Positions 1-31,989 of a stretch of DNA of 31,989 nt are shown piece after piece. A program made the position numbers and the translations under genes. Under the pieces are notes generated by a model. That model was not told the origin of the DNA, did not search any database, and saw only the letters and a program-made list of their open reading frames with translations. Source of the DNA: a virus. Location: the IMG/VR virus record IMGVR_UViG_3300046001_011626, positions 1 through 31,989 of that record; one strand, given 5' to 3'. The stretch's first letter is position 1. Each line of letters starts with the position of its first letter.

Positions 1-476
1 GCTGCTGCTTGTAGTAACAGGTTTGATTCGACAATACGTCGAGTGACAAGCCCGGGCAACACCTTCCCGCCGCCATTGACCCAGCGCCGCAATTCCTTCG
101 CGGCTGCGACCCAATCACGCTGATTGACCCGCCTCCGCAGCGTGGAAGTCTGCAGCCGCCCCACCCCGAGGTTGAACGTGAAATCCACAATGGCCGCAAG
201 CCGCCCATCGGGCTCGGTTGCGAGCACCGGGCAGTAGCGCAGCGTGGCACTGAGAGAGTCGGCCATGTCAGCAGCAAGGAAGGCCTCGCCCTCTTCCATA
301 GTGATCGGTAAATGCTTGGCATCGCAAAGGTGGCCGTAGCCGATGGTCCAAAAACCCGCAGGACACACATACGGGTAAGCGCGGTCCGGGTCTGCCTTGG
401 GCACCCGACAGAACCCCTCGAACCGCTTGGCGAGTTCGATCGCTGCCTGCGGCACCTTCATCACGGCTTGGGTCAC
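1..476 (-). CDS. Phage endolysin, GH24 lysozyme (3' end cut by window)
   Basis: This is a muramidase that cleaves peptidoglycan glycan strands to release virions. The visible 158 codons carry the GH24 signature: a catalytic Glu in the motif KRFEGF near residue 21, then WTIGYGH about 30 residues later. Five residues before the motif Thr there is Cys, so the usual E-D-T triad reads E-C-T, a known phage variant; the spacing from Glu to Cys is longer than in T4 lysozyme. A GTG start at 476 overlaps the holin stop as GTGA; an in-frame ATG at 461 is the alternative. There is no clear signal peptide or signal-anchor, so export would depend on the holin. The frame runs off the left edge without a stop, although most of a normal 150-170 residue enzyme is present. 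Confidence 0.88.
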   Translation of the reverse strand, partial: MTQAVMKVPQAAIELAKRFEGFCRVPKADPDRAYPYVCPAGFWTIGYGHLCDAKHLPITMEEGEAFLAADMADSLSATLRYCPVLATEPDGRLAAIVDFTFNLGVGRLQTSTLRRRVNQRDWVAAAKELRRWVNGGGKVLPGLVTRRIVESNLLLQAA

Positions 477-949
477 GGCCGAACCTTGTCAAAAACGCGG
501 CCCAAGAACCAGAAGTTCAGAACCCCGGCCCACAGCGCCTGGTCGGCCTCAGTCCATGCGTGCAGAGCTGCCGTGCCCCAGTCTGCACCGGCAGACAATG
601 CCGCCGCAAATGCCGCTGTCTTTGCTGCACAGTACAGCGCCATGAACCAGTAAGTTATTACCGGACGCACAGTGCTGGAAAGCGCATCTGCCCACGCAAC
701 CCCGGTTTTTTCACCTTGAGTACGCACGGCATCGCGTAGGGTTTCGATCGCACCGGTGCTCCATGCGCCGTCGGACGCCGCGCCGATCTCAGCCATGCGC
801 TGGGCACCACGCAACTTTTCAAAATCAAGCGCTTTGTCCTGCATGGCCAGTTCATGGCCACGCTCACCTTGCCGGTCGAACCACTTCAGGATTTCAGGAG
901 CTAAGCGAAAGGCACCGCCGAGTAAACCACCAAGCAGTGTCGCAATCAT
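473..949 (-). CDS. Holin of the 3TM (GTA_holin_3TM) type
   Basis: This 158-residue protein probably forms the lysis lesion that lets the endolysin reach the wall. It resembles the GTA_holin_3TM family: an N-terminal hydrophobic stretch after MIATLLGG, a charged helical middle (about residues 15-80), and a C-terminal half with hydrophobic segments following the family-typical phrase STVRPVITYWFMALY. The start is ATG 949, preceded by GGAGG at good spacing and overlapping the previous stop as ATGA; a longer open frame upstream looks spurious because it covers the DUF6127 gene. Its stop overlaps the lysozyme start by four bases. The order DUF6127, holin, lysozyme makes a compact lysis cassette. 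Family assignment is from recall of sequence pattern; holin function is inferred from family and context. Confidence 0.75.
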   Translation of the reverse strand: MIATLLGGLLGGAFRLAPEILKWFDRQGERGHELAMQDKALDFEKLRGAQRMAEIGAASDGAWSTGAIETLRDAVRTQGEKTGVAWADALSSTVRPVITYWFMALYCAAKTAAFAAALSAGADWGTAALHAWTEADQALWAGVLNFWFLGRVFDKVRP

Positions 950-1245
950 TGAGGACCTCCCATCAACCGCAGCTTGATAGCAACGCCAACCAGGAGCGCA
1001 GCCAACACGCCGGTCGTCAGCACCTTCACTGTGGTTTGCCAAGCCGTTCGGCGCGCCTCCCTCCACGCATCGATCAGACCCCGCAGGTCTCGAATGTCAC
1101 GAGCTGCGTGGCCGTTCTCCAGACCAAGACAGGCCAGAGCCCGCTCGGCGCCTCGCTCGGCTGCGCGGGTTAGCAACTCATCCAAGTCCTCTGGGCGCAG
1201 GTTCAACATATCAGCGGTCTGGGCGCTGGTGGATTCTTCGGTCAT
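946..1245 (-). CDS. DUF6127 family small membrane protein of lysis cassette
   Basis: This is a 99-residue protein with an acidic N-terminus, a charged central helix containing the phrase RDIRDLRGLIDAWREARR, and one C-terminal transmembrane segment (about residues 75-95, VLTTGVLAALLVGVAIKL). The central phrase is characteristic of DUF6127 proteins, which occur next to holin genes in prophages; their role is not established, and a holin accessory or antiholin role is only an inference from topology and position. The start is ATG 1245, with GGAG upstream. That ribosome binding site directly abuts the T-tract of an intrinsic terminator. The stop overlaps the holin start as ATGA, so the two are probably translationally coupled. 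Confidence 0.72.
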   Translation of the reverse strand: MTEESTSAQTADMLNLRPEDLDELLTRAAERGAERALACLGLENGHAARDIRDLRGLIDAWREARRTAWQTTVKVLTTGVLAALLVGVAIKLRLMGGPQ

Positions 1246-1255
1246 GGGCTTCTCC

Positions 1256-1289
1256 AAAAAAAGCCCGCACTGGCGTAAACCAGACGGGC
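1256..1289 (-). terminator. Intrinsic terminator just upstream of lysis cassette
   Basis: On the minus strand GCCCG(T)CTGG, a six-base loop and CCAG(TG)CGGGC form a stem of about nine pairs, followed by seven T residues (1256-1262). The T-tract touches the GGAG ribosome binding site of the gene starting at 1245. It probably separates tail from lysis transcription, or acts as an attenuator. Confidence 0.75.
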
Positions 1290-1300
1290 GGTGAATTGAT

Positions 1301-1337
1301 AAAAAAAGATCGGTGGGCAACTGTCTTGAGACCCACC
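1301..1337 (-). terminator. Second intrinsic terminator, tandem with 1256-1289
   Basis: On the minus strand GGTGGG (1332-1337) pairs with CCCACC (1312-1317) around a 14-base loop, and is followed by GATC and seven T residues (1301-1307). It is weaker than the neighbouring terminator because the stem is six pairs and the T-tract starts four bases after it. It lies just downstream of the last tail-module gene. Confidence 0.55.
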
Positions 1338-1349
1338 AAGCTCATATTC

Positions 1350-1562
1350 TTAAAAGGCTAAGAACATGCTTTGCTGCTTCACGCCTCCGCTGGGCGGCGG
1401 TGCTGGCCCCGCAGTGACTGCGCCGTAAAAAGGTGAAGGGGACGCGCGAATAGATTTGTCCAGACTGGTGTTCGTGGCACCAATCGCCATGACCCGCACA
1501 AATGGAGCGCCTCTAAAAGCAATGTCAAGGCTGGCTTGCGCCAGTTTTTGTTGGATCGCCAT
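1350..1562 (-). CDS. Small hypothetical protein at end of tail module
   Basis: This is a 70-residue open frame starting with ATG three bases after the stop of the fibre-like gene, in the same direction. No known domain is recognised. The sequence has a helical N-terminus, a central VRVMAIGATN segment and a Pro/Gly-rich stretch (PAPPPSGGVKQQ) before a short hydrophobic end (MFLAF). There is no signal peptide and no clear membrane segment. Position suggests a small structural or fibre-associated protein co-translated with the fibre gene. The ribosome binding site is weak (an AGG about ten bases upstream), so coupling to the gene before it is likely. The Pro-rich tail and strict packing argue for a real gene, but homology is unconfirmed. 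Confidence 0.55.
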   Translation of the reverse strand: MAIQQKLAQASLDIAFRGAPFVRVMAIGATNTSLDKSIRASPSPFYGAVTAGPAPPPSGGVKQQSMFLAF

Positions 1563-1565
1563 GCT

Positions 1566-3575
1566 TTAAACCTGCGTGATGCTGAGGTCGTCGAAGTGGC
1601 CGACGTAGGTCGTGCCGCCATAGCCGTAGCCAAAAACCTCAATGACGCCAGCCTCCGTTGGGGTGAAACTGAGCGTGACCTCCTGCCACGTGTCTGGCGC
1701 AGCGGTGATCTGCGCCGTGAGATCGTCGGGTACGCCGGCGACGTAGCCGCCTTGGACGGCAATACCTAGAGTCAAAGCCGTGTTGCTGCGGCGCAGCCAG
1801 GTTTTGATCACCACAGGGTTGCCGTTTTCAAACGCCACATGGCCGAGAGAAAACTCAGCGGGCGATGTGTCCAGCACATGGGTAGCGCTCGTTGGACGAA
1901 GCGCCCAAGACAAGCCGCCCACGGTGTGAACCGTGCTGGTGTCTGATTGCAGGCGCCAAAAGGGCGCGTACAAACGGTGGTCGTTCGCGTCGCCGTTGAC
2001 TTTTTGGAACCTCAGTACTTCATCTGACAGTGATGAACCCCAGGAGATGCCGGGAATGCTCGGCAAGGTGCAGTTAATAAACGTCACATCGTGCATGTTT
2101 TCGCCCAAGAACTGAATCCCGCTCGGGCCGCTGGTGTCAAAGGTGGTGCCGATGATGTCTGCGGTGCCGCCCTCAAGATTGCCACCAGCCTTCAAGGCGT
2201 AACCCGCGTTGTTGTCTACCCGGCCGACATAGAACCTCAATTTTTTAGCGCCTGGCTGGGCCGATGGCGTGCTCAAAGCGCCGAGGGTTGTGCTGGAGCA
2301 GCCACTGATTCGGCGCGCCCGAATGCTGCTGGTCATCTTGCGAGTGGTGAAGGTTTGCCCCCTGATGCCTTCTGCGCAGTGCATCACGTTGCCAAAGCTC
2401 AATGCGTTCGGCCCAGAATTAAGGCTCCACGCTTGAGTGCAAGCGACAACGCCCAACAGATCGAAGTTGACGTAGGTGCCAGTGCCGCCTGTGATGGGCG
2501 CACTGATGAAGTGGGCCAACCCAATGTTGCTAAAAGTCCAGTAGGACTGGCTGCCAAAAGTTATCCAATTGGCCAGCAAATGACTGCCCGATAGCCAAGT
2601 CTGACCCGACTGCGTGGACATGTCCGTGCGATTCCAGCCGCCCGAAACAGCAATGGGCAGCGCAGCCGATCCGCTGTCCTGCAAGGCTCGCGCAGAAGCG
2701 GTTCCTGCAATTTCACCGGGGTAAATCGCTCGCCGAGCGTATGCCGCGGCCGTTTCACTCGTTCCCACATAGGGCCGGGGTGGGTTGGCGTTTGCAACGG
2801 AAGCCGAATCACTGCCGACGGTCAGTGTTGCGCCATCAATGGCGTGGAGTGCGTACCATTCGGGCTCAGCGGCGCTGTCTTTACCAATGAGGTGCAGGTG
2901 CGTCAAGCAATTGGGATCGGCCTGCGCTTTGCACGCCACGATGTTATCTAAAGAAATAGTGTTGGTGCCAGGGTCCGTGTTGGCCCACAGCGAGATGGAG
3001 TTGATGCCCGAGCCCAGAGAGGCGCCCAAATTAAGAACGAACACCCGCCAGTTGTTGCTTCCAAAGGTGTCGGCAAGCGTAAAAGGCAGCGATGTGACCA
3101 CCGCATCGCCTGTCGTGTCCGAGCAAAGCTGCAAGGTAAAGGTGGCATTCACGTTTGGGTTTTGAAACCAAAATGAAACTTGCTGGTAGCTCGATAAATC
3201 CAGTGTCACGGGCAGCACCGAGTAGGCCAGCTTGCCGGTCGTGAAGGCTGTTGCAGGCGCCAAGCGCACGCAGCCAGAGCCCTGCTTTCTGTTGAGCTGA
3301 AGCGTTGAAGTGACGTTGGCTGAAGCCGTCCAAGCTGCATCGCAATTGTCAATGGTGATGTTTTTGGCTGAGGCCAAGATAATGTTGCCACTGCCGCTCG
3401 TCCAAGTTGCGCTGCCCAGCGACACAGGGTCAGGTGAGGCAATCATCCGGATTTCATCGCCCGGCGCTATTCGGGCAGCGCTTAGCCCGCTGGTCCAAGA
3501 CCGCACGCGCAGTGCAAAGCTGGAGCCGTCGTTAGCGTCGTTGCCGCTCTCAGGGTCTATGTATTTGATGGCCAT
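1566..3575 (-). CDS. Tail fibre / receptor-binding-like protein
   Basis: This is a 669-residue protein distal to the baseplate genes, where tail fibres normally lie. The N-terminus (YIDPESGNDANDG) matches the opening of pectin-lyase-like beta-helix proteins. Residues about 100-215 and 530-669 read like beta-sandwich carbohydrate-binding modules (for example WQEVTLSFTPTEAGVIEVFG and a final FDDLSI strand). The middle is rich in short Asn/Thr/Gly strands typical of a beta-helix. No catalytic motif of a depolymerase can be asserted. The start at 3575 shares one base with the previous stop (TGATG). Its likely role is host surface glycan recognition at the tail tip; this is inference from fold pattern and position. 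Confidence 0.65.
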   Translation of the reverse strand: MAIKYIDPESGNDANDGSSFALRVRSWTSGLSAARIAPGDEIRMIASPDPVSLGSATWTSGSGNIILASAKNITIDNCDAAWTASANVTSTLQLNRKQGSGCVRLAPATAFTTGKLAYSVLPVTLDLSSYQQVSFWFQNPNVNATFTLQLCSDTTGDAVVTSLPFTLADTFGSNNWRVFVLNLGASLGSGINSISLWANTDPGTNTISLDNIVACKAQADPNCLTHLHLIGKDSAAEPEWYALHAIDGATLTVGSDSASVANANPPRPYVGTSETAAAYARRAIYPGEIAGTASARALQDSGSAALPIAVSGGWNRTDMSTQSGQTWLSGSHLLANWITFGSQSYWTFSNIGLAHFISAPITGGTGTYVNFDLLGVVACTQAWSLNSGPNALSFGNVMHCAEGIRGQTFTTRKMTSSIRARRISGCSSTTLGALSTPSAQPGAKKLRFYVGRVDNNAGYALKAGGNLEGGTADIIGTTFDTSGPSGIQFLGENMHDVTFINCTLPSIPGISWGSSLSDEVLRFQKVNGDANDHRLYAPFWRLQSDTSTVHTVGGLSWALRPTSATHVLDTSPAEFSLGHVAFENGNPVVIKTWLRRSNTALTLGIAVQGGYVAGVPDDLTAQITAAPDTWQEVTLSFTPTEAGVIEVFGYGYGGTTYVGHFDDLSITQV

Positions 3576-4468
3576 CAGAAACCTTTCACGATTGCACTCA
3601 AATCGTATTTGTTGAGGTTGTTATTTCTTTGCCAGCCCAACTTGTCGGTGGCGCCCGGGATGGTTGAAAGTGTTGGGGGTGGGATGTCAAAAGAAAACCT
3701 TGCCGTTGCGGGCCAAGTGGCCAAGCGCGAACCCGTTGCGTCTTGCTTTAACTCAAGCTGACAGTTCTGGCCATCGCTGCCGCCGGTAAACGTAAAGAGG
3801 GTGTCGCCCGCCATGTTGATGCGGTACAGGTCGAAGGCTTCCCAGTCGAGCGTCATGCTCGATGACCAAGCAGGGGTGGCGACCCGCTTGGCCGGCTGCA
3901 TACCTGTGATGGTCAGAAGGTTTCCGGCGTCGTTGTAGTCGATGGCGACCAGTCCTGCAGCCACCAGCAAAGCGGCAACTCGGTCATCGATGTCCTCATC
4001 AATGGTTGTCAGCACCCAGGTGTTGGCACCCGTGCGCTTGGCGTAGCCTGTGCCAGACAAAGCCTCGATTGCCGCGAGATCATCCACCCCCTGCCCCAAG
4101 TAGCTCACCAACGCCGTGCGGTGGTCGTAATAGGCGGTCACTGTGGTGGCGCCAGTGATGACGCGGTACAGAGGCGTTCTGCCAGCGGTAAAGCCCGCAG
4201 AATTTCGGCTGACAACACCAGCGATGCTGACTTCCACAAAGTTCGTGGTGTTGGCGTTCAGCGCAAGCGAGGCGTTGGGGATGATGGTGACCACGCCACT
4301 GATCACAATGGCGCCGCCGTAGTAGCCCCAAGTTAAAAGCGCCGTGCTGGAAGACCGCCGCCCAAAAACCATAGACGGCGAAGCGGCATCAAACAGGGTG
4401 TTGGCGCTGACCTCCTTTTGGCTCTGGCCCACGGCGAGAAGGTCAAGATGCGAGGTTGAATCACTCAT
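3575..4468 (-). CDS. Tail tip / fibre-associated structural protein
   Basis: This 297-residue protein lies between the baseplate megaprotein and the fibre-like gene. The N-terminus (HLDLLAVGQSQKEVSANTLFDAASP) resembles the opening phrase found in DUF2793-like and other phage tail proteins, where an AQxQKEVxxN motif recurs. The rest is a beta-rich, Thr/Ala-rich sequence with alternating hydrophobic residues, lacking a signal peptide or membrane segment. The ribosome binding site AAAGGA precedes ATG 4468, 17 bases after the upstream stop. A virion role, perhaps linking fibre to baseplate, is inferred from location and composition; no enzyme motif is seen. Confidence 0.6.
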   Translation of the reverse strand: MSDSTSHLDLLAVGQSQKEVSANTLFDAASPSMVFGRRSSSTALLTWGYYGGAIVISGVVTIIPNASLALNANTTNFVEVSIAGVVSRNSAGFTAGRTPLYRVITGATTVTAYYDHRTALVSYLGQGVDDLAAIEALSGTGYAKRTGANTWVLTTIDEDIDDRVAALLVAAGLVAIDYNDAGNLLTITGMQPAKRVATPAWSSSMTLDWEAFDLYRINMAGDTLFTFTGGSDGQNCQLELKQDATGSRLATWPATARFSFDIPPPTLSTIPGATDKLGWQRNNNLNKYDLSAIVKGF

Positions 4469-4485
4469 GGCGTTCCTTTAATTAC

Positions 4486-5403
4486 TTAAATCGCTTTCTG
4501 CGCTGGGTAGCCACGGCCCACGACTGCGCTCAGCTGGTAAACACGGAAATAGACCGTTGACTGCACCACGCCAAAGTCTTCAATCTGCTGCGCCGACGTG
4601 TAGTCAGCTTGCGGCGCTGATATGGCGATGACGCGTTTGACGCTGGCAAATGAAAAGCCTGAATAAATTTCAAGCTCGTAACTCTCTGCCGACTCCGACA
4701 TGGGCGTCTCCACACCATCGCGCCATTCAAAGCCGATGCGGTTGCACCGAACCCACTTCATTTGAAGGTTGGCCTCGGCGTCGCGCCCGCCGCCCAAGTT
4801 GACCGGCGCGTAGGGCTTGAGCCCTGCGCCAACATTGGTGAAGACCTGTGGAACGGCGTTGACTGCACCCAGCGTGACCGCCTTGTACAAACGTTCAGCA
4901 CCGATAGAGGCCGTCCCATCGTTGATGCGCTTGATGGCCGAGGAGCTAAGCAAAACAAAGCGCTCGCCGCTGACATGGACTGCGCTGGCGTAGCCGCTTC
5001 CACGCCTGCCGCGCAGCAGTCCTGTGAGCGTGTAGCTGCCGTCCGGGTTGAGCGCAGCATCGCGAAAGCAAATGATCTCGTCGCCCACAAGCGCCGATTG
5101 CGTTCCGTTTAAAAAGCTGGCGTACGTCACCGACGAAAGGCTGCCAGAAGAAAAATCGCCGTGATTCAGGTTCACAGTCAGCGAGTTCATTTCATCAGGG
5201 ATGTTGCCGCCATAAAACAGCCCCAGGGCATTGGTCGTGACGCCCATGACCGCAGGGGTATCGAAAGCACCCACCACGGCGTAAGACTGCCCCGCGTCAG
5301 AAGATCTGAGCAGCGAGGCTCCGCGCCAAGACGCGTTAACGCCGTTGGCTGCTGCGTAGAACCCTGCATCGTTGTCGCTATCGGCCAGCATGTTGATGTT
5401 CAT
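4486..5403 (-). CDS. C-terminal part of baseplate megaprotein (GTA g15-like), after in-frame amber
   Basis: These 305 residues continue, in the same reading frame, the 808-residue protein encoded just upstream; only one TAG codon (5404-5406) separates them. The content (MLADSDNDAGFYAAANG, SWRGASLLRSSDAG, LTGLLRGRRGS, then fibronectin-like strands near the end) matches the C-terminal domain of Rcc01698-like phage tail proteins, which in relatives is continuous with the upstream part. An independent start at ATG 5403 is possible: GGAG lies nine bases upstream, inside the preceding gene. So this could be a separately initiated subunit, a readthrough extension, or half of a broken gene. Function: cell-contacting part of the baseplate at the tail tip. 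Confidence 0.75.
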   Translation of the reverse strand: MNINMLADSDNDAGFYAAANGVNASWRGASLLRSSDAGQSYAVVGAFDTPAVMGVTTNALGLFYGGNIPDEMNSLTVNLNHGDFSSGSLSSVTYASFLNGTQSALVGDEIICFRDAALNPDGSYTLTGLLRGRRGSGYASAVHVSGERFVLLSSSAIKRINDGTASIGAERLYKAVTLGAVNAVPQVFTNVGAGLKPYAPVNLGGGRDAEANLQMKWVRCNRIGFEWRDGVETPMSESAESYELEIYSGFSFASVKRVIAISAPQADYTSAQQIEDFGVVQSTVYFRVYQLSAVVGRGYPAQKAI

Positions 5404-5413
5404 CTACATCAAC
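5392..5413 (-). promoter_or_regulatory. Hairpin enclosing the amber stop and restart codon
   Basis: On the minus strand GTTGATG (5413-5407) and CATCAAC (5398-5392) form a perfect seven-pair stem. The eight-base loop TAGATGAA holds the TAG stop and the ATG of the downstream frame. It could influence stop-codon readthrough or reinitiation; the pairing is seen, the role is inference. Confidence 0.4.
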
Positions 5414-7830
5414 TCCAAGTTGGTAGGGCCAGCGATGGTGATTATTTTGCCGCTGCTGGGTGTTTCAACCACCGCCACATGGGGCGTGTAAAAGTTGGCG
5501 TCATCAGCCACGGCATCGACCTGCAACACACCCTTAGGTGAGCGACCCATTTTTTGAATCCGCATGGTCTTACCTTTGACCACAACAACATCGGTGGGCT
5601 CTAAGTGGCTGTATGTCAAAGGCAGACTGAACTGGTACGTCAGCCGCTGTGTCCAGGCGGCATGCAGATTGACTTGCGCCGCTTCTTGCGCCTTGGTGTC
5701 GGACAACACCAAAGGAAGATCAAGCGTGGTTTCGTTTTGACTCGATCCGATCAGACGCGAGGCATACGTTGTCGCTCCCGAGTAATCCGTCGCGGCCAAC
5801 AAGTAATTGACGTAGACCACGCGCGGCAGCTCTGACTCCATTTGCCGTGTCACGGCAATGGGGTCGGGGTTTTGCTGGCCCACTTCGTGGGCGGCTAGGT
5901 CTTCATCTGGAATTACCAAGGCCACCACACCACCGCGTTTGACGTATTTGACGATGCCGTTTGATTCGACCGCATCAAAGTAATAACCTGGGCGCAATGC
6001 ATCAATGGCGCCGCGCACAGTTGTTTGTCTGGCCACTGCATAGCCATCGACGGAATCGGTCAACGCCAGCGTGTTGTATTGGCTGGCTGGCAAGCCCGCC
6101 CGGTCGGACAGGTCGGCCACCACGGCAGACAGTGAAGAGCCCGGTTTGCGAAAGTAAAGGCGCTTGACGCTGCCTTGGTCAAATGCAATCACATAAGGGC
6201 TGTTGCGCTTAGGCACCAGCAAGGGGTGAACCAGCATTCGGGGTTTGGATGCTGAATACGCTTCATAGGTGAAGGTGTAGTCGCAGACCAGTGTGTCTGG
6301 GTTCACCAGCCAGAGCGTGACCCCTGTAGCGCCTCCGTTGGCATCGGCAGAAAAAATGTAGTAGCCGCTGGCATAGACCACCGAGCCTTCTAATGAGTAG
6401 CTGGGCGGCGGCGCTGGGACTGCATCGGCACCGGCAGGATTCACAAAATCAACGGCTAACTCCTCCCCGGTGTTGATGTCTAGCAAAACAAATTTGTAAA
6501 GCCTCTGGTACAAAACAATACGCTGGCGGTCGTAGTCATGCGCCATCCGCCAATCGTCAGCCACGCCATTTTGAAAGAGGCGCACTTGCTCACAAGGCAG
6601 GGCGGGATCTGCGCTCCAGCGCAATATGCTGGTTCTATCGCCACTTCCGCTCCAAAAGGAAAAAGCCACATAGTCGCCAGCTGCACAAACGCCGCCTAGA
6701 AATGTGTACCCCGTCACTCCCGTGACTTGAAACAGCCCCCCATAGCCGACGTTGTAATAACCAAAGGCTCGAAATTGATGGCGAACACCTGCAGGTGAGG
6801 CGAGCTCTTTGTATCCCCCAAGCGTGCCGTAAGCTTGAAAGCCTCCTAAATTCTGTGACATCAATGTTTTTGTGTCGGCATTGATTTCCAAATAAGCGTC
6901 CGTTGGCCCAAACGCCCCGCCGGCAATGATGATGCGGTTGGGATCGCCCGGCAGAAAATACATGTTGAGCGGCGTAGAGTTGCCGATCGGAAAATCGATA
7001 ACCGCCACTTGCGACTGCGTGACATCTGAGTTGCAATAAATCTGACCTGTTCCACCCCAAGCTTCAGCGCCGAAATCTCTCATCGACCAGACGTTTTGAT
7101 TGACTGGGTCGTAACATGCGTGAACGTTGGGTTGCCAAGAATATGCAAGCGTGCTGGCCGCGCCCAAATAGGTCACGGGCATGATGCTTTCAAAGTCGCC
7201 AAACAACCTGGACTGAACCTCAACAGTTAAAAATGGCAAGCGATTGCCATCCTTGTCCAGCGGAAAGTTTTCAAAGACAACATAAGCGGTGCCCCGGTAA
7301 GCGGGCACATTGCCAAGACCTAAATGACTCTCGATCAATGGATCTGGCAGTTGTGAGTTGGACCCTGAGTAAACACGAATCGTGCCGCCCTCGGAACGGC
7401 TTTGCTCGCCCTGCCAGATCAGGCGTTTGTCTGGCCCCGCCCAAATGCGTGTGACATCAACTTCGCCCTCACAAATAGACACCGCGAAATTTCCAAAGTA
7501 GGCGTATGTCGTGGTCGTTTGGGATGGCCCACCGCCCTTGCCGCCCCCACCCGTTTCGGTGTCGGTGCGAACCTCAACGATGTCAGTGGCCCAAATGATG
7601 TTGCCCGACAAACCGATGGCGCCATAGATGATCGGGATAGGCTTGCCGTATTCACTGGACTGAACCGACAAGTCACTCAGGCGCGGGCCTTGTTGGGGCG
7701 GCAAGCTGTCAAAAGATGCACCGACGCCCGAGCCGATGATGAAGCCCGCTTGAACGGCATAGGGGTTGCCGCCAGAGACAACGAAGCCGATGGTGGCGCC
7801 AGCGACGCCACCAATGAATGAGCCGCTCAT
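5404..7830 (-). CDS. Baseplate megaprotein, N-terminal part (GTA g15 / J-like tail protein)
   Basis: This 808-residue tail-tip protein forms the central cell-contacting spike in siphoviruses of gene-transfer-agent type. The N-terminus has a Gly-rich hydrophobic segment (residues 5-35) and then EYGKPIPIIYGAIGLSGNIIW (59-79), a family hallmark followed by the ICEGEVDVTRIW motif (119-130). Residues about 585-640 (ALTDSVDGYAVARQ and following) and 660-790 belong to the phage-tail_3 part. Between about 215 and 565 there is a long insertion of repeated beta-strand units that looks like a beta-propeller. The start ATG 7830 overlaps the peptidase stop as ATGA. The frame ends in TAG exactly where relatives continue; the next codon is ATG and the frame resumes. 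Confidence 0.82.
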   Translation of the reverse strand: MSGSFIGGVAGATIGFVVSGGNPYAVQAGFIIGSGVGASFDSLPPQQGPRLSDLSVQSSEYGKPIPIIYGAIGLSGNIIWATDIVEVRTDTETGGGGKGGGPSQTTTTYAYFGNFAVSICEGEVDVTRIWAGPDKRLIWQGEQSRSEGGTIRVYSGSNSQLPDPLIESHLGLGNVPAYRGTAYVVFENFPLDKDGNRLPFLTVEVQSRLFGDFESIMPVTYLGAASTLAYSWQPNVHACYDPVNQNVWSMRDFGAEAWGGTGQIYCNSDVTQSQVAVIDFPIGNSTPLNMYFLPGDPNRIIIAGGAFGPTDAYLEINADTKTLMSQNLGGFQAYGTLGGYKELASPAGVRHQFRAFGYYNVGYGGLFQVTGVTGYTFLGGVCAAGDYVAFSFWSGSGDRTSILRWSADPALPCEQVRLFQNGVADDWRMAHDYDRQRIVLYQRLYKFVLLDINTGEELAVDFVNPAGADAVPAPPPSYSLEGSVVYASGYYIFSADANGGATGVTLWLVNPDTLVCDYTFTYEAYSASKPRMLVHPLLVPKRNSPYVIAFDQGSVKRLYFRKPGSSLSAVVADLSDRAGLPASQYNTLALTDSVDGYAVARQTTVRGAIDALRPGYYFDAVESNGIVKYVKRGGVVALVIPDEDLAAHEVGQQNPDPIAVTRQMESELPRVVYVNYLLAATDYSGATTYASRLIGSSQNETTLDLPLVLSDTKAQEAAQVNLHAAWTQRLTYQFSLPLTYSHLEPTDVVVVKGKTMRIQKMGRSPKGVLQVDAVADDANFYTPHVAVVETPSSGKIITIAGPTNLELM

Positions 7831-8318
7831 GGCCCCACTCCCGGTATGCGCCAGTAGCTCACCACCCGGCTCAGCCAGACTGCATCGAGCCGAGACTCAA
7901 TGACTTTGCGACTGGGCATGTAGGCGTGAATCAGAGAAAACCCGCCCGCCGGATAGTCGCCCAAGATGCCCACGTGATGCGGCACCAATTCAAAAGCGAT
8001 CAGCACCATGTCGCCTGGCTTGGCTTGAGCCGCCGTGATCGGCGTGAAAAAAGTAGCGCACGCCGCTTCAAGGCGACCTTCAAATGGCGCGCGGCCGTAG
8101 CCCGCGAAAGGCAAAGCCGCAGCAGTCAGCATGATGTCGGAAGGCATGAGACCTAGGCGCGCGCTCACGCCGCGCACAAGGCCCATGCAGTCCGTCCCCA
8201 CACCCTTGACGGCGGCTTGATGGTGCCAACGGGTACCGAGCCACTCGCGCGCCTCGGCCACAACTTCTGAGCCTTGAATCATCACGGCGCCTTGCTCCAT
8301 CACTTCGCTTTGCTCCAT
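7827..8318 (-). CDS. NlpC/P60 family peptidase of the tail tip
   Basis: This 163-residue cysteine peptidase probably cuts cell-wall peptides locally during DNA injection; it is the equivalent of GTA g14. The catalytic Cys44 sits in GTDCMGLVRG, His115 in HHVGIL and a third polar residue, His131, in LIHAYM, the expected order and spacing for this family. There is no signal peptide, in line with delivery as part of the virion. Two starts compete: GTG 8321 (GTGA overlap with the upstream stop) and ATG 8318 (TGATG overlap). GGAGGG is better spaced for ATG 8318, which is used here. The first 20 residues are a repetitive MEQ-rich extension not needed for the fold. Confidence 0.88.
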   Translation of the reverse strand: MEQSEVMEQGAVMIQGSEVVAEAREWLGTRWHHQAAVKGVGTDCMGLVRGVSARLGLMPSDIMLTAAALPFAGYGRAPFEGRLEAACATFFTPITAAQAKPGDMVLIAFELVPHHVGILGDYPAGGFSLIHAYMPSRKVIESRLDAVWLSRVVSYWRIPGVGP

Positions 8319-9157
8319 CACTGCCCTCCGTATTTGTAGGCAGCGTTGCCCGGCAGATGCGGAAAGCCACGAAAGTTGATGACGTTGTTGTGTTTGGTTT
8401 GGCAGTCTTCGACGAATCGCTTGGTGCAGCCTGCGTACACGCTGTAGATATCACCCGCCGCAACGACTTCGGGCATAGCCTCTTGCAGCGTCAGTGACCC
8501 GAGCTGACTGCTCTTGACCTCCATGCTGAGCCCGCTGTTCAGACCCGAGGTGAGAGTGAGCTTTGCCCCCGTGAACCAATTGGCCGCTTCGGTGCGAACT
8601 GCGCTAAAGAGGACACGATTCGCGCTCACACTGTCCACAGTGCCCACAACCGTCAGTGGCCCGAGCGCCTTGGTGCAGCGCTCATCGCCCAGCTCGGCAG
8701 TGCAGTGCTTGGTGGTCAGCCGAACAATGGTACGGGTGTAGGCTTGCATCACGCCGCGCAGCTCGGCCGTGAAGGTTGAGCGGCCCGCCTTGACTTGGCC
8801 AAGCGTGCCTTGGCGCAAGATGTTCTTGCCCGTCGTCAAGTCGCGGTAGTTGACCTCAAACAGCTCAATGGCGGCGTAGTCCCACAGGCCCGAGTAAATG
8901 TCTGCGTCGCTGATTTGAGGCGATGCCAAAAATCCGTCCAACTCCAAGTTATCAGGGTTCAGCTCCGAGCTGGAGTCAACGTTGCTGGCCCGGTAGCTGC
9001 TTGCAGAAAGGTACGTGACAGCGTCAATCACAAGGTCTTGGTCAAGGCTAGTTGAAGCTATCACCGCGCCATTGGTCAGCGTCGCCTTCCAGCAGGTTGC
9101 AAGCGTGGTGGTGCCCAGTGCGTAATGCGCCTTGAGCGCGGCAGACATGGTTTTCAT
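8318..9157 (-). CDS. Tail tip hub protein, DUF2163 / phage BR0599 family (GTA g13-like)
   Basis: This 279-residue baseplate hub protein sits between the distal tail protein and the central spike. The N-terminal half fits DUF2163 and the C-terminal half fits the phage BR0599 domain, ending in NFRGFPHLPG, which is strongly conserved in the family. Four cysteines, C152-x8-C161 and C244-x7-C252, are arranged like the iron-sulfur cluster ligands reported for lambda gpL and for related hub proteins, so a 4Fe-4S cluster is likely. ATG 9157 overlaps the previous stop (ATGA) and follows AGGAG at eight bases. Its neighbours on both sides are the expected DUF2460 and NlpC/P60 genes. Confidence 0.88.
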   Translation of the reverse strand: MKTMSAALKAHYALGTTTLATCWKATLTNGAVIASTSLDQDLVIDAVTYLSASSYRASNVDSSSELNPDNLELDGFLASPQISDADIYSGLWDYAAIELFEVNYRDLTTGKNILRQGTLGQVKAGRSTFTAELRGVMQAYTRTIVRLTTKHCTAELGDERCTKALGPLTVVGTVDSVSANRVLFSAVRTEAANWFTGAKLTLTSGLNSGLSMEVKSSQLGSLTLQEAMPEVVAAGDIYSVYAGCTKRFVEDCQTKHNNVINFRGFPHLPGNAAYKYGGQ

Positions 9158-9804
9158 TCCCGAATCTCCTGCAGCACGACAGAAGGACCTGCCACCAAGC
9201 GCTGCTCGGCAGGCCCCGACAGCACCAAATCCCAGTCGATGACGTCGTCCATGAAATGAACCGGCACGTAAAACGAGCCCTTCCAGGCCAAGGTGCTAAC
9301 CGCGGCCAAAGACGCAGCCGCTGACGCAGCCAGAGAAGGAATGGTGATGCGGCCAGTACGGCTGTCCAGCGTGTAGTTGGCAGCGGACAAAACGGCTCCG
9401 CCCAGAGTGGGCAAGAATCCCGCAGCCATGGGCCGCGTGATCTTGCGGGTCTTAAAGCGCGTAGAAGCAGCGTGCACGTAGCGCTTGTGGAGTTGGTAAA
9501 CGCCGGTGCTGACCTGCGTCATGACACCGTCGGCCACCAGACTGTCCTTGGGGTCTTGCAGCAAAAAGCCGTAGGCGCCGCCTTCCGTGATTTCGTGCAG
9601 AGACTCAACCGCCTGCCACTGGTCAAGACGCAAGGGCACCACGCCCAGCGTGTACTGACGCAGCGTCTGCGTCCAGATGATGTTGATGGACTCATAGCCG
9701 TTGTCCGTGGGCACGCGGGCGTTCAGCCGCAGGTTCTTACCCTTCACGCCGGCCGCCAGCACGCTGCTCGCCAGAATCACGTCGTCAAACACGGTGATCG
9801 CCAT
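9154..9804 (-). CDS. Distal tail protein, DUF2460 family (GTA g12-like)
   Basis: This 216-residue protein forms the ring joining tail tube to baseplate in gene-transfer-agent-like siphoviruses. Family features are the start MAITVFDDVIL, the phrase GYESINIIWTQTLRQYTLG, and later GAYGFLLQDPKD and GSFYVPVHFMDDV. The open frame runs 18 codons further upstream into the tape-measure gene, but ATG 9804 shares a base with that gene's stop (TGATG) and gives the family's usual N-terminus, so it is chosen. The stop overlaps the hub start as ATGA. Ala-rich residues about 165-185 look like a surface loop. Confidence 0.87.
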   Translation of the reverse strand: MAITVFDDVILASSVLAAGVKGKNLRLNARVPTDNGYESINIIWTQTLRQYTLGVVPLRLDQWQAVESLHEITEGGAYGFLLQDPKDSLVADGVMTQVSTGVYQLHKRYVHAASTRFKTRKITRPMAAGFLPTLGGAVLSAANYTLDSRTGRITIPSLAASAAASLAAVSTLAWKGSFYVPVHFMDDVIDWDLVLSGPAEQRLVAGPSVVLQEIRE

Positions 9805-12269
9805 CAGCCGTTCCTTCGCAAGGCTTGCTGCAGTTGGCGGCCCGCAGCGGCGCCCCATTGCTGCGCGGTTTCTCGGGACGAGCCGCTGGGCGGCGACACC
9901 TGCACGGTGACGTAGGTGTTGCCGTGTTGGGCTGAAGATGCCTGTGATGCAGATGCAGCCTGCGGCGTTACGGTACCGCTCTGGGCGCCCATCATCAAAT
10001 ACTGCTTGCCGCCTGCCGCCAGCAACTCGGGCAGCCCGCCTTCGTTGACTTCATAGAGTCCACCCGGCGACACAGGCCCACCAGCAGCGCGCCCTGGTGC
10101 AGTGCCAAAGGCGTTGGTAAGACTCATCATGTTGTCCATTGAATCGCCGGCCATTGAGCTGGCCGCGGCCGCACTGCCCGCCGTTCCAAACAGCGCACCC
10201 GCAGCCATGCCTAGCAGGCCAGTGAGCCCGCCACCAATGCCACCACTGCTACCGCCAGCACTACCGCCGCTAACCCCAAAAGCGAAAGCGATCTGCTGCT
10301 TGATGATGATGCGCGTGATGTCGGCCACGATGGAGTCCGCCAGACCCTTGAAACTGAGCTTGCCCGTGGTGGCAAAAGTGACCAACGCGTCCTCCATGCC
10401 CTGAAAAGCATGGGTCATCGCATTTTCAATAAGCAGGCCAGTATTCGCAGCGCCCTCTTGGTATTTGCGAATGGCTTCTGACGCGCCAAAGATCGCATCC
10501 CGTTGGCGGTTGTAGGACAGCTCGATGATCGACGTGGCGGACGCCGTTTGCATGGCAGCCTGCATAACGGCCTGAGTGAAGGCAGCCGAGGTATCCGCTT
10601 CAGGGTCGAGTTTCTTGAGCCGGTAAATCCGCTCGTCCAAGTCCATCTGAATTTTGCGGGCAGCGGTTTGCTTTTCTACTTCCAGCGTACTTTTGCCCAT
10701 CAGGCCGATCTGGAACAGCGCCTGCGCATTAGCGATGGCGTCACTGCGTGCGCGCTCAGTGGTGGCCAGATCGAACTGGCGCTGCACCGCCATCAAACGG
10801 TTTTGTGAGTCCCCGAGTTGCTTGTTGGCTTCGATCTCGGCAGCGGCTCGCCTTTTCTTGGCCTCGGCAATTTTGTTCCGGCCGTCTTGCCGCTCGACCT
10901 CTTTGTCGGCTTGGTTGATGTAGGCCTGGATAGCAGCGATCTCTTTGTCGTAAGCCGCTTGCACGGCCTGCAAGCTGTCCGCGAGCAGCGCCTGCTTTTT
11001 CTCTTCTGCATCACGCAAAGAAAAGTAGTCAAGGTTGCGGTAATAGTCGAGGTACTGCTGGCGTGTTTGGAGCTGGGTTTTCTCTGCAGCAATGACTTCT
11101 TCTTGATCCTTGAGTTGGCCCTCGAGAATCTTTTTGGCTGGATCGTCTTTGGGGCCGATGTTGGCGTTGCCTAGTTTGGATATGTCGATCTTGCCTTGTG
11201 GCGCAGTTTCAGGTTTTTGCTTGCGGGCGTCTTCAAGCTGCTTGGCCAGCCGGGCACTGAAAAGCTGCTTTTGAAGAATGACATCGATCTCCGAATACAA
11301 GGCCTTGCCCGCTTGCGACGCGGCTCTGAACTCACCTTGGCTAATCAATGCAGCTTGTGACGCGGCGACGCCGATTGTTTTGGCGGTGATCTGCGCGACG
11401 CGGGACACGCCGTCAAAGGCATCCACCACAAAGCCCACCACCTTTGCCGCGCCCTCGGCCCACTCGCGAATAGACCCATCCTTGGCCAAACCATCGATCG
11501 ACTTGCGCACGCCGTCGTTGGCGTTCTGCGATTCAAACAACGCCTTGGTAAAAGCATTCAGAACCGGCACCAACTCGAGGCCGAACTTCTTGAAAATGGC
11601 ATCCGTTGAGACTTTGAGTCTGATCTGGTTTTTCTCCAACTCGTCGGCCGCTTCGGCTTGGGCGCGGGTGACCTTGACCTGCAGGTCGCCAACGTCAGCT
11701 AAGTCCTTCATCACCGGCAGCAAGTTAGCTCCGGCCTTGCCGAGCAAGGTCTGCGCAATGACGGTTTTTTCGACGCCGTCTTGGTAGGTGGCTAGGCGGT
11801 CAGAGATCAGCTTGAAGACCTGATCCGGGCCTTTGCCCTTGAGCTCATCGACCGCGATGCCGATGGCGCTGAAGGCAGCGCTCGTCTTGGCGCCGCCGTT
11901 CTGGGCATCGACGATCGCTTTGCTGAGCTTTTGCAAACCACCGGCCAGTAAATCCATGTCGGTGTTGGAAAGCTTGGCCACCGAGGCCAGACCAGAGAGG
12001 GACTCGACGGCCGCGCCAGTGCGCTCGGACAACTGCTGCAAGCCTGCCGCAGAAGCAATCGCTCCTTCGATTTTTTCTTTGACTTTGTCTACCGTCGCAC
12101 CCAGTGCAAAGCCCAGTCCAATCGCGCCCAGTCCGGCCTTGACGAGTCCAACAGCTTTGTCGATTTGCCGCATACGGTCTTCGGCGATCTGCGCCGCCTT
12201 GCCCATGTCCGATTGGAACTTGGCCAGGTTGGCGGACAGCTCGACAACAACAGATCCCAATGCGGCCAT
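9804..12269 (-). CDS. Tail tape measure protein
   Basis: This 821-residue protein spans the tail lumen and sets tail length. By the usual rule of about 0.15 nm per residue this predicts a tail near 120 nm (inference). The N-terminus (VELSANLAKFQSDMGKA) is the standard opening of lambda-like tape measures. Hydrophobic segments occur near 45-65. Long charged helical stretches (about 350-520) follow. The C-terminal domain (AFQGMEDALVTFATTGKLSFKGLADSI, then a Gly/Ala-rich stretch, then GGLYEVNEGG) matches the lambda tape-measure C-terminal family. It follows the chaperone pair G/GT, which in lambda coats the tape measure. The gap to the chaperone frame is 47 bases with no other gene. Confidence 0.92.
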   Translation of the reverse strand: MAALGSVVVELSANLAKFQSDMGKAAQIAEDRMRQIDKAVGLVKAGLGAIGLGFALGATVDKVKEKIEGAIASAAGLQQLSERTGAAVESLSGLASVAKLSNTDMDLLAGGLQKLSKAIVDAQNGGAKTSAAFSAIGIAVDELKGKGPDQVFKLISDRLATYQDGVEKTVIAQTLLGKAGANLLPVMKDLADVGDLQVKVTRAQAEAADELEKNQIRLKVSTDAIFKKFGLELVPVLNAFTKALFESQNANDGVRKSIDGLAKDGSIREWAEGAAKVVGFVVDAFDGVSRVAQITAKTIGVAASQAALISQGEFRAASQAGKALYSEIDVILQKQLFSARLAKQLEDARKQKPETAPQGKIDISKLGNANIGPKDDPAKKILEGQLKDQEEVIAAEKTQLQTRQQYLDYYRNLDYFSLRDAEEKKQALLADSLQAVQAAYDKEIAAIQAYINQADKEVERQDGRNKIAEAKKRRAAAEIEANKQLGDSQNRLMAVQRQFDLATTERARSDAIANAQALFQIGLMGKSTLEVEKQTAARKIQMDLDERIYRLKKLDPEADTSAAFTQAVMQAAMQTASATSIIELSYNRQRDAIFGASEAIRKYQEGAANTGLLIENAMTHAFQGMEDALVTFATTGKLSFKGLADSIVADITRIIIKQQIAFAFGVSGGSAGGSSGGIGGGLTGLLGMAAGALFGTAGSAAAASSMAGDSMDNMMSLTNAFGTAPGRAAGGPVSPGGLYEVNEGGLPELLAAGGKQYLMMGAQSGTVTPQAASASQASSAQHGNTYVTVQVSPPSGSSRETAQQWGAAAGRQLQQALRRNG

Positions 12270-12316
12270 GGCGTGACTCGGTAAGTTGAATGAATACGTG
12301 AATGCGTTGAAAGCGA

Positions 12317-12703
12317 TCAGCCTTCGCGCTGGAACAACTGCTTGATGAGGCGCGACTGCGCATCTGGGTCTGCCAGCAGCGACGGCTGATCTGACCCATC
12401 AGCCCCTTGTAGACGACCTGATCGCCCTGACAGATCTGATCGATGTGAAAAATGCCAAGGAATGAAATCCTCTGGACAGTAGGGTTGGCGCTGACGCTGC
12501 GGGTCACGGTGCAAGTTGGCCAGCGCCGCCAACGCGATACCGTGGCGCTGGTCAGCCAGCTGCTCACCAAACGGTTCCAGCATGGAGTACGCGCGCCACT
12601 CGGTCAACTCCTCGCTGCTGATTTGCGCGAGCAACTGGCGCACCGTCTTGCCCAGAGCCAGCGCCAAGCGGAAATAAAATCGCCGCTCGGGCTGGCGCGT
12701 TAG
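12317..12703 (-). CDS. Tail assembly chaperone T part (DUF4035), made by -1 frameshift
   Basis: This reading frame has no convincing start codon; it begins at the frameshift point (CTA, 12703-12701) and gives 128 residues fused to the C-terminus of the upstream chaperone, 247 residues in total. The sequence FRLALALGKTVRQLL followed by SEELTEWRAY and EDFIPWHF is typical of DUF4035 / phage tail assembly protein T. As in lambda gpGT, the fusion is expected in small amount to link the tape measure to the tail tube subunit during assembly. A TTG at 12667 is the only nearby alternative initiator and has a poor context. The heptamer and hairpin are described separately. Confidence 0.8.
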   Translation of the reverse strand, partial: LTRQPERRFYFRLALALGKTVRQLLAQISSEELTEWRAYSMLEPFGEQLADQRHGIALAALANLHRDPQRQRQPYCPEDFIPWHFSHRSDLSGRSGRLQGADGSDQPSLLADPDAQSRLIKQLFQREG

Positions 12704-12709
12704 TTTTTT
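12657..12709 (-). promoter_or_regulatory. Programmed -1 ribosomal frameshift site with downstream hairpin
   Basis: The minus strand reads GTA AAA AAC TAA at the end of the chaperone gene, so the slippery heptamer A AAA AAC (12709-12703) lies in the correct phase, directly before the stop. Six bases further (12702-12697) begins a hairpin: 12696-12683 pairs with 12671-12657, 14 pairs including one G-U and a single bulged C, with an 11-base loop. The -1 frame after the heptamer is the DUF4035 frame. This is the layout of classical phage G/GT signals. Confidence 0.85.
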
Positions 12710-13059
12710 ACAGCGGCGTCCTGTGCAACCGCGCCGATACCGTTGATGCGCTGCGCTACATCGAAGACTCGCTCCAGCGCCGCAGCTGATTTGAGCGCCA
12801 GGCGCGGAATATCGGCCACGTCAAACAGCCGGCTGTTCGCCTCATCGACCAAGGTGAGCGCCACCAGCTTGGCCCGCAAATTGGTCATGTCGGGCTTACG
12901 CGAGCCGTCGCTGGCAACGGTCATCATGCTCGACTCAAACGCATCGCGGTCAAAGCCGGTCATGGTGCGCACCAGCACGCTGCCGCCCCATTCGGGGACA
13001 TCGACAGCTTCGCTTCTAAGGTCGGCAACTTCGAGGATTTGGTCTCGTGTCAAATTCAT
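12700..13059 (-). CDS. Tail assembly chaperone G
   Basis: This 119-residue cytoplasmic assembly factor lies in the slot of lambda gpG and of the GTA g10 chaperone, between tail tube and tape measure genes. It starts at ATG 13059 after AAGGAAAAACC. The N-terminal region contains VDVPEWGGSVLVRTMTGFDRDAFE, characteristic of phage tail assembly chaperone families whose members regulate tail tube assembly, and a helical C-terminus (KSAAALERVFDVAQRINGIG). The gene ends GTA AAA AAC TAA, the slippery sequence that allows about a fraction of ribosomes to continue into the DUF4035 frame. Its short, acidic, non-secreted nature agrees with a chaperone that is not part of the virion. Confidence 0.83.
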   Translation of the reverse strand: MNLTRDQILEVADLRSEAVDVPEWGGSVLVRTMTGFDRDAFESSMMTVASDGSRKPDMTNLRAKLVALTLVDEANSRLFDVADIPRLALKSAAALERVFDVAQRINGIGAVAQDAAVKN

Positions 13060-13110
13060 GATGGTTTTTCCTTAAAGTTCAGCTTTGCAATTCAGTTTTA
13101 AAGCCCAGTC

Positions 13111-13761
13111 TTACAGCCCACTGATAGCACCCGTGATGCGCAGATCTACCGAGGTCTTAGCGACGGCATCGACCCCGCCGCCCAAGCTGAATTTCTTAAC
13201 GTAGGCAAAGAAGGTGATGACGCCCCCGTTTGGCAAGGTCAGCTTGAAATTGCTCAGCACACCCGATGATTGGCGGGCGCGCAGCGCGATGTGGCCAGCG
13301 TTGGCGCTGTCGTAATCGATCTCGAACGTGAACTGACCGGGGTCACTCAAGCCGAGTCGGAACTCTTTTGCAGTGCTGTCGAGGTTGGTGACATCAATCT
13401 CAGAAGCGGCACCATCAAAGCCGCTGAACGTACGGACGTTGGCGATATTGGTAAACACCGATGACGTCGCCGTAGAGGCCCCAGCACCGGCTGCCGTGAT
13501 GGTCTTACCGGTGGTGTCGATGTTGATGGCAAACGTGTTCGTGGTGATGTTGCGAACACTCACGGATTGGCCGTTCAACGTCGCAGCATCCGTGCCGGTC
13601 AATCCAGCCAAGGTGACGACGTCGCCGTTGGCCAAGCCGTGCGCCGCGCAGGTCAAGATGGTCGGATTGCCCAGGGCGATCGCTGTCAGTGTTTTAGCGG
13701 TACCCGAGCCGGTGCCGATGGCGATGACGCTGCCTTGGGCAGAAATTGCAGAGGAAGGCAT
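13111..13761 (-). CDS. Major tail tube protein
   Basis: This 216-residue structural subunit stacks in rings to form the tail tube. The C-terminal half (EIDVTNLDSTAKEFRLGLSD, GQFTFEIDYDS, FFAYVKKFSLGGGVDAVAKTSV) is typical of lambda V-like / TTP tube proteins. Residues about 25-90 form an inserted domain (NPTILTCAAHGLANGDVVTLAG and NTFAIN) of the type often labelled FCCH-like in phage proteins, probably displayed on the tail surface. The gene is followed by the chaperone pair as in lambda. AAAGGAAACC precedes ATG 13761. The 133 bases upstream have a short T-rich run but only a three-pair potential stem, so no terminator is called. Confidence 0.82.
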   Translation of the reverse strand: MPSSAISAQGSVIAIGTGSGTAKTLTAIALGNPTILTCAAHGLANGDVVTLAGLTGTDAATLNGQSVSVRNITTNTFAINIDTTGKTITAAGAGASTATSSVFTNIANVRTFSGFDGAASEIDVTNLDSTAKEFRLGLSDPGQFTFEIDYDSANAGHIALRARQSSGVLSNFKLTLPNGGVITFFAYVKKFSLGGGVDAVAKTSVDLRITGAISGL

Positions 13762-13894
13762 GTTGGTTTCCTTTGGGTAAATAAAAAATCTGCCGAAGCG
13801 GAATAAAAATTGATTCGAAAATTGATCAATTAAATGAGCAACTAAATGAGCAGCAATGGGTGAAATGAATCAAGCCAAGCCATGTCGCGTCAGA

Positions 13895-14245
13895 TCAGGT
13901 GTGCCAAATCGAGTAGTCGCTTGAAACGCGGTGCAGCTTGGCGTCTGGCTCATAAAAATCTTGCGACAGGATCGACACGTTTTGCACCGACCAGCCCACC
14001 ATCAGCGCATCAATGCCGGCCGCTATCTCTTGCGCTTGGGCGTAAGTGGTCGCATAAACGCTCACTTGCACGCGGGTGTTGCTCAAACCCGAGGCGCCAC
14101 TCAGAACGTTTTGCGCATTGGCCGAAATGCGCTGAAAAACAATATAGGGCCGCGCCGCACCATCGGGTGCGATCAGTGGATACACACGACCAAGCGCTGG
14201 CGTCGCGTTGCTCAAGAGTGAGACCAGTTGCTCCTGCACTGTCAT
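13895..14245 (-). CDS. Tail completion / terminator protein, DUF3168 family (GTA g8-like)
   Basis: This 116-residue protein caps the head-proximal end of the tail. DUF3168 features visible are an N-terminal helix (MTVQEQLVSLLSN), RVYPLIAPDGAARPYIVFQRIS, then TRVQVSVYATTYAQAQEIAAGI. It lies in the usual place between the HK97 gp10-like gene and the tail tube gene. The start is ATG 14245, ten bases after the upstream stop, with an imperfect ribosome binding site (GAGGCGTGATCC). The 133 bases after its stop hold a direct repeat TAAATGAGCA (two copies) and a short AATTGATCAATT palindrome; nothing there reads as a gene. Confidence 0.85.
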   Translation of the reverse strand: MTVQEQLVSLLSNATPALGRVYPLIAPDGAARPYIVFQRISANAQNVLSGASGLSNTRVQVSVYATTYAQAQEIAAGIDALMVGWSVQNVSILSQDFYEPDAKLHRVSSDYSIWHT

Positions 14246-14255
14246 GGATCACGCC

Positions 14256-14732
14256 TCATTTCTTTCTAGCCTTTTCAATCTCCTCAGGAATCCGCTTTAC
14301 AAGGTAGCTCTTGATGGCTTGCACAGCAGCTTCTTTCTTGGCTTCAAACGCCGGGCGCATAAAGGGCTTGGCGGCCATCTTGCTGGTGCCGAACTCCACA
14401 AAGCGCGCATACCAAGCATCAATGCGGCCCTTGCTGGTTTTTTTGGCGCTCTTGCCCTGGCGCACACCGACGATGAACGTCTGCAATAGGGCGCTGGACT
14501 TTTCCCGTATTTGCTTTTGGTACAGCGCCCGCTTCAAGGTGCCGGGCGGCGCCTGACCCTTGACGGGCGGCCCAGAGGACACAGGTGCCCGGGCCTTGGC
14601 TTCTTCCCGAATGACTGTTGCCCCTGCGTTGACCGCGCCGCGCAGGACGTTGCGTGCAATGTTGACGGGCAACTCCTTCATGGCGGCTTGCAACTCTTTC
14701 AAGCCTGAGACATTTTGAAATTCAGCCATCAT
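14256..14732 (-). CDS. HK97 gp10-like head-tail / tail component
   Basis: This 158-residue protein of the HK97 gp10 family acts in joining tail to head. Family marks are the opening GLKELQAAMKELP, VLRGAVNAGATVIREEAKARAPV, and the closing AWYARFVEFGTSKMAAKPFMRPAFEAKK. The basic C-terminus (EEIEKARKK) is usual. Two adjacent ATG codons (14732 and 14729) follow GAGGG; the first is used. It overlaps the previous gene by 11 bases, suggesting coupled translation. Order with gp6-like connector, head closure and DUF3168 genes is the standard siphovirus neck module. Confidence 0.87.
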   Translation of the reverse strand: MMAEFQNVSGLKELQAAMKELPVNIARNVLRGAVNAGATVIREEAKARAPVSSGPPVKGQAPPGTLKRALYQKQIREKSSALLQTFIVGVRQGKSAKKTSKGRIDAWYARFVEFGTSKMAAKPFMRPAFEAKKEAAVQAIKSYLVKRIPEEIEKARKK

Positions 14733-15072
14733 TCAGACCCTCACTGGCCAGCAGCGTAACAACGGCATTTCGCTCGTCCTCGTTCATACACGCTTGGATA
14801 TTGAAAATGCGCGCCTTGTAAAGGCCGCGGTAACCGGCCACGACCCGCGTGTCAGAAAACAGGGGCTGAAATCGCACGGTGATCTGGTGAGAAACTTCGC
14901 TGGCCATGCGCTGAGCGCTCTCCAACTCGCGCCCTGTCAAGGGCTGGATATCGGCCCAGACCGTAGCGACATCGGTCCACATCAGCTGCGGCTCACCAAA
15001 TGTGTTCTGCACCGTGCTGCGCTGCTGGATGCGCAAACGGCGTGACAGTTGCCCGGCGCGCACCGAACTCAT
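14722..15072 (-). CDS. Head closure protein, phage head-tail joining family
   Basis: This 116-residue neck protein seals the portal after packaging (SPP1 gp16-like, Phage_H_T_join family). It shows the characteristic MSSVRAGQLSRRLRIQQ opening, a WTDVATVWADIQPLTGRELESAQ centre and VRFQPLFSDTRVV followed by YKARIFNIQ. ATG 15072 overlaps the connector stop as ATGA. Length and strand pattern agree with the family. The 3' end overlaps the gp10-like gene by 11 bases. Confidence 0.88.
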   Translation of the reverse strand: MSSVRAGQLSRRLRIQQRSTVQNTFGEPQLMWTDVATVWADIQPLTGRELESAQRMASEVSHQITVRFQPLFSDTRVVAGYRGLYKARIFNIQACMNEDERNAVVTLLASEGLNDG

Positions 15073-15692
15073 ACGGTCACCACCTTGAACGGGTCGAGCA
15101 ATCCATCAACGAAGGGAAGCGCCTCGATCTTGCCGCGGCTGAGCAGCGCCAGCTCTTCACGGTGGGCGTAGAGGCTGCCCGCGCGCAACTTGATCCAACA
15201 CTTGATGCCTTCTGGAACGCGGCTGGCATCTCCATATCCGGCGTCAAAAGTGACCGATACCGCACCCATCTGCGGCAGACTAACAGGCCAAATTTGACCA
15301 AACACCGGCGTGATACGCGCAGGCTCACACGCGGCATCCACCGTGTAGCTTGAAGCTGGCATGGTCTGCAGAGCAGATGCCATGTCCAAGTAGTCGATGG
15401 ACACCACTGACTGCACCGGTGCCTTGGCCAACAAAATGGCGTGGCCTGGTAAGCTGAAAACTTGGCCTGCAGGCACACTCATCATTGACGGTCCTGGAAA
15501 GCAGTCGAGCACTTGCTTCCAGCGGGCAGTGATGAACTGCCTGCCAGTCAAGGTCTCGGCTGCTTGCCTAGCCGCAGTGATGAGCGATGCAATCAGCATG
15601 TCGTCCTCGTCAAAGTCCACCCGCAGATGCAGCTTGGCCTCAAGCAGCGACACCGGCTCCTGTGCGGGCGGCGTGACGAGTTGGATGGGCAT
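15069..15692 (-). CDS. Head-tail connector (gp6-like adaptor)
   Basis: This 207-residue adaptor forms the ring below the portal. The N-terminus (PVSLLEAKLHLRVDFDEDDMLIASLITAARQAAETLTGRQF, residues 13-53) is the gp6-like / Phage_connect family signature of packed helices. A beta-rich middle (SVVSIDYLDM) and a C-terminal helix before the end (GIKCWIKLRAGSLYAHREEL) complete the usual domain plan. ATG 15692 directly follows the upstream TAA with no spacer, so reinitiation is likely. Adjacent genes are the capsid group on one side and head closure on the other. Confidence 0.88.
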   Translation of the reverse strand: MPIQLVTPPAQEPVSLLEAKLHLRVDFDEDDMLIASLITAARQAAETLTGRQFITARWKQVLDCFPGPSMMSVPAGQVFSLPGHAILLAKAPVQSVVSIDYLDMASALQTMPASSYTVDAACEPARITPVFGQIWPVSLPQMGAVSVTFDAGYGDASRVPEGIKCWIKLRAGSLYAHREELALLSRGKIEALPFVDGLLDPFKVVTV

Positions 15693-16139
15693 TTAGATCA
15701 CCTGCACCACAGCCGCTTGGTTGGATACATCCGCAGGCGCAAAGCGCGGATTGAGGCCATGCACCTGGGCTGAGGTCTGGCTTGGTGCCACACCCACCGT
15801 GAGTAACAGGCGAACAAAGCCAAAACCGTTCACCGTGTCGAGCTCTTCGGGCTTGACGTTGATCAGCACCTGCTTGTTGTCGCCTGTGGCTTTGACGATC
15901 TGAGTGATCGCTTTGCCAGTGATGTCCTTGGCACTTGTGCCCGAGCTGTCCAGGGCCTGCTGCAACTTGGCGTCTACGGTGGCACTGGTGCCCAAGACGC
16001 CGGTTTGGACCAAAGAGAGAAAGCCGTGGTGGTTGGCCACAGAAACCCAGCCCGTGGTCACAGTTCCCACCGCTTGCGCGGCAGGGTCGATGGTGGCGAG
16101 GACTGAGAGCAGTTCGCTGCCTTTTGCATTGGGAAACAT
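15693..16139 (-). CDS. Capsid-adjacent phage protein of unknown function
   Basis: This is a 148-residue protein between major capsid and connector genes. No named domain is recognised. The sequence has repeated beta-type segments: TVTTGWVSVANHHGFLSLVQTG, then SATVDAKLQQALDSSGT, then LINVKPEELDTVNGFGFVRLLLTVG. It resembles conserved proteins found beside HK97 capsids in other betaproteobacterial prophages. The position and beta-rich, non-secreted nature suggest a capsid decoration or accessory head protein; this is inference. AAAGGAAT precedes ATG 16139. The 39 bases upstream contain a six-pair inverted repeat (TTAGCC/GGCTAA) without a T-tract. Confidence 0.68.
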   Translation of the reverse strand: MFPNAKGSELLSVLATIDPAAQAVGTVTTGWVSVANHHGFLSLVQTGVLGTSATVDAKLQQALDSSGTSAKDITGKAITQIVKATGDNKQVLINVKPEELDTVNGFGFVRLLLTVGVAPSQTSAQVHGLNPRFAPADVSNQAAVVQVI

Positions 16140-16178
16140 GTGTTTATTCCTTTGAGGTTGTTAGCCTGCGCGGGCTAA

Positions 16179-17528
16179 TCAGCGCGCGCCGAGTTGAATG
16201 AAAGGCGACATCGTTGTGCTGCCTTTGGCAGGCGCGATCGCCGTGGCAATCTTCGATTGGCCATCCATGCGAAAAGTGGTTCGAAACGCGGTGAGATCCG
16301 CATCGAAGTACAAATGCATTGAGGTAGCCGTCTGCATGCCACCAGACTTGGTGATGGTCTGGTAGTACTTCAAATCCACCAACAAGATGTCACCCTGCGC
16401 GGAGAAGGTATTGGCGTGCTGCGACACGAACACCGGCCTGCCCAGCAGCGTGCCGTAGGGTGAGACCTGAATGCTGCCGACGTTCAATCCAGTGGGCAAG
16501 TAGATCGGGTAGTTACCCAAGGTCAGGGTGAACAGCGCTGGCAGCACGTCGTTGTTGACGATCCAAACCGCATTGGCAAATGAGCCCGTCGGCAGACGTG
16601 CAATCATCTTGGCCAAGTTTTGCGCAACCAGGGTTTGCGTCGTCTGGCCTGACTCTTTGGCCACGGTCACCGTCGCGCCCGCATTGAGCGCCCCAACCGG
16701 TACGCCAGAGCCCGAGCCGAACAGAATCGACTCATTGGTTTTCCAGCGAATGGACAGTGCGATTTTCTCGGGGAGATAGGTTGACAAGGCATTCGCATCC
16801 TCTAACAACTCATCGGTCGTTGGCACCAAAGCCATCAACTTCTTCAAACGCAAAGTCGACAGCCCCAACACCGGCTTGCTGGTCACAGCTGGCGCCGCTT
16901 CGCCTTGCCAGTACGCACGCACGCCATTGGTTCCCCAAGGCGTCGTCTCGTCCTTGGGAAAAGCCATGGTGTTGCCGCTGATCTCCACGTTGTCGGTGAG
17001 CGGCAGCAGCGAGTCTTCGCCCAACGACAGCTGGAAAATCTCCTTGGAGAACTGAGGGGGTACAAAAAAGCCGCCATCTTGACCGGAGCCTTCACCGCCG
17101 AAGGTGCTTGGGGCCGCAGCGCCACGCCCGCTTCCAATGAGCAGGCGATCGTCAATCGGGTTGCCTGGCTTTTGCGCATGGCAAACGTTTTGCAAAAAGT
17201 CACCCAAGCTTTGAAAGCCATGTTTGGGATCGAGTTCGCGGTTGTCGCTCACCAACACATTGGGGAAAACAGATCCATGACCGGCACCTGAATGGGTGCC
17301 CATATGAGCACCCATGTGTGCGCCCATCTGGGCCTCCTCAGCAATCAAGGCCGCTTCGCGGTTGATGGCCGCTGTAGTGGCTTCGATTCGGCTTTTGAGT
17401 CCGTTAAATTTCTCAACATCCTCGTCCGTTAGATCTCGGTTTTCTTGAGCGGCGGTGTCGGTTAAGGCACGCGCCTCTTTGACAAGATCAGACTTGCGAG
17501 CTTGAAGCTCGCGCAATTGCTTACTCAT
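16179..17528 (-). CDS. HK97-family major capsid protein
   Basis: This is a 449-residue capsid precursor. Residues 1-66 form a charged coiled coil (QLRELQARKSDLVKEARALTD and onward), the scaffold-like delta domain removed by the prohead protease. Residues 67-88 contain a short Gly/His/Met repeat (MGAHMGAHMGTH). The fold proper starts near residue 150 (GGFFVPPQFSKEIF) and contains typical HK97 phrases such as NESILFGSGSGVPVGAL and the C-terminal RTTFRMDGQ. ATG 17528 has GGAG about 11 bases upstream and gives the expected N-terminal coiled coil; the longer open frame would run through a terminator. A strong intrinsic terminator lies only 19 bases before the start. Confidence 0.93.
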   Translation of the reverse strand: MSKQLRELQARKSDLVKEARALTDTAAQENRDLTDEDVEKFNGLKSRIEATTAAINREAALIAEEAQMGAHMGAHMGTHSGAGHGSVFPNVLVSDNRELDPKHGFQSLGDFLQNVCHAQKPGNPIDDRLLIGSGRGAAAPSTFGGEGSGQDGGFFVPPQFSKEIFQLSLGEDSLLPLTDNVEISGNTMAFPKDETTPWGTNGVRAYWQGEAAPAVTSKPVLGLSTLRLKKLMALVPTTDELLEDANALSTYLPEKIALSIRWKTNESILFGSGSGVPVGALNAGATVTVAKESGQTTQTLVAQNLAKMIARLPTGSFANAVWIVNNDVLPALFTLTLGNYPIYLPTGLNVGSIQVSPYGTLLGRPVFVSQHANTFSAQGDILLVDLKYYQTITKSGGMQTATSMHLYFDADLTAFRTTFRMDGQSKIATAIAPAKGSTTMSPFIQLGAR

Positions 17529-17546
17529 GTGGGTTTCTCCAGACGT

Positions 17547-17568
17547 AAAAAAGCCACCTCTTGGCGGC
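17547..17568 (-). terminator. Intrinsic terminator upstream of capsid gene
   Basis: On the minus strand GCCGCC (17568-17563), loop AAGA and GGTGGC (17558-17553) form a compact six-pair stem with one G-U, followed by six T residues (17552-17547). It lies between protease and capsid genes and only 19 bases from the capsid start, so it either insulates capsid expression or works as an attenuator in late transcription. Confidence 0.7.
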
Positions 17569-17672
17569 GGAATTTGAAAAATTGAAAAATTGCGCAAGCT
17601 AATCACGCGTCAAGGTTGCGACCCACGGGTCGCGTTCAGAACTGGAGCTACTCAACGGAGCAACTCCTGAAA

Positions 17673-17693
17673 ACTACAAACTACAAACTACAA
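17673..17693 (-). repeat. Triple 7-base repeat giving stops in all three frames
   Basis: The minus strand has three tandem TTTGTAG units. The first TAG ends the S49 peptidase gene. Because seven is not a multiple of three, the three TAG codons (17690-17688, 17683-17681, 17676-17674) fall in all three reading frames. Confidence 0.8.
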
Positions 17694-18647
17694 AATCTGA
17701 AGCTCGGAGCGGGCTTGGGCCAACCGGGATGTTTTGAGCTTGGACGGAGGACTTAACTTGCCACTAGACGACGCATCTTTTTGCATCTTGCTCAAAACCT
17801 GATCGAAGCTGGCAATGCCATCGACCATGTTTTGCGCCAAGGCCGCGTCTGCCCCCAGAACCCGACCTTGGCCCATGCCGTCTCGAACCTGGGCAATTGG
17901 CAAATTTCGGCCTTTAGCGATGGCCTTGGTGAAGGCCAGGAAATAGTCATCCACACGGGATTGCATAAAGCCCTGCGCCTCCTCACTCAGAGGGGCGTAT
18001 GGATTGCCTTCTACTTTGAATTTCCCAGCCGAAATCAACGTGGGTGTAACGCCCTCGGCAGCAAGCGCCTGAGAGTAATCAAAGTGCGCTTGCCACACGC
18101 CAATGGAACCGACTTCGCCGCCGGCGGTGACATAGAACTCACTGGCTTGCGAACCGACCCAGTAAGCCGCCGATGCTGCCAGACTGTTGGCAATCGCCAC
18201 CACCGGCTTTTGTGAGCGGGCACTCAAAATGGCATCACCCAGTTCAGATACACCGTAGACACTGCCGCCAGGGCTGTCGATGTCCAGCAAGATCTGACTG
18301 ACCGCATCATCGGCAACGGCTTGTCTGATCATTTGGGTCACGATCTGCGTGCTAACCATGCCGGGGCCGGAAACGTCATCGACCATGTTGCCCCGCTGAG
18401 TGATGACGCCATAAATGGGGATGACGGCAATACCGCCGCCAGAAATCACAGCTGAGGTCTGCCGGCGTGTGTCACGCAGCACGCGGTCGGTTTGAATTTG
18501 GAACTTCGCCTCGTCACTGGCAGGCGTGCCTTGAGACCAGCGTGAAATGACGGAGGCCAGCGCACTCAAGCGCTCGGGCATCAAGGCCCATGGCGTTGCC
18601 AAAAATTCAGCGACTAAAAATTGGTTTTTCATAAGTTGGTTTTTCAT
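17688..18647 (-). CDS. S49 family serine peptidase (prohead protease, SppA-like)
   Basis: This 319-residue protease matures the capsid by removing the delta domain. The ClpP/SppA fold is seen from ISGGGIAVIPIYGVIT (residues 69-84), through LDIDSPGGSVYG (121-132), to the nucleophile Ser159 in SLAASAAYW. The partner Lys lies in SAGKFKVEGNPY (209 or 211), and GGEVGSIGV (176-184) is the usual surrounding motif. No signal peptide is present, as expected for a phage form. ATG 18647 overlaps the portal stop as ATGA. The start region is a 15-base tandem duplication (ATGAAAAACCAA twice), so ATG 18632 is an alternative that removes five residues. Confidence 0.9.
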   Translation of the reverse strand: MKNQLMKNQFLVAEFLATPWALMPERLSALASVISRWSQGTPASDEAKFQIQTDRVLRDTRRQTSAVISGGGIAVIPIYGVITQRGNMVDDVSGPGMVSTQIVTQMIRQAVADDAVSQILLDIDSPGGSVYGVSELGDAILSARSQKPVVAIANSLAASAAYWVGSQASEFYVTAGGEVGSIGVWQAHFDYSQALAAEGVTPTLISAGKFKVEGNPYAPLSEEAQGFMQSRVDDYFLAFTKAIAKGRNLPIAQVRDGMGQGRVLGADAALAQNMVDGIASFDQVLSKMQKDASSSGKLSPPSKLKTSRLAQARSELQIL

Positions 18648-20188
18648 AAATTCAGTCCAAGCGAGACAAGTGATTGGGTGAGGCGCTTTTGATCTATTGG
18701 CTCGGCGACTTGGCTTTTGGCCCAAAGCTGAACTCGGTCTAGCGGTACGGCCAAGGCTTGTGAGATCAGCAAGATGTCTTTATCCGCCAAATGACCTGAT
18801 CCGCTAATTCGACGAGCAAGGCGCTCCGAGGTCGTTTGAACAAGGGCGTGAAATCGGTCGTTGTGCCGGGCTTTGCTGGCATCCGTCGGGGACTCGGATT
18901 TTTTTTTCGCCGGTGGCTCTGCACCCTCTGCTGGTGCTCCTGCTTGTGTTGCTGCTTGAGCCTTGTCCTCCAAAACCTCTGCGGCATCTTCTTCAACCAT
19001 ATTGAGCGGGCGCAGTGGCTGATCCAAGCCGTCAAGCGGATTCAAGTTTTCGGCAATGCGCGCTTCGTTGCGCGTGAGCCAGCCGTTTTGAATCCCGCTT
19101 TGGTAGTAGCTCGAGCGGCTGGACGCATCGCCGCGCATCAGGTTGGCGAAATCAAACTCGACTTCGATGTCGTCCCGCTCCAGCAGCAACTCTGACTCTA
19201 TGCTGGCCTCCCAGCGCTCTGCCCAAGGTGTCATGGTGTGCATGACGAACTCCAGGCTCTGCTGCTCGATGTTGGAGAACGTGGCGCGCTCAAGGTCGGC
19301 AATCATGTGCGGCGGCACGCGAAAGAGGCGTGCGATGTCGGTGATCTGAAACTTGCGCAGCTCCAAAAACTGCGCGTCTTTGTTGGTGACGCCGACTTCG
19401 TGAAACTTCATGCCGTTTTCCAGCACCAGGACCTTGCCCCGGTTGGCACCGGACTGCGCCTGCTGGTAGGACTCGCGAAACACCTTCTTGGCTTCGCTGT
19501 CCTTGAAGGAACCCGGAAACTCAATCCAGCCGCCGGTCGGCTTGGCGTCGTTGGCAAAGAAGCGCGCGCCGTAGTCCTGTGCGGCCAGCGCCATCCCGAG
19601 GTTTTCTCGGGCTAGTTCAATCGGGCTCATGCCCATCAAGCCGTCTGAGGACAGGCCGCGCAGGTGCCAGACCTCGCCTCTGGGCATGATGACCACAGTG
19701 CCCGCCCGGTCAGTGACGCGGTAGCGGTATTCGCCCGAGGGCAGCAACTCGATCTTGACCCGGTCCGGATGGATCGGCATCAGCTCAGTGATTTCGCCAC
19801 GCGGGTTGGTCATGATCTGGTTGTAAGCGTTGCCGCGCAAAGCTAAGTGGCCTTGCAGCATCTCGCGCCACTCGAAAGGATTTTGAAACCGGTTCGGCCG
19901 CTTGCCCATCAAGCGATAGAGCCAGTGGTCCGTCACCCTGTCCTTGCCGCCATCCGGGCGGCGCTGGTAGATCACCAAGGGCAGCGAGGCCATGGTCTCG
20001 GCCAGGATGCGTACGCAGGCGTAAACAGCCGCCAAGCGCAGTGCGCTGTCAGGCGAGACGCGCATGCCACTACCAGTACGGGCGGAGGCTGAATCAAAAA
20101 AGAAGTCGCCCCAAGGCGAGCGATCTCCACCGGAGGCGTTGGGACCACTGGATCCTCGCAAGCGATCAAAAAAGCTAAGCAGTCCCAT
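18644..20188 (-). CDS. HK97-family portal protein
   Basis: This 514-residue protein forms the dodecameric DNA entry ring at one capsid vertex. Family marks are SALRLAAVYACVRILAETMASLPL (residues about 44-67), LYRLMGKRPNRFQNPFEW (89-106), HLALRGNAYNQI, GMKFHEVGVTNKDAQFLELRKFQ and the RLFRVPPHMI segment. The C-terminal 100 residues are low-complexity (Ala/Glu/Lys with PPAKKKSES), probably flexible, and end in a helix that may contact the protease or scaffold. ATG 20188 is four bases after the terminase stop and has a weak ribosome binding site, so coupling to terminase is likely. The stop overlaps the S49 peptidase start. Confidence 0.92.
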   Translation of the reverse strand: MGLLSFFDRLRGSSGPNASGGDRSPWGDFFFDSASARTGSGMRVSPDSALRLAAVYACVRILAETMASLPLVIYQRRPDGGKDRVTDHWLYRLMGKRPNRFQNPFEWREMLQGHLALRGNAYNQIMTNPRGEITELMPIHPDRVKIELLPSGEYRYRVTDRAGTVVIMPRGEVWHLRGLSSDGLMGMSPIELARENLGMALAAQDYGARFFANDAKPTGGWIEFPGSFKDSEAKKVFRESYQQAQSGANRGKVLVLENGMKFHEVGVTNKDAQFLELRKFQITDIARLFRVPPHMIADLERATFSNIEQQSLEFVMHTMTPWAERWEASIESELLLERDDIEVEFDFANLMRGDASSRSSYYQSGIQNGWLTRNEARIAENLNPLDGLDQPLRPLNMVEEDAAEVLEDKAQAATQAGAPAEGAEPPAKKKSESPTDASKARHNDRFHALVQTTSERLARRISGSGHLADKDILLISQALAVPLDRVQLWAKSQVAEPIDQKRLTQSLVSLGLNL

Positions 20189-20192
20189 AGGT

Positions 20193-21911
20193 TTAGAGCA
20201 ACACCAATTCGTAGTCAGACCCCAGCACCACCGAGTCGCCCGGTTTGATCGCACGCGCGAGCGCCATGATCAGTGCCACGATGCCGTCGATCTTGTTTTC
20301 TGCTCGCTCCTTGCGTGGGTAAATGTTGTCTTTGGCGTCTAGGTGAGCCACCACGTTGCTGACCATCCAGCCCAGCACTGGATCGCCGTCGTGAACCAAT
20401 TTCTTTTGAAGCACCAAGGCCTCTAACGTCTTCATGGGCTCTGAGAAATTCAGCACCGTGGGACGCACTTCAATCATGGGCAGGCCCTCACTCATCATTC
20501 GGGTCGAGAGTTGCGTCGCCTGGAATGGATCAAAGGCAACGGCCTGCACCGCAAATCGCGAGGACAGGTCGTTCAGGTCCGCTTCAATCCAACTGAAATC
20601 AATCACATTGCCCGGCGTGACCGTCAGCCTTCCCGTATGCATCCAGCCCGCGTACTGGCTGTTGCCGTTGGCGTTGACCGTGTCTTCCGGCAGGTAATAC
20701 TTCCCAAAGACCGCGAACGCGTCGGCCATCTCGGGGTGGGCAAACACAACCACCAAGGCTGCAATGTCCGTCTTGCTGGCCAAGTCCAATCCGATCCAGC
20801 AGGGCTGACCCACAAACGATTCAATGACGAGGTCTTGGTCGGCACAGGCATCCCACGAGCGCATGTCCATCCATGCGGTGTCGGCGTTGACCCACTCGTT
20901 CAAGTGCTTGGTCTTGAAGTTGTTCATCGCACTGGGCAACTGCATGGCCTTAGCTTGGAGAGGTCCCAGAATTTCCGGGCGCACCGAGATACCCCAGTTG
21001 GGATTGGCTTTCATCAGCGAGTCTTCGCTGGTCCAGTCGTCCCCGTCATCCAGGCCGTAGACGATGCCAAACTGGCTGTCGTCTTCGAACACACCATCCA
21101 GCAACCGGGTCACAAAGGTGCGCACCTCGTAGCAAATGCCAGAGCGGTTGCTACCGGCGGTGGTGATCACCCACAGCAGTGAGTTGTCTCGCTTGCCGGT
21201 ACCGGTCTCAACCACGTCGTAGACGGTGCGGGTTTTGTGGGCGTGCAATTCATCAATGCAGCCGAAGTGAATGTTCAGACCATCGAGCGTTGAGCCCTCC
21301 GCTGAAAGCGCTTCAAACTTGGAGCCGGTCTGCAGCACGTTCATGTTGTGCGCACCGACGTTGACAGAAAACCGACTGCGAAAGCCCTGCGATCTGCGCG
21401 CCATGGTCTGCGCATCGCCAAACACGATGCGCGCTTGGTCGCGGGTGGTGGCTAGCGAGTAAACCTCAGCCCCGCCTTCGCCGTCGGCAGCCAGCATGTA
21501 CAGCGCAAGGGCAGAAGACAAGGTCGACTTGGCGTTGCCGCGCGGCACTTCAATATAAGAGCGCCGAAAGCGGCGGTTGCCCTCGGGTTTGACCCAACCA
21601 AACACGGTGGTCAGGATGAACACCTGCCAAGGCTCCAGCTTAATCGTCTCGCCTGCCAGCGGTCCTTTGACGTGGGGCAACCGCTCAATGAATGCGCACA
21701 GGTTGTCGGCGGGGTGAAATGCTTGGCCATCCTTGGTTGTGAGCTTCGGGTTGAAGCGATAAGGGCTGTCTTTGCCTTTGAACCGGTTCAGGTCTGCCAG
21801 TTGGCGCTCGCAGGCGCGTTGTACCCACTTGCAGGTCAGGATTTTCCCGGTCACGACGTCTTTGGCGTACTGACGGGCGATGGCAGCGTAATCAAGTTTG
21901 GCCATCGCCAT
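20193..21911 (-). CDS. terL: Terminase large subunit
   Basis: This 572-residue packaging motor cuts concatemers and pumps DNA into proheads. The ATPase has a Walker A-like PRGNAKS (123-129), Walker B CIDELHAH with D220-E221, and a coupling segment WVITTAGS (247-254). The RNase H-like nuclease domain begins at WIGLDLASKTDIAAL (D376) and includes AFDPFQATQL. It fits the Terminase_1 / HK97 gp2-like group. ATG 21911 shares a base with the small-subunit stop (TGATG); ATG 21905 is a minor alternative. With an HNH endonuclease and P27-type small subunit next to it, cos-type packaging is expected. Confidence 0.95.
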   Translation of the reverse strand: MAMAKLDYAAIARQYAKDVVTGKILTCKWVQRACERQLADLNRFKGKDSPYRFNPKLTTKDGQAFHPADNLCAFIERLPHVKGPLAGETIKLEPWQVFILTTVFGWVKPEGNRRFRRSYIEVPRGNAKSTLSSALALYMLAADGEGGAEVYSLATTRDQARIVFGDAQTMARRSQGFRSRFSVNVGAHNMNVLQTGSKFEALSAEGSTLDGLNIHFGCIDELHAHKTRTVYDVVETGTGKRDNSLLWVITTAGSNRSGICYEVRTFVTRLLDGVFEDDSQFGIVYGLDDGDDWTSEDSLMKANPNWGISVRPEILGPLQAKAMQLPSAMNNFKTKHLNEWVNADTAWMDMRSWDACADQDLVIESFVGQPCWIGLDLASKTDIAALVVVFAHPEMADAFAVFGKYYLPEDTVNANGNSQYAGWMHTGRLTVTPGNVIDFSWIEADLNDLSSRFAVQAVAFDPFQATQLSTRMMSEGLPMIEVRPTVLNFSEPMKTLEALVLQKKLVHDGDPVLGWMVSNVVAHLDAKDNIYPRKERAENKIDGIVALIMALARAIKPGDSVVLGSDYELVLL

Positions 21912-22375
21912 CAACCCGCAATATCGGCCCAAGGGTCGTTATCCCTTGGGACATCACTGGGTGCCGAAATCCGTGAACGTGCCGCAGGGGTGAAACCCAT
22001 CTCGGTCTCGTAGACCTTCATTTCCATGGCCAGCTCGCGGATCACGTCCATCAGTGGCGAGCGACGCAAGATGCCGCTGGGTGTCTTGATGATCATCCCC
22101 GAGACACCGGCACGGTTGATCTTGGCCAGCGCCTCGCGGTACAGCCCTGAGCAATTGGCCCAACGTTCCAGCACCGCACCATCCAGCGCAGACAAAAGTC
22201 CGGGCGGCGAATTGGCAACCGCGTAGTTCCATGCCTCCTTGGCTACGTCGCTCATGTAGTCGGGCGGCGTGCACAGCGCCGTTGTAGGCCGAGGCTCGTG
22301 GGGGTTGGTCCGGCATTTCTGCACGGTGCCTTTGATCTGCTTGATTGCTAGCGGAAGCGGCTTACGACCGGCCAT
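21911..22375 (-). CDS. terS: Terminase small subunit, P27 family
   Basis: This 154-residue DNA-recognition subunit binds the packaging site and hands it to TerL. The start MAGRKPLPLAIKQIKGT and the following PPDYMSDVAKEAWNYAV are classic for the P27 family. A helix-rich centre (LDGAVLERWANCSGLYREAL) and GILRRSPLMDVIRELAMEM complete it, with an acidic C-terminal tail. The length is normal. The ribosome binding site is poor, which may limit translation. Upstream lies a 120-base interval with a palindrome flanked by direct repeats, the likely packaging site. Confidence 0.92.
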   Translation of the reverse strand: MAGRKPLPLAIKQIKGTVQKCRTNPHEPRPTTALCTPPDYMSDVAKEAWNYAVANSPPGLLSALDGAVLERWANCSGLYREALAKINRAGVSGMIIKTPSGILRRSPLMDVIRELAMEMKVYETEMGFTPAARSRISAPSDVPRDNDPWADIAG

Positions 22376-22448
22376 GAGGGTGGACTCAATTCTTCAAAAA
22401 AATGTTTTCAATTTGCACGCGCAAAAATCTGTGCAGGCGCACGCATCG

Positions 22449-22498
22449 CCAGCCTCAGGATGCAGAGATTTGACCCCCCTAGGGGTCCCCCAGCCTCA
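22449..22498. other. Candidate packaging (cos) region between HNH and small terminase genes
   Basis: A GC-rich inverted repeat GACCCC-CCTA-GGGGTC (22472-22487) is flanked by two direct copies of CCAGCCTCA (22449-22457 and 22490-22498). A second small inverted repeat, TTTGC-ACGC-GCAAA, lies nearer terS (about 22418-22431). HNH-plus-P27 terminase phages usually carry cos at this location. The repeats are seen; cos function is inference. Confidence 0.4.
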
Positions 22499-22870
22499 CC
22501 CACTTTTAATGCGCTGTGCACGCTCTTTTGCGGACTTGGCGTTGTGATCAGACACGCATAACGACTGCAGGTTTTCAGGGTCAAACCGAGCACCGCCCTG
22601 TTTGATCGGCATCACGTGGTCCACGACTACGGCTGGCACCACGCGGCCACGCACCTCACACGCGCAGCACACCGGGTACTGACGCAGGAAAGCGGCACGC
22701 ACCGCACGCCACTGCGCTGATTGATAGAACCCCAGCTCCGCATCAAAGCTGCGCCGGGTACGACCGTAGTCACGGTGCACCGTTTTGCGATGGGTATCGC
22801 AATAGCCGGGCCTTGCCAACACAGCAGCACAACCGGGGTGTCTGCAAGGGGTTGGCGCTGACAGTGGCAT
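22496..22870 (-). CDS. HNH endonuclease next to terminase
   Basis: This 124-residue metal-dependent nuclease helps terminase cleave cos in HK97-type phages. The HNH motif is clear: VDHVMPIKQGG, NLQSLC and SDHNAKSAKER. Cysteine pairs (CRHPGC near the N-terminus, YCDTH, VCCAC) probably bind zinc. ATG 22870 is preferred since homologues begin close to the PTPCRHPGC motif; ATG 22903 would add 11 residues with no family resemblance. It is the last leftward gene before the rightward accessory island, so its promoter probably lies in 22871-22991. Confidence 0.9.
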   Translation of the reverse strand: MPLSAPTPCRHPGCAAVLARPGYCDTHRKTVHRDYGRTRRSFDAELGFYQSAQWRAVRAAFLRQYPVCCACEVRGRVVPAVVVDHVMPIKQGGARFDPENLQSLCVSDHNAKSAKERAQRIKSG

Positions 22871-22906
22871 GAAGTCGACAGTCTTAAAAATATTTGCATT
22901 CATTTG

Positions 22907-22962
22907 CAGGACTTGCAGGTTCAGGACTTGGCTTTACTTGTGTTCAGAGCGTTCATACGAAC
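22907..22962. promoter_or_regulatory. Divergent intergenic region with possible operator repeats
   Basis: Between the HNH gene (leftward) and the DUF6900 gene (rightward) lie two direct copies of CAGGACTTG (22907-22915 and 22922-22930, spaced 15 bases) and an inverted repeat GTTC-ATAC-GAAC (22951-22962). No well-matched -35/-10 pair can be named. A regulator-binding role is inference from the divergent position. Confidence 0.3.
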
Positions 22963-22991
22963 ACCAGCAACAACCCAAAGGAAAAGCAATC

Positions 22992-23201
22992 ATGACCAGC
23001 AGCAACAACAGCACCCGAGACCAGCAACTCCAGCAAATCGCGCTGGACCACATGTTTATCGCAACGCTTGAGACCCGCAGCAGCGACAGCCTCGACTTCC
23101 ATGACGTGAGCGTCTGGGCCATCAAGACCGCCTTGCAAGCCGCCTTTGAGGCAGGCCGCAACGCCACTACCAACCATTCACAAACCCAACCTAAAAAGTA
23201 A
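22992..23201 (+). CDS. DUF6900 domain protein
   Basis: This is a 69-residue cytoplasmic protein. Nearly all of it is the DUF6900 pattern: QLQQIALDHMFIATLETRSSD, LDFHDVSVWAIKTALQAAFEAG. Members are small proteins found in phages, plasmids and integrative elements; their function is unknown. ATG 22992 has AAAGGA upstream at somewhat long spacing. It is the first of four short rightward genes with small intervals, forming an accessory operon opposite in direction to the phage structural genes. Confidence 0.75.
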   Translation: MTSSNNSTRDQQLQQIALDHMFIATLETRSSDSLDFHDVSVWAIKTALQAAFEAGRNATTNHSQTQPKK

Positions 23202-23214
23202 TCAGGAGATCGAC

Positions 23215-23721
23215 ATGACCACACCAGCCAAAGCGCAACTGAGCGCATCGCAGCAACAGATCCTTAACCACGCCGCCGTCAACACGGATGGCAAGCTGGT
23301 CTGGTTTCCCGAGACCCTCAAGGGAGGTGCCAGAAAGAAAGTTCTCGACAGCCTTTTTAACCGGGCGTTGATCACGAGCGACGGCACCCATTGGTTTGTA
23401 GCCGCTGAGGGCTACGAAGCGCTGGGGATACCGTGTCGAGCGCCCATCACGCTGACGGCACTGGACGCTGTGATCGAGTCTGCTGAAGCAGGCCTTACAG
23501 CCAAGCCACGCACGCGTGACAACAGCAAGCAAGCCCAGGTGATTGCGATGCTCAAGCGAGCCGAGGGCGCAACGATCACGCAAATCTGCGAGGCCACCGG
23601 ATGGCAATCGCATACAGTTCGCGGCACCTTTGCCGGAGCCTTTAAAAAGAAACTGGGACTGGAAATCACCTCCAGCAAAACCGACGGCAGCGAGCGGACT
23701 TACCGCATCACCACCAATTGA
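23215..23721 (+). CDS. DUF3489 domain protein
   Basis: This 168-residue protein has two apparent parts: an N-terminal winged-helix-like half (LSASQQQILNHAAVNTDGKLVWFP and KVLDSLFNRALIT), and a C-terminal DUF3489 domain (KQAQVIAMLKRAEGATITQICEATGW with HTVRGTFAGAFKKKLGL). Both halves read like DNA-binding winged helices, so a regulatory or DNA-metabolism role is likely though not demonstrated for the family. GGAG precedes ATG 23215 at good spacing. DUF3489 genes often sit with DUF6900 and recombinase-linked genes on mobile elements. Confidence 0.82.
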   Translation: MTTPAKAQLSASQQQILNHAAVNTDGKLVWFPETLKGGARKKVLDSLFNRALITSDGTHWFVAAEGYEALGIPCRAPITLTALDAVIESAEAGLTAKPRTRDNSKQAQVIAMLKRAEGATITQICEATGWQSHTVRGTFAGAFKKKLGLEITSSKTDGSERTYRITTN

Positions 23722-23729
23722 AACTAGCC

Positions 23730-24089
23730 ATGACATCCATGACCATCACCATTGAACGCACGCCTCGCACCCTGCAATTTGAGGGCACTGCCATTGAGGT
23801 TGAGGAGTTGAGCGTTCGCCTGCCATTTGCCCGCAAACCTGCCGACCTCAGCGAGGTGGGCGGTGAAGGCAACTACAAGGTGTTCGTGACCGAAACCCGC
23901 GAGATGACCACCACAGAATTTGACGAGTTTGCTGCCAACCTGCTGCGTTCACGCGACTGGCTCAATGGCAAGGGGGGAACCACGCAAGATGGTGTCCTCT
24001 GCGTCGAGGTTTGTGCTCCTGGCCGCCCCTACCTTTACGTCAATCCCGAAGGCAGTAACTACGGTCGGTACGTTTCACGCCTGGGCTAA
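23730..24089 (+). CDS. Conserved accessory protein of mobile elements, function unknown
   Basis: This is a 119-residue protein with no named domain. The sequence (FEGTAIEVEELSVRLPFARKPADLS, then YKVFVTETREMTTTEFDEFAANLLRSRDWLNGKGG, then a beta-rich APGRPYLYVNPEGSNYGRYVSRLG end) resembles unnamed proteins that recur beside DUF3489 genes. It has no signal peptide or membrane segment. ATG 23730 is eight bases after the DUF3489 stop; ATG 23739 is an alternative giving MTITIERT. The ribosome binding site is poor, so translation may depend on the upstream gene. Confidence 0.7.
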   Translation: MTSMTITIERTPRTLQFEGTAIEVEELSVRLPFARKPADLSEVGGEGNYKVFVTETREMTTTEFDEFAANLLRSRDWLNGKGGTTQDGVLCVEVCAPGRPYLYVNPEGSNYGRYVSRLG

Positions 24090-24092
24090 AAA

Positions 24093-24131
24093 GATTGAAA
24101 GAAGAAGCCAAATTGACTTGGCTTCTCAATC
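24093..24131. other. Stable intercistronic hairpin
   Basis: AGAAGCCAA (24103-24111) pairs perfectly with TTGGCTTCT (24118-24126) around a six-base loop, and an outer GATTGA/TCAATC pair adds to it. There is no T-tract, so it is not a normal terminator; it may be a processing or stability element between two accessory genes. Confidence 0.4.
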
Positions 24132-24179
24132 GAACAGCGCGTTACTACAGGCATCGCAACACACCAACCGGAGATTGAA

Positions 24180-24548
24180 ATGACCAACGCAACGCAAACC
24201 CTCGCCACGCAAAATCAAGAATGGGGCTTTTGGAGCACCATGCAAGAACACGCCCCTTCCGCCTGGCCCATCGCATCCACAGCGATTGCCGCCGCCACCG
24301 GGTGCGAACCTGAACAAGTCAGAGCCTTCCTGGACAGCCGCTTTGGGCGCCACTTTGCAGACGATGTTCAAAACGGACTTTACGTCGGAGCCACCCTCAA
24401 TGACGCGATTGACCAAGCGACTGCCAAATGGATGGGCTGGACGATTGGCCGCATCACCGCCAAGGAAACTGGCATCCCTCGCGGCCTGCTTTACCTGACG
24501 GGCTTCGTGATTCACTGCGAGATCGTGGAGGACTCGCTGGCGGCGTGA
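24180..24548 (+). CDS. Conserved accessory protein of mobile elements, function unknown
   Basis: This is a 122-residue protein with no named domain. It has a helical composition: AWPIASTAIAAATGCEPEQVRAFLDSRFGRHFADDVQNGL and AIDQATAKWMGWTIGRITAKETGIPRGLLYLTGFVIHCEI. I recall related unnamed proteins on integrative elements, usually in the same cluster. It is soluble, with no signal peptide. ATG 24180 follows GGAG at good spacing (CCGGAGATTGAA). This is the last of the four accessory genes; the next 126 bases hold no gene and no clear terminator. Confidence 0.72.
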   Translation: MTNATQTLATQNQEWGFWSTMQEHAPSAWPIASTAIAAATGCEPEQVRAFLDSRFGRHFADDVQNGLYVGATLNDAIDQATAKWMGWTIGRITAKETGIPRGLLYLTGFVIHCEIVEDSLAA

Positions 24549-24674
24549 CCGAAGTGGGGGCAGCCGCCTCACAAGTGAGCAAGGGCGCTTCTGCCACCCC
24601 ACCCGGGGTTACACTTTATTGTCGCCACGAGTATTCCTACCGAATTCCGCGCAAATTCTTACTAGGAACATTGA

Positions 24675-25520
24675 ATGTTTGATTGGTTTAAGAAGAAATC
24701 CAGTGCAGCCACCTTCCTTATTGGTGGTGCTGAGTATCAGCAATTCAAGGATTTGAGCAAGAAGCCCAGCCTTATCGACCATTTCGCCAGCGTGTGCGCG
24801 GGCATGAGTCAAGTGCCTTTTAACGTAAAGGACGACGTGCAGAGAATGGTTGGCCTTGCACAATCATTAATTTCGGTGACGGGACTAGGAGTGAGCGATC
24901 TCGTCAACTGTGCGAAAACGAACAAATGGGCTTCTATCGAAGATCGACTTAGTCGTGCCAGTGCCTCACTGGGGCCATTGATGGAGAAGGCCCGCCCCGC
25001 GCTTGAGCGCCTTCGCGCATGGGCCGACGCAAACAACCTACCTCCTCTGGCTCAGTTCGACTCGAGCGCCTACCAAATGACGGGATTCCCGCGCGAACTC
25101 ACCGCAATTTTTACTCTTCGACAGCTGCACCTGCCCAATGCCGGATTGACTAGCCTACCAGCCGAACTGTCGGCCCTGCCGGCGCTTGAATCCATTTGCG
25201 TGGATGGCAACAAAATCGATTCATTCCCTTCAGGCATCTTCAGCCTCCTCTCGCTCCGGCGCATCGACGCTGAAGGCAATGAAATTGAGGTAATTCCTGA
25301 CTCGATCGGAGAGGCACAGCATCTGCAGTCCTTCGACCTCGACGGCAACAACCTCCGGTTTGTTTCGCCTGAGATTGCTCGATGCAATTCGTTGAAACGC
25401 GTGTACTTGCGTAAGCAGCGCCACGGGGCTCGGCTCGACTACCGCGACACCCCGTTGTCGGACGACGCGATGAAAGCCTTGGCCTCACTTGACGCCCGCG
25501 GTGTCGACGTACGATTCTAA
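24675..25520 (+). CDS. Leucine-rich-repeat protein, probable cargo gene
   Basis: This 281-residue protein has an N-terminus (MFDWFKKK) that is short and basic, followed by a helical region of unknown type (residues 10-135) with a weakly hydrophobic stretch near 58-78. Residues 148-248 carry about five leucine-rich repeats: LRQLHLPNAGLTSLP, LESICVDGNKIDSFP, LRRIDAEGNEIEVIP, LQSFDLDGNNLRFVS, LKRVYLRK. No secretion signal, kinase, TIR or nuclease motif is visible. It probably acts by binding a protein partner. The AGGA-ATG spacing is seven bases. Its codon use and lower GC look unlike neighbouring phage genes, which suggests recent acquisition; the role in host or phage biology is unknown. Confidence 0.78.
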   Translation: MFDWFKKKSSAATFLIGGAEYQQFKDLSKKPSLIDHFASVCAGMSQVPFNVKDDVQRMVGLAQSLISVTGLGVSDLVNCAKTNKWASIEDRLSRASASLGPLMEKARPALERLRAWADANNLPPLAQFDSSAYQMTGFPRELTAIFTLRQLHLPNAGLTSLPAELSALPALESICVDGNKIDSFPSGIFSLLSLRRIDAEGNEIEVIPDSIGEAQHLQSFDLDGNNLRFVSPEIARCNSLKRVYLRKQRHGARLDYRDTPLSDDAMKALASLDARGVDVRF

Positions 25521-25626
25521 AAACTGTGATGCTGATCCGTGTTGCATGACACACGTCCTTCCAGCCGTGGTGTATGCCGGAGGCAGATGGGCTTGAGGTG
25601 ATCGAAATCAAAAGGATAAAGAAAGA

Positions 25627-26040
25627 ATGCTTGATGTTCGCAAGGAACTCGCCGCGCTTATATGCCACGGCGACGCAGTACTCAGTCCGAGTAAGTGGCT
25701 TGCCGAGGAATCGAGCGATCTGGCCACGCGAATTCCCCACCTCGACGAGATTCCACCCCAAGCGATCCTGCCGCTCGCGAAGCTGGTTGCAGATGGCGAG
25801 TCTGACGCCAGGAAGCTGGCGCTGGCACTCGACATTGATGAGGCCAAACTTGATGAATACTTGGATGCGCTCTGCGAGTTCAAGTATGCGGAGGAAACGT
25901 GGAATGGCTACAAAGCCACATCGGCCGGGGAGCAGGCTTTCGAGGCCGTTGGGCAGAGAATGGTTGCCCGCGAGCTGTTCGAAGTGAAGGCCAGGCTGCA
26001 ACAGCTCGAACAGCTACGCCGACATCTCAACGGTTCCTGA
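25627..26040 (+). CDS. Hypothetical protein, winged-helix-like, paired with LRR gene
   Basis: This 137-residue protein has no named family. The centre (ALPLA- to ARKLALALDIDEAKLDEYLDALCEFKYAEETWNGYKATSAGEQAF, residues about 55-105) has the rhythm of a winged helix in which the wing carries YKATSAGEQ, as in MarR- or restriction-linked regulators. The C-terminal 30 residues (ELFEVKARLQQLEQLRRHL) form a likely coiled coil. ATG 25627 follows AAAGGATAAAGAAAGA. The 106 bases between it and the LRR gene hold no clear promoter. The 3' end overlaps the oppositely directed methyltransferase gene by 27 bases, an unusual convergent overlap. Confidence 0.6.
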   Translation: MLDVRKELAALICHGDAVLSPSKWLAEESSDLATRIPHLDEIPPQAILPLAKLVADGESDARKLALALDIDEAKLDEYLDALCEFKYAEETWNGYKATSAGEQAFEAVGQRMVARELFEVKARLQQLEQLRRHLNGS

Positions 26041-27276
26041 CGCCCGCGCCTGATCATCGAACAGCGCGCCATCCGACTCACGGGTGGCTTGCTTGCCACT
26101 GAAGTCCTGCCAGCGCTTGACGATCACGTCCACGTACTTAGGATCGAGCTCAATGAGCCGGGCACGACGGCCAGACTTTTCGCAGGCGATCAGGGTAGTG
26201 CCAGAGCCGCCAAACGGATCCAGCACGATGTCTCGTGTTTTGCTGCTGTTGCGCACCGCACGCTCCATCAACTCCACCGGCTTCATGGTCGGGTGCAAAT
26301 CGTTTTTGTGCGGCTTCTTGATGTGCCACACATCACCCTGGTCGCGTGCACCGCACCAGTAGTGCTGAGCACCGTCTTTCCAACCGTAGAGGATGGGCTC
26401 GTACTGGCGCTGGTAATCCGCGCGGCCCATGGTGAAGGTGTTCTTGGCCCAGATGATGAAGGTGGACCACTTGCCCCCTGCGGCGCGAAACGCAGCCTGC
26501 AAAGTATCAAGCTCGGATGAACTCATGGCGATGTAGACCGCACCCTTGGTGACGTCCAGAATGTTCTGGCATGCCGACTGCAAGAACGCTCCAAAGTCAG
26601 CGCCCATGTTGTCGTTCAGGATGGGACGGTCCTTGCCGCGCATCTTGTCCTTGGCCGTATTGGCGTAGTTGACGTTGTAGGGCGGATCGGTGGCAGTCAT
26701 GTCCACCAGTTCATCGCCCAGTAGCGCCTTGTAATCTTCTGCCTTGGTGGCGTCGCCACAAAGTAGCTTGTGCTCGCCAAGGACCCAGATTTCGCCGGTT
26801 TGGGAGACGGCTGTCTCGGCCACCTCGGGTGCCTGGTCTTCGTCGGTCAGGCCATCGTTGCTGGGGTCGCCCGCGATGAGCTTGTCCCACTCTTCGGCGG
26901 TAAAACCGGTAAGACCCAGATCAAAGCCAGCTTCCTGCAACTCGGCCAGTTCAAGGCCCAGCAGGTCCTCATCCCAGGAAGCGTTCTCGCCGATCTTGTT
27001 GTCGGCCAGGATCAGTGCCTTGCGCTGAATCTCGGTCAGGTGTTCCATGGCTACGACGGGCACCTCGGACATGCCGAGCTTACGGGCAGCAAGCAGTCGG
27101 CCATGGCCTGCGATGACGTTGTTTTGTCCGTCCACCAGGATGGGTGCACCCCAGCCAAACTCGGTGATGCTGGCCGCGATCTGTGCCACATGGGCGTCCG
27201 AGTGCAGCTTGGCATTTCGGGCGTAAGGGATCAGGGACTCAATCGGCCGGTATTGGATTTTGATGTTGGGCTTCAT
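26014..27276 (-). CDS. ParB-like/DNA methyltransferase fusion
   Basis: This 420-residue protein modifies adenine N6 or cytosine N4 in DNA. Residues 10-100 form a ParB/sulfiredoxin-type domain, with GHGRLLAARKLG (57-68) and the ADNKIGENASWDED phrase. Residues 160-390 are the methyltransferase: motif IV DPPY at 197-200 comes before motif I FGGSGT at 355-360, the order of the beta class (N6/N4 MTase family). The combination is common next to phage terminase blocks and probably protects phage DNA from host restriction. ATG 27276 is chosen because the ParB domain starts there; an intrinsic terminator stands just upstream. No cognate restriction enzyme is visible. Confidence 0.88.
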   Translation of the reverse strand: MKPNIKIQYRPIESLIPYARNAKLHSDAHVAQIAASITEFGWGAPILVDGQNNVIAGHGRLLAARKLGMSEVPVVAMEHLTEIQRKALILADNKIGENASWDEDLLGLELAELQEAGFDLGLTGFTAEEWDKLIAGDPSNDGLTDEDQAPEVAETAVSQTGEIWVLGEHKLLCGDATKAEDYKALLGDELVDMTATDPPYNVNYANTAKDKMRGKDRPILNDNMGADFGAFLQSACQNILDVTKGAVYIAMSSSELDTLQAAFRAAGGKWSTFIIWAKNTFTMGRADYQRQYEPILYGWKDGAQHYWCGARDQGDVWHIKKPHKNDLHPTMKPVELMERAVRNSSKTRDIVLDPFGGSGTTLIACEKSGRRARLIELDPKYVDVIVKRWQDFSGKQATRESDGALFDDQARASGTVEMSA

Positions 27277-27291
27277 GCTGCTTCGGAAACG

Positions 27292-27324
27292 AAAAAGCCC
27301 GCGAGAGACATACTCGTCGCGGGC
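27292..27324 (-). terminator. Intrinsic terminator upstream of methyltransferase
   Basis: On the minus strand GCCCGCGA (27324-27317) pairs with TCGCGGGC (27304-27297), with GAG/CTC pairing above it, a five-base loop and five T residues (27296-27292). It lies 16 bases before the methyltransferase start, so it ends the DUF6362 message or attenuates entry into the methyltransferase gene. Confidence 0.75.
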
Positions 27325-27465
27325 TGTTGAATGGGGGTGGCTGCAAGACACATCTCTCGCAACCGTAGACAAAATGTAAGCGAAATTCCGGTAAAACGCG
27401 ACACGCTCAAATCCGCGTTTTCTCCGCAACAGCCAGCAGGAGCACGCATCGCTTGTATCTGGCAC

Positions 27466-27485
27466 GCAACTACCTGCAACTACCT
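27466..27485. repeat. Perfect tandem 10-base repeat at end of DUF6362 gene
   Basis: GCAACTACCT occurs twice in tandem (27466-27475 and 27476-27485), covering the stop codon of the DUF6362 gene. The 142 bases between it and the terminator at 27324 hold no gene; a promoter for the methyltransferase may lie there but no convincing -35/-10 is seen. Confidence 0.5.
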
Positions 27486-27887
27486 CACCAAACTTCCCCG
27501 CACTAGGTTGCTGGCGACGATGTACATGGCAATTTCCCAGCGGCGCTGCGCAGTGCGTGGTGCGCAGCCGAAGCGTTTGCCGATGTCGTACCAGCGGTAA
27601 CGCGCTGCCCGCATCCAGACCAGGTGGCGCTGCTCGACCTCGAGCCACTGGACCCAGCCCATGACCTCGAGCATGCAGTCCACCTCGGCCGGGGTGGGTG
27701 GAAACCGGTAGACCGGGGCATCGTCACTGGCCATGCGCTCGTAATCGGTTCGCACAATGGTGGGCCAGACGTTGAAGTGACCCTGCACCCGAACAGGCGG
27801 GAGTTTGTGGGCCGTGCGTGAGGCCTGGATGAAATAGTCGGCAACCTCGTCCGCCGACCAGCCGCCCCGTGGTGTTGGTATGGCCAT
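27480..27887 (-). CDS. DUF6362 family protein
   Basis: This 135-residue protein matches DUF6362: GWSADEVADYFIQASRTAHKLPPVRVQGHFNVWPTI at the N-terminus, PPTPAEVDCMLEVMGWVQWLEVEQRHLVWMRA in the middle, then a helix-turn-helix-like WYDIGKRFGCAPRTAQRRWEIAMYIV. The last segment suggests DNA binding, perhaps a late-gene or antitermination regulator, but the family has no proven role. ATG 27887 has an excellent AGGAGGT and is one base after the resolvase stop (TGAGATG). The longer open frame upstream covers the resolvase gene and is rejected. Confidence 0.78.
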   Translation of the reverse strand: MAIPTPRGGWSADEVADYFIQASRTAHKLPPVRVQGHFNVWPTIVRTDYERMASDDAPVYRFPPTPAEVDCMLEVMGWVQWLEVEQRHLVWMRAARYRWYDIGKRFGCAPRTAQRRWEIAMYIVASNLVRGSLVR

Positions 27888-27888
27888 C

Positions 27889-28347
27889 TCACACCTCCTG
27901 CGTGTCAATGGCCCAATGCAAGAGCGCCAGCGCATCGGCCTCGTTGTCATCGGTGACCGGGTGGCCAAGCAGGCGCATGGCTGCAATCACTTCGCCCTTG
28001 CCCGCGTTGCCTTTGCCGGTGGCGTGCTTTTTGATCGCGCCCACTGGCACGCCCTGGTAGGCGATGTTGTGGTGCTCGCACCAGGTGGTAAGCGTGGCCA
28101 TCAGGCCGCCGTAGACGTGGGCTGCGTCCACCCCTGCATGGCGACGCACTTCCTCGAAGTACACGGCATGGATGTCGGTGGCCAGCGCTTTGATCTCGGT
28201 AAGCCAGCGTTTGAATCTCAGGTAACGCATACCGCCGCCTTCAAACCGCTGTGGTTTGAAGCTGGCAAAGCCGTGCGCGATCTGGCCGTCTTTGGACCGA
28301 AGTGCCCAACCGGTCGTCGTTCCAAGATCGATGGCCAGTACCACCAC
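27889..28347 (-). CDS. RuvC-like Holliday junction resolvase
   Basis: This 152-residue nuclease of the RNase H fold resolves branched DNA before packaging. Acidic residues sit where expected: D7 in LAIDLGTTTGWAL, E65-E66 in VYFEEVRRHAGVDAAHVYGG, and E136-x-D138 in DDNEADALALL. GAIKKHATGKGNAGK is the family's DNA-contact segment. Start choice is uncertain: GTG 28347 (GGGA upstream) gives the usual RuvC N-terminus, whereas the frame stays open to ATG 28803, which overlaps the primase stop as ATGA, and ATG 28476 lies between. The extra 152 residues of the longest form have no RuvC likeness and cover a repeat cluster and a hairpin, so the short form is listed. Confidence 0.78.
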   Translation of the reverse strand: MVVLAIDLGTTTGWALRSKDGQIAHGFASFKPQRFEGGGMRYLRFKRWLTEIKALATDIHAVYFEEVRRHAGVDAAHVYGGLMATLTTWCEHHNIAYQGVPVGAIKKHATGKGNAGKGEVIAAMRLLGHPVTDDNEADALALLHWAIDTQEV

Positions 28348-28389
28348 CCGGTTTCCCGGCAACGGTGTATCGACCGATGAAACACTCCG

Positions 28390-28427
28390 ACGTAGGTCAG
28401 AGGGAACCACAGGTCCCTCTCCTACGT
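28390..28427. other. Long hairpin beside iteron cluster
   Basis: ACGTAGG (28390-28396), a TC bulge and AGAGGGA (28399-28405) pair with TCCCTCT (28414-28420) and CCTACGT (28421-28427), giving 14 pairs around an eight-base loop. There is no T-tract on either strand. It may be a structured part of a replication origin or an mRNA processing signal. Confidence 0.6.
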
Positions 28428-28494
28428 AGTAGGAGGGGAGTTTTCTCCAACTGGATTTTTTAGGAAAACCCAGCATCCATGCGGGTTTGCGGCC

Positions 28495-28642
28495 AGTTGG
28501 CAAGTTGGCAGCGTTGCCAACTGCCAACTTTGCCAACTTACGAGTAAGTGGTTGATTTATATGGGAATGAAGTTGGCAAGGGTCTGCCAACTGAATCCAG
28601 TTGGCAAAAAGTGGGGTCCAGTTGGCAAAACTTTTGCCAACT
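28495..28642. repeat. Cluster of ten iteron-like 8-base repeats
   Basis: AGTTGGCA occurs at 28495, 28503, 28571, 28599 and 28620, and its complement TGCCAACT at 28515, 28522, 28531, 28585 and 28635. A degenerate copy, TCCAACTGG, is near 28447. About 0.005 copies would be expected by chance in this length. Copies are in direct and inverted orientation, several back to back. Such clusters are typical binding sites of phage or plasmid replication initiators. Confidence 0.8.
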
Positions 28643-28799
28643 TGTTTGCGCAAACTCTTGCGGGCTCCCGCGTACTCCTGCGGGTCCATGCCAGCCGTAG
28701 CTAACGGATAGCCATAGAGGGCGCGTGCGGGTTGGTGCGGGTCAATGCGTGCGTATGACAACGCTGCACTTGTGCGGGTTCTATCTTGGCAAATCGTGT

Positions 28800-30992
28800 T
28801 CATTCTTGCTCCTGCGGGTCATTGCTAATTTCTTGGTACACCCACACATCCGGGTTTTCGACGGGCATCGCGGCCCCGGATTGCGGGCATTTGTAGTGGG
28901 TTGGAAGTACTGCGAGCGGGCGCAGTGGCAGCTCGCCGGTGTCTGGATCGGGCTCGCCTGTGTGCGTGTTCAGGACCATGCCCTCGACGCACAGGTAGCC
29001 AAACTTGGAGCGCCCAATCGAGGGCAGTCCGTAGTCAGTGCTGTTACGGAAAAACTTGATGTAACCCTGCGTGGACAGGGCTGAAATCCGCTCGCGGATC
29101 GTGCGCTCGCCGCCCAGACCTGCCTTGCCCTCGAAGGACTCGGCCAGTTGGTTGGCGGTGTAGCAGCGCCCCTGCGCAGCCTCCTCAAAGAGGATCTGCA
29201 GAATCGCATCGCGCTTTCGCCTGCGCTCGGCATCGAGCCGCTCGCCGTACTCCTTGAGCACCAGCCTGTCGTTCACGTCGACCTCGTGCCACTGGCCGTC
29301 CATCTTGTCGACGAACTTGGTCTCAATGGCCGGGCCGTTGCGCAGCTCGTAGATCAGGTGTCGGGTGGATTGCGCCTCATCGGGGCGAAACAGCAGCATC
29401 CCGGACGAGTAGTAACCGCGCAGGCTGCCCGCACCCGCCAAAGCCTGAAACGGGTCTTCCTCAAACTGGCGCTTACCCAGCTTTTTGGTGTGGTGCGCCA
29501 GGATCACGCCCGCGTCGGGATTCACCGCCTGGCGAATGCGCTCCACGCGCTGCGATAAGAAGTACAGCATTGCGCCGTTGTCGTTCTCGCCGCCTGCATC
29601 GCCCCCATCAAAGACGTTTCGGATCGGGTCGATCACGATGATGTCGGGTGTGAGGCCATTGAAGGCAGCCACCATGGCCGGAATGACCTGCGCCAGCCCG
29701 TCGTCGTCCAGAATCAAGCGCAACTGCGGCGTGGCCATGAAATTGGTGCGCGCCAGCGTCAAATGCTCTGGCGAGAGGCGAATGCCTTTCACCCGCTCGC
29801 GAAGATAGTGGTACTGGACCTCGGCTTGCAGGTAGAACACCCGCAGCGGCCGGGGTGGCCTCATCCCCAAAAACGAGGCACCGGCGGCCATGTGGGTGAG
29901 CCAGGCCAGCAGAAAGTCGCTTTTGCCGACCTTGGGAGCGCCGCCAAACACCAGCAGGCCGCCCGGTGTCAGCACGCGCGGCTCAATCAAATCTTCAGGG
30001 AGCGGTGAGTCATCGTCGAGCAATGCGCCAAGCGTGAAGGTCGGCACCATGGGCGAAGCAGCTTTGATCACCCGGCGTTCAGCCTGCGCGATGAAGGCGG
30101 CGAAATCAAAACCTTCAAGTGCTGCGTCGGCTGCGTCCCACTTGAGCGGCTTGTCAGCTGGCGGGACAAGGATGGACACCGACTGGCAGCCCACGGCTGC
30201 GCAAGCGCGTGCAGCGCTCTCAGCGTAGTCCCAGCCCGGTGCATCGCGGTCGGGCCAGATCAGTACCTCTTTGTTCTTGAGCGCAGACCAGTCGGTTTTG
30301 TCCACCGGTGCTTTGGCCCCGTTCATGGCAGTGGTGGCCACGATGCCTGCGCCAATCAGGGCATCGGCACACTTTTCACCCTCGACCAGAATCACGGTGC
30401 GCGCCGTCATCAACGCTGGCAGGTTGTAAAGCGGGCGTGGATCGGGGGCACGCCACATCCGCGCGCGCACATCCCACGGCCTGAACTCTTTGCCGGTAGG
30501 GGGGTCGTAGCGGTAGACGCAGGCGATCAGCTCACCATCAAGCCCGACGTAATCCCACTTGGCTGTGTAGGGACCGAGTTCATCCATCGGGACTGTTCGC
30601 ATGTCGCGTCTGGCCCCATGGTCCACGGGCGGCGCAAAGCCAAGCCACTGCCGGATTTCATCGGCGATGCGCGGAAAGTCCTGCTGCGTCGACAGCCCCC
30701 GTGACTTGGCCCAGGCTGCTATCAGATCGCCGCCATCGTCATCGGCGAAATCCTTCCACAGCCCGCGCCGGGGACCATCCAGCTCGACAACCAGGCTCTT
30801 GCCCGGTGCGCCATCAATGTCGCCGACATAAAACTTGTTGCCGCGAATGCGACCACTGGGAAACAGGTACAGCAGCACCGACTCGAGCCGGTCCAGCAGA
30901 CCATCACGCAGCGCCTGCGTGTCAGCCGGTGTTTCCAGCCTTTGATCGGGGGCGTTGTTGTAGTCCAGCCAGACGATATTGCCAGCCGTCAT
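28800..30992 (-). CDS. Primase-helicase with TOPRIM and RecA-like (RepA/AAA_25) domains
   Basis: This 730-residue protein primes and unwinds phage DNA. Residues 35-115 form an N-terminal primase-linked region (GNKFYVGDIDG, GLWKDFADDDGGDLIAAWA). TOPRIM follows: VILVEGEKCADAL (199-211) with the glutamate, and LIWPDRDAPGWDYA (D248, D250). The helicase ATPase has Walker A GGAPKVGKSDF (350-360), an HTKK segment after VILAHH, and Walker B DIIVIDPI (450-457). The C-terminal 130 residues look like a winged helix (TIRERISALSTQGYIKFF). No zinc-binding motif is seen at the N-terminus. ATG 30992 overlaps the nuclease stop as ATGA. With the nuclease and resolvase it forms the replication and recombination module. 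Confidence 0.88.
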   Translation of the reverse strand: MTAGNIVWLDYNNAPDQRLETPADTQALRDGLLDRLESVLLYLFPSGRIRGNKFYVGDIDGAPGKSLVVELDGPRRGLWKDFADDDGGDLIAAWAKSRGLSTQQDFPRIADEIRQWLGFAPPVDHGARRDMRTVPMDELGPYTAKWDYVGLDGELIACVYRYDPPTGKEFRPWDVRARMWRAPDPRPLYNLPALMTARTVILVEGEKCADALIGAGIVATTAMNGAKAPVDKTDWSALKNKEVLIWPDRDAPGWDYAESAARACAAVGCQSVSILVPPADKPLKWDAADAALEGFDFAAFIAQAERRVIKAASPMVPTFTLGALLDDDSPLPEDLIEPRVLTPGGLLVFGGAPKVGKSDFLLAWLTHMAAGASFLGMRPPRPLRVFYLQAEVQYHYLRERVKGIRLSPEHLTLARTNFMATPQLRLILDDDGLAQVIPAMVAAFNGLTPDIIVIDPIRNVFDGGDAGGENDNGAMLYFLSQRVERIRQAVNPDAGVILAHHTKKLGKRQFEEDPFQALAGAGSLRGYYSSGMLLFRPDEAQSTRHLIYELRNGPAIETKFVDKMDGQWHEVDVNDRLVLKEYGERLDAERRRKRDAILQILFEEAAQGRCYTANQLAESFEGKAGLGGERTIRERISALSTQGYIKFFRNSTDYGLPSIGRSKFGYLCVEGMVLNTHTGEPDPDTGELPLRPLAVLPTHYKCPQSGAAMPVENPDVWVYQEISNDPQEQE

Positions 30993-31744
30993 TGAGTCCC
31001 CCAGCAGCGGTCCTGCCAAGCGCAGAACTTGCACTCCATGTGGGTAGGTGTGGTGGCAAAGCGCGGCAAGACCTCGCTTGCGCTGGTGGCGGTGATCACG
31101 CGCACGGCGCGGTCCGACATGCGCTGCGCCAGCCCGCCGTCAAAGGGCAACAACTCAAACCAGATTTCCTGGGTGTCTTTGTTGATGGCCGTAAAAAGCG
31201 CCGGGTTGGCAGATATGCCCGGAATGCTGGCTTCCATGTAGGCCTGATACACCGCAACCTGTGCGGCATAGACCGGCTTGGACTTGGCCACCCCTTGCTT
31301 GACGGTGTCGCGCCAGGACTTGTCGTTCATGGTCTTGAACTCCCAGAGCGCCGGGTAGCTCACGCCCAGATCGGCCGGACCGGTATTCAAGATCCCGTCG
31401 ACGTGACCACGGATACGTCCACCTGCCACGGAAAAGCCGAACTGGCCACCCTGGACTTTGCGCGTGTACATGTCAAACCCGGCCATGCGCAGCCACCGGA
31501 TGGCCAGGTCTTCCAGCGTGTGGCCCACCTCAAAAATGCGCAGCAAGCGGCCTGAGAAATCACGGCCCTCGTCCACTGGTGTGTGCGTGTACTCATATTG
31601 CAGCGCGCGCTCGCATGAAACGCCCAAGCGAGATGCGCCCAGGTAGTCGCGCGGCGTCTGGCCTGCACGCTCACGTGTTAACGCTGCATCAATGAGCTGG
31701 CTGATTTGCTCCTGAATTTTGGGGCGGGCGTTGAAGTCCAGCAT
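30989..31744 (-). CDS. PD-(D/E)XK nuclease with iron-sulfur cysteines (Cas4/RecB-like)
   Basis: This 251-residue DNA nuclease probably resects ends for recombination-dependent replication. The catalytic motifs are seen: D116 in GHVDGIL, E135-x-K137 in LWEFKTMN, and the QxxxY motif Q162-Y166 in YAAQVAVYQAYM. Four cysteines, C44 (GVSCERAL) and C238, C241, C247 (MECKFCAWQDRCW), match the split 4Fe-4S staple of Cas4/AddB-type enzymes. ATG 31744 shares a base with the upstream stop (TGATG); GTG 31747 is the alternative. No cas1, cas2 or CRISPR array is nearby, so a CRISPR role is not indicated. Confidence 0.87.
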   Translation of the reverse strand: MLDFNARPKIQEQISQLIDAALTRERAGQTPRDYLGASRLGVSCERALQYEYTHTPVDEGRDFSGRLLRIFEVGHTLEDLAIRWLRMAGFDMYTRKVQGGQFGFSVAGGRIRGHVDGILNTGPADLGVSYPALWEFKTMNDKSWRDTVKQGVAKSKPVYAAQVAVYQAYMEASIPGISANPALFTAINKDTQEIWFELLPFDGGLAQRMSDRAVRVITATSASEVLPRFATTPTHMECKFCAWQDRCWGTQ

Positions 31745-31989
31745 CACACACGACCCTTCTGCAAGTTCAGGCGCTCTTGCAAAAACGACCGGTCGCGCGC
31801 CGCCATGCGTTCGTGCTCAGCCGTCATCTGGCCTTGGTAGGCCGTGACTACGACATCAATCAGTGTCAGTACCTCCATGCGGCTGTAACTGGCCAGCGGG
31901 CGATCCATGCCGATTGAGCCCACGAACTCGCCCAATGGGTGCAGGCACGCGCCCATGGCCGTGGTTTCCATTTCACTTGGATCAATCAT
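31744..31989 (-). CDS. Small hypothetical early protein (5' end at window edge)
   Basis: This is an 81-residue frame whose ATG (31989-31987) is the last triplet of the window, so the true start may lie beyond. The visible protein has a short N-terminus, then GEFVGSIGMDRPLASYSRMEVLTLIDVVVTAYQ and a charged C-terminal helix (HERMAARDRSFLQERLNLQ). It faintly recalls DUF6511-type phage proteins, but this is not firm. It is soluble and lacks a signal peptide. Its stop overlaps the nuclease start (TGATG), so the two are probably co-translated and may act together. Confidence 0.6.
   Translation of the reverse strand: MIDPSEMETTAMGACLHPLGEFVGSIGMDRPLASYSRMEVLTLIDVVVTAYQGQMTAEHERMAARDRSFLQERLNLQKGRV

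Follow-up and report, generated by a model that had tools for sequence, protein, structure and literature searches.

A predicted lambda-type (G-GT) programmed -1 frameshift site in the tail chaperone genes of an uncultured phage

The window analyzed here is itself an IMG/VR virus record of 31,989 bases. The structural genes are encoded on its minus strand, where a tail assembly chaperone gene is flanked by the tail tube/major tail protein and the tape measure in the order major tail protein, G, T, tape measure. The features of the locus, in window coordinates, are as follows.

13111-13761 (-), tail tube protein
13069-13073 (-), Shine-Dalgarno sequence AAGGA of G (duplex with the 16S tail, -6.1 kcal/mol)
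12700-13059 (-), gene G, encoding a 119-aa tail assembly chaperone and ending in TAA (matches PHROG 344 "tail assembly chaperone" at E = 2.7e-23)
12703-12709 (-), slippery heptamer A AAA AAC in the phase of G, read from the sequence and conserved among relatives
12697-12702 (-), six-base spacer opening with the G stop TAA (12702-12700), from sequence and fold
12657-12696 (-), stem-loop of 14 pairs plus 3 inner pairs, from RNAfold, covariation and extra stability
12317-12706 (-), T domain in the -1 frame, 129 aa, opening with the slipped AAA codon (12706-12704) and running to the stop, supported by PF06223, phrog_337 and pN/pS
12665-12667 (-), TTG, the first possible T start, judged unused, with a poor Shine-Dalgarno and within the conserved motif RRFYFRLALALG
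9804-12269 (-), tape measure protein

The Pfam model Phage_TAC_1 matched G weakly and below the cut-off (E = 0.03), and no solved structure matching G by sequence was found. The 3' end of G reads GCT GTA AAA AAC TAA, and the heptamer A AAA AAC sets AAA as the P-site codon and AAC as the A-site codon, in the phase that lets both tRNAs slip back one base at once, just as the original prediction had read it. As a bare string, AAAAAAC is about as frequent in the window as chance predicts (4 copies versus 4.8 expected), so this tally was not taken as evidence by itself. When the phase was considered, the genes of the window contained 21 X XXY YYZ heptamers at 9036 codon positions, and the sole AAAAAAC among them was the one at the G junction.

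The -1 frame entered at this heptamer is 129 codons long, and it matched Pfam Phage_tail_T (PF06223, E = 3.6e-15) and, in PHROG, phrog_337 (E = 5.5e-16). The frame had been proposed to be DUF4035 (protein T); the T domain is supported by PF06223, while no Pfam model named DUF4035 was reported for the -1 frame, and that name was found in the annotation of one Serratia relative. The predicted slippage product joins residues 1 to 118 of G to K-LTRQPERRFYFRLALALGKT… and is 247 aa long in total. Weak structure matches of the T profile were to designed repeat proteins and unrelated enzymes and were taken as chance. Near its C-terminus (about 12385-12420, minus strand), the T domain carries an insertion of ~11 residues, around GRSGRLQGADGSDQ, that is absent from the closest aligned relatives.

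The earlier view that the T frame otherwise lacks a good start agrees with what we observed. Upstream, the T frame is open for 37 codons, none of which is a start codon. The first start, TTG 12667, pairs very poorly with the Shine-Dalgarno partner sequence (-2.1 kcal/mol; the value for G is -6.1 kcal/mol); it was judged unused because of this poor match and its position inside the conserved RRFYFRLALALG. Likewise, ATG, GTG and TTG are absent from the first 12 T codons in 80 of 84 relatives. We calculated pN/pS for the 33 bases before the first possible T start within the window clade, where the G stop directly follows the heptamer, and obtained 0.20 for the -1 frame, compared with 0.89 for the frame of G and 1.60 for the +1 frame. 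Judged from these substitution patterns, the pre-start segment is under purifying selection in the -1 frame only, and it is readable as T only by ribosomes arriving through G. The T extension is thus predicted to have no independent start and to be translated only via the fusion.

Relatives were collected with T, G and an alignment of T as queries, which yielded 166 usable loci, 84 of them non-redundant (first 60 T residues less than 85% alike). At the homologous junction, an in-phase X XXY YYZ heptamer was present in 82 of the 84, a set that omits the loci from the G scan without a canonical heptamer; the background elsewhere in the relatives' G genes was 14 in 7731 codon positions (0.18%). 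Conservation of the heptamer in homologs, proposed earlier as a check, was therefore observed. Most of the 82 sites were AAAAAAC (50) or GGGAAAC (16), and the rest were AAATTTT (4), AAAAAAA (3), AAATTTC (3), CCCTTTC (2), AAATTTA (2), GGGTTTC (1) and GGGAAAT (1). The distance of the G stop from the heptamer varies (0, 3, 33 or 36 nt, among others) and the position of the heptamer is constant, and therefore the slip site, not the stop, is the conserved element. The nearest host-linked relatives of the phage are found in Burkholderiales, and sequenced isolates with the same split and heptamer include those of Collimonas, Polaromonas and Limnohabitans.

When non-redundant relatives were instead collected on the basis of G (n = 49), 42 had a canonical heptamer and 7 did not. 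Homologs with the same two frames and a broken heptamer had been named in the original prediction as evidence against it, and to this small extent they exist; most of the heptamer-less relatives, in turn, have a site where the A-site codon alone can re-pair. The non-canonical junctions that were inspected by eye showed G_GAT_TTC (L024, L035, L039, L081, and also Rhodococcus phage Shagrat, L095), A_TCT_TTC (L026), C_CTA_AAA (L047) and an ATGA overlap (L080), while L042-L045 combine AAAAAAA with an ATGA overlap. The exceptions look like A-site-only slippage or, in one or two, possible re-initiation at ATGA, and they leave the case of the window intact. Sites of the G_GAT_TTC/A_TCT_TTC type recur in this collection (L024, L035, L039, L081, L095 (Shagrat), L026, L031, L038 and L109).

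The ATGA overlaps at the G stop in L042-L045 and L080 would permit coupled re-initiation, and they bear on the best surviving alternative, in which the heptamer has no role and T is a separate protein made by re-initiation just past the G stop (at TTG 12667 or GTG 12643). The T frame does contain start codons, and T is often annotated in GenBank from a downstream start, as in Psymv2, Mcat21 and PHTowN. However, the first T start falls within the conserved RRFYFRLALALG block and has a poor Shine-Dalgarno, the segment upstream of it is under the -1-frame purifying selection described above, and the heptamer is kept in nearly all of the relatives, which together make re-initiation very improbable for the window. 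In the GenBank records named here (Psymv2, L190; Mcat21, L191; PHTowN, L192), a heptamer (AAAAAAC or GGGAAAC) lies upstream of the annotated T start; since the annotated starts are downstream of the heptamer and conserved N-terminal residues are lost, the predicted fusion has been missed in annotation.

A second alternative is transcriptional slippage, in which RNA polymerase would slip along the A6 run and transcripts with an altered A count would fuse the two frames. A-rich transcriptional slippage sites are known in bacteria, and an A6 run is present here, but A6 is short for polymerase slippage. Moreover, many relatives have GGGAAAC, CCCTTTC or GGGTTTC at the junction, where dual tRNA re-pairing is preserved without a long homopolymer. 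Because the A6 run is replaced by GGGAAA or CCCTTT with re-pairing kept and the homopolymer lost, ribosomal slippage is favored, and we regard the transcriptional route as having only a slight chance of being correct. Least credible of all is a single gene broken in two by an assembly error or by a frameshift mutation that inactivated it; this has in its favor only that two frames are required, and it is refuted by conservation, as the identical split and heptamer occur in >80 divergent relatives and sequenced isolates.

Downstream of the heptamer, RNAfold pairs 12696-12683 with 12671-12657 in a stem of 14 pairs with one bulged C (12663), which starts exactly six bases 3' of the heptamer (dG -28.4 kcal/mol for 60 nt), in agreement with the hairpin described in the original prediction. 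Its stability is moderately unusual against dinucleotide shuffles (z about -1.9 to -2.2), and the stem region gave z = -2.7 against a null that preserves the T protein by synonymous shuffling of T-frame codons. With the protein-preserving null in 42 relatives, the first 60 nt past the heptamer codons had a mean z of -1.49; elsewhere in T the means lay between -0.25 and -0.95, and in G between -0.39 and -0.62. As the mean z is strongest directly 3' of the heptamer, extra structure at this place is a trend of the family.

The exact stem shows a narrower distribution. In 14 distinct close relatives, 89.9% of the cells of the window's stem are paired, although most of these relatives have one mismatch. 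Double-change cells numbered 13 versus 5.3 (sd 2.1) in shuffles, with 0 of 500 shuffles reaching 13, and no shuffle reached the covariation score; these values are to be read with the caveat that both arms of the stem encode conserved residues and that the shuffles leave relatedness in. RNAalifold found no consensus stem in 25 diverse relatives, where the window's stem also failed to outscore shuffles, so a family-wide stem was rejected. By these comparisons the exact stem is specific to the clade. Compensatory changes had been suggested as something to look for in homologs, and they occur in the close relatives but not in the wider family; similarly, it is fair to say that the four parts of a classical signal are in agreement, except that the stem is clade-specific. 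We think it quite probable that the stem stimulates slippage.

Taken together, heptamer conservation, selection confined to the -1 frame, the lack of a usable T start, and compensatory stem changes in close relatives uphold the proposed G-GT fusion, and the site is almost certainly, as judged from sequence, a signal for programmed -1 ribosomal frameshifting like that of lambda G-GT. That slippage occurs, how often it does so, that the stem stimulates it, and what the chaperones do are inferred as follows. The majority of ribosomes would terminate at TAA 12702 and produce the 119-aa G, while in a minority the tRNA-Lys and tRNA-Asn on AAA AAC would shift back one base onto AAA AAA, with the stem-loop six bases on slowing the ribosomes during the slip. 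The shifted ribosomes would pass the stop in the -1 frame and produce a G-T fusion of 247 aa. On the model of lambda, G plus fewer GT molecules would coat the tape measure protein, and T would recruit the major tail protein.

The likeness to lambda gpG/gpGT lies in the short chaperone, the -1 extension before the tape measure gene, the PF06223 domain (Minor tail protein T), and the in-phase X XXY YYZ heptamer. The lambda heptamer, GGGAAAG, ends in AAG, whereas the window has AAAAAAC, an immediate stop, and a stem six bases on. G-GT frameshifting is established for lambda, with a product ratio of about 30:1, and for most long-tailed phages (PMC5009743). Since this lambda-type system is known, the novelty implied by the original prediction is not supported, and the site in the window is one more ordinary instance of recoding that is already well known in long-tailed phages.

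Further counterparts of the slip site have been described. Acinetobacter phage vB_AbaS_Loki has AAAAAAC adjoining the chaperone stop at gp12/gp13 (PMC5313236), a likeness at the level of the motif in a phage of another host. Streptomyces phage Dubu gp13/gp14 has a homologous G (50.5%) and T (45%), a joined coding sequence in its annotation, and a stop directly after the heptamer, but the heptamer is GGGAAAC and the host is actinobacterial. In haloarchaeal viruses, G_GGA_AAC and A_AAA_AAC serve G-GT-type fusion (PMC5009743). For an HK97-like tail chaperone cluster, which shares the frameshift fusion but belongs to another lineage than that of the window, the GeneTack survey gives a measured fusion of 6-7%; A_AAA_AAC is among the survey's consensus heptamers and, in its passages on these, is not tied to the chaperone cluster (PMC3711429).

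In E. coli, A_AAA_AAC is far less shift-prone than A_AAA_AAG (PMC5009743), which counts against the site in the window. The final base of the heptamer was C in 72 of the 82 relatives and G in none, a tally that comes from a sample collected by similarity to the window's lineage and shows no cause; in the corresponding G gene of Serratia phage OS31, the heptamer is AAAAAAG. It is conceivable, though we hold it to be rather unlikely, that this lineage settled on C-ending slip sites (AAAAAAC, GGGAAAC) that are weak on E. coli ribosomes and are offset by a lineage-specific stem or by properties of the host tRNA-Asn, with the G:GT ratio set by structure and host tRNA and not by a strongly shifty lysine codon. 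The predominance of C-ending heptamers may be of interest to specialists.

The locus adds a well-supported case of known recoding from an uncultured phage, and it indicates that wrong starts are frequent in the annotation of T in such phages. The slip sites and stems in the family alignment form a natural series with which to measure how phages set the chaperone ratio.

Two further genes of the window were noted. On the strand opposite the structural genes, 24675-25520 (+) encodes a 281-aa leucine-rich-repeat protein (LRR_8, E = 5.9e-09), which is possibly a cargo gene. At 26014-27648 (-) lies a DNA methylase (N6_N4_Mtase, E = 6.7e-28) with a weak N-terminal ParB_N match below the cut-off (E = 0.00045).
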